A DNA stretch of 64,000 nucleotides from Nisaea sediminum (lineage in GTDB: Bacteria > Pseudomonadota > Alphaproteobacteria > Thalassobaculales > Thalassobaculaceae): NCBI RefSeq assembly GCF_014904705.1, contig NZ_JACZCQ010000001.1, positions 558,001-622,000 on the forward strand, read 5' to 3'. Position 1 is the stretch's first letter. The number at the start of each line of letters is the position of its first letter. Positions 1 through 64,000 of the stretch are shown here, in pieces. The notes below the pieces were generated by a model, which worked only from the letters and a program-made list of their open reading frames with translations, searched no databases and was not told the origin of the DNA. The position numbers were made by a program, and so were the translations under genes.

Positions 1-1
1 C

Positions 2-217
2 CCGGTTCCGACTTCTCCTGCCAACCGTGACTACCTTCCGGGCTTCACCGCGGCGATGATGCTGAAGGATCTCGACCTCGCGCAACAGGCAGCCGATTCG
101 GCCAAAGCCACAACCCCGATGGGGACAAAGGCCGCCGAATTCTATGCCGCCTTTGTTGACGAAGGCCACGGCGCCCTTGATTTCTCTGCGGTCTTCAAGA
201 AACTGCGCGGCAATTAG
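2..217 (+). CDS. mmsB: 3-hydroxyisobutyrate dehydrogenase, C-terminal end (partial)
   Basis: The reading frame is open from the first complete codon and stops with TAG at 215-217, so only the last 71 residues are present. They contain the conserved C-terminal stretch SPANRDYLPGF, then KDLDLA and a run of helices ending in FKKLRGN. This matches the C-terminal helical domain of NAD-dependent 3-hydroxyisobutyrate dehydrogenases of valine catabolism, which oxidise 3-hydroxyisobutyrate to methylmalonate semialdehyde. The catalytic Rossmann half lies outside the window, so the assignment to this enzyme and not another beta-hydroxyacid dehydrogenase rests on the tail alone. Confidence 0.75.
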   Translation, partial: PVPTSPANRDYLPGFTAAMMLKDLDLAQQAADSAKATTPMGTKAAEFYAAFVDEGHGALDFSAVFKKLRGN

Positions 218-291
218 GTTGCGTATTTGACGTATTTAACGTTACAAGAATGGCGCTATTGTTGCGAATTCTAATCTAATTCGGAGTTTGA

Positions 292-819
292 ATGCCTATG
301 CTTGGCATGACGGCACCGAAACAAACCGCGGCGGACCCGTCTGTGATTAAGAACGAGTATCTCGAAGCGATCAAACTCATCGAACGGCTTCATCGTCAAT
401 TTCTTGAAGTCGTGAAAATGGAACTCGACCGTAAAGGGATCGAGGACATTAACAACATTCAGGCTTTGATCCTCTTTAATATCGGTAGTGAGGAATTGAC
501 CGTCGGAGAACTGACGAACCGCGGGTATTACCTCGGCTCGAACGTTTCCTACAATGTTCGCAAGATGGTCGAGAACGGCTATCTGGTGCAGGAACGCTCG
601 GCGCATGACCGCCGGTCGATCCGCGTGAAGCTCTCCGACAAGGGGCTTGAGCTTTGCGGCTTCGTTTCCGACATGTTCGACCGCCACGCGGCGGCGCTTG
701 GCGAAGCGGGCGGCAGCCCTGACCGGCTGACCGAGTCGAGCCAGACCTATCGGGAACTCGAGCGCTTTTGGATGGGGCTGCTCAACTTCGGAATTCGCGG
801 CGGTATTCCGCCGGTTTGA
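292..819 (+). CDS. MarR/winged-helix transcriptional regulator (LdtR-like)
   Basis: This 175-residue protein carries a winged-helix domain at about residues 40-125: a helix-turn-helix around 72-95 (GELTNRGYYLGSNVSYNV) and a wing with the MarR hallmark DRRSIRVKLSDKG at about 106-118. The LGSNVSYNVRKMVENGYL segment resembles the alphaproteobacterial LdtR subgroup, linked in the literature to L,D-transpeptidase and stress control; that subgroup call is from memory. The gene stands alone between a dehydrogenase and proS and is closed by a strong terminator at 860-890. Upstream, two near-identical CGTATTT-containing segments (about 221-242) could be an autoregulatory site. The ligand is unknown. 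Confidence 0.75.
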   Translation: MPMLGMTAPKQTAADPSVIKNEYLEAIKLIERLHRQFLEVVKMELDRKGIEDINNIQALILFNIGSEELTVGELTNRGYYLGSNVSYNVRKMVENGYLVQERSAHDRRSIRVKLSDKGLELCGFVSDMFDRHAAALGEAGGSPDRLTESSQTYRELERFWMGLLNFGIRGGIPPV

Positions 820-859
820 GCCAATCCGGCCGGTTCCGATCCTGAAGACATGGTGAGTG

Positions 860-890
860 CGCGGCCGGCTTTCCGGCCGCGTTTTCGTTT
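860..890 (+). terminator. Rho-independent terminator after the MarR-type regulator
   Basis: A perfect 9-bp stem (CGCGGCCGG at 860-868 pairing with 873-881, loop CTTT) is followed by GTTTTCGTTT. It sits 40 bases after the regulator stop and before proS, so it should separate the two transcription units. Confidence 0.8.
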
Positions 891-970
891 GGACAGCCGA
901 TAGTCCATTTCATAGAGTGTCGCGGCGTTCAGCCGGGCCCGGGCCCGGATTTCAGACCACAGAGGACTCC

Positions 971-2290
971 ATGCGTCTTTCCGCTTATTTTCTGCCGACC
1001 CTCCGGGAAAACCCGAAAGAGGCGCAGATCGTCTCCCACCGCCTGATGCTGCGGGCCGGCATGATCCAGCAGGCCAGCGCCGGGATCTATTCCTGGCTGC
1101 CGCTCGGTTTCAGGGTGCTTCGGAAGATCGAGCAGATCGTGCGCGAGGAGCAGGATGCGGCCGGCGCGCAGGAAGTCCTGATGCCGACGATCCAGTCCGC
1201 AGATCTCTGGCGGGAAAGCGGCCGCTACGACGACTACGGCAAGGAAATGCTGCGGATCGAGGATCGGCACGGGCGCGACATGCTCTACGGGCCGACCAAC
1301 GAGGAGCTGATCACCGATATTTTCCGGACCCATGTGCGCAGCTACAAGGCGCTGCCGCTGATGCTCTATCACATCCAGTGGAAATTCCGCGACGAGGTCC
1401 GTCCGCGGTTCGGTGTCATGCGCGGCCGTGAATTCCTTATGAAGGACAACTATTCCTTCGATACGGACTATCAGGGAGCGGTCGATGCATATAACCGGAT
1501 GTTCGTTTCCTATCTGAAGACTTATGCGCGCATGGGATTGAGTGCGATCCCGATGAAGGCCGATACCGGCCCGATCGGCGGCGACCTCAGCCACGAATTC
1601 ATCGTGCTGGCCGATACCGGCGAGAGCGGCGTGTTCTACGACAAGGCCTGGGAAGCGCAGGACTTCGCCAATATGGACGTGAACTACGCGGACATGGGCG
1701 AAGTGAACGGCATCGTCGACAAATACACCTCGCTCTATGCCGCGACCGACGAGAAGCACGATGCCGCCTCCTGCGGAGTCGCCGAGGCGGACCTGAAGGA
1801 ACGGCGGGGCATCGAGGTCGGGCAGATCTTCTATTTCGGCACGAAATACTCCGCCCCTCTGAATGCGGTCGTGTCCACGCCGGAGGGCGAGGAGGTTCCG
1901 GTGCATATGGGATCCTACGGCATCGGCGTTTCGCGTCTGGTGGGTGCCATCATCGAGGCGAGCCACGACGACAAGGGCATCATCTGGCCGGAGCAGGTTG
2001 CGCCGTTCCAGGTCGCCGTCGCCAATCTCAAATCCGACGATGGGGGGTGCACCACGGTCTCCGAGGACCTATATGCAAAGCTCTCGAAGGCCGGCATCGA
2101 GACCCTCATCGACGACCGCGACGAACGTCCGGGCGCCAAGCTCGCCAATCTCGATCTGATCGGGGTACCCTGGCAGATCCTGGTCGGGCCGCGTGGCCTC
2201 AAATCCGGCGTGGTCGAGGTCAAGAACAGAAAGACCGGCGAAGTCGTTGAAATGACGCCGGAAGCGGCGCTGAACAAGTTCGCTTCCTGA
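971..2290 (+). CDS. proS: Prolyl-tRNA synthetase
   Basis: This class II aminoacyl-tRNA synthetase charges tRNA-Pro in the cytoplasm. The start is ATG 971 ([19 protein letters not shown]), the usual N-terminus of the family; an upstream in-frame extension from 857 runs through the preceding terminator and is discarded. Visible landmarks are the motif 1 region ([20 protein letters not shown], residues 26-45), GPTNEE at 107-112, the motif 2 arginine region [17 protein letters not shown] at 139-155, a motif 3 glycine-rich stretch (GSYGIGVSR) and a C-terminal anticodon-binding domain. At 439 residues it is the short alphaproteobacterial form, lacking the large editing insertion of the roughly 570-residue E. 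coli enzyme. Confidence 0.97.
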
Positions 2291-2315
2291 TCCGGGTCCG
2301 GCAAAGGGGATCGGC

Positions 2316-3560
2316 ATGTTCGGCATTTTCGAGCGCATGGTGGCCATGCGGTACCTGCGCTCCCGCCGCCAGGAAGGTTTCATCTCGGTCATTGCGGGTT
2401 TTTCCCTGCTCGGTATCGGGCTCGGCGTCGCGACGCTGATCATCGTCATGTCGGTGATGAACGGTTTCCGGGCCGAACTGATCGGCCGGATCCTGGGGCT
2501 GAACGGTCATATGTCGGTCTACAGCAAAGGTGCGCCGATGCAGAGCTTCGACGATCTGGCGGTCCGGATCGGCGAAATCCCGGGCGTGATCACCGTGACG
2601 CCGCAACTCGAAGGCCAGGTCATGGCGATGGCGAACGGTATCGCTTCCGGCGCCCTGGTGCGCGGTCTCCGGGCGAGCGCGCTGCTCAGCCGTCAGATCG
2701 TCCCGGACAACATCACCACCGGCTCGCTTGAGGAGTTCAGCTCCAGCAGCGGTGTGATCATGGGGGCTCGCCTTGCGCGCCGTCTGCGCGTCGGGGTCGG
2801 AGACAAGATCACCCTGATTTCGCCAAGTACCACGGTGACGGTGATCGGCAGCGTGCCGCGGATGCGGGCCTTCACGGTCTCGGCGCTGTTCAATGTCGGC
2901 ATGTACGAATACGACAATACCTTCATCTATATGCCGCTCGGGGCGGCGCAGCTCTTCTTCAAGAGCGGCGATGCGGTGAATGCGGTCGAGGTCATGGTCG
3001 ACGATCCGCAGCGCGTCGACGAACTGCGCGTGCCGCTCGCGAAGGTCATCGGCGGGGACAAGTACGCGGTCGACTGGAAGCAGCAGAATTCGAGCTTTTT
3101 CAATGCGCTTGAGGTCGAGCGCAACGTCATGTTCCTGATCCTGACGCTGATCATCCTGGTCGCGGCCTTCAACATCATTTCCTCGATGATCATGCTGGTG
3201 AAGGACAAGGGACGGGACATCGCCATCCTGCGCACCATGGGTGCTTCCAAAGGCATGGTGATGCGCATCTTCTTCATGTCGGGTGCCAGCATAGGGGTGA
3301 TCGGGACCGTCGCGGGCTCCATCCTCGGGCTTGTCTTCTGCCAGAATATCGAGGCGATCCGGCAGGCGCTGCAGAGCCTGACAGGGACGGAACTGTTCTC
3401 CGCCGAGATCTATTTTCTTTCCAAGCTCCCGGCGGAGGTCGATCCGCTGGAAGTCGTCACGGTCGTCGCGATGGCGCTGTTCCTGACCTTCGCGGCGACG
3501 ATCTATCCGGCCTGGCGCGCCTCGCGCCTCGATCCGGTGGAAGCGCTCCGTTATGAGTAA
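2316..3560 (+). CDS. lolC: Lipoprotein-releasing ABC transporter permease LolC/LolE
   Basis: This 414-residue inner-membrane permease, with LolD, extracts outer-membrane lipoproteins from the inner membrane for hand-over to LolA. The N-terminus has the family motif [20 protein letters not shown] leading into the first membrane segment (about 20-45). A large periplasmic domain follows, then three C-terminal membrane segments of the FtsX fold with [16 protein letters not shown] just after the second. Alphaproteobacteria usually encode a single LolC/E-type subunit next to lolD, which would then act as a homodimer; that is family knowledge. It overlaps lolD by 8 bp, indicating translational coupling. 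Confidence 0.93.
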
Positions 3561-4290
3561 GGGCGCGGGCATGTCGGATATCGAACGGATCGCGGCCGGC
3601 GAAGCCGCGGGAGATGCTGTGCTGGAACTGCGCAATGTCTCGCGCAGCTTTAAGGATGCGGGCGGTACGCTGACTGTGCTGCATGATATCAATCTCTCCC
3701 TGAAAGCGGGGCAGGTGACGGCGCTCGTCGGCCCGTCCGGTGCCGGCAAGTCGACGCTGCTGCATATCGCGGGCCTGCTGGAAGCGCCGACCTCGGGCCA
3801 CGTCTTTTTCCGGGGCCAGGACTGCGGCGATGCGAGCGACTGGGAACGCACCCTGATCCGCCGCGACGGGATCGGCTTTGTCTATCAGTTCCATCACCTG
3901 CTGCCGGAATTCTCCGCCTTGGAGAACGTGATGATGCCGCAACTCATCGCGGGGCTCTCGAAGGGTGAGGCGCGGGAGCGGGCGCGCCAGCTGCTCAACC
4001 TGGTGGGCCTCAGCGAACGCGAGACCCACAGACCGGCGAAGCTCTCGGGCGGCGAGCAGCAGCGCGTCGCCATCGTCCGCTCGATCGCCAATGTCCCCTC
4101 CGTCCTGCTCGCCGACGAGCCCACGGGCAACCTCGATCCGCACACGGCGGAAGAGGTCTTCCACCAGCTCCGCCGGATCATTTCGGCAACGGGAATCGCC
4201 GCTCTGATCGCGACTCACAACCACGAACTCGCAAGCTCCATGGACCGGATCGTGGAACTTCGCGACGGCACGCTCAACGTTTATAAATAA
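3553..4290 (+). CDS. lolD: Lipoprotein-releasing ABC transporter ATPase LolD
   Basis: This is the cytoplasmic ATPase that powers lipoprotein release. It has Walker [10 protein letters not shown] at residues 60-68, the ABC signature LSGGEQQR at 164-171, Walker B LLADEPTG at 185-192 and a switch histidine in ATHNHELA. Length (245) and the [19 protein letters not shown]-loop segment are typical of LolD. The ATG at 3553 lies inside the end of lolC/E; a second in-frame ATG at 3571 (MSDIER) is possible. No obvious terminator follows before dnaE. Confidence 0.95.
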
Positions 4291-4396
4291 ACAATTTCAG
4301 TATCTTGTTGAGTCCGCTTAAAGGTTCGCGACCTGTTCCGGCTGACGGCGTCCGCCTCCTGTGAAACACTTCGGGCCTCAGAGTTTCGAGGGCTCC

Positions 4397-7300
4397 ATGT
4401 CTCACGCCGATTTCGTTCATCTCCGGGTTCATTCCGCCTATTCGCTGGCCGAAGGGGCGATCAAGGGCAAGGAACTGGTGTCGCTCGCCGTCCGGCACGG
4501 AATGCCGGCGGTGGCGATGACGGATTCCGGCAATCTCTTCGGCGCGCTCGAGTTCGCGGTGACGGCGTCGGGCTCCGGCGTTCAGCCCATCGTCGGCGTT
4601 CAGCTCGCGCTCCGGCGCGAGGAATCGGAACCGCGCGGCAGCCTGAAGGTCGTGGGAGGAACCTCGCATACGCCGAACCAGACCGACCAGATCGTCCTGA
4701 TCGCGCAGAACGAGCGCGGCTACAAGAACCTGATGGAGCTGGTCAGCCGATCCTTCACGATGACCGATCCGGGAGAGTCGCCTCGGGTTCCGTTCGCGGA
4801 TCTCGAGGGGCGCAGCGACGGGCTCATCGCGCTGACAGGCGGTCCCTTGGGCAAGGTCGGCCGATTGCTGCTGGAAAACCGGCCGGAAGAGGCGGAGACC
4901 GCGCTGCTCGATCTGAAGGCATTGTTCGGCGATCGCCTCTATGTCGAGATCCAGCGCCATTTCCTCGATACTGAACGGCGCAGCGAGGCGGGTTTTCTCG
5001 ATCTCGCCTACAAGCACGACATTCCGCTCGTGGCGACCAACGAATGCTATTTCGCCAGCGAGGAGATGTACGAGGCGCATGACGCGCTGCTCTGCATCGC
5101 AGAGAGGACGACGATCGGCAATCCGAACCGCCGCCGCGTGACGCCGCACCACCGCTTCAAGAGCGCGGAGGAGATGCGCGAGCTGTTCTCCGATCTGCCG
5201 GAAGCGGCCGACAACACGCTCGCGATCGCACGGCGCTGCAGCTTCATGCCGGAAAAGCTGGCACCGATCCTGCCGCCTTTCGATACGGTCGGCGGGCGTA
5301 ACGAGGCGGAGGAACTGCGCGCGCAGGCGGAGCAGGGTCTGAAGAAGCGGCTCGAGGCCCATGTCTTCACCGAGGGCATGGACGAGGCGGCTCGTGCGGC
5401 AGCCGCGAAGCCCTACGAGGAACGTCTCGATTTCGAGCTCGGCGTCATCGAGCAAATGGGCTTTCCCGGTTACTTCCTGATCGTCGCGGACTTCATCGGC
5501 TGGGCCAAGGAGCGGAACATTCCGGTCGGACCGGGCCGCGGTTCGGGCGCGGGCTCGCTCGTCGCCTATTCGCTGACCATCACCGATCTCGATCCGCTGC
5601 GCTGGGGATTGCTGTTCGAACGCTTCCTCAACCCGGAACGCGTCTCGATGCCTGACTTCGATATCGACTTCTGCCAGGACCGTCGCGGCGAGGTGATCGA
5701 GTACGTGCAGAAGCGCTACGGCCGGGACAAGGTCGCGCAGATCATCACCTTCGGTAAGCTGCAGGCGCGCGCGGCCCTGCGCGACGTCGGGCGTGTACGG
5801 GAGATGCCCTACGGCCAGGTCGACCGGATCTGCAAGCTGGTGCCGAACAATCCGGCCAATCCGGTCACGCTCGCCGAGGCGCTCGAGGTCGAACCGGAAC
5901 TGAAACGGCAGCGGGACGAGGACGAGGAGGTCGGCGATCTCATCCGCATCAGCCTGCAGCTCGAAGGGCTCTACCGGAACGCCTCGACCCACGCCGCCGG
6001 CGTCGTGATCGGCGACCGGCCACTGCATGAACTTTGCGCGCTCTACCGGGACCCGAACTCGGACATGCCGGCGACCCAGTTCAATATGAAGTGGGTCGAG
6101 CAGGCGGGACTGGTGAAGTTCGATTTCCTGGGCCTGAAAACCCTGTCGGTGCTGCAGACGGCGGTCGACCTGCTGAAGCGGCGGGACATCGAGATCGATC
6201 TTTCGCAGGTCCCGCTCGACGACAGGAGAACCTACGAGATGCTGGGGCGGGCGGAATCGACCGGCGTGTTCCAGCTGGAAAGTACCGGCATGCGTGACGT
6301 GCTGCGCCGGATGAAGCCTGACCGCTTCGAGGACATCATCGCGCTGGTCGCCCTCTACCGTCCGGGCCCGATGGCGAACATTCCGAAATACATCGCCTGC
6401 AAGCACGGCGAGGAGCAGCCTGACTACATGCACCCGGTGCTGGAGCCCGTGCTGAAGGAAACCTTCGGTATCATGATCTACCAGGAGCAGGTGCAGCAGG
6501 CGGCCCAGCGCCTTTCCGGCTATACGCTCGGCGGCGCCGACCTTCTGCGCCGCGCCATGGGCAAGAAGATCAAGGAGGAGATGGACGCCCAGCGAGAGAC
6601 CTTCGTGAAGGGCGCGGTCGAGCAGAACGTGAAGGCAGAGAAGGCCTCCGAGATCTTCGACCAGATCGCCGCCTTCGCCGGATATGGCTTCAACAAGAGC
6701 CACGCGGCGGCCTATGCGCTGGTCGCCTATCACACCGCCTATCTGAAGGCGAACTACCCCGTCGAGTTCCTCGCGGCCTCGATGACCTACGACATGAACA
6801 ACACCGACAAGCTGAATGTCTTCCGCCAGGAGATTCAGCGCCTCGGCATCCAGCTGCTCGGCCCGGACATCAACAAGTCCTTCGTCGATTTCGTGCCGGA
6901 AGAGACGCCGGACGGGGCGCTTGCGATCCGCTACGCGCTGGCGGCGATCAAGAATGTCGGCGAGAACGCGATGGAGGCGCTGGTCAAGGAGCGCGGCGAG
7001 AAGGGTCCTTACAAGTCCATCGGCGAGTTCGCCGGCCGTATCGACGGCACGGTGGTGAACAAACGCCTGATGGAAAACCTGGTGCGCGCCGGGGCTTTCG
7101 ATTGCATGACCCAGAACCGGGGACAGCTCTTCGAAAGCGTCGAGAAGATCCTGCGCCACGCCAACGCGGCCTCGGCGGAACGGAGCTCCGATCAGGTCAG
7201 CCTCTTCGGCGGCCCGTCTGGCGCGTCCGAGCCGGAGATCGCGCTCGCCGACCGGCTCGACTGGCCGGCGATGCAGCGCCTGAAGGAAGAGTTCGACGCC

Positions 7301-7897
7301 ATCGGCTTCTATCTCTCCGCCCATCCGCTCGACGCCTATGGCGCCTCGCTCGAGCGGCTCGGCGTGGTGCGCTCCGACCAGATCGCGGCGACGGTGAAGG
7401 AGAAGGGCAATTCGGCCCGGATCAATATCGCGGGCATCATCGTCGGCTCGCGCATTCGCACCTCGAGCCGGGGATCCCGCTATGCCTTCGTGCAGCTCAC
7501 CGACCAGGCCGGCGTCACCGAGGTGACCGTCTTCTCCGAGGTTCTCGCGGTCAGCCGCGAGCTGCTGGAGGCCGGACAGTCCGTTCTGGTGAAGGCGGAT
7601 GCGCGGATCGAGGACGAGGGTGGCCTCCGTCTGACGGTCTCCCGCATCGAGGCTTTGGACAAGGCGGTGTCCGGCACGGCGGCCGGGCTCAAGATCTATG
7701 TTCGCGACATGGGGCCGATCCCTCACATTTCCGAGATGATCGCGCACGAGAAGCCGGGACGGGGTAAGATCAAGATCGTCGTGGACACCGACGATGAGGA
7801 GGTCGAACTGGCGCTTGGCAAGACCTACAACATCTCGCCTGACTTCCGTGCGGCGGTGAAATCGCTGCCGGGCATCGTCGACGCGCGCGATATCTGA
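4397..7897 (+). CDS. dnaE: DNA polymerase III subunit alpha
   Basis: This is the replicative polymerase catalytic subunit, 1166 residues from ATG 4397 (MSHADFVHLRVHSAYSLAEG). That start gives the canonical N-terminus; an in-frame ATG at 4361 would add 12 residues. The order is the PHP domain (HLRVHSAYSL, then GMPAVAMTDSGNLFGALEF), the polymerase core with the catalytic aspartates in PDFDIDFCQDRRGEVIEYV, the GPGRGSGAGSLVAYSL loop, FNKSHAAAYALVAYHTAYLK, a helix-hairpin-helix region and a C-terminal OB-fold (about 1010-1090). Length and domain order fit DnaE1, not the mutagenic DnaE2. Transcribed alone or with lolC-lolD. Confidence 0.97.
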   Translation: MSHADFVHLRVHSAYSLAEGAIKGKELVSLAVRHGMPAVAMTDSGNLFGALEFAVTASGSGVQPIVGVQLALRREESEPRGSLKVVGGTSHTPNQTDQIVLIAQNERGYKNLMELVSRSFTMTDPGESPRVPFADLEGRSDGLIALTGGPLGKVGRLLLENRPEEAETALLDLKALFGDRLYVEIQRHFLDTERRSEAGFLDLAYKHDIPLVATNECYFASEEMYEAHDALLCIAERTTIGNPNRRRVTPHHRFKSAEEMRELFSDLPEAADNTLAIARRCSFMPEKLAPILPPFDTVGGRNEAEELRAQAEQGLKKRLEAHVFTEGMDEAARAAAAKPYEERLDFELGVIEQMGFPGYFLIVADFIGWAKERNIPVGPGRGSGAGSLVAYSLTITDLDPLRWGLLFERFLNPERVSMPDFDIDFCQDRRGEVIEYVQKRYGRDKVAQIITFGKLQARAALRDVGRVREMPYGQVDRICKLVPNNPANPVTLAEALEVEPELKRQRDEDEEVGDLIRISLQLEGLYRNASTHAAGVVIGDRPLHELCALYRDPNSDMPATQFNMKWVEQAGLVKFDFLGLKTLSVLQTAVDLLKRRDIEIDLSQVPLDDRRTYEMLGRAESTGVFQLESTGMRDVLRRMKPDRFEDIIALVALYRPGPMANIPKYIACKHGEEQPDYMHPVLEPVLKETFGIMIYQEQVQQAAQRLSGYTLGGADLLRRAMGKKIKEEMDAQRETFVKGAVEQNVKAEKASEIFDQIAAFAGYGFNKSHAAAYALVAYHTAYLKANYPVEFLAASMTYDMNNTDKLNVFRQEIQRLGIQLLGPDINKSFVDFVPEETPDGALAIRYALAAIKNVGENAMEALVKERGEKGPYKSIGEFAGRIDGTVVNKRLMENLVRAGAFDCMTQNRGQLFESVEKILRHANAASAERSSDQVSLFGGPSGASEPEIALADRLDWPAMQRLKEEFDAIGFYLSAHPLDAYGASLERLGVVRSDQIAATVKEKGNSARINIAGIIVGSRIRTSSRGSRYAFVQLTDQAGVTEVTVFSEVLAVSRELLEAGQSVLVKADARIEDEGGLRLTVSRIEALDKAVSGTAAGLKIYVRDMGPIPHISEMIAHEKPGRGKIKIVVDTDDEEVELALGKTYNISPDFRAAVKSLPGIVDARDI

Positions 7898-7916
7898 GAC
7901 GGGATCGGCCTCGATC

Positions 7917-8222
7917 ATGGATGGCCTCGTTCAGCGGATCCTTTTCCTGGTTGGCGGGGTCGCCGTGACTTTCGCCGCGGCCTACAGCCTTTATTCGCTC
8001 TGGGAAGAGCATACCGCCACGGGCCGCTGCTTCTCGGCCGAGCGGAAACTGGAGCAGCACCGCTTCGGAATGGACCTCCAGAAGGCGATGAACCTTGCCG
8101 ACGAAGAGGCGAACCGGAAACGGTCGGTGGAAATCTGCCTGACGGATGATGGGGCCTGCCTCGACGGCTTTGCAGACGATCTGAAGGATTTCTGTAACGC
8201 GCAAATCGCGCCCGGGGGCTAG
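7917..8222 (+). CDS. Small membrane-anchored protein of unknown function
   Basis: This 101-residue protein has an N-terminal membrane segment (about residues 8-28, LFLVGGVAVTFAAAYSLYSL) and a soluble tail with four cysteines (RCFSAERKL, EICLTDDGACLDGFADDL, DFCNAQ). The tail is probably periplasmic and could be disulphide-bonded. It follows dnaE by 19 bases and may be co-transcribed. Its last 11 codons and stop lie in a 37-bp sequence that recurs perfectly at 9624-9660, so the gene end looks like the integration target of the following AT-rich insert. I do not recognise the family. Confidence 0.6.
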   Translation: MDGLVQRILFLVGGVAVTFAAAYSLYSLWEEHTATGRCFSAERKLEQHRFGMDLQKAMNLADEEANRKRSVEICLTDDGACLDGFADDLKDFCNAQIAPGG

Positions 8223-8226
8223 GCAG
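8190..8226 (+). repeat. Left copy of 37-bp direct repeat (candidate attL)
   Basis: Positions 8190-8226 are identical to 9624-9660. The repeat begins TTCTGTAACGCG and ends GGGGGCTAGGCAG. It contains the final codons and TAG stop of the preceding small gene. Just left of it four more bases (AGGA) match before the first mismatch; to the right the match ends sharply. The two copies bracket a clearly AT-richer segment. Confidence 0.9.
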
Positions 8227-8319
8227 GTGCAAGCCTGCAGCTTAGGGTGGAAATTTACTGATTTGGTGAGTATTCGAGCTCACAAGCGGTAGGTTTCTTA
8301 AGTTGCGAGCAACGATCAA

Positions 8320-9546
8320 ATGAGCGAACGATGCCCAATCTGCGATTCGGAAATAGAGCCTCCAACCGAACGTGACTACGGTGATAAAAAGCGGTTTGTT
8401 TGCCCTCGCTGCGGTACCTTCGAGGTTTCTGGCACTGTACTAGCAATGCTGCCGTCCCGTTTGGAAAACGACCCAAGGAGACGGGCAAGATTAAGCTACG
8501 GAATAAGAAAAGAAAGTCGTGACGACAGCAATTTTATGCTTACCAGTCACAATCTTGATCCGTTGTTAAATACAGAGCTTCCCTCAATATCCGAGCAGAA
8601 AGAAATTCTGGTAGATTTTCTGGCGGAAGAGCTCGGTGATGATGAACTTGGGACCATACCTCTACCTTGGCTAGACGGATTGGTAGGGATTCTGGGGACC
8701 ATCGATGAAAGACGGGTGGAGCGGCTTTTCGAGCGGGCGATTGACGATGGGCTGATTTTTAAGGAGCCCAACAACGATCACTATGGCTTAACGGATGAAG
8801 GTTGGAAATCTCATAAGAGGCGTGCAGGAAAAGAAGTTGATTGGAAAGAAATTACTGATTTCATTGAAAATCGACGTAATGAGAAGAATTCTAATAATGC
8901 CGGCTCGAATTTGACCGGTGAAGTGAATGAGGCGGATCTTTTTGCTAGGTCTTGGCGCAATAAATTTGGCGAAAAATCTAGATTGAATGCGAGAACTGTT
9001 CAATGGAATGAACTGAGATCACGGGGAAATTTCCCGATATTTGTGCGCTTTGTGGTTGTGCCTCGATTGAGAAGGACTGATGAGCCGATTGATATTGATG
9101 AGTTGGTCTCTGTCTTAGGATGGGACAACCCAATCATTGAGACAGGCGATTTAGACAATTTTCACGAACAAGCCTTTAACTTGATCTATGGCTGGGTTCG
9201 GGAGTGTATTTCCCAACTGGGGCAAGAAGAGGTAAGCGATCAGTTTTTAAAAGCAGTTTTGACTGACGCGTGGATTAGTCACCATCATAATCCGATTACG
9301 TCTGAAAATTTGAAAACACTCCTTTTAACAACGACATATATAATCAGACATCCGTTCAAGTCTGCATTCAGTGTAATTGTCGTTGGGGGAGCGATTGTTG
9401 TTGCGACGGTTGGTTATCATGCAGCAGACGAAATCGGAGACGCTTTAGGTAAACTTGGCGCCGAGTGGATTGATGACCGCAAAGAGGCAGAATCCGCAGT
9501 TGAGCGCTTAGACTTATTTGCAGAGATTGAGAGTTTGGAAATTTAA
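8320..9546 (+). CDS. Unknown protein: zinc ribbon, winged-helix-like region and C-terminal membrane segment
   Basis: This 408-residue protein opens with two cysteine pairs, CPIC (5-8) and CPRCG (28-32), followed by TFEVSGTVLAMLPSRL. I associate this zinc-ribbon module with uncharacterised and putative defence proteins, from memory. The region around 115-165 (ERLFERAIDDGLIF, then HYGLTDEGW) looks like a winged helix. A charged, low-complexity linker follows (about 175-200), then a helical domain and a hydrophobic membrane segment at about 350-368 (VIVVGGAIVVATVGYHAA), with an acidic tail. It is the only gene of the repeat-bounded island and its AT-rich codon use suggests recent transfer. Sensor-linker-membrane effector is one reading; no function is proven. 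Confidence 0.6.
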   Translation: MSERCPICDSEIEPPTERDYGDKKRFVCPRCGTFEVSGTVLAMLPSRLENDPRRRARLSYGIRKESRDDSNFMLTSHNLDPLLNTELPSISEQKEILVDFLAEELGDDELGTIPLPWLDGLVGILGTIDERRVERLFERAIDDGLIFKEPNNDHYGLTDEGWKSHKRRAGKEVDWKEITDFIENRRNEKNSNNAGSNLTGEVNEADLFARSWRNKFGEKSRLNARTVQWNELRSRGNFPIFVRFVVVPRLRRTDEPIDIDELVSVLGWDNPIIETGDLDNFHEQAFNLIYGWVRECISQLGQEEVSDQFLKAVLTDAWISHHHNPITSENLKTLLLTTTYIIRHPFKSAFSVIVVGGAIVVATVGYHAADEIGDALGKLGAEWIDDRKEAESAVERLDLFAEIESLEI

Positions 9547-9623
9547 TATTAGATCTGATGTGAAGGTCATAGTAGATCGTTGGTAGATGAATCTGTGAGA
9601 TCGCCTTTGGCTCGTTGCAGGAA

Positions 9624-9660
9624 TTCTGTAACGCGCAAATCGCGCCCGGGGGCTAGGCAG
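9624..9660 (+). repeat. Right copy of 37-bp direct repeat (candidate attR)
   Basis: This is a perfect copy of 8190-8226. It is preceded by AT-rich island DNA and followed at once by high-GC chromosomal sequence leading to the M81 peptidase gene. This copy is not attached to any long reading frame, so it looks like the displaced original gene end, or a duplicated site. Confidence 0.9.
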
Positions 9661-9728
9661 ACGACCGTTCGCGGCCTAGGCTGAGCTTCCTTCCTGCCGC
9701 GCGGCACACACCACCGGACTGGCGTCTC

Positions 9729-11270
9729 ATGAGCAAAAAACGCATTGCAATCTGCGGGTTCAACCTCGAATCCAACCGTTTCGCCCCGACCTGCTCGAGG
9801 GCCGATTTCGAGGAGAACATGTATTTCCGCGGCGCCGAGATCGATCTCCAGGCACGCGCCGAATATCCCTCGATCCATGTCGGGATCTGCGGTTTCTACG
9901 ACGTCATGGACGAGACCTTCGGCGGGCCGACCGGCTGGGAGCCGGTGCCGGCGCTGGTGATCGGTTCCTGTCCGGCGGGACCGGTCGAGGAGGGCTTCTT
10001 CAAGGAATTCCTCGGCGAGCTCCGCGAGGCGCTGGAGGCCGGCGGCAAGGTCGACGGCGTCTATGTCTGCCAGCATGGCGGCGCCTGCGCGACCCATACC
10101 CACGACCCCGACGGCGACGTCTTCCGGCTGGTGCGCGAGGTGGTCGGCCCGGACGTGCCGGTAATCGCCACGCTGGATCTCCATGCCAACGTCTCGGACG
10201 AGATGATGACGGCGACCGATCTCATGATCGGTTATCTCACCAACCCGCATGTCGATCTTTACGAGCGCGGCTGCGAGGCGGCGAAGGCGATGCTGGAGAT
10301 GTTCGGCGGCGTCAAGACCGCCTCCTACAAGGTCCGTTTGCCGCTGGTCGCGCCGTCCGTCACCCAGCTCACCGCCGAGGGGCACCCCTATGGCGACCTG
10401 ATCCGGCTCGGGCAGACGAAGCTTGACGAGAGCGTGATGAACGTGACCTGCCTCTCCGGCTTCGCCTTCTGCGACACGCCGAAGAACGGCATGACGGTGA
10501 TCGTGACGACGCGCGGCAACGAAGCCGACGCGAAAGAGGTCGCGGCCGAGCTCGCGGAGGCGGCCTGGGCCGACCGGCACCGCTATGTGCCGAAAATGAT
10601 GCCGCTCGCCGACGCGACGGCGCTGGCGAAAGCGGTCGGCGACGATCCGGCCCGCGAGCCTATCCTTTTCGCCGACCCGGCGGACAACCCAGGCGGCGGC
10701 GGGCGCGGCAACACGATCTATATCCTGAAATCCTTCCTTGAGGCCGGCGTCACCGGCTGCACACTCGCGGTGTTTTACGATCCGGCGGCGGTGAAAGCTG
10801 CGCATGCGGCGGGCGTCGGAGCGACGATCGACGTCACGCTGAATTCCGAAGAAGAGAACGAGTTCTCCGGCAAGCTCGACGTGAGCGCCGAAGTTCTGCA
10901 TGTCTCGGACGGTATCTTCGTCGGCAATTACGGCATGGTCGAGGGCAAGACCGTCGATCTCGGCGCGACCGCGGTGCTGAAGATCGGCGGCATCAAGCTG
11001 GTCTGCATCACGAAACGGACCCAGTGCCTCTCGCCGGACTATCTGAGCGCCTTCGGGATCGATCCGAACGGCGAGCGCTGCATCGTCGTCAAGTCGCGCG
11101 GCCATTTCCGCGCCGGTTTCGCGCACATGTTCCCGCCCGAGCGCATCGTCGAGGTGGACGTGCCCGGCCTGACGTCTCCGAATCTGGCGAATTTCGACTG
11201 GAAATATGTCGAGCGGCCGTTCTTCCCGGTCGACGGGGACAAGGCCGCCTGGGACAGGAGCAAGGCATGA
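9729..11270 (+). CDS. M81 family (MlrC-like) metallopeptidase
   Basis: This 513-residue protein resembles MlrC/microcystinase-C, zinc peptidases that act on small or linearised peptides. Recognisable segments are ICGFNLESNRFAP at the N-terminus, the metal-binding core GVYVCQHGGACATHTHDPDGD and VIATLDLHANVSDEM (about 105-160), ADPADNPGGGGRGNT (about 317-331) and a C-terminal MlrC_C region with LSPDYLSAFGIDP. The substrate in this organism need not be microcystin; family members occur in many alphaproteobacterial catabolic operons. The stop overlaps the start of the methyltransferase by 4 bp (ATGA), so the genes are coupled. Confidence 0.88.
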   Translation: MSKKRIAICGFNLESNRFAPTCSRADFEENMYFRGAEIDLQARAEYPSIHVGICGFYDVMDETFGGPTGWEPVPALVIGSCPAGPVEEGFFKEFLGELREALEAGGKVDGVYVCQHGGACATHTHDPDGDVFRLVREVVGPDVPVIATLDLHANVSDEMMTATDLMIGYLTNPHVDLYERGCEAAKAMLEMFGGVKTASYKVRLPLVAPSVTQLTAEGHPYGDLIRLGQTKLDESVMNVTCLSGFAFCDTPKNGMTVIVTTRGNEADAKEVAAELAEAAWADRHRYVPKMMPLADATALAKAVGDDPAREPILFADPADNPGGGGRGNTIYILKSFLEAGVTGCTLAVFYDPAAVKAAHAAGVGATIDVTLNSEEENEFSGKLDVSAEVLHVSDGIFVGNYGMVEGKTVDLGATAVLKIGGIKLVCITKRTQCLSPDYLSAFGIDPNGERCIVVKSRGHFRAGFAHMFPPERIVEVDVPGLTSPNLANFDWKYVERPFFPVDGDKAAWDRSKA

Positions 11271-11938
11271 GCGATCAGAAGACCTGGGACGCCGTCGACG
11301 GGTATTTCACCGAGGCCCTGGTGCCCGAGCAGACAGAATTCCAGAAAGCTCTGGATGCGAGCGAGGCCTCGGACCTGCCCGCGATCAGCGTCTCCGCGAA
11401 TGTCGGCAAGTTCCTGCAGCTTCTCGCGCGGATGATTGGCGCCCGCAAGGTGTTGGAAGTCGGCACGCTCGGCGGTTACAGCACGCTCTGGTTCGCGAGC
11501 GCGCTGCCGGCGGACGGTAAGGTGGTGACGCTCGAGTTCGAGCCGCTGCATGCCGAGGTCGCGCGGGGCAATTTCCGCGAGGCGGGATATGCGGACCGGA
11601 TCGAGGTCCGGGTCGGCCCCGCTCTGGACAGTTTTCCCGGTGTCGAGGCGGACGGGATCGGTCCGTTCGACCTCGCCTTCATCGACGCCGACAAGAAGAA
11701 CAATCCGGGTTACTTCGAATGGGCTCTGAAGCTGGTTCGGCCCGGAGGTTTGATCCTCATCGACAATGTCGTGCGGGACGGACGTGTGCTCGACGCGGCG
11801 ACGCGGGACGTGAACGTGCAGGGCGTGCGCAAGGTGATCGACATGATTGCGAAGGAGCCGCGGGTGGACGCGACCGCGCTGCAGCTCGTCGGGATCAAGG
11901 GCTATGACGGGCTCGCGATTTGCCTCGTGAAAGAGTGA
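11267..11938 (+). CDS. SAM-dependent O-methyltransferase (class I, catechol-OMT-like)
   Basis: This 223-residue methyltransferase_3-family protein has the SAM-binding motif VLEVGTLGGYSTLWFASALP, an acidic ribose contact in VVTLEFEP, the metal-binding motif FDLAFIDADKKNN and GGLILIDNVVRDGRVLD. These are hallmarks of the divalent-metal-dependent caffeoyl-CoA/catechol O-methyltransferase family. The start ATG overlaps the end of the M81 peptidase gene (ATGA), so it is translationally coupled. It precedes the nitrile hydratase-like genes by 70 bp and is probably in the same operon. The natural acceptor is unknown. Confidence 0.88.
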   Translation: MSDQKTWDAVDGYFTEALVPEQTEFQKALDASEASDLPAISVSANVGKFLQLLARMIGARKVLEVGTLGGYSTLWFASALPADGKVVTLEFEPLHAEVARGNFREAGYADRIEVRVGPALDSFPGVEADGIGPFDLAFIDADKKNNPGYFEWALKLVRPGGLILIDNVVRDGRVLDAATRDVNVQGVRKVIDMIAKEPRVDATALQLVGIKGYDGLAICLVKE

Positions 11939-12008
11939 TCGCCCGGGCCTTGCGCCGGTAATCGGCTCTGGCAAGATGGGGCCTTGGAGAAGAGAGGGAG
12001 CGAGGGTA

Positions 12009-12368
12009 ATGGAACGCGACTTCACCGCGCGCGGGCACCACGATATGGGCGGACTGGACGCCGGCGAGATCGATCGGGAGGAGCACGATTACGCGCTCTG
12101 GGAGAAGCGGGTGGATGCCTTGATGATGCTCTGCACCAACAGGCTGAAACTCATGACCGTCGACCAGCTCCGCAAGGGCATCGAGGCGCTGCCGCCCGAG
12201 GCTTACGACAATATGACGTACTACGAGCGCTGGATCTCCTCTGTCACCAATACCTTGCTGGAGCGCGGCGTGTTCACCGCCGACGAGCTCGGCGCCAAGA
12301 TGGAAGAGGTCAAGGCGCGCTATCCGGACGGTGTCATGCCGGGCGGCGCAGCCGGGGGAGGCTGCTGA
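12009..12368 (+). CDS. Nitrile hydratase/thiocyanate hydrolase small subunit (NHase beta N-terminal half)
   Basis: The chosen start is ATG 12009 (MERDFTARGHHDMGGLD); an ATG at 11976 lacks family sequence. The 119 residues contain HHDMGGLDAGEIDREEHDYALWEKRVDALM and NMTYYERWISSVTNTLLERGVFTADEL, which match the N-terminal half of the nitrile hydratase beta chain. The product ends at GGGC, where a fused beta chain would continue into its SH3-like half; that half is encoded separately just downstream. This split is known from thiocyanate hydrolase and from toyocamycin nitrile hydratase. The stop overlaps the next ATG by one base. Confidence 0.85.
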   Translation: MERDFTARGHHDMGGLDAGEIDREEHDYALWEKRVDALMMLCTNRLKLMTVDQLRKGIEALPPEAYDNMTYYERWISSVTNTLLERGVFTADELGAKMEEVKARYPDGVMPGGAAGGGC

Positions 12369-12670
12369 TGACCCGCTTCGCCGCAGGAGACAGGGTCCGG
12401 GTTCACAAGCAGTTCCCGCCGACCCCGCCGAGCCATATCCGCACGCCCTATTACATCCGCGGCCTTTCCGGCACCGTGGAACGGGTCTGCGGCGCGTTCA
12501 GGAATCCGGAGGAACTCGCCTTCGGAAGGCCGGGAACGCCGGAGGTTCCGCTCTACCGGGTGCGCTTCCGGCAGAAGGACGTCTGGCCGGATTACGATGG
12601 CAACGAAGCCGACAAGATCGAGATCGAGATTTTCGAATTCTGGCTCGACGCAGAGGGAGACGAGGCATGA
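12368..12670 (+). CDS. Nitrile hydratase/thiocyanate hydrolase small subunit (NHase beta C-terminal, SH3-like half)
   Basis: This 100-residue protein starts with FAAGDRVRVHKQFPPTPPSHIRTPYYIRG, then GTVERVCGAFRNPEELAFG and PLYRVRFRQKDVWPDY. This is the SH3-like beta barrel that forms the C-terminal half of nitrile hydratase beta chains. It starts on the last base of the preceding gene's stop and overlaps the alpha-like gene by 4 bp, so three subunits are made from a tightly coupled mRNA. A free-standing SH3-like NHase protein can also be an activator; the position between the two other subunits and the beta-like sequence favour a structural subunit. Confidence 0.85.
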   Translation: MTRFAAGDRVRVHKQFPPTPPSHIRTPYYIRGLSGTVERVCGAFRNPEELAFGRPGTPEVPLYRVRFRQKDVWPDYDGNEADKIEIEIFEFWLDAEGDEA

Positions 12671-13335
12671 GCGGCGATCATCACCACCATCATCACGATC
12701 ATGATCACGATCACTTGCATCCCTACGATCCGGAACACCATCATCCACACCGTCCCGACCAGGACGACACGATGACCTATTACCGCCTGATGGAAGAGGC
12801 GGTGCGCGAACTGATGATCGAGAAGGGGCTGGTGACGCAGGACGATATCCGCGCCGAGGTCGAGGCGATGGACGCGCGGGTCCCGGCGAACGGCGCGAAG
12901 GTCGTGGCGCGGGCCTGGACCGATCCGGCGTTCAAGAAGCGGCTCATCGAGACGCCGAAGGAGGCGATCGCCGAGGTCGGTCACGATATCGGTCCGATGA
13001 AGCTGGTGGTGCTGGAGAATACGCCCGAGGTGCACAACGTCGTCGTCTGCACCCTCTGTTCCTGCTATCCGCGCTGGATCCTCGGCATTCCGCCGGACTG
13101 GTACAAGAGCCGTTCCTACCGTTCCCGCGTCGTCCGGGAACCGCGCACGGTGCTCCGGGAATTCGGTACCGAGATCGCGGACAATCGCGAGGTGCGGGTG
13201 CACGACAGCACGGCGGACATGCGCTACTTCGTGCTGCCGATGCGCCCCGCCGGAACCGAGGGAATGAGCGAGGCGGAACTCGCCGCGCTCGTCCATCGGG
13301 ATTCGATGATCGGAGTGACGGAAGTCTCCGCCTGA
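12667..13335 (+). CDS. Cobalt-type nitrile hydratase alpha / thiocyanate hydrolase gamma-like catalytic subunit with His-rich tail
   Basis: This 222-residue metal-binding subunit has the claw-setting motif VCTLCSCYP with Cys128, Cys131, Ser132 and Cys133. Thr at position 129 is the marker of cobalt enzymes (iron types have Ser). Further family landmarks are WTDPAFKKRLIETPKEAI, VVVLENTPEVHNVVV-like sequence before the claw, and YPRWILGIPPDWYKSRSYRSRVVREPRTVL after it. Residues 5-28 hold 14 histidines interleaved with Asp, an unusual tail that could store or deliver cobalt. The reaction is hydration of a nitrile (or thiocyanate) to amide; which one cannot be told from sequence. No separate cobalt activator or transporter gene is adjacent. 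Confidence 0.87.
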   Translation: MSGDHHHHHHDHDHDHLHPYDPEHHHPHRPDQDDTMTYYRLMEEAVRELMIEKGLVTQDDIRAEVEAMDARVPANGAKVVARAWTDPAFKKRLIETPKEAIAEVGHDIGPMKLVVLENTPEVHNVVVCTLCSCYPRWILGIPPDWYKSRSYRSRVVREPRTVLREFGTEIADNREVRVHDSTADMRYFVLPMRPAGTEGMSEAELAALVHRDSMIGVTEVSA

Positions 13336-13339
13336 CGCC

Positions 13340-14101
13340 TCAGGCGAAGTAGATGCGGTGGAAGTAGACCGCCGTCAGAACCACACCGAAGCAGATGATG
13401 CCGCTCCGCAGCCAGCGGGTATTGATACGCTTGGCGAGGCGTCCGCCGAAGTAGCCGCCGATAGTGCTGCCGATCATCATGGCGATGGCGGCCGGCCAGG
13501 AGATCAGGCCGCCGATGCCGAAGACTGTCACGCTCAGGATCGTGAAGAAGGTGGCAACGAGGTTCTTCACGCCGTTTGCCGAGTGATAACCCTCGAAGCC
13601 GAAAATCTGCACCACGCCGAGCAGAACAATCCCGAGTCCGGCGCCGAAATAGCCGCCGTAGATCGAGAACCCGAACATCGCGAACAGGATCAGCATGCGG
13701 CTCCGGCTGTGACCCAGTGTTCGAAGCAGGAACGCCCGTAGCTGGTCGCCGAATGCGAACAGGGCCGTTGCGGTGAGCAGAAGGAAGGGGACGATCTCCC
13801 GGAACATGTCGGGATCCGAAACGGTCAGCAGAAACGACCCCGTCACGGCACCGGCGCCGGAAATCAGCAGAAGCGGGATGAGCCGGAACCCGGCAAGTTT
13901 CAACTCTTCCTTATAGGCGGGAAGGGCAGCAGCGCCGGACGGCAGCAATGCAAGATAGTTCGTCGCATTCGCGGTCATCGGCGGAAGACCTGCGGCCATA
14001 AGAGCCGGAAAAGTGAATAGGGACGCACCGCCGGCAACGGCGTTCCAGGCGCCGGCAAAGAGCCCGATCAAAAGGAGGACGGCCAGGATCTCTGGGGACA
14101 T
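13340..14101 (-). CDS. TauE/SafE family membrane permease
   Basis: This 253-residue polytopic protein has about eight hydrophobic segments and the TauE/SafE features AGAWNAVAGGASLFTFPALMAAGLPP and ATNYLALLPSG near the N-terminus, and IGSTIGGYFGGRLAKRI in the second half. Members export sulphite, sulphoacetate or other small organic anions. It is convergent with the nitrile hydratase-like operon (4-base gap) and divergent from a LysR regulator, so the LysR protein is its probable regulator. A link to sulphur released from thiocyanate is possible but speculative. Confidence 0.85.
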   Translation of the reverse strand: MSPEILAVLLLIGLFAGAWNAVAGGASLFTFPALMAAGLPPMTANATNYLALLPSGAAALPAYKEELKLAGFRLIPLLLISGAGAVTGSFLLTVSDPDMFREIVPFLLLTATALFAFGDQLRAFLLRTLGHSRSRMLILFAMFGFSIYGGYFGAGLGIVLLGVVQIFGFEGYHSANGVKNLVATFFTILSVTVFGIGGLISWPAAIAMMIGSTIGGYFGGRLAKRINTRWLRSGIICFGVVLTAVYFHRIYFA

Positions 14102-14199
14102 GAAAAACGGTCCTTGTTATCGATTGCGGAAGTTGCGGTCGCTCGGCAGATCTATCCCAGTCCACGCGTTCGATAAAATGAATTGAATAAATTGTCTCG

Positions 14200-14214
14200 T
14201 TCGAGTAACTCGAA
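14200..14214. promoter_or_regulatory. Palindrome between tauE-like and lysR genes (candidate LysR operator)
   Basis: TTCGAGTAACTCGAA is a perfect 6-bp inverted repeat with a 3-base centre, placed just upstream of the lysR start codon in a 116-bp divergent intergenic region. LysR proteins usually bind dyads of this size in such divergent promoters. Binding is inference. Confidence 0.5.
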
Positions 14215-14217
14215 TGC

Positions 14218-15075
14218 ATGTTGCCGAACAGCGAACAGTTGCGGACCTTCGTCGAGATCGCGGAGACAGGGAATCTGACTTTGGCCGCAAGCCGGCTGAA
14301 CCGGACTCAGTCGGCGATCAGCGTTCAGCTTCGCAAGCTGGAACAGGCGCTCGGAGTATCTTTGTTCGAGCGCGGTGTCCGTGGCATGGCGCTGAGCGAA
14401 AGCGGGCGCAGTTTTCTTCCGGCGGCGCAGCGGACACTGACCGAACTTGAACGTGTAGGACGTTTTTTCGAGGAGCCGCTCGCCGGCCGTATCCGGGTCG
14501 GCATTCCCGACGATTTCGTCGGTGAAATTCTGGAGCGGGCCCTTGCCGAGTTCTCAGTCCGCAACCCGGAGGTCGAGACCGTTGTCGTGTCCAGTTGCGC
14601 GTCGCGCTATCCCGAATTGATCGGAGCCGGAGAGCTCGATGTGGCTGTCTGTTCCGGGCCGGGCGAAGTACCCGGAGAGTTCCTGATGTCCGAGCCCACG
14701 GTCTGGTGCTGCCGGGACGGCATGACCCCGGATCCGTCGCACCCCGTTCCTCTCGCGCTTCTGGATCGAAGCTGCTGGTGGCCTCGAATTCCTGTCGATG
14801 CGCTCGACGCCGTCGGCAAGGAATGGCGGAAGGCCTATTACGGCAGCAGTTTCGAGAGCCTGGTCTCGGCCGTCCGATCCGGGCTGGCTGTCGGCGTCCT
14901 GCCGCGTTCCTGCATCGGTCCGGGGCTGAGGGTTCTGGGGCCGGAGGAAGGGTTTCCGTCTCTTCCGGTGTCGAATCGTTCCATCCTCGTGCGGGCGGGA
15001 GCTCCATCCGACCTCGTCTCTGCCATGGCGGCTGCGCTCCGCAATGCGTGGCGTTCCTCGCCGTGGGCGGAGTAA
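14218..15075 (+). CDS. LysR-type transcriptional regulator
   Basis: This 285-residue protein has the LysR helix-turn-helix at residues 1-60 (LRTFVEIAETGNLTLAASRLNRTQSAISVQLRKLE, then LGVSLFERG). An effector-binding domain (about 85-280) begins GRIRVGIPDDFV. ATG 14218 gives the usual short N-terminus (MLPNSEQLRTFVEIA). It is transcribed divergently from the TauE/SafE permease and a palindrome lies just before its start, so autoregulation and control of the permease are likely. The effector is unknown. Confidence 0.9.
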   Translation: MLPNSEQLRTFVEIAETGNLTLAASRLNRTQSAISVQLRKLEQALGVSLFERGVRGMALSESGRSFLPAAQRTLTELERVGRFFEEPLAGRIRVGIPDDFVGEILERALAEFSVRNPEVETVVVSSCASRYPELIGAGELDVAVCSGPGEVPGEFLMSEPTVWCCRDGMTPDPSHPVPLALLDRSCWWPRIPVDALDAVGKEWRKAYYGSSFESLVSAVRSGLAVGVLPRSCIGPGLRVLGPEEGFPSLPVSNRSILVRAGAPSDLVSAMAAALRNAWRSSPWAE

Positions 15076-15148
15076 TCCGGGGCCGGGTCCGTTGCGCTTA
15101 CCCCTTGCATTTATGCGACGGGCGCATTAGAAACCGCCGCATTCATCA

Positions 15149-15220
15149 CGCACACGGGTGTGCGCGGTGCCGGGGAGACATCCCGGCGCAGCGCTCCGGT
15201 GTCGGGACAGGTGTCCCGGC
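15149..15220 (+). promoter_or_regulatory. rpsB 5' leader with three tandem hairpins
   Basis: Three consecutive hairpins lie in the leader of rpsB: CGCACAC/GTGTGCG (15149-15164), an 8-bp GC stem with one wobble pair (15167-15189, loop GAGACAT region) and an 8-bp stem centred on CGGGAC-AGGT-GTCCCG (15201-15220). Ribosomal protein S2 operons in other bacteria are autoregulated through structured leaders; that this leader does so is inference. Confidence 0.45.
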
Positions 15221-15257
15221 AAAACCCGTGGAGGCATAACCGGAGAAAGACGGAAAG

Positions 15258-16070
15258 ATGAGCGTACCCACGTTTACGATGCGCCAGCTGCTCGAAGCCG
15301 GCGTCCATTTCGGCCACCACACGCGCCGTTGGAACCCGAAGATGCAGGAATACATCTTCGGCGTCCGTAACAACGTCCACATTCTCGACCTGCAGCAGAC
15401 CGTGCCGCTCCTGCATCGCGCCCTTGCCGCGATCCGCGACGTGACCGCGTCCGGCGGCCGCGTGCTCATGGTTGGCACCAAGCGCCAGGCGGCCGACGTC
15501 GTCGCCGAGACCGCGTCCAAGACCGGTCAGTACTACGTCAACCACCGCTGGCTCGGCGGCATGCTGACCAACTGGAAGACGATCTCCAACTCCATCCGTC
15601 GCCTGAAGGAGCTGGAAGAGCGCTTCGAGCAGGGCATGCAGGGCCTGACCAAGAAGGAACAGCTGAACCTCTCCCGTGAGCGCGAGAAGCTCGAGCGCGC
15701 CCTCGGCGGCATCAAGGAGATGGGCGGTCTTCCGGACATCATGTTCGTGATCGACACCAACAAGGAACAGCTCGCGATCCAGGAAGCCAACACGCTCGGT
15801 ATTCCCGTCGTGGCGGTTCTGGACAGCAACTCCGATCCGAAGGGCATCAGCTATCCGATCCCGGGTAACGACGACGCGATGCGCGCGGTGACCCTCTATT
15901 GCGAACTGGTGGGCAACGCGGTGCTCGCCGGTCTGCAGGAAGAAATGACCGCCTCCGGCGCCGATATCGGCGAGTCGGAAGAAGCGCCGGCCGAGCCGGC
16001 CGTGGAAGCTGCCGAGGAAGCTCCGGCTGCTGAAGGCGAAAAGGCCGAAACGGAAGCCGCGAGCGCCTGA
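15258..16070 (+). CDS. rpsB: 30S ribosomal protein S2
   Basis: This is a small-subunit ribosomal protein (270 residues). The start at ATG 15258 is preceded by GGAGAAAGACGGAAAG. The N-terminus ([24 protein letters not shown]) and the segments FVGTKRQA-like ([15 protein letters not shown]), [27 protein letters not shown] and [13 protein letters not shown] are canonical. The last 40 or so residues are an acidic, alanine/glutamate-rich tail common in alphaproteobacterial S2. It is first gene of the rpsB-tsf-pyrH-frr-uppS-cdsA-dxr-rseP-bamA run. Confidence 0.98.
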
Positions 16071-16102
16071 ACCGGCCCGGTCTGCTAGACTTGTTCGTGA
16101 CA

Positions 16103-16131
16103 GCGGCGGCACGCGAGGGCGGAGCCGCCGC
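16103..16131 (+). promoter_or_regulatory. Hairpin between rpsB and tsf (possible attenuator)
   Basis: An 8-bp GC stem (GCGGCGGC at 16103-16110 with 16124-16131) lies in the 156-bp rpsB-tsf gap and lacks a U tract. Partial termination or mRNA stabilisation between these two genes is known in other bacteria, so an attenuator or processing site is plausible. Confidence 0.4.
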
Positions 16132-16226
16132 CGTTACGATATGGGTTCGAAAAGTTACGATTGTCTGACAGGTCCGACGGCGCCACTGGGGTGCGCGGGC
16201 CGCTTGAACAAGAAAAGAGGAAGACG

Positions 16227-17153
16227 ATGGCTGCTGTCACCGCTGCGATGGTTAAGGAACTGCGCGAGAAGTCCGGCGCGGGCATGATGGACTGCAAGAA
16301 GGCGCTGGGCGAAACCGACGGCAATATCGAAGCCGCGATCGATTGGCTGCGCACCAAGGGCCTCGCCGCCGCCGCGAAGAAGTCCGGCCGCGTCGCCGCC
16401 GAAGGCCTGGTCGCCGCCGCGACTGAAGGCAACAAGGGCTCGCTGATCGAAGTCAACGCCGAGACCGACTTCGTTGGCCGCAACGCCGATTTCCAGGGCT
16501 TCGTCTCCACGCTCGGCGGTCTCGTGCTGCAGAACGGCGACGACATCGAAGCGCTGAAAAGTCTCGCCTATCCGGGCACCGGCCGCACCGTCGAGGAGCA
16601 GCTCACCCACAACATCGCTACCATCGGCGAGAACATGAGCATCCGCCGCGCTGCGACGATCTCCGTCGATAGCGGCGTTGTCGTGCCGTACGTGCACAGC
16701 GCGGTCGTTCCGGGCCTTGGCAAGATCGGCGTCCTGGTCGCCCTCGAGTCGACCGGCGATGCGGCCAAGCTCGCCGACCTCGGCAAGCAGATCGCCATGC
16801 ACATCGCTGCGACTTCCCCGCAGAGCCTTTCCACCGACGATCTCGATCCGGAAGTCGTCGAGCGCGAGCGCACCGTTTTGGTCGATCAGGCGAAGGCCTC
16901 CGGCAAGACAGAGGAAATCGCCCAGAAGATGGTCGAGGGCCGGATTCGCAAGTTCTACCAGGAAGTCGTCCTGCTTGAGCAGACCTTCGTGATCGACAAC
17001 GAGACCAAGATCTCCAAGGTCGTCGAGAATGCCGCGAAGGAGGTCGGTGCTCCGGTGAAGCTCGTCGGCTTCCGCCATTTCGTGCTTGGCGCGGGCATTG
17101 AAAAGGAACAAGAAGACTTCGCCGCCGAAGTCGCCGCCACCCTGGGCAGCTGA
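16227..17153 (+). CDS. tsf: Translation elongation factor Ts
   Basis: EF-Ts (308 residues) is the guanine-nucleotide exchange factor for EF-Tu. The start is ATG 16227 ([27 protein letters not shown]), after GAAAAGAGGAAGACG; the in-frame extension upstream is not conserved. The N-terminal UBA-like domain ([30 protein letters not shown]), the catalytic TDFVGRN (in [13 protein letters not shown]) and two core subdomains are present. The length is that of typical proteobacterial EF-Ts. Confidence 0.98.
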
Positions 17154-17194
17154 TCGGCAAAGACGGAACCGGATAGATACCGAGGGAGCACGAA

Positions 17195-17947
17195 ATGACG
17201 GCGATCGAACAAGTTCAGGAGCCGGCGGCTCCCAGGTATAAACGGGTTCTGTTGAAAATCTCGGGCGAGGCCCTGATGGGCGACAGGTCCTACGGCCTCG
17301 ACCCGGACATGGTCTCCCAGGTTGCACATGAGATCAAATCCGTGTGGGACCTGGGTGGCGAGGTCTGCGTCGTCATCGGCGGCGGGAATATCTTCCGCGG
17401 CGTGTCCGCCGCCGCCAAGGGCATGGAGCGGGCCACCGCCGACTATATGGGCATGCTGGCGACGGTGATGAACGCGCTCGCCATGCAGAGCGGGCTCGAA
17501 TCCATCGGCGTCCCGACCCGCGTGCTGTCCGCTCTCCCGATCTCGGCCGTTGCCGAGCCCTATATCCGCCGCCGCGCCATGCGGCACATGGAGAAGCGCC
17601 GGGTTGTGGTATTCGCCGCCGGGACCGGCAATCCGTTCTTCACCACCGATACCGCCGCCGCGCTGCGCGCCTCCGAGATGGGCTGCGACGCGATGCTGAA
17701 GGCCACCAAGGTCGACGGAGTCTACGATGCCGATCCGGCCGTGGAGAAGAACGCGGTCCGCTACGACCATCTGACCTATATGGACGTGCTTTCCCGCGAC
17801 CTCCGGGTGATGGATGCCTCGGCCATCTCTCTTGCCCGGGAGAACGGCATTCCGATCCTTGTCTTCTCGATACAGAATGTGGGAGCCTTCGCGGACGTCA
17901 TCCGCGGACGCGGTACCTTCACAATCATAAGCGAAAAGGCCGACTAA
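17195..17947 (+). CDS. pyrH: UMP kinase
   Basis: This amino-acid-kinase-fold enzyme phosphorylates UMP to UDP for nucleic acid and nucleotide-sugar synthesis. Landmarks in the 250 residues are [13 protein letters not shown], the glycine-rich [48 protein letters not shown] and [11 protein letters not shown]. The start is ATG 17195 with GAGGGAGCACGAA upstream. It lies 2 bp from frr. Confidence 0.98.
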
Positions 17948-17949
17948 CA

Positions 17950-18510
17950 ATGTCTGAAGGACCCGATCTCGACGATCTCACGCGCCGCATGGAAGGCGCT
18001 CTGACCGCCCTTGAAAAGGAGTTCCAGGGCCTGCGGACCGGCCGTGCGTCGGTGAACCTGCTCGAGCCGATCATGGTCGACGCCTATGGCGCGAAGATGC
18101 CGATCAATCAGGTTGGCACGGTCGGCGTTCCGGAACCGCGCATGCTCACCGTCCAGGTCTGGGACAAGTCCATGACCAAGGCGGTGGAGAAGGCGATCCG
18201 GGAATCCGATCTCGGGCTGAACCCGCAGGTCGACGGCCAGCTGCTGCGCATCCCGCTGCCGGACCTCTCCGAGGAACGTCGCGGCGAGCTGGCGAAGGTC
18301 GCGGCGAAATACGCCGAGTCGGCCCGCATCGCAGTGCGCAACGTGCGCCGCGACGGCATGGACAGCCTTAAAAAGGCCGAAAAGGACGGTGATCTTTCCC
18401 AGGACGAGAAGCACCTCTACGAAGAGGAAGTGCAGGAGATGACCGACAAGTTCGTTTCCCGCATCGACGAGGCGCTGAGCGTCAAGGAAAAGGAGATCAT
18501 GCAGGTCTGA
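17950..18510 (+). CDS. frr: Ribosome recycling factor
   Basis: This 186-residue factor splits post-termination ribosomes together with EF-G. ATG 17950 gives [21 protein letters not shown], a normal N-terminus. Signature segments are [62 protein letters not shown] and [14 protein letters not shown]. It sits between pyrH (2-bp gap) and uppS (3-bp gap). Confidence 0.98.
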
Positions 18511-18513
18511 CCG

Positions 18514-19245
18514 ATGGCGGAATCCGACGCACGAGAACAAAAAAAACATCCGCGTCATGTCGCCATTATCATGGACGGCAACGGGCGCTGGGCCAGCGCA
18601 CGCGGTTTGCCGCGGACGGTCGGCCATCAGCGCGGAGCGGAAGCGGTCCGGCGCGCGGTCGAGGCGTCCCTGGAACTGGGGATCGGCTACCTGACTCTGT
18701 TCGGCTTTTCCTCGGAAAACTGGAAACGGCCGAAAACCGAAGTGCTCGACCTGATGGGGCTCCTGCGCCGCTATCTGAAGAGCGAGATTGCAGAGTTGCA
18801 CGAGAAGGGCGTCCGGTTCCGGGTGATCGGCGACCGCGCGCGTCTCGACAGTGACATCGTCTCCCTGATCGAGCAGGCCGAGCGCCTGACCGGCGGCAAT
18901 CGCGCTTTGGTGCTCACCATCGCGCTCAGCTACGGGGGGCGGGACGAGATCGCTGGCGTGGCCCGCCGCCTGGCGACCATGGTTGCCGAGGGTGCGCTCC
19001 GACCGGAGCAGATCAACGAGCAGGTCTTCGCGGAAAACCTCGAAACAGCCGACATCCCCGATCCCGACCTCCTGATCAGGACCAGCGGCGAGAAGCGCAT
19101 CTCGAACTTCATGCTGTGGCAGTGCGCCTATTCCGAATACGTCTTCCTGCCGACTCTCTGGCCGGATTTCGGCAAGGACCAGCTTATCGAGGCGATCGAC
19201 GAATTCTGCCAGCGGGACCGGCGCTTCGGCGCGGCCGTCGGCTGA
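18514..19245 (+). CDS. uppS: Isoprenyl (di-trans,poly-cis-undecaprenyl) diphosphate synthase
   Basis: This enzyme makes undecaprenyl diphosphate, the carrier lipid for peptidoglycan and O-antigen. The 243 residues carry HVAIIMDGNGRWASARGLPR with the catalytic Asp, GHQRGAEAVRRAV, LTLFGFSSENWKRP and RTSGEKRISNFMLWQCAYSEYVF. The last segment is the substrate-binding C-terminal motif. It is encoded tightly between frr and cdsA. Confidence 0.97.
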   Translation: MAESDAREQKKHPRHVAIIMDGNGRWASARGLPRTVGHQRGAEAVRRAVEASLELGIGYLTLFGFSSENWKRPKTEVLDLMGLLRRYLKSEIAELHEKGVRFRVIGDRARLDSDIVSLIEQAERLTGGNRALVLTIALSYGGRDEIAGVARRLATMVAEGALRPEQINEQVFAENLETADIPDPDLLIRTSGEKRISNFMLWQCAYSEYVFLPTLWPDFGKDQLIEAIDEFCQRDRRFGAAVG

Positions 19246-19251
19246 CCCGGA

Positions 19252-20142
19252 ATGCCGGCCCGGGACAACGGCGCGGCAAGCCACGATGCCGGACGGAAGC
19301 CCGATCCGGGGGCGGCTCCGGCAATCCGGTCCCGTGAGCTTCTGCTGAGAATTCTCTCCTCCGCCGTCATCCTGCCGCCCGTCATTCTGCTGTTCTGGGT
19401 CGGAGGGCCTTATTTCTTGGCGCTGGTGACCGTCGTTGCGGCTGTGATGGCCTGGGAGTGGGCAAATCTCGTCGCGCCGCGCTGTCCCGCGAGCCTGCGC
19501 CGCCTGGCCGGATTGATCGGCGCGCTCATGGTGCTCGCGGCGTCGCTGGCTTTCGAGAAGCCGGCAGCACTGGTCTTGCTGGTCGCGCTTCCGCTCGCTT
19601 TCGCACTGGCTGTCCGAATCGGCTCCGGCGACTGGGGGCCTCAGCTTCTGCCGGGTCTGTTTCTCGCGCTCTGTCCGGCGATTGCGATCCACTGGATCCG
19701 GGAAATGCCGGAACTCGGCCTCGAAACCGCGCTCTGGCTCGCCTTCTCCGTGGTCGTGACCGATGTTGCCGCTTATGGCGCCGGACGGACCGTCGGCGGG
19801 CCGAAACTGTGGGCGCGTGTCAGTCCCAGCAAGACCTGGGCGGGGCTGGTCGGCGGTATGGCAGGCAGTGCCTGTCTTGGAGCGGTTCTCGGCACTATTG
19901 TCGAAGCGGCAGATCCTGCGCTGCTCGCCGGTGTCGGGGCGGTGATCGCAATTGTGGCGCAGGCGGGCGATTTTGCGGAATCCGCGGTGAAGCGCGCCTT
20001 CGGGGCGAAGGATTCCGGGCGACTGATACCGGGACATGGCGGCATTCTCGACAGGGTGGACGGGCAGATCGCGGTTCTGCCCCTGGCGGCGGCATTGATG
20101 CTGCTCTCCGGCAAGAGCATGCTGCTCTGGTCATGGCCGTGA
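19252..20142 (+). CDS. cdsA: Phosphatidate cytidylyltransferase
   Basis: This integral membrane enzyme makes CDP-diacylglycerol for phospholipid synthesis. The 296 residues have a charged N-terminus, then about seven or eight hydrophobic segments, and the CDS signature near the C-terminus (SPSKTWAGLVGG, then KRAFGAKDSGRLIPGHGGILDRVD). The gene lies 6 bp after uppS and its end overlaps the start of dxr. Confidence 0.95.
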   Translation: MPARDNGAASHDAGRKPDPGAAPAIRSRELLLRILSSAVILPPVILLFWVGGPYFLALVTVVAAVMAWEWANLVAPRCPASLRRLAGLIGALMVLAASLAFEKPAALVLLVALPLAFALAVRIGSGDWGPQLLPGLFLALCPAIAIHWIREMPELGLETALWLAFSVVVTDVAAYGAGRTVGGPKLWARVSPSKTWAGLVGGMAGSACLGAVLGTIVEAADPALLAGVGAVIAIVAQAGDFAESAVKRAFGAKDSGRLIPGHGGILDRVDGQIAVLPLAAALMLLSGKSMLLWSWP

Positions 20143-21398
20143 ACGCGAAACTGCAATCGGCAGACGAAATGCAAGACTCTGACAGGAAGTCGGTTTCTAT
20201 TTTGGGCGCGACCGGATCGGTCGGCGGCAGCACCGTCGATCTGCTTCTGGCGAACCCGGAGCGGTTCTCGGTCGAGGCGCTGACCGGCGGACGCAATGTG
20301 GCGCGGCTTGCCGAGCTTGCCCGAGCCTTGCGCCCGGAGTTCGTCGCCATTGCCGACCCGTCCTGTTACGGCGCGCTGAAAGAGGCCCTGTCCGGCAGCG
20401 GGATCGAGGTTGCGGCGGGCGACAAGGCGGTCTGCGAGGCCGCGGCCCGCCCGGCGGACTGGGTGATGGCGGCGATCGTCGGTTGTGCCGGGCTGTTGCC
20501 GACGCTGACGGCGGTGCGCCGCGGTGCCACGGTGGCACTCGCCAACAAGGAATGCCTCGTTTCAGCGGGCGACATCATGATGCGCGAGGTCGCGGCCGCA
20601 GGGGCGACGCTGCTGCCGGTGGATTCCGAGCACAACGCGATCTTTCAGGTCTTCGAGCAGGACCGGCGGGAAGCGATCGAAAAGATCGTCCTGACCGCGT
20701 CCGGCGGGCCTTTCCGTGAGGCGTCGCTCGTGGAAATGGCAAATAAATCCCCCGCCGAGGCGGTCGCGCATCCGCGATGGGATATGGGGGCCAAGATTTC
20801 GGTCGATTCTGCGACCATGATGAACAAGGGGCTGGAAGTGATCGAGGCGGCGCATCTCTTCGCGTTGCCGGAGGACCGTATCGACGTTCTGGTGCATCCG
20901 GAATCGATCATTCACAGCCTTGTCGCCTACCGGGACGGGTCGGTGCTGGCGCAGCTCGGCACGCCGGACATGCGGACGCCGATCTCTTATGCGCTGGCCT
21001 GGCCCGACCGCATGCCGACCAATGTCCGCCCGCTCGATCTCTCGGAAATCGCGACGCTGACCTTTTCCGCGCCTGACATGGCACGGTTCCCGGCGCTTGC
21101 CCTGGCGCGGGCGGCGCTTCGGTCAGGCGGCGCTATGCCGGCCGTCCTCAATGCGGGTAACGAGATTGCCGTCGAGGGATTCCTCTCGGGCAAACTCGGA
21201 TTTACCGGCATTGCCGAGCTCGTCGAGGAGGTGATGGAGGCAGTCGATCCGGCCGCTCCGGATACGATCGACGACGTGATCGGGCTCGATCGCGAGATCC
21301 GGGCTGAAGCGTCCAGGCGCCTCGATCGACGCGTCTCGTCCGGCGCGCGCCTACCGGATGCTGACAGCGCCATTGAGATCGGTGCCGGTCGTCTCTAA
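20133..21398 (+). CDS. dxr: 1-deoxy-D-xylulose-5-phosphate reductoisomerase
   Basis: This is the second enzyme of the MEP isoprenoid pathway, converting DXP to MEP with NADPH. The N-terminal NADPH motif is SILGATGSVGGSTVDLL. Further landmarks are VALANKECLVSAGDIMM, LLPVDSEHNAIFQ with the metal-binding Asp and Glu, LTASGGPFRE, the GAKISVDSATMMNKGLEVIEAAHLF segment and VHPESIIHSLV. The start is uncertain: ATG 20133 (421 residues) overlaps cdsA by 10 bp, GTG 20139 forms a GTGA overlap, and ATG 20169 gives 409 residues. Confidence 0.96.
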   Translation: MAVNAKLQSADEMQDSDRKSVSILGATGSVGGSTVDLLLANPERFSVEALTGGRNVARLAELARALRPEFVAIADPSCYGALKEALSGSGIEVAAGDKAVCEAAARPADWVMAAIVGCAGLLPTLTAVRRGATVALANKECLVSAGDIMMREVAAAGATLLPVDSEHNAIFQVFEQDRREAIEKIVLTASGGPFREASLVEMANKSPAEAVAHPRWDMGAKISVDSATMMNKGLEVIEAAHLFALPEDRIDVLVHPESIIHSLVAYRDGSVLAQLGTPDMRTPISYALAWPDRMPTNVRPLDLSEIATLTFSAPDMARFPALALARAALRSGGAMPAVLNAGNEIAVEGFLSGKLGFTGIAELVEEVMEAVDPAAPDTIDDVIGLDREIRAEASRRLDRRVSSGARLPDADSAIEIGAGRL

Positions 21399-21440
21399 AT
21401 AGTACCAACATCCACGAAAACTCCGAAGGTCGTGTCCATC

Positions 21441-22574
21441 ATGGAATTCCTGTCCGGTTTCGCCGGGAGCCTCATCCCGTTTCTGCTGATCCTGACCGTG
21501 CTCGTTTTCGTTCACGAGCTCGGGCATTACTGGGTCGCGCGGCGGACCGGCGTCCGGGTCGAGGTGTTCTCGATCGGTTTCGGACCCGAAATCTTCGGTT
21601 TCGACGACAAGCACGGAACCCGCTGGAAGTTCTCCGCGATCCCGCTCGGCGGCTATGTGAAGATGTTCGGCGATGCCGATCCCGCCAGTGCGACCTCGGA
21701 GGGGCTGGCGGAAATGACGCCGGAAGAGAAGGCGGTCTCGTTCCACTACAAGTCGGTCGCGCAGCGGACTGCCATCGTCGCAGCAGGTCCCGCCGCGAAC
21801 TTCCTCTTCGCCATCATCCTGCTCACCGGCATGTTCATGGTCGTCGGCCAGCGCTACGCGCCGGCGACGATCGACGAGGTGATGGCCGGGAGCGCCGCCG
21901 CCGAAGCGGGGCTGGTCGCCGGCGACCGTGTGCTCGAGGTCGATGGCGCCGAAGTAACCCGTTTTGCCGACCTGCAGATGGTTGTGCGGGAGAATCCGGG
22001 AAGGGCGCTGCCGATGCGCGTGCAACGCGGCGATGCTGAACTGACCTTTTCCGTCACGCCGAAAGAGGTCGTGACCGAGGACAATTTCGGCAACGTCCTG
22101 CGCTTCGGCCAGCTCGGCGTGAAAAGCCACAATGTCGAATTCGTCAAGCACGGCCCGGCCGCGGCACTCTGGAACGCGACCCTCGAGACTTACAATCTGA
22201 CAGCGCAGACGTTGCGCGCGGTCGGCCAGATGATCACAGGTGCGCGTGGTACGGAGGAACTCGGCGGTCCGATCAAGATCGCGCAGATGTCCGGCGACGT
22301 CGTGCAAATCGGCTGGGCGATGACCTTCTGGTTCATGGCGGTGCTGTCGGTCAATCTGGGCCTGATCAACCTGTTCCCGATTCCGGTTCTCGACGGCGGC
22401 CATCTTGTCTTCTACGCGGCTGAAGCGATTCGAGGAAAGCCGCTGAACGAGCGCTTCCGCGAATATGCGTCCGTCGCCGGTCTCTCGCTGGTGATCGCGC
22501 TGATGGTTTTCGTAACCTGGAACGACATCGTGAACCATCCGCTCGTGCAGAGAATTGGCGATATTTTCGGTTGA
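21441..22574 (+). CDS. rseP: RIP zinc metalloprotease RseP
   Basis: This site-2 intramembrane protease cleaves anti-sigma factors and signal peptide remnants. The zinc motif is HELGH at residues 25-29 of the first membrane segment. It is followed by the family pattern VEVFSIGFGPEIFGF, the PLGGYVKMFGD segment, one PDZ domain (about 120-200) and the third zinc ligand in NLFPIPVLDGGH. ATG 21441 is preferred to GTG 21432 because AAGG at 21426-21429 sits only two bases before the GTG. The gene is between dxr and bamA, the usual place. Confidence 0.96.
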   Translation: MEFLSGFAGSLIPFLLILTVLVFVHELGHYWVARRTGVRVEVFSIGFGPEIFGFDDKHGTRWKFSAIPLGGYVKMFGDADPASATSEGLAEMTPEEKAVSFHYKSVAQRTAIVAAGPAANFLFAIILLTGMFMVVGQRYAPATIDEVMAGSAAAEAGLVAGDRVLEVDGAEVTRFADLQMVVRENPGRALPMRVQRGDAELTFSVTPKEVVTEDNFGNVLRFGQLGVKSHNVEFVKHGPAAALWNATLETYNLTAQTLRAVGQMITGARGTEELGGPIKIAQMSGDVVQIGWAMTFWFMAVLSVNLGLINLFPIPVLDGGHLVFYAAEAIRGKPLNERFREYASVAGLSLVIALMVFVTWNDIVNHPLVQRIGDIFG

Positions 22575-22700
22575 GCCGGGGCGGGTCCGGCACCATGCGG
22601 GGGACGATTTCGAATTTTCAACGGAATCACCGGTTTAATGCGTGTTCCATCCCGTCTATAGTCCGCCCCCAAGGTGACCTTCACAGGGTTATAAGAATTG

Positions 22701-25019
22701 ATGGCGGAGTTTGACGTGTCGGCACGACTGGCGCTTGCCCGTTTGTTTGTTGCCATTGCGGTCGTTGCGGCGTGTTTCCTGGGGACTCCGTTGCTGCCCG
22801 GCGGCATCTCACCGGCCGTGGCGCAGACCATGCAGGTCGACGAGATCGAGGTGGTCGGAACCCAGCGCGTGGATCCGGAGACGGTCCGGTCCTACATGTC
22901 GGTGAAGGTCGGCGATAGCGTGGACGCGGCGATGCTCGACCGCTCCCTCAAATCGCTCTTCGGAACAGGCCTGTTCGCCGATGTCAGCATCCGGCCGGAA
23001 GGACGCCGTCTGATCGTCACCGTGGTCGAGAACCCGGTGATCAACCGCATCGCCTTCGAAGGCAACAAGCGGATCAAGGACGAGGAACTGGAGCGCGAAG
23101 TGGAGCTGCGGCCGCGGCGGGTCTTCACCCGCACCCGCGTCCAGCAGGACGTCCAGCGCATTCTGAACGTCTACCGTCTCAGCGGGCGTTTCGCTGCCAC
23201 CGTCGAGCCGAAGGTGATCCAGCTCGAGCAGAACCGGGTCGATCTCGTGTTCGAGATCGACGAGGGGCCGTTGACTCGTATCCGCTCGATTTCGTTCATC
23301 GGCAACAAGGAGTTCAGCGACTCGAAGCTGCGCGACAAGATCCAGACCAAGGAATACGCCTTCTGGCGGATTCTCACCACGACCGACACCTATGACCCGG
23401 ACCGGCTGAGTTTCGACCGGGAATTGCTTCGGCGCTTTTACCTCAGCGAGGGCTATGCGGATTTCAAGGTCGTCAACGCTGTTGCGGAGCTGACGCCGGA
23501 TCAGAAGGATTTCGTCGTCACCTTCACACTTGAGGAAGGCGAGCAATACACCTTCGGCGACATCGATTTCGATATCCGGCTGAAAGGCATCGAGGCGGAA
23601 GCGCTGCGGCCGCTGATCCAGACCATCCCGGGCGAGACCTACGACGCCGATCTGGTTGACGAGTCCGTCGACCAGATCACCGATTATCTCGGGACCCTCG
23701 GTTTCGCCTTCGTCGATGTGCGCCCGCAACCGACCCAGGACCGCCAGGGCCGAACCGTCGGCATCACCTATTTTGTCGGCGAGGGACCGAAGGTATTCGT
23801 CGAGCGCATCAATATCGAGGGCAACGTCCGGACCCTGGACCGGGTGATCCGGCGCGAGTTCCAGCTCGCGGAAGGCGACGCCTTCAACACCTCGAAGATG
23901 CGCCGATCGAACCGCAGGATCCGTAATCTCGGATTCTTCAAGAAGGTCGAGGTGACCAACCGGGAAGGCTCACAGCCGGACCGGACCGTCATCACAGCGA
24001 ATGTCGAGGAGCAGTCGACCGGGGAGATTTCCTTCGGTATCGGCTTCTCCACGGTGGACAGCATCATCGGCGATATCGGCATCCGCGAGCGCAACCTGCT
24101 CGGCCGCGGGCAGGACCTCCGGCTCAAGTTCTCGGGCTCGGTCAATCGCCAGCAGTTCGACCTCGGCTTTACGGAACCCTATTTCATGGACCGCGACGTT
24201 TCGGCCGGAGTGGATCTGTTCCGCATCATCCGCGACGAAACCGACGACAGTTCCTTCAAGGAGGAAAGCACGGGTATCCGCTTCCGTGCCGGGTATGAGC
24301 TGGCCAACGATCTCCAGCACTCCGTGAACTATCTTCTGAAGACGACGGAAATCCGGGATGTGGAGGACGATGCCTCGCGATTTGTCCGGGACCAGGAAGG
24401 CTCCGAGACCGTCTCGCAGGTGGGGCATGTGCTGTCCTACGATACCCGGGATAACCGGACGGATCCGACGGAAGGCTATTTCGCGAGCATTTCGAACGAT
24501 ATCGCGGGCCTCGGCGGCACGGTCGCCCATCTGCGCACCAACGTTCGCGGCGCCTATTACGTTCCGATCTATGAGGATTATGTTCTCGGGCTGATCGGAG
24601 AGGGCGGCCATATCGTCGGTCTCGGGGACGATGTCGGAATCGCCGAGCGCTATTTCGTCGGAGGCAACAATTTCCGAGGCTTCGCCCGCAATGGTATTGG
24701 TCCGCGAGACTCGACCAGCAGTGATGCATTGGGCGGCAATACTTACTATGTTGGTACAGCCGAGGTTGGATTTCCGCTGGGGCTTCCAGGAGATCTTGGG
24801 ATCAAAGGCTTCGTCTTTACGGACGTCGGATCGCTCTATGGCATCGACGACAGCGGCGCCGAGATTGTCGACAGCTCGAAATTGCGTGCGTCTGTCGGTA
24901 CCGGCATCGCTTGGGCTACGGCTTTCGGCCTGATTCGCATCGATGTCGCACAAGCAGTTTTGAAGGAAGATGTCGATGACACTGAAATCTTTAGGTTCAG
25001 TTTCGGAACGCGCTTCTAG
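22701..25019 (+). CDS. bamA: Outer membrane protein assembly factor BamA
   Basis: This 772-residue outer-membrane protein is the core of the BAM complex that inserts beta-barrel proteins. A signal peptide (about residues 1-43, ending near AVAQT) leads into five POTRA domains (about 45-365, for example IEVVGTQRVDPETVRSYM and RINIEGNVRTLDRVIRREF). The Omp85 barrel ends in a terminal phenylalanine (SFGTRF), the usual BAM recognition signal. The barrel has the VGGNNFRGFARNGIGPRD motif. The last 50 bases overlap the start of the OmpH gene in another frame. Confidence 0.97.
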   Translation: MAEFDVSARLALARLFVAIAVVAACFLGTPLLPGGISPAVAQTMQVDEIEVVGTQRVDPETVRSYMSVKVGDSVDAAMLDRSLKSLFGTGLFADVSIRPEGRRLIVTVVENPVINRIAFEGNKRIKDEELEREVELRPRRVFTRTRVQQDVQRILNVYRLSGRFAATVEPKVIQLEQNRVDLVFEIDEGPLTRIRSISFIGNKEFSDSKLRDKIQTKEYAFWRILTTTDTYDPDRLSFDRELLRRFYLSEGYADFKVVNAVAELTPDQKDFVVTFTLEEGEQYTFGDIDFDIRLKGIEAEALRPLIQTIPGETYDADLVDESVDQITDYLGTLGFAFVDVRPQPTQDRQGRTVGITYFVGEGPKVFVERINIEGNVRTLDRVIRREFQLAEGDAFNTSKMRRSNRRIRNLGFFKKVEVTNREGSQPDRTVITANVEEQSTGEISFGIGFSTVDSIIGDIGIRERNLLGRGQDLRLKFSGSVNRQQFDLGFTEPYFMDRDVSAGVDLFRIIRDETDDSSFKEESTGIRFRAGYELANDLQHSVNYLLKTTEIRDVEDDASRFVRDQEGSETVSQVGHVLSYDTRDNRTDPTEGYFASISNDIAGLGGTVAHLRTNVRGAYYVPIYEDYVLGLIGEGGHIVGLGDDVGIAERYFVGGNNFRGFARNGIGPRDSTSSDALGGNTYYVGTAEVGFPLGLPGDLGIKGFVFTDVGSLYGIDDSGAEIVDSSKLRASVGTGIAWATAFGLIRIDVAQAVLKEDVDDTEIFRFSFGTRF

Positions 25020-25578
25020 GTTACTTGCCGGGATCGGGCTTGCTCTCGTTCTGACGGTTGCGGTCTGCATCGCACCTGCGGTCGCGGTGAACGAGATCGA
25101 GCCGGTTAGCGTCGCCGTGGTCGACGCCCAGCTCGTCATGCGGCAGTCGGACGCCGCGAAGATGATCCGCGAGCAAGTCGAAGCGCGCCGGAAGATCTAC
25201 GAGAAGGAATACCAGCAGCGTGAGGCCGAAGTCCGCGAGGCGGAAAAGGCGCTGCCGCAGCAGCGCGCGATTCTTGCGAACGACGTGTTCCAGGCACGGT
25301 TGCGCGAGCATCAGGAAAAGGTCGCTTCGCTTCAGCGCGACGGGCAGTCGATGAAGCGGCAGCTCGACCAGGCTTTCGGGCGCGCCAACGGCAAGGTGCG
25401 CGAGGCGATGATCGAGATCGTTGCCGAAGTGGCGAAGGAGGCGAATGTCGGCCTGGTCCTGTTCAAGAACCAGATCTTTCTCGGCGACCGGAAGATCGAC
25501 CTGACCGAAGAGGTCATGGTTCGGCTCAACAAGCGCCTGCCGAAGGTCGACGTGACCTTTTCCGAAGCTGCGAACTAG
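24970..25578 (+). CDS. OmpH/Skp family periplasmic chaperone
   Basis: This 202-residue protein has a signal peptide (hydrophobic core LLAGIGLALVLTVAVCIAPAVA) followed by VAVVDAQLVMRQSDAA. A long, strongly charged coiled-coil region (about 65-140) and a C-terminal beta strand segment complete it, the layout of Skp-like chaperones that hold unfolded outer-membrane proteins. It starts inside the end of bamA (50-bp overlap). A second ATG at 24976 would give a 44-bp overlap. Position between bamA and lpxD is conserved in many Proteobacteria. Confidence 0.9.
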   Translation: MSMTLKSLGSVSERASRLLAGIGLALVLTVAVCIAPAVAVNEIEPVSVAVVDAQLVMRQSDAAKMIREQVEARRKIYEKEYQQREAEVREAEKALPQQRAILANDVFQARLREHQEKVASLQRDGQSMKRQLDQAFGRANGKVREAMIEIVAEVAKEANVGLVLFKNQIFLGDRKIDLTEEVMVRLNKRLPKVDVTFSEAAN

Positions 25579-25593
25579 CGCTGGCTGCCGCAC

Positions 25594-26628
25594 ATGCCGG
25601 ACAAGAGATTCTTCAGGAAATCTGGAACCTATTCGATCGCGGAGCTGGCGGAGCGGGTCGGCGGCGAGCTGATCAATTGCCCTAACCCCGGCTATGTGAT
25701 CGAGGATGTGGCCGCGGTCGAGGAGGCCACGGCGGCGGATATCTGTTTCGTCGAGAACCGGCGTTATGTCGGCGCGCTAGAGAGCTCTAAGGCGGCCGTC
25801 TGCCTGCTGCCGCGCAACATCGCGGACCGGGCACCCGAAACGGTCGCGCTGATCGTCAGCGAGCGGCCGCGCCGGGCGTTCGCGAAGATCGCGGCGCTGT
25901 TCTACCCGGAGGAGGAGGAACCCGCCGGCATCGATCCGTCTGCCCATATCGATCCGAGCGCCACCCTCGGCGAGGGGTGCTTCGTCGGACCCGGCGTGAC
26001 GATTGCAGCCGATGCCAAGCTCGGTGCCGGTGTTCGTGTCCGCGCCGGGGCTGCCGTCGGACGCGCCGTCGAGATCGGTGCGGGAACGGTGATCGGCGAG
26101 AATGCGTCGCTCAGTCATTGTTTGGTCGGGGAACGGGTGGTGATCTATCCCGGCGCCCGGATCGGAACCTGTGGCTTCGGCTTCGAGGTCGACGAGACCG
26201 GGCTGATCAAGATGCCGCAACTCGGGCGGGCGATCATCGGGGACGATGTCGAGATCGGCGCGAACAGCTGTATCGACCGCGGAAGCGGGCCCGATACGGT
26301 GGTCGGCCGCGGCACCATGATTGATAATCTCGTGCAGATCGGCCACAACGTACAAATCGGAAAAGGCTGCATAATTTGCGGCCAGGTTGGCGTTGCTGGA
26401 AGCGCTCGGATCGGTAATTACGTGGTGCTGGCCGGACAGGTCGGTGTCGCGGGGCATCTGGAACTCGGGGACGGAGTGCAGGCCGCGGCGATGTCCGGGA
26501 TCAGCAATTCGGTCGACCCGGGCCAGAAAATAGGCGGCGCGCCCGCTGTGCCCATCAACGAATTCCGCCGTCAGGTTGGGGCGTTGAGAGCCTTGGGGCG
26601 ACGCAAGAAAGACCAGGAGAGCAAATGA
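25594..26628 (+). CDS. lpxD: UDP-3-O-(3-hydroxymyristoyl)glucosamine N-acyltransferase
   Basis: This is the third lipid A step, adding the second 3-hydroxyacyl chain. The 344 residues comprise an N-terminal uridine-binding domain (about 1-110) and a left-handed beta helix of hexapeptide repeats. The catalytic histidine region is [31 protein letters not shown] short C-terminal helix ends in [14 protein letters not shown]. It overlaps fabZ by 4 bp. Confidence 0.96.
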
Positions 26629-27101
26629 GCGCCGCAGATTCGGAAACAGAAAACGTCACGCAGACCGATATCGACGTAAACCGGGTGATGGAACTGATTC
26701 CGCACCGCTATCCCTTTCTGATGGTGGACCGGATCGAAGAGATCGAACTCGGCGTCAAGGCGGTCGGCATAAAGAACGTTTCCATCAACGAGAACTTCTT
26801 CCACGGACACTTTCCGGCCCGTCCGGTTTTCCCGGGTGTGCTGATCATCGAGGCGATGGCGCAGACGGCGGGCTGTCTCGTCGTGGCGACGCTCGGTCCG
26901 GATGCGGAAGGCAAGCTGGTCTATTTCATGACCATCGACGATGCCCGCTTCCGCAAGCCTGTGGTGCCGGGCGACCAGATCAAGATTCATGTCGAGAAAG
27001 CGCGCAATCGCGGACCGGTCTGGAAATTCACAGGCGCGGCGAAAGTCGATGGCAACCTCGTCGCGGAGGCCACCTTTTCCGCCATGATCGTGGACAAATA
27101 G
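26625..27101 (+). CDS. fabZ: 3-hydroxyacyl-ACP dehydratase FabZ
   Basis: This 158-residue hot-dog-fold dehydratase serves fatty acid elongation. Key features are [18 protein letters not shown], the catalytic His in [29 protein letters not shown] with its downstream Glu, and [16 protein letters not shown]. Its position between lpxD and lpxA links hydroxyacyl-ACP supply to lipid A synthesis, because both pathways draw on the same pool. Confidence 0.97.
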
Positions 27102-27106
27102 AGCCG

Positions 27107-27913
27107 ATGACATCAGCAGAGCGGAAGATCCACCCGACCGCGATCGTCGATCCGGCGGCCGAGATCGGCAAGGGCGTCGAGATCGGGCCATACTGCGTCG
27201 TCGGGCCTAACGTTGTCCTCGGTGACGGCTGCCGCCTGAAATCCCACGTGGTGGTCGAAGGCCGCACGCGGATCGGTCCGGGGACGGAGATTTTCCCCTT
27301 CGCCTCGATAGGGCATATTCCGCAGGATCTGAAATATGGCGGCGAGCCGTCGGAGCTCCATATCGGTGCGAAAAACGTGATCCGGGAACATGTGACGATG
27401 AATCCGGGCACGGAAGGCGGCGGAATGCTGACGAAGGTCGGCGACGGCTGCCTTTTCATGGCGAGTTCCCACGTCGCGCACGACTGCAATGTCGGCGACA
27501 ATGTGATCCTGGCCAACAATGCCACTCTGGCCGGGCATGTCTCGGTTGGCGAGTTTGCCATCCTCGGCGGCCTCAGCGCGGTGCGTCAGTTCTGCCGTAT
27601 CGGCAAGCACGCGATGGTCGGCGGGCTCACCGGAGTGGAAAACGACGTCATTCCCTTCGGCCTCGTTATGGGTGATCGGGCGCGACTTTCCGGTCTCAAC
27701 CTGATCGGCCTCAAGCGGCGTGGATATACGCCGGAGCAGATCTCCGAACTGCGAAAGGCTTACCGCCTGCTCTTCGCGAACGAGGGAACGTTCCAGGAGC
27801 GGGTCGACGAGGTTGCGCGGGAATACCAGGACCACGAAGCGGTCGCCGAGATCGTCGACTTCATTCGCGCCACCAGCAGCCGCGGCGCGATCTGCCAGCC
27901 CAGCAAGGACTGA
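27107..27913 (+). CDS. lpxA: UDP-N-acetylglucosamine O-acyltransferase
   Basis: This is the first lipid A enzyme, a 268-residue left-handed beta-helix protein made of hexapeptide repeats. Recognisable segments are IHPTAIVDPAAEIGKGVEIGPYCVVG, IREHVTMNPGTEGGG, FMASSHVAHDCNVGDNVILAN with the catalytic His, and GLNLIGLKRRGYTPEQI leading to the C-terminal helical domain. It is 5 bp downstream of fabZ. Confidence 0.97.
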   Translation: MTSAERKIHPTAIVDPAAEIGKGVEIGPYCVVGPNVVLGDGCRLKSHVVVEGRTRIGPGTEIFPFASIGHIPQDLKYGGEPSELHIGAKNVIREHVTMNPGTEGGGMLTKVGDGCLFMASSHVAHDCNVGDNVILANNATLAGHVSVGEFAILGGLSAVRQFCRIGKHAMVGGLTGVENDVIPFGLVMGDRARLSGLNLIGLKRRGYTPEQISELRKAYRLLFANEGTFQERVDEVAREYQDHEAVAEIVDFIRATSSRGAICQPSKD

Positions 27914-27922
27914 GGTCGGGCC

Positions 27923-28756
27923 ATGCCCAAGCTCGGAATTCTGGCCGGCGGCGGGGTTCTTCCCCGGCGGATTGCCGAACGCCGTCTCGAAAGCGGCGAC
28001 GGTGTCTTCGTCATCGCCTTCGAGGGGCAGACCGACCCGGAGACGGTCGAGGGGCTGGAGCATGCCTGGATGCGCCTCGGAGCGACCGGCGCGACCCTGA
28101 AGAGGCTGAAGGAGGCTTCGGTCGAGGAAGTCGTCATGGCGGGACCGATGCGTCGTCCGGCCTTCTCCGATCTCAGTCTCGATCTGCGGTCCGCCAAGGC
28201 CTTGGCCCGTGCCGGTCGCAAGGCCTTCGGCGACGACGGACTGCTCTCCCTGATCATCGAGGAGCTTGAGCGCGACGGCTTCCGGGTTGTCGGAATTGAC
28301 GACGTGCTCGGCGGATATCTGATGCCCGAGGGCACTCTGACCGATGCCGTCCCGGGCGAAGCGGCACGGCAGGACATTTTCCGCGGACTCGAGGTCCTGA
28401 CGGCTCTCAGCCCGGCCGATGTCGGCCAGGCGGTCGCGGTTCAGGAGGGGCTGGTGCTGGCGGTCGAAGCTGTCGAGGGCACCGACGCGATGGTCGCGCG
28501 GGCCGGACAACTGAAGCGGAGCGGGGCGCCGGGCCCGGTTCTGGTGAAGATCAAGAAACTCGGCCAGGAGCGGCGCGCCGATCTGCCGACCATAGGTGTT
28601 GAGACGGTTCGCGGTGCGGTCAGCGCGGGGTTCCAGGGGATCGCCGTCGAGGCGGGCTCGACCATTCTGGTGGACCGGGAGGCCGTGGTTGCGGCGGCGG
28701 ATGCGGAAGGGCTCTTCCTGACCGGGATTTCCGCGTTGCGGGACGAAAGAAGATGA
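27923..28756 (+). CDS. lpxI: UDP-2,3-diacylglucosamine diphosphatase LpxI
   Basis: This 277-residue protein is the alphaproteobacterial form of the fourth lipid A enzyme, replacing the calcineurin-like LpxH of gammaproteobacteria. The sequence starts LGILAGGGVLPRRIAE and contains VVMAGPMRRPAFSDL, SLIIEELERDGFRVVGIDDVLGGYLMPEG and VVQEG-like AVQEGLVLAVEAVEGTDAM. It lacks the metal-binding histidine motifs of LpxH. It lies 9 bp after lpxA and overlaps lpxB by 4 bp (ATGA). Confidence 0.93.
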   Translation: MPKLGILAGGGVLPRRIAERRLESGDGVFVIAFEGQTDPETVEGLEHAWMRLGATGATLKRLKEASVEEVVMAGPMRRPAFSDLSLDLRSAKALARAGRKAFGDDGLLSLIIEELERDGFRVVGIDDVLGGYLMPEGTLTDAVPGEAARQDIFRGLEVLTALSPADVGQAVAVQEGLVLAVEAVEGTDAMVARAGQLKRSGAPGPVLVKIKKLGQERRADLPTIGVETVRGAVSAGFQGIAVEAGSTILVDREAVVAAADAEGLFLTGISALRDERR

Positions 28757-29943
28757 GCACGGAAGAGACGGGTGCGCCGCTGGTCTATCTGATCGCGGGC
28801 GAGGCCTCCGGCGACGTTCTCGCCGCCGGTCTGATGCGGTCCCTGAAGCGCATGACGGGCGGGAATATCCGCTTTGCCGGGGTCGGCGGCGACCTGATGC
28901 GCCGGGAGGGGCTGGAAAGCCTGTTCCCGATCTCGGAGATGGCGGTCATGGGGGTGTTCGAAATTCTGCCCCATGCGCCGAAGCTGCTCCGCCGGATCCG
29001 GCAGACCGTCACTGATATCCTATCGAAGCAGCCGGACATCCTCGTCACCGTGGATTCGAAGGCTTTCAGCCTCCGGGTGCAGAAACGGCTGAACAAGCTC
29101 CGCGCCAAGGGAGGGACGGTCGATTTCCCGCTCGTGCACATGGTTGCGCCCACGGTCTGGGCCTGGCGTCCTGGGCGGGCCAAGGCGATCTCCCGTTTCC
29201 TCGACCGGCTTCTGGTCCTGTTTCCGTTCGAGCCGCCCTATTTCGAAGAGCATGGGCTTAAGACGGTTTTCGTCGGACATCCCGCTTCCGTTCAGCCGCA
29301 AGGAGACGGGTCCCGTTTGCGCGCCCGTGCCCAGATCCCGCCGCGGGCGCCGGTGCTTGGGGTTCTTCCCGGCAGCCGGCCGGGAGAGGTTCGCCGCCTG
29401 ATGCCGATTTTTGCCGATACCGTCCGACGGCTGATTGCGCGCTATCCGGATCTTCGCATTCTGGTGCCGACCGTCTCCGGCGTTGCCGAGGAGGTGAGGG
29501 AAACGGTCAAGGACTGGCCGGGCCGTCCGGTCGTCCTTGAGGGCGAAGCGGAGAAATACGACGCGTTCGATGCGATGAACGTGGCGCTCGCCGCCTCCGG
29601 CACTGTCACACTCGAACTCGCGCTCGCCGGCGTGCCGACCGTGGTGGCCTACAAGGTCAGCCCGCTTTCCGCGCCTATTGGCCGGAGGCTGGTCAATCTG
29701 GATGCCGTGGTTCTGGCAAACCGGATTCTCGGGCGGGTCGTGCAGCCGTTCTTCCTGCAGGAGAACTGCATACCGCAGGCACTCACGGTCGCGGCGGCGC
29801 GGATGTTCGACGACACCCGGGCGCGTGCCGACTGTGCCGCCGCCGCACGCGATCTCAGGGAAGCCCTCGGAACCGACGATGCCTCTCCGTCGGATACCGC
29901 CGCGTTCGCCGTTGCCGCAGCGGCCGGGATCGCCCTCAAGTAG
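28753..29943 (+). CDS. lpxB: Lipid-A-disaccharide synthase
   Basis: This GT19 glycosyltransferase joins UDP-diacylglucosamine and lipid X. The 396 residues have the N-terminal LIAGEASGDVLAAGLM, FAGVGGDLMRREGLESLFP, the segment MVAPTVWAWRPGRAKAI, VFVGHPAS and LGVLPGSRPGEVRRLMP. It is last in the lipid A run, followed by a terminator at 29974-29997. Confidence 0.97.
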   Translation: MSTEETGAPLVYLIAGEASGDVLAAGLMRSLKRMTGGNIRFAGVGGDLMRREGLESLFPISEMAVMGVFEILPHAPKLLRRIRQTVTDILSKQPDILVTVDSKAFSLRVQKRLNKLRAKGGTVDFPLVHMVAPTVWAWRPGRAKAISRFLDRLLVLFPFEPPYFEEHGLKTVFVGHPASVQPQGDGSRLRARAQIPPRAPVLGVLPGSRPGEVRRLMPIFADTVRRLIARYPDLRILVPTVSGVAEEVRETVKDWPGRPVVLEGEAEKYDAFDAMNVALAASGTVTLELALAGVPTVVAYKVSPLSAPIGRRLVNLDAVVLANRILGRVVQPFFLQENCIPQALTVAAARMFDDTRARADCAAAARDLREALGTDDASPSDTAAFAVAAAAGIALK

Positions 29944-29967
29944 ATCCGGGAGTTTCCAATATCGGCG

Positions 29968-30008
29968 AAAAAAACGGCGGCACCGAAGGGCCGCCGTCTG
30001 GTTTTTCG
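29968..30008. terminator. Bidirectional terminator between lpxB and gltA
   Basis: The 7-bp stem ACGGCGG (29974-29980) pairs with CCGCCGT (29991-29997). An A tract precedes it and TTTTT follows (30002-30006), so it can end both lpxB transcripts on the plus strand and the convergent gltA transcript on the minus strand. Confidence 0.7.
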
Positions 30009-30022
30009 TTTCGGGGGAGGTC

Positions 30023-31324
30023 TCAGCGTTTGTCCCGCGGGGCGGACGGGGGGTCGGGCGGGGCGGTGTAGAGCTGGCGCGGGCGGCCGATTTTCGCCTG
30101 CGGATCCTCGATGCTCTCCTTCCACTGCGCGACCCAGCCCGTGGTCCGGGCAACGGCGAAGAGCACGGTGAACATGGAGGTCGGGAAGCCCATCGCCTTC
30201 AGCACGATACCCGAATAGAAATCGACGTTCGGGAACAGCTTGCGGTCGACGAAATATTCGTCCTCGAGCGCGATCTTCTCGAGTTCCATCGCCAGTTCGA
30301 GCAGCGGATCCTCGACGCCGAGCACCTCGAGCACCTCGTGGCAGCTCTCCTGCATGACCTTCGCGCGCGGGTCGTAGTTCTTGTAGACCCGGTGACCGAA
30401 GCCCATCAGGCGGAACGGATCGTCCTTGTCCTTCGCCTTCTTGATGTACTCGTTGATGTTGTCCTTGTGGCCGATCTCGTTGAGCATCGTGAGCACGGCC
30501 TCGTTCGCACCGCCGTGGGCCGGACCCCAGAGCGAGGCGATACCGGCGGCGATACAGGCGAACGGGTTGGCGCCGGAGGAACCGGCGAGGCGGACGGTCG
30601 AAGTCGACGCGTTCTGCTCGTGATCGGCATGCAGGATGAACAGGCGGTCCATGGCCTTCGCCAGAACCGGGTTCATCTTGTAGTCCTCGGCAGGGACCGC
30701 GAACATCATGTGCAGGAAGTTCTCGGCGTAGGACAGATCGTTCTTCGGGTAGTTGAACGGCTGGCCGACGGAGTACTTGTAGGCCATTGCCGCCAGCGTC
30801 GGCATCTTCGCGATCAGACGGAAGGACGCGACCATCCGGGCATGCGGATCGTTGATGTCGGTCGAGTCGTGATAGAAGGCCGACAGCGCGCCAACGACGC
30901 CGCACAGCACTGCCATCGGATGCGCGTCGCGGCGGAAGCCGCGATAGAAGTTGCTCAGCTGCTCGTGCACCATCGTGTGATAGGTGACGTCATGGTCGAA
31001 CTTGGCCTTCTGCTCCTTGTTCGGCAGTTCGCCGTTGAGGAGCAGATGGGCAACTTCGAGAAAGCTGCAATTGGCGGCGAGGTCTTCGATCCGGTAGCCG
31101 CGATGCAGCAGGATACCCTTGTCGCCGTCGATGAAGGTCAGGCCGGACTCGCAGGAGCCGGTCGAGGTAAAGCCGGGGTCGTAGGTGAAGTGGTCGGTCT
31201 CAGCGTAGAATTTCCGTACATCGACCACATCCGGGCCGACCGAGGCTTTCAGGACGGGGAGTTCGTAACTCTTGCCGGACTGATTGTCGGTGAGCGTAAA
31301 GCTGCCGGTGTTTGATTTGTTCAT
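30023..31324 (-). CDS. gltA: Citrate synthase
   Basis: This enzyme condenses oxaloacetate and acetyl-CoA at the entry of the TCA cycle. The 433 residues include LLLNGELPN, the catalytic His in [41 protein letters not shown] and the catalytic Asp in [16 protein letters not shown]. The length and N-terminal beta domain match the hexameric type II enzyme of Gram-negative bacteria, usually NADH-inhibited. It is 86 bp downstream of gltX on the same strand. Confidence 0.97.
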
Positions 31325-31356
31325 CCTGAGCTTCCCTTAGTTCTCGTTGAGCGGCC

Positions 31357-31376
31357 GCTCCACGTTCGGGTGGAGC
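31357..31376. other. Inverted repeat in the gltX-gltA gap
   Basis: GCTCCAC at 31357-31363 and GTGGAGC at 31370-31376 form a 7-bp stem with a six-base loop. A second small stem (GCCGC/GCGGC, 31383-31398) follows. Neither has a clear U tract on the minus strand, so they may be a weak terminator for gltX, an RNA-processing site or chance. Confidence 0.3.
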
Positions 31377-31410
31377 AACATTGCCGCTAAATCGCGGCGG
31401 ATATTAATCG

Positions 31411-32805
31411 TTATTGTGCAGTGCCGCAAACAGCCTTGAGTCTGGCAAGGGTTTCCGCGCGTTCCAGCACCGCTGCGACCTCGAAAATCCCGGGGGAAAC
31501 GGTTGATCCCGTGAGGGCCGCCCGCAGCGGCTGGGCGAGCTTTCCGAGTTTCAGGTCCGCCTCCTCGGCGACTTCGCGGACGGCGTTCTCGACGGCTTCC
31601 TCGGTCCAGTCGGACAGAACCTCCAGGCGCTGGGTGAGCGTCTTCAGATGTCCGATCGCCTCTTCGGTCAGCAGGCTGTTGGCCTTCTCCGTGAAGGGCA
31701 GCGGCACGGAGGCGGCGTAGAAAGCGGAATTCTCCGTCAGCTCGACAATGGTCTTGGCGCGCTGCTTGAGGCCGTTCATGCCCTTCAGAATCCGGCTGCG
31801 GCCGATCTCACTGATATTGCCGAGCCCATCGACCACGAGATCGGTGAGGCGGGCATCATCGGCCTCGCGGATGTAATGGCCGTTGAGATTTTCCAGTTTG
31901 GCGAGGTCGAAGCGCGAGGGCGAGCGGCCGACCGCCTCTAGCGTGAACCATTCGATCGCCTGCGCGGAGGAGATGATCTCGTCGTCGCCATGGCCCCAGC
32001 CGAGGCGCAGCAGATAATTGTTCAGCGCTTCCGGGAGGTAGCCCATCTCGCGATAGGCATCGACCCCGAGTGCTCCGTGTCGCTTCGAGAGCTTTCCGCC
32101 GTCGGCACCGTGAATCAGCGGGATATGGCCGAACTCGGGCACGTCCCAGTCCATCGCGCGATAGAGCGCGGCCTGGCGGAAGGCGTTGTTCAGGTGATCG
32201 TCGCCGCGCAGCACGTGCGTGATCCCCATATCGTGATCGTCGACCACGACGGAAAGCATGTAGGTCGGCGTGCCGTCGCCGCGGAGCAGGACGAAATCGT
32301 CGAGCTGCTGGTTCTGCACGGTGACCTCGCCCTGGACATGGTCGACCAGCGTGGTCTCGCCCTCGAGCGGCGCCTTCAGGCGCACCACGGGATCGACGCC
32401 GGCCGGGGCTTCGGAGGGATCGCGGTCGCGCCACATGCCGTTGTAACGCATCGGCTTGCCGGCAGCCTTGGCCTCCTCGCGCATGGCCGCGAGTTCTTCC
32501 GGCGTGCAATAGCAGAAATAGGCCCGGCCCATCTTCACCAGCTCGTGGGCGACCTCGGCATGCCGTTCGAGACGGGTCGACTGATAGACCGGCTCCTCGT
32601 CGCCGAGCAGACCGAGCCAGTCGAGCCCGTCGAAAATCGCCTGCACGGCTTCCGGCGTGGAGCGCGCGCGATCGGTGTCCTCGATGCGGACCAGATATTT
32701 TCCGCCCATGTGCCGCGCATAGAGCCAGTTGTAGAGCGCGGTCCGGGCTCCACCGATATGGAGGAAGCCGGTCGGCGAGGGGGCAAAACGCGTAACGACG
32801 GACAT
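31411..32805 (-). CDS. gltX: Glutamyl-tRNA synthetase
   Basis: This class I synthetase charges tRNA-Glu (464 residues). The HIGH-type motif is in [18 protein letters not shown] (HIGG at 16-19) and the KMSKS-type motif is KLSKR at 238-242. [13 protein letters not shown] matches the family core. One anticodon-binding helical domain forms the C-terminus. Many alphaproteobacteria have two GltX paralogues; only one is here. The gene is divergent from comEC. Confidence 0.96.
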
Positions 32806-32885
32806 GGGGCGGTTTCTCGTGATTCCTGTGGATCTGGCGGCGCCGGCGGGGTCTGGATCCCACGGGCGCGGGGCTATTTAGCACA

Positions 32886-34994
32886 TTGGCCGGGGCAGTG
32901 CGAGATTGGACGAAAAGCCTCCTGCCGCTTGCCGCGAGGGCCGCGGCAGGACTGGCGCATTTTCAGGAGGCCGAGCGGGAACGGGCCGGACTCTGGCTTC
33001 CTGTCGCCCTGGCGGCAGGGATACTGATCTATTTCGATCTGCCGGTCGAACCGCACTTTCTGTCCGGACCAGCCTCCCTGCTGTGCGCGATAATGGTCTT
33101 CCTGGCGGTGCGTCAGCGCGCGCTGCCGGCTTTCCTCGCGGGTCTTCTGGTGGTCGGTGCCGCAGGGTTTACGGCGGCTCAGGTCCGCACCCTGAGTGTG
33201 GAAGCGCCGGTACTTGAGAGAGGGATCACCGCCGCTGTTGCCGGTGTGGTGGAAACGGTCGGCATGACGCCGCGCGGCCGAAGGATTATCCTGCAGGTGG
33301 AAAGTCTTGGGCGCCTGCCTGCGGAGAAGCTGCCGGGACGGGCGCGCGTGCTCCTGCTGAATCGGGACCAGGTCCCTCTGCCCGGCAGCCGGATCCGGGT
33401 GTTCGGACGCTTCCAGCCGCCCCCTCCACCGGTGTCTCCCCATGCCTACGATTTTCAGCGCGCACTCTTTTTCGAGGGCATCGGCGCCGTCGGGTTCGCT
33501 CTGGCGCCGCACTCCGTCGAAGCCGCCGTTCAGGTGCCCGGCTATAGAGGGAGGGTCGAAGAGCTCCGGCAGGTTTTGTCGGAGCGGATCCGCGATCGCC
33601 TCTCCGGCGATACCGGAGCGCTTGCGGCGGCGCTTCTCGTCGGCGACCGGGACTGGATATCCGAGACTGCGGAAACGGCGATGCGCGATGCGGGGATCGC
33701 GCATCTTCTTGCCATTTCCGGGCTTCATATGGGGCTGGTCGCCGGCTGCGTCTTCGGTTTCGTCCGCCTGCTTCTCAGTCTCTCGGCCAGAACGGCCCTG
33801 CTCTGTCCGACCCGGGTGATCGCGGCGGTCGCAGCCCTGGCCTTCGCGACATTCTACCTGCTGCTTTCGGGCGCTGCGGTCCCGACATTGCGCGCCTATG
33901 TCATGACCGCGATCGTCCTTGGCGGGATCGTGCTCGGCCGCCGGGCGATCTCGATGCGGCTGATCGCATTCGCGGCGCTGACCATTCTGCTCTTTCGGCC
34001 GGATTATCTCCTGAGTGCGAGTTTTCAGCTCTCGTTCGCCGCCGTTACAGCGCTCGTCGCAGTCTATGAGACCGGTTACTGGAGCGGCGCAACGGGTTCC
34101 GACGGTCTGCTCAGAAAGAGCTTCCGCCACCTTCTCCTGCTGGCGCTCACCTCCCTGGTTGCGTCCCTCGCAACCTTGCCGGTCGCGCTCCATCACTTCC
34201 AGAAAGCGGCTCTCTATGGCGTCGCGACCAATCTTCTCGCGGTCCCGGCGGCGGGTATGTGGATCATGCCCTGGGGCGTGGCCGCCCTGGTTCTGTTACC
34301 GTTCGGATGGGAAGCCGTCGCGCTCGTGCCCATGGGCTGGGGGCTAGATCTGGTGTTGTCCCTCGCCACGGAGATCCAGACTTGGCCATTTGCCACCTAT
34401 GCGGTGAGTGCAGGTCCCGGCTGGGTCGCGGGAGCTGCGGCCCTGTCGGGCCTGTGGCTCTGCCTGTGGCGATCGCGCTGGCGCTACCTCGGTGTGGCGC
34501 CCTTGATCGTCACCTCGGTACTTCTGCTGCTCTCGCCCTGGCGCCCGCCCGCTCTGGTGATCAGCGACCGGGGGCGGGTCATCGGGGTTCATGCCGGCAG
34601 TGAGCTTGCGACGAGTTCGGGGCGGAACGGATTCGAGGCTCTTGTCTGGCGCCGCCGCGCAGGTCTGCGGGAAGAGGGCACCGGCAGGCGCTTCGACTGC
34701 GATCCGCTCGGTTGCGTGTTCGTGGCCGCCGGCATCGGCACCGTCGCGTGGTCTTCGAGTGCCCAATCTCTGGCGGAGGACTGCCTTAGAGCCGACATCC
34801 TTGTAACCCGCATCAGGGTTCCGGAAGGCTGTTCGGTTCCACGGCTGATTCTGGGGCCTCGGGACCTGCGTCCTGGAGGATCGATCGCGGTCTGGTTTGA
34901 CGGGCCAAGACCCAGAGTGGTTTATGCGCGTTACGTGCGTGGAGAGCGGCCGTGGACCGGACGAAAGACTTTTCCTAAAGCTAAAAAAGATTGA
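32886..34994 (+). CDS. comEC: ComEC/Rec2 family DNA-uptake channel protein
   Basis: This large polytopic inner-membrane protein (about 702 residues) belongs to the channel family that translocates single-stranded DNA in natural transformation. Landmarks are an N-terminal OB-like DUF4131 region (about 60-190) and the competence domain with LLAISGLHMGLVAG, GAAVPTLRAYVMTAIVLGGI and RRAISMRLIAFAALTILLFRP. The C-terminal part is a short, cysteine-containing segment without the HxHxDH of a metallo-beta-lactamase domain, as in many alphaproteobacterial ComEC. The start is uncertain: TTG 32886 or GTG 32898. It is divergent from gltX. Confidence 0.85.
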   Translation: MAGAVRDWTKSLLPLAARAAAGLAHFQEAERERAGLWLPVALAAGILIYFDLPVEPHFLSGPASLLCAIMVFLAVRQRALPAFLAGLLVVGAAGFTAAQVRTLSVEAPVLERGITAAVAGVVETVGMTPRGRRIILQVESLGRLPAEKLPGRARVLLLNRDQVPLPGSRIRVFGRFQPPPPPVSPHAYDFQRALFFEGIGAVGFALAPHSVEAAVQVPGYRGRVEELRQVLSERIRDRLSGDTGALAAALLVGDRDWISETAETAMRDAGIAHLLAISGLHMGLVAGCVFGFVRLLLSLSARTALLCPTRVIAAVAALAFATFYLLLSGAAVPTLRAYVMTAIVLGGIVLGRRAISMRLIAFAALTILLFRPDYLLSASFQLSFAAVTALVAVYETGYWSGATGSDGLLRKSFRHLLLLALTSLVASLATLPVALHHFQKAALYGVATNLLAVPAAGMWIMPWGVAALVLLPFGWEAVALVPMGWGLDLVLSLATEIQTWPFATYAVSAGPGWVAGAAALSGLWLCLWRSRWRYLGVAPLIVTSVLLLLSPWRPPALVISDRGRVIGVHAGSELATSSGRNGFEALVWRRRAGLREEGTGRRFDCDPLGCVFVAAGIGTVAWSSSAQSLAEDCLRADILVTRIRVPEGCSVPRLILGPRDLRPGGSIAVWFDGPRPRVVYARYVRGERPWTGRKTFPKAKKD

Positions 34995-35077
34995 ATTTTC
35001 TCAAAAAATAGATCATATTATTAAGTGATAGAATTCAACTCCTTAGTGAGTGTCTTTCTCAGGAAGGTGGGCCCGAG

Positions 35078-35392
35078 GTGGCGGATACGGTCAAAAAACG
35101 CGCGTTGAACATTCTGGCCGCGTCTGTTTCCGATGTCGTCGGGCAGAAAAACCTCGCCTATATCGCCATCAAGAAAGCCTCGGACGAAGTCGAGAATGCC
35201 GCCCGTCACGAATGGGCGACCTCGGTGTTCGATCAGATTCCGCTGACCAACCGGCGCGAAATCAAGAGTGTCGCGATCAACAAGGCGCAGGAAGAGAAGC
35301 GCCATGTTCTTTCGGTGCGCGCCCGTGAGAAGAAGCAGGCGGATGTCCGGATCGCCGATCTCGGCATGATCTGGGGCGGCAACACCCGCTGA
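35078..35392 (+). CDS. Small conserved-looking protein of unknown function
   Basis: This 104-residue product starts at GTG 35078 (MADTVKKRALNILAA) and is rich in Lys, Arg, Glu and Ala, probably helical, with no signal or membrane segment. It ends LGMIWGGNTR. It stands alone between comEC (83-bp gap, notably AT-rich at about 34980-35045, a likely promoter) and convergent lexA. Coding potential rests on a clean frame with high GC at third positions. I do not recognise the family. Confidence 0.5.
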   Translation: MADTVKKRALNILAASVSDVVGQKNLAYIAIKKASDEVENAARHEWATSVFDQIPLTNRREIKSVAINKAQEEKRHVLSVRAREKKQADVRIADLGMIWGGNTR

Positions 35393-35426
35393 TCCCTCGG
35401 TCGGCGAATGCCGTCCTCGCGTTTCC

Positions 35427-36206
35427 TCAATATTTCCGCATAAGGCCGACAAGGCAGCCTTGGATTTGCACTTGGTCCGGGCCGAAGATCCGGGTTTCGT
35501 AATTCGGGTTGGCCGGCTCCAGCGCGACCGCCGAACCGCGGCGGCGCAGCCGCTTCAGCGTGACTTCGTGCTCGTCGACCAAGGCGACGACGATGCTTCC
35601 ATTCTCCGCGGTGTCGCAGCGCCGGATGATCACCGTGTCGCCGTCGAGAATGCCTGCATCGACCATGGAATCGCCTGCGACCTCGAGCGCGTAATGTTCT
35701 CCCGCACGGATCATCGAGCCAGGGATCGCGACCTTGGCACTGTCGTCTCTCAGCGCCTCGATCGGTGTGCCGGCAGCGATCCGCCCCTTCATCGGCACTT
35801 CGACAATTTCCTCGTCGGAACCGGCGGGAAGGGGGGGCGGCGGGGCGCTGGCGGTGGCCGGAGCGACCTCTTCCTCACCGCGTTCGGCGCGGGCGAAGTT
35901 GCCGGGAATGACGTTCGGCGTGAAGCCGCGGCTCGCAGGCCGGTCGAGCGCCGCCGGATGCGCGGCTGTCGCGACTTTGGCTGCGGAGCTTGCGTCCGGG
36001 GTGCGCAAGATCTCAAGCGCACGGGCGCGGTGCGGAAGGCGGCGGATAAAGCCGCGCTCCTCCAGCGCCGTGATCAGCCGATGGATACCGGATTTCGATT
36101 TCAGGTCCAGCGCGTCCTTCATTTCGTCGAAAGAGGGAGAAACGCCGGTCGCTTCCAATCTTTCCTGAATGAACAGCAATAGCTGGTGCTGTTTTTTCGT
36201 AAGCAT
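35427..36206 (-). CDS. lexA: SOS regulator LexA
   Basis: LexA represses the DNA damage regulon and is self-cleaved with RecA. The start is ATG 36206 ([18 protein letters not shown]); an upstream ATG at 36239 gives non-family residues. There is a winged helix at residues 1-65, a long Ala/Pro linker (about 75-130) and the S24 peptidase domain. The cleavage site is Ala145-Gly146 (GRIAAGTP), with catalytic Ser180 (GDSMVDAG) and Lys218 (VTLKRL). An SOS box lies at 36258-36272, so it is autoregulated. At 259 residues it is longer than E. coli LexA because of the linker. Confidence 0.97.
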
Positions 36207-36257
36207 CAGAGACTCCCGTGCCGGTTCCCTCAGGAACAAAAGATAAACATCGGAAAT

Positions 36258-36272
36258 GTTCTACTTTGGTTC
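36258..36272 (-). promoter_or_regulatory. LexA operator (alphaproteobacterial SOS box)
   Basis: GTTC-N7-GTTC (GTTCTACTTTGGTTC) is the established direct-repeat operator of alphaproteobacterial LexA. It lies 52 bases upstream of the lexA start, between lexA and moeA. Confidence 0.85.
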
Positions 36273-36307
36273 CTGTGGCGCGTCAAGCTATTGATTGCAC
36301 GGGGCGA

Positions 36308-37561
36308 TCAGATCGAAATGGAACCGATGCCGAGCGGGATGATGTCCACTTTCTCTCCCGCAGGTGCTGCGGGCGCATGCGGCGGGCGGATCAGCAGACA
36401 ATTGGCGTCGGCGAGCAGCGCGAGCATCGAGCTGTCCTGCCGCTCGAAGACCTCGGCCACGGCCTCGCCGTTCCCGTCGAGATGATAGACCGCGCGCAGA
36501 TAATCCTGCCGCCGGTCGTTTTCCTTCAGCGGCTTCGCCAGCCGGGCCTTCAGGACCGTCGTATGCGGTTCGGTCCGTCCGAGCATGGTGGCGATCGCCG
36601 GGCGCAGGAAAATCGTGCCGCAGACGATGGTCGAGACCGGATTGCCCGGCAGGCCGAGGAGCGGCGTTCGTGCGATATGCCCGAAGATCAGAGGTTTGCC
36701 CGGCCGCATCGCGATCTTCCAGAAATCCAGCTCCAGCCCGTCCGGTCCGAAGGCGTCGGTGCCGAGGGCCTGACGTATCAGGTCGTGCTCGCCGACGGAG
36801 GCGCCGCCCGTCGTGATCAGGATGTCCGCGCCGCGCGCCCCGCGCACCATGGCCTGGATGCCTTCGACGGTATCCGGCGCGATGCCGAGCAGCGTCGGTT
36901 CGCCGCCGCAGGCGCGCACAAGCGCGGCCAGCGCATAGCTGTTGGAGCTGACGATCTTGTTGGGACCGGTCGGGTCGCCCGGGCGGATGATCTCGTCGCC
37001 GGTCGGCAGGATCGCGACGCGCGGTTTCCGTCGAACCTCGATCCAGGGCACGTTCATCGCCGCGGCCATGCCGACATCGCGGGCGGTCATCACCTTGCCG
37101 GCCTTGATGCGGATGTCGCCCTCGCGGAAATCGAGGCCGGCCGCACGCACGAACGCGCCGGTCTTCGTGGCCTCTGTCACCTCGAGCGTGGCGCCGTCCG
37201 CTTCCGCGGTGGCGTTCACGTCTTCCTGGATCACGATGGTGTCGGCCCCGTCGGGAATGGCGCCGCCGGTAAAGATCCGGACCGCCTCGCCAGGGCCGAC
37301 CGTGCCTTCGAAGATGTGGCCTGCAGGAGCGGTCCCGATGCGTTTCAGCTTCGCGCCCGCTTCAGCCACGTCGGCGCCGCGCACCGCATACCCGTCCATT
37401 GCCGAGACCGCCTCCGGCGGCTGGGTGCGCCGCGCGGCGATGTCGGCGGCGGCGGTCCGGCCATGAGCCTCGGTCAGCGGAACTTCCTCGGCCGGCATCA
37501 GCGGCATCGCCGCGAGGATGCGCTTCAGGGCTTCCTCGACTGGCAGCAGGTCACTCGCCAT
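36308..37561 (-). CDS. moeA: Molybdopterin molybdenumtransferase MoeA
   Basis: MoeA inserts molybdate into adenylated molybdopterin (417 residues). Landmarks are [64 protein letters not shown] and [11 protein letters not shown]. The C-terminal beta domain is present. It overlaps moaC by 11 bp and is downstream of trpGDC in one minus-strand run. The molybdenum cofactor made here is needed by the formate dehydrogenase at 49-53 kb. Confidence 0.96.
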
Positions 37562-38030
37562 GCCAGTCTCCAGATTTGCCGCCCGATTTCCGGATCAGGC
37601 GGATGTTCTCGAGCTTCATGCCCCGGTCGACCGCCTTGCACATGTCGTAGACGGTGAGGGCGGCGACGCTGACGGCGGTCAGCGCTTCCATCTCGACGCC
37701 GGTCCGGCCCTTGAGCTTGCAGGTGGCGGTGATGTCGACCGCATTGCGCGCGGGATCGCAGTGGAGGTCGACCTTCACGGAGGTGAGGGCGAGGGGATGG
37801 CAGAGCGGGATCAGGTCCGGCGTCTTCTTAGCTCCCATGATCCCGGCGAGGCGCGCGACGGAGAGCACGTCGCCCTTTTTCACACCGCCATCCACGATCA
37901 GCTTCATGGTTTCCGGAGCCATGGTCACCGTGCCGGCCGCGGTCGCGATCCGTTCGGTGATCTCCTTGTCACCGACATCGACCATGGCGGCATTGCCGCG
38001 CTCGTCGAAATGGGTCAGTTCGCCCAACAT
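37551..38030 (-). CDS. moaC: Cyclic pyranopterin monophosphate synthase MoaC
   Basis: This is the second step of molybdenum cofactor synthesis (159 residues). Family segments are [19 protein letters not shown], the catalytic region [44 protein letters not shown] and [10 protein letters not shown] at the C-terminus with conserved lysines. It is placed 31 bp downstream of trpC and overlaps moeA. Confidence 0.97.
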
Positions 38031-38061
38031 TTCCTCCCGATGGCTCTTGCGGCCTTCTGGT

Positions 38062-38868
38062 TCAGGCGACCGCCGGGACGGGATCGCTCAGCAGGGCCCT
38101 GGTGGCGGCGGTGACGTCGGCCTGCCGCATCAGGCTCTCGCCGACGAGGAAGCAGCGGGCGCCGACGGCAGCCATGCGGGCGAGGTCTGACGGCGCATAG
38201 AGGCCGCTCTCCGAGATGAGTGTCCGCTCGGCCGGTACCCGTGCCGCAAGTTCCTCGGTTACCGCGAGATCCGTCACCATGGTTTTCAGGTTGCGGTTGT
38301 TGATGCCGAGCAGCGGCGATTTCAGCGCCAGGGCGCGGTCCAGTTCGTTGCCGTCATGCACTTCGATCAGCACGTCCATGCCGAGCTCGAAGGCGAGCGC
38401 TTCCAGCTCCGACGCCTCGGCGTCCTCCAATGCGGCCATGATCAGCAGGATGCAATCCGCGCCGAGCGCGCGCGCTTCCCAGACCTGGTAGGGATTGAGC
38501 ATGAAGTCCTTGCGCAGCGCCGGTAGCGTGACGGCGGAGCGCGCGGCGACGAGGAAATCGTCGTGGCCCTGAAAATAGGGAACGTCCGTCAGCACCGAAA
38601 GGCAGGTCGCACCGCCCGCCTGGTAGGCTTCGGCAAGGCGGGGAGGATCGAAATCTGCGCGGATCAGTCCCTTGCTCGGCGAGGCCTTTTTGATTTCCGC
38701 GATCAGTCCGTATCCGCTGCGCGAGGCCGCCGTCAATGCCTTGGCGAAGCCACGGGGCGGCGAGGCGTCGCCGGCACGGGCCTTGATATCGGCAAGCGGG
38801 CGCGCGGCCTTGCAGGCGGCAACGTGCTCGCGCTTGTCGGCGCAGATTTTCGCCAGTACGTCACTCAT
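38062..38868 (-). CDS. trpC: Indole-3-glycerol phosphate synthase
   Basis: This TIM-barrel enzyme of tryptophan synthesis has 268 residues. The start [20 protein letters not shown] is canonical. The catalytic Lys is in [56 protein letters not shown] and [15 protein letters not shown] follow. It overlaps trpD by 8 bp and is monofunctional, without a TrpF domain. Confidence 0.97.
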
Positions 38869-39910
38869 CGTCCGCCGCCTCGTTCAGGCTGTTGGTAACC
38901 CGGATCAGGTCGTCGAGACGTGCGAGCGCCTTGCCGCTGTCGATCACCTCGGCGGCCATCGCGACACCGTCCTTCAGATCGGAGACCTTGTCGGCAACCA
39001 TCAGTGCCGCGGCACTGTTGAACAGAACGATGTCGCGGTAGGCGCCCGGCTTGCCTTCGAGCAGCGCGCGCAGCGCCTTCGCGTTCTCTTCCGGCCCGGC
39101 ACCCTTCAGGTCCTCCGCTTTCGCCAGCGGCAGACCGGCATCTTCCGGGGAGATTTCGAAAGAGCGCACGGCGCCGTTCTCCAGTGCGGAGACATAGGTC
39201 GGGCCTGTCGTCGTCACCTCGTCGAGCCCGTCGGAACCGTGCACCACCCATGCCTTCTCGGAACCGAGCCTCTGGAGCACGTGCGCGACCGGTTCGACCC
39301 ATTCCTTCGCGAACACGCCGACAAGTTGCCGTTTCACGAAGGCGGGGTTGGAGAGCGGGCCGAGCAGGTTGAAGATCGTTCGTGTTCCGAGCTCGACGCG
39401 GGTGCCGCCGACGTGACGCATCGCGGAATGGTGCCGCGGCGCCATCAGGAAACAGATTCCGGCCTCGTCGATCGCCTTCTGCACCAGGCTCATGTCGCAT
39501 TCGTTGTTGATGCCCAGGGCGGTCAGCACGTCGGCCGCCCCGGTGCGAGAGGAGAGGGCGCGGTTGCCGTGCTTGGCGACCGGGATCCCGGCGCCCGCGA
39601 GCACGAAAGCGCTGGCGGAGGAGATATTGTACGTCTTGGCGCCGTCGCCGCCGGTGCCGACCGTGTCGATCGCGTCGGCCGGTGCCTTGATGCGCAGTGC
39701 CTTCGCCCGCATAGAGCGGGCGGCGCCTGTGATTTCCTCGACGGTCTCGCCGCGGACCCGGAGCGCCATCAGGAACCCGCCCATCTGAGCGGGCGTGGCA
39801 TTGCCCGTCATAATGATGTCGAACGCGGCCTCTGCCTGTTCTTCGGACAAGGTGGCGCCCGTCGCCACATGCCCGATGAGCGACTTCATGTCCTGGATGT
39901 CGCCACTCAT
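38861..39910 (-). CDS. trpD: Anthranilate phosphoribosyltransferase
   Basis: This enzyme transfers phosphoribose from PRPP to anthranilate (349 residues). The PRPP motif is [41 protein letters not shown] and [16 protein letters not shown] follow. The start is ATG 39910 ([15 protein letters not shown]), which overlaps the trpG stop by 4 bp. Confidence 0.97.
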
Positions 39911-40539
39911 GTCCCGGTCTTCCTCAGTTCGGATTCCAGAACATCGAGCGGCTTCAGTGGTTCGGCATTGACGCCTGCGATGCGGAGGAAGTTCTGCAGC
40001 AGCTTGTGGCCGTGCTCGGAGGCGATGCTTTCCGGATGGAACTGCACGCCGTGCACCGGCAGCTCGCGGTGCTGCAGCCCCATGATCATCCCATCCTCGG
40101 TCTCGGCGGTGATCTCGAGGCAATCGGGCAGGGTGGCGCGGTCGACCACGAGCGAATGGTAGCGCGTCGCGTCGAACGGGCTGGGCAGGCCTTCGAACAC
40201 ACCCTTGCCGGTGTGGCTGACTTTGCTGATCTTGCCGTGCATCGGGATCGGGCCGCGGGTGATCTTGCCGCCGAAAGCCTGTCCGATCGATTGCAGTCCG
40301 AGACAGACGCCGAAGACAGGAACCTTTCCGGCCGCCGCCTCGATGAGCGGCAGGCAGATGCCAGCGCGGTCGGGATCGCACGGTCCCGGGGAAAGCACGA
40401 TGCCCTGCGGGTTGAGCGCCATCACTTCATCGACCGAGATCTTGTCGTTACGATGAACGACGACCTCGACACCCAACGATCCGAGAAAGTGCCACAGATT
40501 GTAGGTGAAGCTGTCGTAGTTGTCGATAAGTATGAACAT
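39907..40539 (-). CDS. trpG: Anthranilate synthase component II (glutamine amidotransferase)
   Basis: This class I glutamine amidotransferase supplies ammonia to TrpE (210 residues). It starts [15 protein letters not shown], with an oxyanion-hole region [11 protein letters not shown], nucleophile Cys79 in [13 protein letters not shown] and the His/Glu of the triad in [14 protein letters not shown]. The partner trpE is not in the window; in alphaproteobacteria it is often a little upstream. TrpG can also serve folate synthesis (PabA role). Confidence 0.96.
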
Positions 40540-40669
40540 TTTCAGTCTTTTATCGAATTCAGTTGAAGTAAGATCGAAGGCTCTTCTAGTGTTTATAGCA
40601 AGTGGCCAAGCTTGCGAATAGAGACTGCCCCGCGAGACAGGGCTTGGCAAATTTTTTTGGGTCCGGTGC

Positions 40670-41755
40670 ATGGCGCGGAAACGCAAGGCGAGCAGCAGGT
40701 TTGGCAAGGCGGCAGTCGCGCTTGGCGCCGGCGGTTTCATCGCGGCCGTTTTCGCTGCCGGACTCTGGGCGGGGATGCAGTTCGGGAGCGATCCGGAAAC
40801 CGTGCCCGTTGCCGCCGCACCGCGCGCCGCCTCGCCTGTTCCGAAGAAGGCTCCGCCGAGTGCTCCGGGGCCGTCGGACCAGGCGGCGATGGACCGTCTG
40901 GTGGCCCGTATCGCGGAACCCGAGCCGGAACCGGAACCCGTTGCGACGCCGCTCCCGGCGGCTGTTCCCGCGCCCTCCCTGCCGGTAAAGCCTGCTGTTC
41001 GCAATGACCCGCTCGCCTGGGTCAAATACGCCGTCTCCGTCACGCCGCAGCCGGGACTGCCGATGATCGCGCTGGTGATCGACGATGTCGGCATCGACCG
41101 GCGCCGTTCGGATGCGGTGGTCGCCCTCCCTGGCCCCCTGACGCTGTCCTACCTCACCTACGCGCAGGATATCGCTGAACAGGCCGCCAACGCGCGGGCT
41201 CACGGTCACGAGCTGATGGTGCATATCCCGATGCAGCCGAAGAGCGCCGATGCGGATCCGGGGCCGAACGTCCTCAGAATCAGGGACGACCGGGCCGAAC
41301 TGGCCCGCAAGCTCGACTGGGGCCTGTCGCGTTTTTCGGGCTATGTCGGCATCAACAATCATATGGGCAGCCGGTTTACCTCCGATCGGACCGGAATGGA
41401 CGCGGTGATGGCGGCGCTGGCGCCGCGCGGCTTGTTCTTCCTCGATAGCGTGACGGCGCCGGATACCGCGGGGCCCGAGGCGGCGGCGGCGGCCGGCGTC
41501 CCGGTTCTGAAGCGCGATGTTTTCCTCGACAACGAGGACTCGCCCGAAGAGGTGCGTTACCGGCTGGAGCAGGTGGAGAAGATCGCACGCCAGACCGGCA
41601 GCGCAATCGCCATCGGGCATCCGCACGACGCGACCATCACCGTGCTCCGGGACTGGATTCCGGATGCAAAGGCACGCGGTTTTGCTATCGTGCCGATAAC
41701 GGCGCTTGTCCGCAGGCGCTATCCCGCGTTATGGCAGGCGGCGGGACGTTCCTGA
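40670..41755 (+). CDS. Divergent polysaccharide deacetylase family protein (YibQ-like)
   Basis: This 361-residue protein has an N-terminal membrane segment (about 13-35), a Pro/Glu-rich linker (about 45-105, with repeated EPEPEP) and a DUF610/YibQ-type deacetylase-fold domain. Visible features are [60 protein letters not shown] and [12 protein letters not shown]. These aligned Asp and His residues resemble metal-binding NodB-type deacetylases, and the enzyme is expected to face the periplasm. It is divergent from trpG. Confidence 0.85.
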
Positions 41756-41775
41756 GAGCGGAAAAGGAAGTCGCT

Positions 41776-42240
41776 TTGATCGACTGGACATTCGTAACTT
41801 TTGACGAGCTGACCGGCGCGGATCTCTACGATATCCTGCGCCACCGACAGGACGTTTTCGTCCTGGAGCAGAAGTGTTTCTATCCGGATATCGACGGCAA
41901 GGATCAGGTCGCTCGTCATCTGATCGGACGGGGAGCGCATAATACGTTTCTCGCTTATCTGCGGATCCTCGGTCCCGGCGATTATTACGACGAGCCGGCG
42001 CTCGGCCGTGTGCTGGTCACGCCGGCGGCGCGGGGCCGCGGCATCGCCCGGACCCTGATGCAGGAGGGGCATGCGCGGGCGAGGGCGCTTTATGGCGATG
42101 TGCCGCTTCGACTCAATGCGCAGGCCTACCTCAAGGATTTCTATCAAAGCGTGGGCTACGAGATCATCCGCGGTCCGTATGACGAGGATGGCATCCCGCA
42201 TTATGAGATGCTGATGAATCCGGCGCACAAAGCCGCCTGA
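41776..42240 (+). CDS. GNAT family N-acetyltransferase (ElaA-like)
   Basis: This 154-residue acetyltransferase starts best at TTG 41776, which follows AAAAGGAAG at a good spacing and gives the ElaA-type N-terminus MIDWTFVTFDELTGADLYDIL. An in-frame ATG at 41731 would overlap the preceding gene by 25 bases. Family features are LRHRQDVFVLEQKCFYPDIDGKD, GRVLVTPAARGRGIARTLM (acetyl-CoA binding loop) and LNAQAYLKDFYQSVGYE. The acceptor is unknown. Confidence 0.85.
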   Translation: MIDWTFVTFDELTGADLYDILRHRQDVFVLEQKCFYPDIDGKDQVARHLIGRGAHNTFLAYLRILGPGDYYDEPALGRVLVTPAARGRGIARTLMQEGHARARALYGDVPLRLNAQAYLKDFYQSVGYEIIRGPYDEDGIPHYEMLMNPAHKAA

Positions 42241-42318
42241 CGCCGAAAACCGCATGATGAATTCAAGTGAGCTGGCACGCTGCGCCGATGTCGAGTGTCT
42301 GCCATCGGGAGGGTTTCT

Positions 42319-43149
42319 ATGAGTGGAGCATTGTCTCCGGAACGGCAGAAGCTTCGACAGGTGATCGCCCAAGCGGAACAGGAGCGGAATGTCGCTCTGA
42401 TCAAGAGCCTGATGAAGTTTTCATTCGACAATGACTGTTTCGAGGAACTTCTCGAGTTGAACCGGATCGTGGAGCGGTTCAGTGACAGCAATCGGGGCGT
42501 GGATCTGTCCCGGGCGCTTCTCGAAAGAAACCCGAACTTGCCGAGCGTACTGATAGTCGCCTTGCCGAGATCCGGGAGCACTTATCTCAGGGACAGCGTG
42601 ATCAACACGTGGGGATTCAAGAATTACCTCTGCTACAATTCAAACGAGCTGGGCTTCACCGAGTGCGATGGGCTTTATTCCAGCAAACTCGGGTTGGGGG
42701 GCCTGATTTCCCGCATGCATTCGGAAGCGAAAGCCGCTGAGCTCGAAAAGATCGAGCAGTCGGGTATTTCGAAACTGGTACTGCTGATCCGAAACCCGAT
42801 AGATTCGACCGTTTCTCTGCTCAGAAGAGAAGGATTGGAAAACCCGGATCAGGACCGTGCCAAGCAACTGGTCCGCCAAAACATTACATGGCTCCGTGAC
42901 TGGAAAGACCAGAAAGACCGGCTCAAGGACCGCTGTCTTGTATTGCGCTACGAGGACGCAGTGCGCGATTGGGCTGGCGCCGTGCGAGACGTGGGCGAGT
43001 TTTACGGCTTGGACCGGCTTGAGCCTGTTGTCGCCGGAGAGCAGTCAAAGAACAGGTTCAATCTGGACCTCGACTTGGGCGACGACCTGCATGAACGGAT
43101 CATGCAAGGTGAAAGCTGTCTGGGAATTGAGGAATTTTATCGCTGGTAA
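42319..43149 (+). CDS. Sulfotransferase family protein
   Basis: This 276-residue protein carries the PAPS 5'-phosphosulphate loop at residues 81-91 (ALPRSGSTYLR) and the 3'-phosphate segment LVLLIRNPIDSTVS at 153-166. Both are diagnostic of sulfotransferases. ATG 42319 follows a GGGAGGGT Shine-Dalgarno. The substrate is not predictable; surface polysaccharide or a small molecule is possible. Codon use is somewhat AT-richer than neighbours, which suggests acquisition. It is closed by a strong terminator at 43226-43255. Confidence 0.85.
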   Translation: MSGALSPERQKLRQVIAQAEQERNVALIKSLMKFSFDNDCFEELLELNRIVERFSDSNRGVDLSRALLERNPNLPSVLIVALPRSGSTYLRDSVINTWGFKNYLCYNSNELGFTECDGLYSSKLGLGGLISRMHSEAKAAELEKIEQSGISKLVLLIRNPIDSTVSLLRREGLENPDQDRAKQLVRQNITWLRDWKDQKDRLKDRCLVLRYEDAVRDWAGAVRDVGEFYGLDRLEPVVAGEQSKNRFNLDLDLGDDLHERIMQGESCLGIEEFYRW

Positions 43150-43225
43150 GGGCTGGAACGGCAGGCCTATTCCTTCTTTAGGGCGAAACATCCCCGACAT
43201 CCGCATAGACGTAAAACAGACGGCA

Positions 43226-43255
43226 CGGGCAACAGGTATCCCTGTTGCCCGTTTT
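43226..43255 (+). terminator. Terminator after the sulfotransferase gene
   Basis: A perfect 11-bp stem (CGGGCAACAGG at 43226-43236 with 43241-43251, loop TATC) is followed by TTTT. It lies 76 bases after the sulfotransferase stop. Confidence 0.85.
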
Positions 43256-43334
43256 AGGAGTTTGTCAGGCCGCGCTCCGCGTTCCGGCGCCATCCGCCTT
43301 GTGGATCTCTGACTGTGCGGCCTGAGGCCGATCT

Positions 43335-44936
43335 TCAGATCGCGATCGCCGCGCCGTCGCGGCGGGAATCTGCTGCGCCGGAGAGTGCGCCGCTTTTCGG
43401 GTCGCGGCGGATCGCATGCATGCCGCCACATTCCATCGAGAACGGCTTGACCAGTGCGATCTCGTGGCCGCGCCGCTTCAGTTCTTCGATCACCGGCTCC
43501 TCCACGCGCGCTTCCAGATTGACCTTGGCACCATCCCAGAGCCGGGCACGCGGCGCATCGATGGCGGCCTGGAGTTCGAGGCCGTAATCGAGGTGATGGA
43601 CCATGGCCTGCGCCTGGGTCTGAAGGATGCCGTAGCTCCCGGGCGTGCCAAGCGCGAGCACAACGTCGCCATCCGCAAGAGAGATCGAGGGGGCGAGGCA
43701 CATGCCGAAGCGCTCTCCGCCGACGAGGCGGTTCGGCGAGTCGGGATGCAGATCGCCCCAGTTCATGAAGTTGTTCATGATGACGCCCGTGCCCGGGATG
43801 ACGACGCCGGACCCGAACATGGATCCGAGGCTCTGGGTCAGGCAGATCGCGTTGCCGTCGCGGTCCACGGCGGACATGGACGTCGTGTGCTCCCGCAGCT
43901 TGACACCGTCGGGGCGGGGGCCGGTGCCGAATTGTTCCGTCCGTCCGATGATCGGTGCGGGGGCGAGCAGGAGATCGCGCAGCGGGTCCATATAGCGATC
44001 GCTCAGGAGTTCCGCGACCATGTCGGGGCTGCACTTGTTGTTGCGGATACGGGTCTCGGCCGCCAGCCGGACGGCCCGGAACACTGTATCCAGATGATCG
44101 GCAGAGAGATGTTCCTTGCCGGCGAAATCGATGCCGCTGAGCAGCTTCATGGTCAGCAGGAACTGGAAGGACTCGGCGGGCGGTGGCGGCACGTGAATGT
44201 CGAGGCCGCGATAACGCGTGACCACCGGCTCTTCCCAGACCGCCTCGACGGCGGCGAGATCGTCCTCGGACATGCAGCCGCCGAGCGACTGGAGATGCGA
44301 CGCCATCTGCCGGCCGAGCGGGCCGTCGTAGAGATAGGACGGTCCCTCGGAGGCGATGGCTTCCAGAGTATTTGCCAGATCGGGCTGCTTGAAGACCGTA
44401 TTGAGCGTGGCGTTGTCGGACGGCTCGATATAGGTCGTGAGCCATTCCGGCTGCATCTCTCTCGGACGGCTGACGGCGACCATCTCGACGAAGAAGGGTG
44501 AGACCGGGACGCCTTGCCTTGCATGCCGGATCGCCGGCGCCAGCAGGGTGGTGAGGGGGAGTGTGCCGAGCTCGGAGGCGAGCTTGCACCAGCCCGCGAG
44601 ATTGCCCGGCGTGCCGCTCGCATTCGCGCCGTCGCGGATATCGAGACTGCCGAGCTTGTCGGCGTCGAAGGCGGCGGGCACCGGCGGATGGAAGTCGAGA
44701 ACGCGGACTTGTCCGTCCTTCGCCGTGAACAGCGTGGCGCAGCCGAGGCCGGCAAGACCGGACATGAAGGGTTCGGCGACATTCAGGACTGCGGCGGTGG
44801 CGACGATCGCATCGAACGCGTTGCCGCCGGCCTCCAGCATTTTCGCGCCGGCCGCCGAGGCGAGCGGGTGAGCGGAAGAGACCATTCCGCCGACAGCACG
44901 CACTGTCGGACGGCCGTGCGAATAGACGGCAACCAT
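43335..44936 (-). CDS. Gamma-glutamyltransferase family protein
   Basis: This 533-residue Ntn-hydrolase would be self-cleaved before Thr351 (EHTTSMSAVDRDG), the first residue of the small subunit. Landmarks are VSSAHPLASAAGAKMLEAGGNAFDA, VLNVAEPFMSGLAG, GTPGNLAGW and MNNFMNWGDLHPD. The start is ATG 44936, with GGAGAAA upstream; an earlier in-frame start lacks family sequence. No signal peptide is evident, so a cytoplasmic role, or a cephalosporin acylase/glutathione hydrolase relative, is possible. Confidence 0.9.
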   Translation of the reverse strand: MVAVYSHGRPTVRAVGGMVSSAHPLASAAGAKMLEAGGNAFDAIVATAAVLNVAEPFMSGLAGLGCATLFTAKDGQVRVLDFHPPVPAAFDADKLGSLDIRDGANASGTPGNLAGWCKLASELGTLPLTTLLAPAIRHARQGVPVSPFFVEMVAVSRPREMQPEWLTTYIEPSDNATLNTVFKQPDLANTLEAIASEGPSYLYDGPLGRQMASHLQSLGGCMSEDDLAAVEAVWEEPVVTRYRGLDIHVPPPPAESFQFLLTMKLLSGIDFAGKEHLSADHLDTVFRAVRLAAETRIRNNKCSPDMVAELLSDRYMDPLRDLLLAPAPIIGRTEQFGTGPRPDGVKLREHTTSMSAVDRDGNAICLTQSLGSMFGSGVVIPGTGVIMNNFMNWGDLHPDSPNRLVGGERFGMCLAPSISLADGDVVLALGTPGSYGILQTQAQAMVHHLDYGLELQAAIDAPRARLWDGAKVNLEARVEEPVIEELKRRGHEIALVKPFSMECGGMHAIRRDPKSGALSGAADSRRDGAAIAI

Positions 44937-45130
44937 TGAATTTCTCCGTTGGACCAACGCGGGCAGGACACCCGCATCCACTTTAAGACGCCGCAGCACG
45001 GCCGGTTGCAGCATGTCGCCGTCAAGAACGATGATCAATCCAAAACCGCGTTCGCGGTCGGTCGCTCGGTATGGAAGAAGCTCGACATCGGTCTCTCAGT
45101 GATCGTTCCGGCAATCTCTGGAACGACCAC

Positions 45131-45170
45131 CTAAAGAAAACGCCGCCCGATGGGCGGCGTCTCTTTTTTC
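45131..45170 (-). terminator. Terminator downstream of ppdK
   Basis: The 8-bp stem CGCCGCCC (45141-45148) pairs with GGGCGGCG (45152-45159) over a GAT loop. On the minus strand it is followed by TTTTCTTT; on the plus strand by TCTCTTTTTT. It can end ppdK and would also stop plus-strand readthrough. Confidence 0.85.
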
Positions 45171-45186
45171 GTATGTCTTACGCAGA

Positions 45187-47874
<2,688 letters not shown>

Positions 47875-47951
47875 GTCGCTCTCTCCAAGTCATGGTTCCG
47901 GTGCCTTGCGTCCAGGGCACTCGCGTCCGGGACGCACGGCACCGTTTGATT

Positions 47952-47973
47952 GTTGCACCTGCGAAGGTGCAAC
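47952..47973. promoter_or_regulatory. Inverted repeat upstream of ppdK
   Basis: GTTGCACCT and AGGTGCAAC form a perfect 9-bp dyad around GCGA, 78 bases upstream of the ppdK start. It may be an operator, or on the plus strand a GNRA-capped hairpin. No U tract follows it on the minus strand, so it is not a typical terminator for the upstream stress-protein gene. Confidence 0.4.
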
Positions 47974-48070
47974 GGGACGGAAGCTGTTTACTCAAAGAAA
48001 GGCGCCGTTGAAAGCAAAGAGTCGCGGATTGAAGCCCAATTTGACTCTTTCGTGACGCTTGGCCGCAGGC

Positions 48071-48892
48071 TCAGTGCGCCATAAGCACCGGGACGGTCAT
48101 GTTTTCGAGCACATCTCGCGTCGTGCCGCCGAATATGTCCTCCCGGATCCGGGTGCGGCTGTAGGCGCCCATGACCATGATATCCGGGTCTGTCTTGGCG
48201 CAATGGGCGAGGATGGTCTTGCCGATCCCGCCGTCCTCGCGCAATACGACCTGGCGCGCATCGATGCCGTGCCGTCGCAAATGCCGCAGGATATCGTGGC
48301 CGCAATCCGGCGGCGTGTCGTCCGGCACGACTGTCACGAGGTCCAGGCGTTTCTTGGTTTCGAGTATCTGCATCGCGTCTGTCAGGGCGCGGGCCGCCGG
48401 GCGGCTGCCGTCCCAGGCGACGACGGCGAACTCGTTGAAGGCGCGGTCCTTGTAGACCGTCGGCACGATGATCACCGGTTTGCCGGAGAGCAGCACCACG
48501 TCCTCTGGCCGGAACATGTCGGCGGTTCCGTTGCCGCCGTCGACCTGGCCGGTCAGAAGGATATCGAAATAGCGCGAGGCCTTGGCGAGAACGCGTGTCG
48601 GTTCTCCCTTCTCCGAGCACCAGTCGCCGTTGTTCGTATAACCGAGCGCTTTCAGGTCCTCGCGGAACTTGGCCTCGATACCGGCGACATTGTCGGCTTC
48701 CGCTTTCTTGAGGGATTCGAGCGTGCTTTCCGGGATCCACTGGCGGGTCAGGCTGTCCAGTTTCATCGGCGGGCTGACATGCAGTCCCGTGATAGTGGCG
48801 CCATATTTTCCCGCCATCCGCACCGCGAGACGCAGGGCAGCACGCGAGCTTTCACCGCCGTTGAATGCGACGGCCAGATCCTTGATTGCCAT
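48071..48892 (-). CDS. Universal stress protein (tandem UspA domains)
   Basis: This 273-residue protein has an N-terminal Usp domain (AIKDLAVAFNGGESSRAALRLAVRMAGKYGATITGLHV) and a second domain (about 140-273) with FAVVAWDGSRPAARALTDAMQIL and the nucleotide-binding GAYSRTRIREDIFGGTTRDVLENMTVPVLM. The middle helical part is that of the double-domain Usp group. It follows the formate dehydrogenase alpha gene by 23 bases on the same strand, so it is probably co-expressed with it. Confidence 0.88.
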   Translation of the reverse strand: MAIKDLAVAFNGGESSRAALRLAVRMAGKYGATITGLHVSPPMKLDSLTRQWIPESTLESLKKAEADNVAGIEAKFREDLKALGYTNNGDWCSEKGEPTRVLAKASRYFDILLTGQVDGGNGTADMFRPEDVVLLSGKPVIIVPTVYKDRAFNEFAVVAWDGSRPAARALTDAMQILETKKRLDLVTVVPDDTPPDCGHDILRHLRRHGIDARQVVLREDGGIGKTILAHCAKTDPDIMVMGAYSRTRIREDIFGGTTRDVLENMTVPVLMAH

Positions 48893-48915
48893 TTTTTCCT
48901 CCCCTTACCGCCTGT

Positions 48916-51696
48916 TCACTCGGCGGCTTCGACTTTTTCCGAAATCGGTTCGATCTTCGCTGCGCAGAACTTGAACTCCGGGATCTTGCCCATCGGATCA
49001 AGCTGCGGGTTGGTGAGCAGGTTGGCGGCCGCCTCGGCGAAACAGAACGGGATGAAGATCATCCCCTCGGGCACATCGACGTCCTGCCGCGCCTTGAGCG
49101 TAACCTCGCCGCGGCGGGTCGAGACGCGGACATAATCGCCGGCGGAAACGCCGAGCCTTTTCATGTCCCATCGATTGAGACCGGCGATCGCTTCCGGCTC
49201 AAGCATGTCGAGGGTCGAGGAGCGGCGCGTCATGCTTCCGGTGTGCCAGTGTTCCAGCAGGCGGCCGGTGGTCAGAACCATCGGATAGTCCGCATCCGGC
49301 AGCTCGGCGGGCGGCGTCACCTGGGCGGGCACGATCTTGGCCCGGCCGGAAGCGGTTGGGAAACGGTCGCCGAAGATGATCGCGTTCCCCGGCTTGTCCG
49401 GTGCGTCGCACGGGTAGGTGACGGCTTCCTCGCGTTCAAGCCGTTGCCAGGTGATGTTCTTCAGCGACGGCATGACTTCGGTCATCTCGGCGAAGACGTC
49501 AGAGGGGTGGCCGTAGTTCCAGTCGAGACCGATACGTTTGGCGAGCTCCTGCACAAGCTCCCAATCCTGACGGGCCTGGCCGGGGGCGGGAACCACCGGG
49601 CGGGCGATCTGGACCTGCCGGTTGGTGTTGGTGAAGGTGCCCCATTTTTCCGCATGCGCCGAGGCCGGCAGCACGACATCGGCATGCCAGGCTGTCTCGG
49701 TCAGGAAGATATCCTGGACCACCAGATGCTCCAGTTTGGCGAGCGCCTCGCGGGCGTGGTTCTGGTCCGGGTCCGACATCGCCGGGTTCTCGCCGAGGAT
49801 GTACATCGCCTTGATCTCGTCTGCGAGAATCGCGTCGATGATCTCGACGACGGTGAGACCCTTCTTCGGATCGAGCTGGGTTCCCCAGAACTCCTCGTAG
49901 TGGGAGCGGACATCCGCGTCCTCGACGGACTTGTAGTCGGGGAAGACCATCGGGATCAGGCCGGCGTCGGACGCGCCCTGGACGTTGTTCTGGCCGCGCA
50001 GCGGATGCAGTCCCGCGCCCGGGCGGCCGATCTGGCCCGTGGTGAGCGCCAGCGCGATCAGGCAGCGCGCATTGTCGGTGCCGTGGATATGTTGCGAGAC
50101 GCCCATGCCCCAGAAGATCAGCGAGGCGGTCGAGGTCGCGTACAGACGTGCGACGGAACGGACGGTTTCCGCCGGGATGCCGCAGATCTCCGCCATCTTC
50201 TCCGGTGAGAAATCCTTGATGCTGGATTTCAGCGCCTCGAAGCCCTCGGTATTGGCCGCGACATATTGCCGGTCGTAGAGCTCTTCCTCGACGATGGTGT
50301 GCAGCATGCCGTTCAGCAGGGCGACGTCGGAGCCCGGCTTGAATTGCAGCACGCGGGTGGCATGGCGCGAGAGGCCGTTATTCTGCCCGCGCGGATCCAT
50401 GACGATCAGTTCCTTGCCTCGCTTCGCCGCATTTTTCAGGAAGGTGGCGGCGACCGGGTGATTCTCCGCCGGACGGGCGCCGATGACGATGATGCAGTCG
50501 CTCTGCTCGGCCGCCGTGAAGGGCGCCGTCACCGCGCCGGAATTGAGACCTTCCATCAGCGCCGCGACGGAGGAGGCGTGGCAGAGCCGGGTGCAATGGT
50601 CGACATTGTTGGTGCCGAATCCTTGGCGGATGAATTTCTGGAAGAGGTAGGCCTCCTCGTTCGAGCATTTCGCCGAGCCGAATCCTGCAAGCGCGCCGCC
50701 GCCGTCCCGGTCGAAGACTTTCTTCAGGCCCGACGCCGCGCGGTCGAGAGCTTCCTCCCAGGTCGCCTCGCGGAAATATTTCGAGACCTCCCCGCGGCCG
50801 ATCTGCTGGGTGCCGGCCTTCGGCGCGTCGTCACGCCGGATGAGGGGAACGGTAAGCCGGTCCGGGTGATGGATGTAGTCGAAGCCGAAGCGCCCCTTGA
50901 CGCAGAGCCGGTTGACGTTGGCCGGACCGTCGCGGCCGTCGATATGAAGGATCCTGTCGTCCTTCACATGGACCCGGGTCTGGCAGCCGACGCCGCAATA
51001 GGGGCAGAGCGTGTCGACCACGCGGTCGGCGTATTCCGTGCGCTTGCCGGTCTTGTCGAGCAGGTTGGCTTCCATCAGGGCGCCGGTCGGGCAGGCCTGG
51101 ACGCATTCGCCGCAGGCGACGCAGGTGGACTCGCCCATGCCCTCGTCGAAATCGAAGACGATCTTGGAGCCGTTGCCGCGATAGGCCATTCCGATCACGT
51201 CGTTGACCTGCACTTCGCGGCAGGCGCGGACGCAGAGATTGCAGTTGATGCAGGCATCCAGATTGACCGCGATCGCGGAATGGCTGCTGTCGGCGAGAGG
51301 CTTCCGGCCGGCCGGAAAGCGGCTGGCGTCGCTGATCTGCATCGCGTCGACCCAGTTCCAGAACTTCGAGTCCGGATCGTGGCTGGTCTCGCGCTCCGGC
51401 TGGTCCGCGATCAGCAGCTCGAACACCATCTCGCGCGACTTCTTCGCCCGCTCGCTTGCAGTATGAACCTTCATGCCCGCGCTCGGCGTGCGGATGCAGG
51501 AGGCGGCGAGGGTCCTTTCGCCCTCGATCTCGACCATGCAGGCGCGGCAATTGCCATCCGCCCGATAATCCTTTTCCGGCTGCCAGCAGAGATGCGGGAT
51601 CTCGGTCCCGAGACGGTCCGCGACCTGCCAGATGGTTTCACCCGGATTGGCTTCGACGGTCTCGCCGTTCAACTCGAAAGAGATGCGCTCGCTCAT
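48916..51696 (-). CDS. fdsA: NAD-dependent formate dehydrogenase subunit alpha (molybdenum, FdsA-type)
   Basis: This catalytic subunit of a soluble formate dehydrogenase has 926 residues from ATG 51696; longer frames are chance. It has a [2Fe-2S] domain (Cys37, 50, 53, 67), a 2x[4Fe-4S] ferredoxin region (CINCNLCVRAC at 149-159, CVACGECVQAC at 192-202) and a [4Fe-4S] site CPYCGVGC at 231-238. The bis-MGD domain has the catalytic pair Cys372-His373 (DHCTRLCHASS), cysteine rather than selenocysteine. It overlaps the fused beta/gamma subunit by 4 bp. Confidence 0.95.
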   Translation of the reverse strand: MSERISFELNGETVEANPGETIWQVADRLGTEIPHLCWQPEKDYRADGNCRACMVEIEGERTLAASCIRTPSAGMKVHTASERAKKSREMVFELLIADQPERETSHDPDSKFWNWVDAMQISDASRFPAGRKPLADSSHSAIAVNLDACINCNLCVRACREVQVNDVIGMAYRGNGSKIVFDFDEGMGESTCVACGECVQACPTGALMEANLLDKTGKRTEYADRVVDTLCPYCGVGCQTRVHVKDDRILHIDGRDGPANVNRLCVKGRFGFDYIHHPDRLTVPLIRRDDAPKAGTQQIGRGEVSKYFREATWEEALDRAASGLKKVFDRDGGGALAGFGSAKCSNEEAYLFQKFIRQGFGTNNVDHCTRLCHASSVAALMEGLNSGAVTAPFTAAEQSDCIIVIGARPAENHPVAATFLKNAAKRGKELIVMDPRGQNNGLSRHATRVLQFKPGSDVALLNGMLHTIVEEELYDRQYVAANTEGFEALKSSIKDFSPEKMAEICGIPAETVRSVARLYATSTASLIFWGMGVSQHIHGTDNARCLIALALTTGQIGRPGAGLHPLRGQNNVQGASDAGLIPMVFPDYKSVEDADVRSHYEEFWGTQLDPKKGLTVVEIIDAILADEIKAMYILGENPAMSDPDQNHAREALAKLEHLVVQDIFLTETAWHADVVLPASAHAEKWGTFTNTNRQVQIARPVVPAPGQARQDWELVQELAKRIGLDWNYGHPSDVFAEMTEVMPSLKNITWQRLEREEAVTYPCDAPDKPGNAIIFGDRFPTASGRAKIVPAQVTPPAELPDADYPMVLTTGRLLEHWHTGSMTRRSSTLDMLEPEAIAGLNRWDMKRLGVSAGDYVRVSTRRGEVTLKARQDVDVPEGMIFIPFCFAEAAANLLTNPQLDPMGKIPEFKFCAAKIEPISEKVEAAE

Positions 51697-53390
51697 TTCA
51701 GGTCTCCCGGGAAATATTTCATTACCGATTTGATCGGGTTCGGCGCGGCCTGGCCGAGGCCGCAGATCGAGGCGTCGGCCATCACCTGGCTGAGTTCGGT
51801 CAAAAGATCCGTGTCCCAGCTCGGCTGACTCATCAGCTTCACCGCCTTTTCCGTGCCGTTGCGGCACGGCGTGCACTGGCCGCAGCTCTCGTCCTCGAAG
51901 AATTTCAGCAGGTTGAGGGCGACGTCCTTCATGTCGTCCTTGTCGGACAATATGACGACGGCGTGTGAGCCGACGAACGAGCCGTGTTTCTCGAGCTGGC
52001 CGAAATCGAGCGGGATGTCGGCCATGTCGGCGGGCAGAATGCCGCCGGACGGACCGCCGGGAAGGTAACCCTTGAAGCTGTGTCCGTCGGCCATGCCGCC
52101 GCAATGATCTTCGATCAGCTCGCGCGCGGTGGTTCCAGCAGCGACAAGCTTAACACCTGGATTGTTCACCCGGCCGGAGACGGAATAGCTGCGCAGGCCC
52201 TTACAGCCGTTCTTGCCCTGGCTGGCGAACCACTCGGCGCCGTTCTTCAGGATTTCCGGGATCCAGTAGAGGGTCTCGACATTGTTCACAAGGGTCGGGC
52301 GGTCGAAGAGGCCTCGAACCGAGACGAAGGGCGGGCGGTGTCGCGGTAGGCCGCGCTTGCCTTCGATGGACTCGATCATCGCCGACTCCTCGCCGCAGAT
52401 ATACGCCCCGGCGCCGCGGCGAAGATTGATCTTCGTGTGCTTCGCGAGCCCCGCGGCTTCAACCGCGGCGATTTCCTTCAGCAGGATCTCGCGGGCCGCC
52501 GGATATTCGTCGCGAAGATAGATGTAAACTTCCTCCGCCTCGACGGCCCAGGCGCCGATCAGCATGCCTTCGAGGAACTGGTGCGGATTGCTCTCGAGAT
52601 AGAGCCGGTCCTTGAAGGTGCCGGGTTCGCCCTCGTCGCCATTCACGGCCATGAGGCGGGGACCGGTCTCGGCCCGCACGAAGCTCCATTTACGACCTGT
52701 CGGGAAGCCCGCGCCGCCGAGGCCGCGCAGGCCACCGTCGGAAAGTGTTTCGATGACGCTTTCGACGCTGCGCCTTCCGGCGGTGCAGGCCTCGAGAACC
52801 TTGTAGCCACCGGTCGCGCGATAAGTGGAGAAGTCGGTGTATTCGGGCATATCCGGATGCAGATGCCCGCTTCTCGCAACCTTGAGAACGCCATCCGAGG
52901 TGCAGTGATCGACATGTCGATGCCCGACTTCCGCCGCGGGAGCGAGGTCGCAGCGGCCCATGCAGGGCGCGCGCAACACGCGAATGTCTGAGCCCGCATG
53001 GCCTTCCAGCTCGGAGATCAAGCGTTCCGCGCCGGCAAGGGCGCAACTCAGGGACTCGCAGACACGGATCGTGACCGGAGCAGGGCGTGCCTCACCGTCC
53101 CGCACGATGTCGAAATGGGCATAGAACGAGGCCACCTCGAAGATTTCGGCCATCGGGATCCGCATTTCGGCGGCGAGGGCATGCAGCATGCCGGCCGGCA
53201 GGCAGCCCTCGCTGTCCTGGATCAGATGCAGATGCTCAATCAGCAGGTCGCGGCGTCGGGGGCGATCGCCGAGTAATGCCCGGACCTTTTCCAGATCCGT
53301 TCCGTCCAGCACGCGGCCTTTGTTGAAAGTCGGTGCCTTGCGGCGACCGGATCCGGGGTGGATCTTCTGACCGCTCTTGATCTCATTCAT
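51693..53390 (-). CDS. Fused FdsG-FdsB (NuoE-NuoF-like) subunit of NAD-dependent formate dehydrogenase
   Basis: One 565-residue chain contains two subunits that are separate in classical FdsGBA enzymes. Residues about 30-155 are NuoE-like with a [2Fe-2S] site CX4C (111, 116) and CX3C (143, 147). Residues about 215-565 are NuoF-like, with LRGLGGAGFPTGRKWSF for FMN, AGAYICGEESAMIESIEGKRG for NADH and CGQCTPCRNGTEKAV for a [4Fe-4S] cluster. The start may be ATG 53390 (MNEIKSG) or 53423; neither has an ideal ribosome site. It passes electrons from FdsA to NAD+. Confidence 0.93.
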   Translation of the reverse strand: MNEIKSGQKIHPGSGRRKAPTFNKGRVLDGTDLEKVRALLGDRPRRRDLLIEHLHLIQDSEGCLPAGMLHALAAEMRIPMAEIFEVASFYAHFDIVRDGEARPAPVTIRVCESLSCALAGAERLISELEGHAGSDIRVLRAPCMGRCDLAPAAEVGHRHVDHCTSDGVLKVARSGHLHPDMPEYTDFSTYRATGGYKVLEACTAGRRSVESVIETLSDGGLRGLGGAGFPTGRKWSFVRAETGPRLMAVNGDEGEPGTFKDRLYLESNPHQFLEGMLIGAWAVEAEEVYIYLRDEYPAAREILLKEIAAVEAAGLAKHTKINLRRGAGAYICGEESAMIESIEGKRGLPRHRPPFVSVRGLFDRPTLVNNVETLYWIPEILKNGAEWFASQGKNGCKGLRSYSVSGRVNNPGVKLVAAGTTARELIEDHCGGMADGHSFKGYLPGGPSGGILPADMADIPLDFGQLEKHGSFVGSHAVVILSDKDDMKDVALNLLKFFEDESCGQCTPCRNGTEKAVKLMSQPSWDTDLLTELSQVMADASICGLGQAAPNPIKSVMKYFPGDLK

Positions 53391-53459
53391 TCCTGTCGGG
53401 CCTTCTTGTTGCTTCCTCAGCATCCCTGACGCTCTTGCGGCACCTAGGGCACTCTCCCA

Positions 53460-53482
53460 ATAGCGTTCGGCTGAAACGCTAT
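53460..53482. promoter_or_regulatory. 8-bp inverted repeat upstream of the formate dehydrogenase operon
   Basis: ATAGCGTT and AACGCTAT flank a 7-base spacer, 70-92 bases before the fused subunit start. The size fits a dimeric regulator; LysR-type FdsR controls fds in Cupriavidus, but no regulator gene is adjacent here. It is a candidate operator only. Confidence 0.45.
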
Positions 53483-53691
53483 CTGCGGGGTTGGAACAGG
53501 CTTCGTCCGTTCACGCCATCAATTCGCTTGTAAGCGTCGGATCGAGTGCGACTGACTTCAGTCGCGGGCTCCTCGCCGCGGCATCGAAACGACGTGGCTA
53601 TGATCGGCGTGTTCGCCAAAAAATCGAAAAACCATTTTTCATTTGTGTCTTTCTCCGATCCCGGTCCGTCGGCGTCAATTGCCGTGGCATC

Positions 53692-53701
53692 TTGTATACC
53701 A
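53692..53701. promoter_or_regulatory. GTATAC palindrome 1 (candidate GntR-type operator)
   Basis: TTGTATACCA is the first of three GTATAC-centred sites before tctC. Sequences of the TGGTATACCA type are typical of FCD-class GntR regulators of organic-acid transporters; no such regulator is encoded nearby. Confidence 0.45.
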
Positions 53702-53821
53702 TAGTCTCGCGAGGACAGCCTGTCGAGAGCCGGAAAACGGCGGCCGCAAGAGCAAAAAATCCAGCCGGAATCGGTTGCTATAAAGAGTGGGGAAGGGAGA
53801 AGCCGGGCTTAGCCGAGAAAC

Positions 53822-53853
53822 TGGTATACAAGATACGAGGCGTTGGTATACCA
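53822..53853. promoter_or_regulatory. Paired GTATAC palindromes 2 and 3 (candidate GntR-type operator)
   Basis: TGGTATACAA (53822-53831) and the perfect palindrome TGGTATACCA (53844-53853) are spaced 22 bases apart, two helical turns, and lie 115-146 bases before the tctC start. This spacing suits cooperative binding of two dimers on one face of the DNA. Confidence 0.55.
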
Positions 53854-53967
53854 TTTCTATGCCATGAAAAGTTGTTGGTCCCCGCAAACAAAAAGTGGGA
53901 CTACTATCTGGCGACGGGTAACAATAACAAAATATAGTACCCGTGAAACCACACTGGGAGGTGTTTC

Positions 53968-54939
53968 ATGAATTTCTCAAGACGGAGTCTTTTGGGGCTG
54001 GCGGTTCTTGCTGGCGTTGGTTTCGGTGCGGTCGCGCCGGCTCAGGCGTTCGAACCCGTAAAGCCGGTCGATTTTATTATTATGGCCGGCAAGGGCGGAG
54101 GCGCCGACAAGATGGCGCGCCTGATGCAGACCATTGTCGAAAAGCATAACATGGCATCCAAGCCGCTGATCCCAATCAACAAACCGGGCGGCTCGGGCGC
54201 CGAAGCCTTGGTCCATGTCCAGAATGCGAAGGATCAGGATCACACCATCATGGTGACCCTGAACAGCTTCTACACCACTCCGATGCGTCAGCCGGGTCTC
54301 GGTGTCGACTCCCTCAAGTTCGCGCCGATCGCGCGGATGGCGGAAGACACCTTCCTGCTTTGGGTCCACAAGGATTCCGGCCTCACCTCGTTCGACCAGT
54401 GGGTCGATCATGTGAAGAGCGTCGGTGACAAGTGGGTCATGGGCGGCACAGGAAAGCTGCAGGAAGACCAGCTCATCACCGACTTCCTGAATGCCAATTT
54501 CGGCCTGAAGATGAAGTATGTGCCGTACAAGGGCGGCGGTACCGTTGCGAAGCAGGTCGCGGGCAAGCACATCAATTCCTCGGTCAACAACCCGTCCGAG
54601 ATCGAAGGCTTCTACAAGGCCGGCACCGCCGTGCCGCTGGTCGCCTTTACCAACGAACGTCTCGCGGCTTTCCCGGACGCGCCGACCATGAAGGAAAAGG
54701 GTGTCGACTTCGCCTATTACATGCAGCGCAGCGTCGTCGGTGCGCCGGGCATGTCCCAGGAAGCGCAGGACTACTACACCGCTCTCTTCAAGAAGGTGTA
54801 TGACAGCAAGGAATGGCAGGACTACCGGACGAGCAAGAGCCTCTACGGTGATTTCCTGACCGGTGACGGGCTGCGCCAGTACTGGAAGGTCAACAACGAG
54901 ACGCATCGCGCGATGCTGGCCAAGATGGGCGCCTCGTAA
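53968..54939 (+). CDS. tctC: Tripartite tricarboxylate transporter substrate-binding protein
   Basis: This periplasmic binding protein (323 residues) has a signal peptide with a twin-arginine-like RRSLLGLAVLAG and a cleavage region AQAFEP. The mature start PVDFIIMAGKGGGADKMARLM is the ligand-binding loop of the TctC family. WVMGGTGKLQEDQLITDFLNANFG and VPYKGGGTVAKQVAGKHINSSVNNPSE follow. The ligand is a carboxylate but not identifiable. It is the first gene of tctCBA. Confidence 0.92.
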   Translation: MNFSRRSLLGLAVLAGVGFGAVAPAQAFEPVKPVDFIIMAGKGGGADKMARLMQTIVEKHNMASKPLIPINKPGGSGAEALVHVQNAKDQDHTIMVTLNSFYTTPMRQPGLGVDSLKFAPIARMAEDTFLLWVHKDSGLTSFDQWVDHVKSVGDKWVMGGTGKLQEDQLITDFLNANFGLKMKYVPYKGGGTVAKQVAGKHINSSVNNPSEIEGFYKAGTAVPLVAFTNERLAAFPDAPTMKEKGVDFAYYMQRSVVGAPGMSQEAQDYYTALFKKVYDSKEWQDYRTSKSLYGDFLTGDGLRQYWKVNNETHRAMLAKMGAS

Positions 54940-55051
54940 CATTGCCTGTGCCGACAGCCCCGGGGCGCCTGCCGCTTCGGGGCTGCGGTTCTCGGGATCT
55001 CGCTATCCCGCTATGTTTTCTTTTCACGACTGAACGGGAAGGTCGCCGCAG

Positions 55052-55549
55052 ATGCGTCGCGCGGAATTGATCACGGCTGTCATATTGGCAGTGTTTTCCA
55101 TCTACCTGATGTGGAAGAGCACCGAGCTCAACATCGGCTGGGTGAAGTACGAAGGTCCCGGAGGCGGCGCCTGGCCGTTCTGGCTCGCCGGGATCATGCT
55201 GATCTGCAATATCTGGACAATTGTGAACTGGGTCCGTCGATCCACGCCTCAGTCGCGCTCCGTCGAGCAGTTCATGGATGCGCATGCGATCCGGATGTTC
55301 GTGCTCGTCGGCGGCAGCGTCGTGGGCCTTGTCGCCCTTGTGCATTTCGTCGGGGTTTACGGGTCTGTCCCGATCTTCCTGCTTTTCTATCTGCGGGTGC
55401 TCGGACGGCACACCTGGAGGCTGACCGCCTCGGTCGCGGTCGTTGCTCCTGTCGTTATCTTCTTCTTCTTCGATGTCGCGATGCGGATCGTGCTGCCCAA
55501 GGGATACCTGGAGCCGCTGTTCTATCCGCTTTACGACCTCTTCCTCTAA
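55052..55549 (+). CDS. tctB: Tripartite tricarboxylate transporter small membrane subunit TctB
   Basis: This 165-residue membrane protein has four hydrophobic segments (about 7-24, 45-60, 85-108, 125-145). The TctB-type N-terminus is ITAVILAVFSIYLMWKS, followed by WVKYEGPGGGAWPFWLAGIML. It lies 112 bp after tctC and 23 bp before tctA. Confidence 0.85.
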   Translation: MRRAELITAVILAVFSIYLMWKSTELNIGWVKYEGPGGGAWPFWLAGIMLICNIWTIVNWVRRSTPQSRSVEQFMDAHAIRMFVLVGGSVVGLVALVHFVGVYGSVPIFLLFYLRVLGRHTWRLTASVAVVAPVVIFFFFDVAMRIVLPKGYLEPLFYPLYDLFL

Positions 55550-55572
55550 GCGCCGGACGGGGGGACTGACTT

Positions 55573-57090
55573 ATGGAAATCATCCAGCATCTTCTCGACG
55601 GCTTCCTGATCGCTTTCGAACCGCTCAATCTCGGGCTGGTCATCGTCGGTGTCACCGTCGGGCTTTTCATCGGCGCGATGCCGGGCCTCGGTTCGGTCAA
55701 CGGAGTGGCGATCCTGCTGCCGCTGACGTTCCTGGTGCCGCCGACTTCAGCCATTATCTTCCTCGCTGCGATTTATTACGGCGCGATGTATGGCGGAGCC
55801 ATCAGCTCGATCATGCTCGGGATACCCGGGGCGTCGACCGCGGTCGCAACGACATTCGACGGACGTCCTCTCGCCCTGAAGGGGCTTGCGGACAAGGCGC
55901 TGATCGCGGCCGCCGTCGCCTCTTTCTTCGGAGGCACGATCTCGATCATTCTCTTCACCGGGTTTGCGCCGGCGCTGGCCAGCGTCGCGCTCGATTTCGG
56001 CGATCAGGAGATTTTCGCTCTGATGTTGCTCGCCTTCGCGACCTTCGTCGGTCTCGGCGGCGACGATATTCCGAAGACGATTTTTTCGATCTGCATCGGT
56101 CTGGTGTTCAGCGCCGTTGGAATGGACATCATCAGCGGCACGCCGCGACTGGTCTTCTTCGATATCACGGGCTTCCTCCACGGTATCAACTTCCTGGTGC
56201 TGGCGATCGGGGTCTACGGTATCGGTGAGATGCTCTGGACCATCGATTCCACACGCGGAAATCCCTCGATGTCCAAGGTGCAGATTTCTGTCGAGCGAAC
56301 CTTCATGCATATGAAGGACATTCTCAAAGAGTGGAAGCCGGCCTGGATCGGCTCTCTGCTCGGCTTCTTCGTCGGAATTCTTCCGGCGGCGGGTGCCACG
56401 CCGGGTTCGCTGATGGCCTACGGCATCTCCAAGATGACCTCGAAGAACCCGGAAGGATACGGCAAGGGTGAGGTCGGCGGCGTGATCGCTCCGGAAGCGG
56501 CGAACAACTCGGCCTCGACCGGTGCGATGTTGCCGATGCTGACACTCGGCATTCCGGGCTCGCCAACGACCGCCATCCTGCTCGGCGGCATGGTGATCTG
56601 GGGCATGGTGCCGGGTCCGCTGATGTTCGTGGAACAGTCCGACTTCGTCTGGGGCCTGACGGCCAGCCTCTATGCCGCGAACTTCTTCGCGGTGGTGATC
56701 AACATTCTCTTCATCCCGGTCTTCCTCTGGGTGTTGAAGATGCCGTTCACCATTCTTGCACCGATCATCTTCGTGCTCTGCCTCGTCGGCGGCTATGCGC
56801 CGACGGAGGACATGCATGATGTCTGGCTGATGGTGATCTTCGGGTTTGGTGCCTATCTGCTGCGCAAGCTCGACTATCCGCTCGCGCCGGCGGTGCTGGC
56901 GATCGTGCTCGGTCCGATCGCCGAGCCGGCCCTGCGGCAGAGCCTGATCATCTCGGGCGGCGATGCCACGGTGTTCTTCACCCGCCCGATCGCCGGGCCG
57001 ATCACCATCATCGCGATCGTTCTGCTCTTCCTGCCGCTGGTCCAGGTGATCCGGAAGAAGCGGAAGAAGGCCAAAGAAGCCCAAGCCTAG
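55573..57090 (+). CDS. tctA: Tripartite tricarboxylate transporter large permease TctA
   Basis: This 505-residue polytopic permease has the family landmarks LGLVIVGVTVGLFIGAMPGLG at the N-terminus, ISSIMLGIPGASTAVATTFDG, FVGILPAAGATPGSLMAYGISK and LTLGIPGSPTTAILLGGM. About eleven or twelve membrane segments are visible. Solute import is sodium- or proton-driven in this family. It is the last gene of the operon, followed by a terminator. Confidence 0.95.
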   Translation: MEIIQHLLDGFLIAFEPLNLGLVIVGVTVGLFIGAMPGLGSVNGVAILLPLTFLVPPTSAIIFLAAIYYGAMYGGAISSIMLGIPGASTAVATTFDGRPLALKGLADKALIAAAVASFFGGTISIILFTGFAPALASVALDFGDQEIFALMLLAFATFVGLGGDDIPKTIFSICIGLVFSAVGMDIISGTPRLVFFDITGFLHGINFLVLAIGVYGIGEMLWTIDSTRGNPSMSKVQISVERTFMHMKDILKEWKPAWIGSLLGFFVGILPAAGATPGSLMAYGISKMTSKNPEGYGKGEVGGVIAPEAANNSASTGAMLPMLTLGIPGSPTTAILLGGMVIWGMVPGPLMFVEQSDFVWGLTASLYAANFFAVVINILFIPVFLWVLKMPFTILAPIIFVLCLVGGYAPTEDMHDVWLMVIFGFGAYLLRKLDYPLAPAVLAIVLGPIAEPALRQSLIISGGDATVFFTRPIAGPITIIAIVLLFLPLVQVIRKKRKKAKEAQA

Positions 57091-57114
57091 ACTCGGACAT
57101 GTACTTCAAACGCG

Positions 57115-57144
57115 AAGGGGCGGCCCTGTCGGACCGCCCCTTTT
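57115..57144. terminator. Terminator after tctA
   Basis: The 9-bp stem AAGGGGCGG (57115-57123) pairs with CCGCCCCTT (57134-57142), then TTTT follows on the plus strand. It also faces the convergent fumarylacetoacetate hydrolase gene and may serve both. Confidence 0.75.
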
Positions 57145-57163
57145 CGATTATACCCCGGGGACT

Positions 57164-57850
57164 TCAGATTACGTTCACCACCAGCTCGCCGATGCCGTCG
57201 ATATGTCCGTGCAGCACGTCGCCGCGCTGCACCGGGCCGACCCCGGCCGGGGTGCCCGACATGATGATGTCGCCGGGGGCGAGTTCGAACAGTCCGGAGA
57301 GATAGGAGATCATCTCGGGCACCTTCCAGATCATCTGGTTGAGATCGCCTTCCTGCCGTATCTCTCCATTGACCTTGAGCCAGATCGCGCCGCTCTCCGG
57401 GTGGCCGATATCTCTTGCCGGAACGATCTCGCCGCATGGGGCCGATTTCTCGAAGGCCTTGCCGATCTCCCAGGGACGCCCGAGTTTCTTCATCTCGCCC
57501 TGAAGATCGCGCCGCGTCATGTCGAGCGAGACGGCGTAGCCATAGACGCAGTCCATAGCCTCGGCGACCGGAATATCGCTGCCACCCTTGTGCAGAGCCA
57601 CGACCATCTCGATCTCGTGATGCACGTCGTTCGATTTCGGCGGATAGGGAAAGTTCAGCTCCGGCACCACGAGATTGTCCGGATTCTTCTGGAAGAAGAA
57701 GGGCGGCTCCTTGTCCGGGTCGTGCCCCATCTCGATCGCGTGCTCGGCATAGTTTCGGCCGACGCAGTAGACGCGGTGTACCGGGAAGCGGTCGTCCTGG
57801 CCCCGGACCAGAAGGGAAACGGCAGGGGGAGGCGTGAAGACAAAGCTCAT
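57164..57850 (-). CDS. Fumarylacetoacetate hydrolase family protein
   Basis: This 228-residue FAH-fold hydrolase acts on beta-diketone acids or oxaloacetate-like compounds. Landmarks are VYCVGRNYAEHAIEMG, PFFFQKNPDNLV, the metal ligands in VHHEIEMVVALHKG and YAVSLDMTRRDLQ, RPWEIGKAFEKSAP and DIIMSGTPAGVGPVQRGD. The closest known type is fumarylpyruvate hydrolase (gentisate pathway), but no ring-cleavage gene is adjacent. It is convergent with tctA. Confidence 0.88.
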   Translation of the reverse strand: MSFVFTPPPAVSLLVRGQDDRFPVHRVYCVGRNYAEHAIEMGHDPDKEPPFFFQKNPDNLVVPELNFPYPPKSNDVHHEIEMVVALHKGGSDIPVAEAMDCVYGYAVSLDMTRRDLQGEMKKLGRPWEIGKAFEKSAPCGEIVPARDIGHPESGAIWLKVNGEIRQEGDLNQMIWKVPEMISYLSGLFELAPGDIIMSGTPAGVGPVQRGDVLHGHIDGIGELVVNVI

Positions 57851-57996
57851 GACAGGCTCCTTCCTTGGGAGGACCGATGCGACGCGTTGCCCGCGGTCGC
57901 GCAGCTATGAAGCTCGGCTTCAGAATCGATCAGCCCGGACAAGGCGTCCAGCCCTATATTGAAGCCGCTTTCCTCCCGTTTGGAGATGGGACCCTG

Positions 57997-59013
57997 ATGT
58001 ATCGATATTTGACCTCCTGCGCCGCATTGCTGCTCTTTTTGTCAGCTCCGCTCTCCGCCGCGGAGCTTGAGGTCCGGGAGTTGAAACTCGCGCAGGCGGG
58101 TACTTCGCTGGTGGCGGCGGACGGCCAGGTTCTGGTGAAAACCGTCGATGGCTCCGTCTTCCGGTTTGGGGAGGGCGGCGCGCTCGTAGCGGTGCCTGGA
58201 ACGGCGTGGCCGTCGACTGTCGTCGCGCTTTTGCCGCCAGTGGTCCGCGACGGCCGGATCGGCCGCGACGGGACGGGGCGCATTCTGGCCTGGTATGCCG
58301 AAGAAACCGAACAGTACCGCCACGGCGCGCTTGGCGATCCGGTCGAAGCCCTAGCGCTTGTCGTTCGCGAGGATGACGGTAAACCCGCGCTCTACCAGAC
58401 GAGCGGCGACGAGGTGTTCGAGGATCTCGAGCCGAGGATCGTCGACCTCGACAACGAACCGCATGGCAGGCCGGAAATTGTGACGATCGTCGCCTCGGCG
58501 GAGGAGGGGGCGGCCATCGCCGTGTTCGGCATGTCCCGCGACCCTAACGGCGATCCCGCGCTGGTTCGGCTCGCGACGTCGAGCCATATCGGATCAGGGT
58601 TCCGCTGGCTCAATATTGCCGGTATCGCCGATTTCGACGGCGACGGCTTTACCGAGATCGCCTATGTGGATCGCCCGCATATCCGCGGCGAGCTGGTCTT
58701 TCTGGAATGGCGCGGCGGGCGCTTGAGGGAGCAGGAAAGGGCAGGCGGCTTCGCCAATCATCATGGCGGCTCCACCGTTCAGGATCTATCGGAAGTGGCG
58801 GATGTGGACGGAGATGGCATACCCGACCTGTTGCTGCCGGACCGGGGCTACCGCCACTTCGTCGCGATCGGCTTTGGCCCAGACGGAATCCGGGAAATTG
58901 CCAGGACGCCGATCCCGAGCGCTCCGGAATCGGCGGTCGTTCGCTGGGGGGCTGGCAGCGTAGCCTACCTGGACGCCGAGGGGCGCCTGTTCTCTCTGGA
59001 CTGGGCGCCGTGA
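57997..59013 (+). CDS. Secreted FG-GAP/VCBS repeat protein
   Basis: This 338-residue protein has a signal peptide (MYRYLTSCAALLLFLSAPLSAAEL) and two calcium-binding FG-GAP blades with the loop DFDGDGFTEIAYVDR and DVDGDGIPDLLLPDR. ATG 57997 follows GGAGATGGG; the longer in-frame extension is not a signal sequence. It probably folds as a beta propeller in the periplasm. The function is unknown. It is convergent with the hydrolase gene that follows. Confidence 0.7.
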   Translation: MYRYLTSCAALLLFLSAPLSAAELEVRELKLAQAGTSLVAADGQVLVKTVDGSVFRFGEGGALVAVPGTAWPSTVVALLPPVVRDGRIGRDGTGRILAWYAEETEQYRHGALGDPVEALALVVREDDGKPALYQTSGDEVFEDLEPRIVDLDNEPHGRPEIVTIVASAEEGAAIAVFGMSRDPNGDPALVRLATSSHIGSGFRWLNIAGIADFDGDGFTEIAYVDRPHIRGELVFLEWRGGRLREQERAGGFANHHGGSTVQDLSEVADVDGDGIPDLLLPDRGYRHFVAIGFGPDGIREIARTPIPSAPESAVVRWGAGSVAYLDAEGRLFSLDWAP

Positions 59014-59016
59014 TGC

Positions 59017-59811
59017 TCAGACCAGTCCTTTCTCCTTGAAGAACGCGTTCATCGCGTCGGCGAGGGCCTGCGGCTGCTCGAGGCTCGGGATATGGCCCGC
59101 TTCCGCGATCTCGACATAGCGCGCGTCCGGCATGCTCTCCGCCATTGCGCGGACAAGGGCGGGCGGCGTTGCGCCGTCTTCGGCGCCGCATACGACGAGC
59201 GTCGGAATGGCGAGTGCGCGGGTGGCCTCGGTCAGGTCGGCGTCACGGATCGCGGCACAGCAGCCGACATAGCCTTCCTGCGGGGTGCGGGTCAGAAGAT
59301 TGCGCCAGCCGGCGGTCCGCTCCGGGTATTTGCCGCGAAAGGCGGCGGTGAACCAGCGTTCCATCACACCGTCGGCGATGCCTTCGAGGCCGATCCTCGC
59401 GATCGCCTCGATGCGGTCCTGCCAGAGTTTCGCGTCGCCGATCTTCGGCGCGGTATCCATGCAGACCAGCCCATCGACCTGCTGGGGAAACTGCGCGGCA
59501 TAATCCTGCGCGATCATCCCACCGATGGATACGCCCCCGAGGATGAAGCGGTCCAGGCCCGCATGCTCGGTCACGGCCTTCAGGTCGCCGCTGAGGTCAC
59601 GGATCGAATAGGGCGCCGGCGCGACGTCGCTGAGCCCATGCCCGCGCTTGTCGTAGCGCACGATCCGACCGATCCCGTCCAGCAGGGGCAGAAGCGGATC
59701 CCAGATTCTGAAATCGGTTCCGAGCGAGTTGGCGAGCACGAGGGTCGGGCCGTCACCCAAAAGGCGGTCCGAATAGTGAATTGTTCGTGATCCGTGTTGG
59801 AAAAATGCCAT
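59017..59811 (-). CDS. Alpha/beta hydrolase, 3-oxoadipate enol-lactonase-like
   Basis: This 264-residue alpha/beta hydrolase has LVLANSLGTDFRIWDPLLP, VRYDKRGHGLSDV, nucleophile Ser95 in GGVSIGGMIAQ and catalytic His near the C-terminus (EAGHIPSLEQP). These match PcaD, which opens the enol-lactone in the beta-ketoadipate pathway. Other pca genes are not present nearby, so a broader carboxylesterase role is possible. ATG 59811 gives a PcaD-like start; ATG 59829 would add six residues. Confidence 0.85.
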   Translation of the reverse strand: MAFFQHGSRTIHYSDRLLGDGPTLVLANSLGTDFRIWDPLLPLLDGIGRIVRYDKRGHGLSDVAPAPYSIRDLSGDLKAVTEHAGLDRFILGGVSIGGMIAQDYAAQFPQQVDGLVCMDTAPKIGDAKLWQDRIEAIARIGLEGIADGVMERWFTAAFRGKYPERTAGWRNLLTRTPQEGYVGCCAAIRDADLTEATRALAIPTLVVCGAEDGATPPALVRAMAESMPDARYVEIAEAGHIPSLEQPQALADAMNAFFKEKGLV

Positions 59812-60030
59812 CTGAAGCAGGCTCCGCATGCGCTCGTTTCGTTCCTCCGCCGGATGCTAACCTGCGGGAATCCAACTTCTTTATACGCCATGTCCGGAAA
59901 CGGACAAGGGCGGTTCACCGGCCCGGTCCGGCCGATGATTGCGGAAAGCCCCGGCGCCGGAACTTTTCGTCGGCGCGCGTCAGACTACATCTCGTTCGTG
60001 TTTTTGTTTCTGGTCGAGGGAGGACCGAGA

Positions 60031-61017
60031 ATGGCACTGAAGAAAGATGGACTGAACCGGCGTGAACTGGTCCTTGGGGCTGCCGGAGCCCTCGCTGCGC
60101 CGGCGGTCCTGTCGACGCTCGCGTCCGTCGCCGAGGCGGCGGCTCCGATGCAAGGCGCGGCGCACCCGACACATTACCGGTTCAAGCTCGGCGCGTTCGA
60201 GGTGACGACAATCTGGGACGGCGCCATTCAGCTCGATGGACCGCATCCGATTTTCGGCGAGAACGTCATGCCGGAGGATGTCGCCGCGCTCGCAAAGGAG
60301 AATTTCCTGCCCGAGACCCGCATGGAAATCTCCTTCACCCCGGTGATCGTCAATACCGGGTCCGAAGTGATCATGTTCGATAGCGGCAACGGGGACGGGC
60401 GCAGGCCGAACGCGGGCCAGCTCTCGGCCGCGCTCGCGAAGGCCGGCTTCACCGCGGAGCAGATCGACGTCGTTGTACTGACCCATTTCCATCCGGACCA
60501 TATCGGCGGTCTGATGGAAGGCGGCCAGCCGCTCTTCCCGAACGCGCGCTATGTCACCGGTGCCGCCGAATACGATTTCTGGTCCCCTCCGGCGATGGCG
60601 GAAGGGAATCTCGCCCGCGTCGGCAAGCTGGTGCAGAGCAACGTCGTTCCGTTTGCCGAGAAGACCACTTTCGTGAAACCGGGCGACGATGTGGTCACGG
60701 GTATTCAGGCGGTTGGCGCCGCCGGCCACACACCGGGACATATGGCCTATCACTTCGAAAGCGAAGGTCGCCGTTTGCTCGCCTGGGCGGATACGACCAA
60801 CCATTACGTCGCGTCGCTGCAGCGGCCCGACTGGCATGTGCGCTTCGATATGGACAAGGAGGCCGCCGCGGCGAGCCGCAAACGCGTGCTCGATATGGTG
60901 GCTGCGGACCGGATTCCGGCGACGGGCTATCACATGCCGTTCCCGGCGGTCGGATTCGTGGAAGCTCAGGGAAGCGGCTATCGCTGGGTCCCGGCAAGCT
61001 ATCAGCTCAATCTCTGA
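60031..61017 (+). CDS. Tat-exported metallo-beta-lactamase-fold hydrolase
   Basis: This 328-residue protein starts at ATG 60031 after GAGGGAGGA. A twin-arginine signal (NRRELVLGAAGALAAPAVL, cleavage near EAAAP) directs folded export. The zinc motif is HFHPDH (His152, His154, Asp156, His157), with further ligands in AAGHTPGHMAYHF and WADTTNHY. It belongs to the MBL group of lactonase-like hydrolases, not clinical beta-lactamases; the substrate is unknown. The extended frame before 60031 overlaps the divergent hydrolase start and is not used. Confidence 0.88.
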   Translation: MALKKDGLNRRELVLGAAGALAAPAVLSTLASVAEAAAPMQGAAHPTHYRFKLGAFEVTTIWDGAIQLDGPHPIFGENVMPEDVAALAKENFLPETRMEISFTPVIVNTGSEVIMFDSGNGDGRRPNAGQLSAALAKAGFTAEQIDVVVLTHFHPDHIGGLMEGGQPLFPNARYVTGAAEYDFWSPPAMAEGNLARVGKLVQSNVVPFAEKTTFVKPGDDVVTGIQAVGAAGHTPGHMAYHFESEGRRLLAWADTTNHYVASLQRPDWHVRFDMDKEAAAASRKRVLDMVAADRIPATGYHMPFPAVGFVEAQGSGYRWVPASYQLNL

Positions 61018-61035
61018 GGCCGACGAAAAACCGGC

Positions 61036-61063
61036 GATGGTGCGGCATGCTTGCCGCACCATC
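61036..61063. other. Perfect 12-bp inverted repeat after the MBL gene
   Basis: GATGGTGCGGCA at 61036-61047 pairs with 61052-61063 over a TGCT loop. It lies 19 bases after the stop codon but lacks a U tract on the plus strand, so it may be an atypical terminator or a small repeat element. Confidence 0.5.
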
Positions 61064-61201
61064 TCAGAACTTGCGCGAAGCTCGGTGAAAGCTGTTACAC
61101 TCAAAGATGTATCCGCAGAGAAAAACGGGTTGATAAGAGAACGTTAACTCTTGCTGCGGGACACTGTTTCGCTTGGTTTCCGGCGAGAAGTGGGGAAGCG
61201 C

Positions 61202-62380
61202 ATGGTGGGTTCTGGTGATAAAGGCGGCAGCGGCTCCGGCGGAGCGCTTTCTGTCGCGGACGTGCAGGCTCTGCTGAAGGATCCTTCGGCGGAAAACCGT
61301 GCGGTTACGGCGGCGAAAGTTGCCGGTCAGCTTTCGGCCGCCAGTTTCTCCGCAACGGAACTGCCCATGGCCCAGGAGATCCTCAGGGTGATGGCGCGCG
61401 ATGCGGAGCGCAGGGTGCGCGAAGCGCTGGCCCGCGAGGCGCGATCGGCGAAGGATCTGCCTCACGATGTGGCCATTCTGCTGGCAAAGGATGTCGAGTC
61501 CGTTGCCATGCCTGTGCTGGAATTTTCCGACGTCCTGCGAGAAGAAGACCTGATCGAGATCGCCTCCGCCGCGGACGAGATGAAGCAGACGGCGATCGCG
61601 CGGCGGGGCAATGTCTCCGAGGCGCTGGCCGAAACCCTGATCGACAAGGGCAACCAGACGGTCGTCGAGACCCTGGTCCGGAACGAAGGTGCTTCCATTT
61701 CGGAGAGCGGATTCGAGAAGGCGATCGAACGTTTCGGCGAAGATGAGAATATTCAGGACGGTCTGGTCCATCGTCAGAAGCTGCCGGTCGGGATTTCGGA
61801 GCGCCTGGTGTCCATTGTCTCTGACAGGCTGCGCGAACATCTGGTGAAACATCACGATTTGCCGGCCAACACCGCGACCGACCTGCTGCTCGAAGCGCGC
61901 GAAAACGCGACGCTGAGCCTGGTCTCCAACGGGGCGCCGTCGCAGAAGGTCGAAGACCTGGTCGCCGAACTACACCGCAACGGCCGGCTGACGGAATCCA
62001 TCGTTCTCCGGGCCGCCTGCCTCGGCGATATGGATTTTGCCCAGGCCGCGATGGCGGAGCTCGCGTCGGTTCCGCTGATCAACGCCCAGAAACTGTTCGA
62101 TGATTCGGGCGCGCTCGGCCTGAAGGCGCTGTTCGACCGCACGGGCCTGCCGAAGCGGAGCTACCCGGTCCTGCGCAAGGCTCTAGATGTCATGCGCGAT
62201 ACCGATTACGACGGCCTTGAGAACGACCGCGAGCGCTTCAGTCTCAAGGTACTCGAACGGCTTCTGACGGCCTTTGAGACGGATGATTTCGGTCTTTCGG
62301 ACGACGATGTCGAGTATCTGATGAAACGTTTGTCCGCGCTGACGTCAAAGACTGCGGAAACGCGGGAACATCTTCACTGA
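61202..62380 (+). CDS. DUF2336 domain-containing protein
   Basis: This 392-residue helical protein starts MVGSGDKGGSGSGG and contains the DUF2336 features LLKDPSAENRAVTAAKVAGQLS, EILRVMARDAERRVREALAREARSA and DVLREEDLIEIASAADEMKQTAIARRGNVSEALAETLI. HEAT-like helical repeats are visible through residue 300. It has no signal peptide. In other alphaproteobacteria such proteins lie beside signalling or motility genes; here it is convergent with a histidine kinase, which suggests regulation but does not prove it. Confidence 0.8.
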   Translation: MVGSGDKGGSGSGGALSVADVQALLKDPSAENRAVTAAKVAGQLSAASFSATELPMAQEILRVMARDAERRVREALAREARSAKDLPHDVAILLAKDVESVAMPVLEFSDVLREEDLIEIASAADEMKQTAIARRGNVSEALAETLIDKGNQTVVETLVRNEGASISESGFEKAIERFGEDENIQDGLVHRQKLPVGISERLVSIVSDRLREHLVKHHDLPANTATDLLLEARENATLSLVSNGAPSQKVEDLVAELHRNGRLTESIVLRAACLGDMDFAQAAMAELASVPLINAQKLFDDSGALGLKALFDRTGLPKRSYPVLRKALDVMRDTDYDGLENDRERFSLKVLERLLTAFETDDFGLSDDDVEYLMKRLSALTSKTAETREHLH

Positions 62381-62398
62381 CGATCGGCGCCGTCTCCG

Positions 62399-64000
62399 CT
62401 AGGCCGGTAGGCGGACCTCGAATGTCGACCCTTCTCCCGGTGCGCTCGTCACCGAGATCGTGCCGCCATGAGCCTGGACGATCGGTTTGCAGATGCTGAG
62501 GCCGAGGCCCGTGCCGCCGCTGTGACGGTCATCGGAGCTGTCGACGCGGAAGAAGCGTGTGAAGATCTTGTCCTGCAGGTCCGGAGGAATGCCCTCTCCG
62601 AAATCGCGCACCCTGAGTACGATCCAGCCGTCACTCCTGTCGGCGCTTACCTCGACCTGCTGTCCCTGACGCGAGAACTTGACCGCGTTCGAGAGCAGAT
62701 TGGAGATCACCTGGGTGAGCCGGTCCGGATCGCCTGTGACGCGGGGATTTTCCGGAAGTCCGGTCGTCTCGATGGTGACGTCGTACCTCGATGCATAAGT
62801 CTTGAGTGAGGAGACGCAGTCACCGATCAGTGTCGAGATATCGCATTCGCGCATGTCGTAGGACATGCGGCCAGCCTCGATTTTTTCGACGTCGAGGATG
62901 TCCGAGACCAGCGCACCAAGGCGTTCGCTGTTTCTGTAGGCGATTTCGAGCAGTTCGCGTCCCTGCTCCGGCAGGTCTCCGGCGAGTCCGCCCTGAAGCA
63001 GTCCCAGCGCGCCGGTGATCGAGGTGAGGGGAGTCTTCAGCTCGTGGCTGACCGTCGAGATGAACTCCCGTTTGATCCGGTCGAGCTGCTTGCGTTCGGA
63101 TATGTCCCGGATGATGCCGACAAAGCGTGTCTCTCCTCCGACCTCCATCTGCCCGACAGCAAGTTCAACCGGGAACTCGGCGCCGTCGGACCTCCTGGCC
63201 GTAATTTCCCGAACCTTGCCGATGACATTCGGTGCTTGCTCGCCGAGATTGCCGGAGATGAACCCGTCGTGAGGGAAGGCATCCTGATCCGTCATGAGGA
63301 TACCGACATTCTCTCCGAGAGCGGCATCGCGGGTCATTGCGAACATCCGCTCGGCCGCGGGGTTGAACGTCAGGATCGTTCCGCCGGCATCGATGGTCAC
63401 GATTGCATCGACGACAGTGTCCAGAATTGCGCGAATGGATTCGGCACGCTCGGCAAGGTCTTCGGCGCTCTGTTTTATGCGTGTGATGTCGATCCGGAGA
63501 CCGATATGGCTTCCGTCGGCCGTCTTCCGCTCGGCAATCCTGAGCCAGCGCCCGTCAGCGAGTCTCTGCTCGATTTCGAGCTCGGAAAGGCGATGACGTT
63601 CGAGCCGCTCCGAAAGCCATTCGTCCTCGCGGCCGACGGCTTCCGCATATTCGCCGGCCGCAAGTCCGGCCTTCAGGATTTCGGTGAAAGTCGCCCCGGG
63701 GACCATGGCATGAGCCGAGAGCGGATAAATCTCCTTGTAGCGCCGGTTGCAGACGACAAGCCGATCGTCCGCGTCGTAGATCACGAACCCGTCTTCGAGA
63801 AACTCTATCGCGTCCAGGAGCTTTGTCTCGGCGAGACGCGCTCTCTCCGAGAGGGCCGTGCTTTCTGAAATGTCCTGAACAATGCCGATATCCGCGGTGT
63901 GACCCGGAGCTTTCGGCGAAGTCCGGAGCATGAGCGTCTTGTAGGGCGCGGTCGCATCGGAGCGGGCCTGGAATGTGAATTCCTGGGGGGCGGAACCGGC
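62399..64000 (-). CDS. PAS-domain sensor histidine kinase (truncated by window end)
   Basis: The frame is open to the window edge, so the N-terminus is missing; at least 533 residues are present. A PAS C-terminal piece comes first (ending GIVQDISE), then a second PAS domain (LLDAIEFLEDGFVIYDADDRLVVCN), a third (IRAILDTVVDAIVTIDAGG) with GIIRDISERKQLDRIKREF, and a HisKA domain with the phospho-accepting His in VSHELKTPLTSI. The HATPase domain has SNLLSNAVKFSRQG and GTGLGLSICKPIV. It ends without a receiver domain. No transmembrane segment is seen in the visible part. It probably senses redox or a small molecule. Confidence 0.9.
   Translation of the reverse strand, partial: AGSAPQEFTFQARSDATAPYKTLMLRTSPKAPGHTADIGIVQDISESTALSERARLAETKLLDAIEFLEDGFVIYDADDRLVVCNRRYKEIYPLSAHAMVPGATFTEILKAGLAAGEYAEAVGREDEWLSERLERHRLSELEIEQRLADGRWLRIAERKTADGSHIGLRIDITRIKQSAEDLAERAESIRAILDTVVDAIVTIDAGGTILTFNPAAERMFAMTRDAALGENVGILMTDQDAFPHDGFISGNLGEQAPNVIGKVREITARRSDGAEFPVELAVGQMEVGGETRFVGIIRDISERKQLDRIKREFISTVSHELKTPLTSITGALGLLQGGLAGDLPEQGRELLEIAYRNSERLGALVSDILDVEKIEAGRMSYDMRECDISTLIGDCVSSLKTYASRYDVTIETTGLPENPRVTGDPDRLTQVISNLLSNAVKFSRQGQQVEVSADRSDGWIVLRVRDFGEGIPPDLQDKIFTRFFRVDSSDDRHSGGTGLGLSICKPIVQAHGGTISVTSAPGEGSTFEVRLPA

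Follow-up and report, generated by a model that had tools for sequence, protein, structure and literature searches.

Three adjoining genes in the window (the whole stretch of 64,000 nucleotides analysed here) are predicted, with good support from sequence, to encode an enzyme of the cobalt-type nitrile hydratase (NHase)/thiocyanate hydrolase (SCNase) family in which the beta chain is split between two genes. The split group is a widespread bacterial branch, related to SCNase. An SCNase-type arginine beside the metal site marks nearly the whole of this clade, and this mark is new here.

Gene layout and identity

The genes lie in the order betaN-betaC-alpha as three separate ORFs, and beta and alpha are not fused in one polypeptide. 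The features are as follows.

12009..12368, + strand: betaN subunit, 119 aa; match to PF21006 (NHase_beta_N, 5.6e-21), the N-terminal half of NHase beta
12368..12670, + strand: betaC subunit, 100 aa; match to PF02211 (NHase_beta_C, 3.4e-19), the C-terminal half of NHase beta
12667..13335, + strand: alpha catalytic subunit, 222 aa; match to PF02979 (NHase_alpha, 1.1e-80), with a Co-type site
12667..12768, + strand: His-rich N-terminal tail of alpha, residues 1–34; 14 His, low model confidence
13045..13065, + strand: metal-binding motif V-C-T-L-C-S-C, alpha residues 127–133, read from the sequence
13072..13074, + strand: codon of alpha Arg136, the residue of the split clade and SCNase, replacing Trp116/117 of NHase

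The betaN and betaC genes meet at TGATG, with a one-base overlap, and betaC and alpha at ATGA, with a four-base overlap. Against TIGR03888, an NHase beta model of 226 positions, betaN covers positions 2–99 and betaC positions 137–224. The first-pass annotation had described a cobalt NHase/SCNase homologue with its beta chain in two genes (119 and 100 residues), an alpha-like subunit carrying VCTLCSCYP, and all three genes overlapping or touching. The lengths, the coordinates and the Pfam and TIGR03888 halves agree with this description, the motif and both junctions are present, and the domains, PDB matches and trees support the family assignment. The betaC product matches the alpha chain of SCNase in the PDB (2dd4_A, 1.5e-9). 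A single betaC and a single NHase alpha match are present in the draft genome (5.02 Mb, 98.8% complete).

The alpha product passes the NHase alpha equivalog model TIGR01323 (258.3 bits, cut-off 249.85) and fails the SCNase gamma equivalog TIGR03887 (204.7 bits, cut-off 291.45; E 1.2e-60). In the PDB, its sequence is closest to two-subunit NHases (2.5e-63); the match to SCNase gamma is weaker (8.4e-48). In the AlphaFold model (pLDDT 86.7, with the first 17 residues below 50), the predicted fold gives Z 26.9 to NHase alpha 3qxe_A and Z 25.5 to SCNase gamma 2dd4_C, a gap of only 1.4, so that the modelled fold would hardly discriminate between the two. The NHLP-leader model TIGR03793 also accepts alpha, at 69.8 bits against a cut-off of 50.9. 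A reading as a RiPP precursor was rejected, since NHLP leaders are themselves similar to a portion of NHase alpha, and the catalytic domain here is complete.

There is also a resemblance within the operon. Residues 63–106 of betaN (12195–12326) and 30–73 of alpha (12754–12885) are 36% identical over 44 residues (E 8e-8); these parts are the C-terminal half of betaN and the N-terminal hairpin of alpha. Comparison of betaN with alpha in hhalign gives 96% with split profiles and 72% with classical ones, and an HMM of split betaN matches 92 of 109 split alphas, none of 61 classical alphas and none of 850 shuffles. An ancient duplication within the enzyme is a possible origin of this likeness.

Extent and reality of the split

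Relatives in named genomes number at least 592, and the best 80, those nearest to the query, were analysed, a choice that favours the split type. Among these best 80 of at least 592, the order betaN-betaC-alpha is found in 73, an extra betaN in one, betaC-alpha-betaN in three, and alpha alone near a contig end in three. Two of the 73 (L066 and L067) are identical stretches from the two ends of one chromosome record, CP051232.1, and may reflect a circular assembly whose overlap was left untrimmed. The taxa represented in the best 80 are Rhodobacteraceae/Roseobacteraceae, Rhodospirillales, Beta- and Gammaproteobacteria, a Streptomyces, SAR324, Binatota, Rokuibacteriota and Dehalococcoidia, and many of the genomes are metagenome bins. 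No relative was found in the viral contigs scanned.

A less biased sample of 398 Pseudomonadota genomes gave an alpha match in 58 genomes, at 61 places, of which 9 are split and 52 are of the classical type. The split form is thus a minority, but not rare. All nine split places fall in one class and include the present genome and one congener. Within the order to which the organism belongs, alpha is matched in 31 of 36 genomes, and split and classical clusters occur in different genera. None of the 398 genomes passes the SCNase-gamma cut-off (TIGR03887), and SCNase therefore enters the trees as PDB chains alone.

The first-pass annotation had proposed a phylogeny of alpha with SCNase gamma and classical NHases; in this comparison the split clade sides with SCNase, apart from the classical enzymes. 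In the 110-row alpha tree (quick method), 21 classical rows stand apart from 89 others, a set of split loci together with three partial loci and SCNase, with an SH-aLRT of 100. In the 80-row tree of betaN, betaC and alpha together (careful method), 23 classical rows are separated from 56 split rows plus SCNase with support of 100/100. The SCNase branch is very long (1.75), and the trees fix its side, not its place within the split side.

Could the two beta pieces represent a classical beta gene that has been frameshifted or is decaying? Broken beta genes do occur. In a draft genome (G033), the betaN of cluster L012 (836–1187) is broken into two frames, perhaps through an assembly error, and in a classical-type cluster with Trp and an activator (L124:796–1439, − strand) beta consists of two ORFs meeting at ATGA, which would be either an independent split or a frameshift. 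Against such decay in the window, the split is conserved, with tight stop/start overlaps, in more than 100 loci of several phyla. Frames and overlaps were counted in 104 split betaN-betaC-alpha loci, with re-fetched copies dropped. The two beta genes are in the same frame at one of the 104 (L054). Stop/start overlaps (ATGA or TRATG) are found at 53/104 betaN ends and 64/104 betaC ends, and at 16/104 alpha ends, which served as the control; their frequency at the betaN and betaC ends supports joint translation of the three chains. Taken with the clade-wide split and the trees, these counts exclude a frameshift or pseudogene, a reading to which we attach almost no probability. Placement within classical NHases with a frameshift confined to this strain, which the first-pass annotation had named as the outcome against it, was not seen. 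Its statement that the split is absent from ordinary two-subunit NHases is nearly right; the part that falls is represented by L124, a classical-type cluster with beta in two ORFs. In a Binatota cluster (L077:3903–4685), a short-chain dehydrogenase gene lies between betaN and betaC.

The operon belongs to a known kind that has received little study, that of SCNase and toyocamycin NHase. Among the papers listed from the open-licence PMC literature, none has a title or abstract opening that describes the split branch. Published trees of NHase beta and SCNase homologues show enrichment in Alphaproteobacteria, and the passages on those trees mention neither the split nor Arg136 (PMC10098168).

Active-site residues and maturation

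The Co-type site of alpha is Cys128-Thr-Leu-Cys131-Ser-Cys133, and residues 127–133 are invariant among 31 aligned relatives. Residues at the alpha sites were tallied in 109 split and 61 classical rows, again without re-fetched copies. At the third position after CSC, the split rows have Arg (105), Lys (three) or Val (one, L098), and the classical rows Trp (57), His (two) or Phe (two). Where Trp is expected in a classical NHase (Pt-alpha-116/N771-alpha-117), the window alpha has Arg136, and SCNase has Arg at the same position with the same residue number. The PDB titles of 3vyh (aW116R mutant of Pseudonocardia thermophila NHase) and 3vyg (R136W mutant of SCNase) suggest that this position has been tested by others as a switch between NHase and SCNase. 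Both the arginine and the split fall on one branch, so their association counts as a single evolutionary event and fails to demonstrate that Arg tracks function.

Three further positions were compared. The position aligned to what we take, in line with a PDB title, to be alpha-Gln90 is a gap in 96/109 split rows and Gln in 43/61 classical rows, in a part of the alignment that is gappy. BetaN Arg55, the equivalent of the essential beta-Arg52, is invariant (107/107 split and 59/59 classical rows). The Arg of the YxRG motif, betaC Arg31 (YIRG in the window), is kept in 104/109 split and 53/61 classical rows. We infer that it corresponds to beta-Arg157, which we take to be the second catalytic arginine, contacting the oxidised Cys ligands as beta-Arg52 does.

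A search of the whole draft genome with PF21006 gave betaN above the cut-off and a second match, below it, inside alpha. The position of this second match means that the draft genome has no separate beta-like activator; it is without the known beta-like kind, and other kinds are conceivable. Four other members of the genus, and genomes G001 and G002, each show a single alpha and a single betaN match, whereas among the 36 genomes of the order most of those with a classical cluster carry two PF21006 matches. The activator search covered whole genomes in the order and fetched stretches elsewhere. In the fetched split stretches a second betaN match occurs at L091, where it is a real extra gene that could be an activator, and at L012, where it reflects the broken betaN. 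That the split clusters covered here are without an adjoining beta-like activator, with L091 as one possible exception, is also new. In Pseudomonas putida, according to passages of PMC4709657, cobalt uptake needs the beta-like activator P14K.

The alpha tail, with 14 His in its first 34 residues, lies in a region of low model confidence (block pLDDT 40–68 over residues 1–40). It is a possible cobalt-handling segment. As a mark of the split group the His-rich tail was rejected, as classical NHase alphas of the same family carry one too.

Comparison with described enzymes places these characters in different combinations. The classical Co-type NHases (P. thermophila 1ire, P. putida 3qxe and Geobacillus 2dpp) have the fold, CTLCSC and the two catalytic beta arginines in common with the window enzyme, but their beta is a single chain, they have Trp at the position of Arg136, and an activator gene is usual, though not universal. 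Toyocamycin NHase belongs to antibiotic biosynthesis. It resembles the window enzyme, by description, in having three subunits; the Streptomyces enzyme (ToyJKL/TNH) is given in passages of PMC8574189 as an (abg)2 heterohexamer with chains of 21.2, 10 and 11.4 kDa. Fused NHases are known from Monosiga brevicollis and other eukaryotes; in the Monosiga enzyme, according to PMC2603476 and PMC3323583, beta and alpha are separated by a His-rich stretch, and PMC7193024 gives the gene order as beta-alpha with no activator. This eukaryotic fusion is like the window operon, by description, in its succession of beta, His-rich stretch and alpha; it is one polypeptide, in contrast to the three ORFs of the window.

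Genomic setting and predicted function

The nearest flanking genes of the window cluster encode an M81 peptidase, an O-methyltransferase, TauE and LysR, followed by rpsB. This differs from toyocamycin NHase, and the flanking genes do not present a pyrrolopyrimidine biosynthesis cluster. Upstream of the cluster in the window (genus g1) is the M81 peptidase gene, as it is at six loci of genera g3 and g12, and in the organism's own genus the O-methyltransferase gene stands between it and the cluster. Within the family, rpsB is close behind alpha in 16 loci (14 without the re-fetched L035 and L120). Between alpha and rpsB in the window, 13340–15075 holds the TauE (−) and LysR (+) genes; TauE adjoins alpha also in the congener L004, and rpsB is directly behind alpha in L003, L005 and L006. 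An ORF elsewhere in the window (8320–9546, +) has a 408-aa product with no Pfam match.

A frequent setting in Rhodobacteraceae has a fliG-side block on one side of the cluster and genes for a lipid A acyltransferase, EamA, DUF1223 and aconitase on the other. Outside these two families the neighbours vary. Thirty neighbours were tested: 10 represent recurring families (three lack a Pfam match) and 20 are individual genes taken from a range of split loci (seven lack one). Across the clade, these 30 include no recurrent amidase, transporter or sulfur/cyanide gene, and 10 of them are without a Pfam match. This suggests that the operon stands alone and keeps its position within families, and that it does not belong to a nitrile catabolic cluster. 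A formamidase-family gene (PF03069) on contig 10 of the draft genome was considered as a partner and set aside; PF03069 matches in 28 of the 36 genomes of the order, those with classical clusters included, and is therefore uninformative on function. Downstream of the Streptomyces split cluster (L095:5669–8109) are an aquaporin-family (MIP) gene and a NicO nickel/cobalt transporter gene, and an MIP-like gene also stands beside two (L097:5974–6672; L109:5602–6669) of the three betaC-alpha-betaN clusters, which belong to the sister group of L095.

In this enzyme family Co(III) is bound by three Cys, two of them oxidised, and by backbone amides; beta, here in two pieces, supplies two Arg, and water attacks the C≡N carbon. 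The translationally coupled operon would accordingly yield an NHase/SCNase-family enzyme with three subunits and non-corrin Co(III), in which betaN and betaC jointly replace the single classical beta chain. Cobalt would be held in alpha by Cys128, Cys131 and Cys133, two of them probably oxidised to sulfinate/sulfenate, and betaN-betaC-alpha trimers would assemble by analogy with toyocamycin NHase and SCNase. Water would be added to a C≡N bond held among the metal, betaN-Arg55, betaC-Arg31 and alpha-Arg136. With Arg136 the pocket might prefer thiocyanate, cyanide or some polar nitrile, all of them small C≡N compounds of polar or anionic character, to bulky apolar nitriles; the support for this is that SCNase has the same residue and that the swap mutants exist. 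Maturation might proceed without an activator, perhaps aided by the His-rich tail. To our knowledge, little has been established about what nitrile hydratases do in nature, and we know of no activity for any identifiable member of the split clade.

On balance we favour a Co(III) hydrolase with three subunits that acts on C≡N compounds; its predicted substrates would probably be small molecules, polar or anionic. A conventional nitrile hydratase with a broad range of organic nitriles, in which the split is structurally neutral, is rather less probable. The NHase-alpha score and the best PDB sequence matches to two-subunit enzymes would fit it, as would the three subunits of toyocamycin NHase, named for hydrating a nitrile (passages of PMC8574189); the replacement of the pocket Trp by Arg, the gap in place of the alpha-Gln90 equivalent in most split rows and the lack of an amidase among the neighbours tested argue the other way. 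A true thiocyanate hydrolase, converting SCN- to carbonyl sulfide and ammonia and making the split clade a hidden reservoir of such enzymes, seems to us doubtful. SCNase of Thiobacillus thioparus (PDB 2dd4, 2zzd) shares much with the predicted window enzyme: three subunits with NHase beta in two pieces, as the first-pass annotation had said, the Co site CTLCSC, Arg136 and the same side of the tree, besides the TIGR03887 match at 1.2e-60. The window alpha nevertheless lies far under the SCNase-gamma cut-off, which none of the 398 Pseudomonadota genomes passes, and the SCNase branch is long. Around the conserved beta Arg, SCNase has RRR and the window betaN LRK. Passages of PMC7193024 report an activator gene linked to SCNase, and the window is without a beta-like one.

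The favoured C≡N hydrolase can be extended to a broader proposal, which we consider improbable as a whole. The split clade may be a third, activator-free branch of the family with a near-universal SCNase-type Arg, hydrolysing thiocyanate or cyanide (small anionic or one-carbon C≡N compounds) as housekeeping detoxification in marine and soil bacteria, and one of its members may have been the donor of the eukaryotic beta-His-alpha fusion NHase, with which the clade has subunit order and lack of an activator in common.

Arg for Trp beside the metal motif provides a clean sequence mark that separates split from classical enzymes and is common to SCNase. Assays on one cultured member could show whether this Arg signals an anionic substrate, and whether bacteria remove thiocyanate or cyanide more widely than annotation indicates. 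A natural three-piece NHase without a beta-like activator would be useful for studies of cobalt insertion, and the split clade is a candidate bacterial source of the eukaryotic fusion enzyme.
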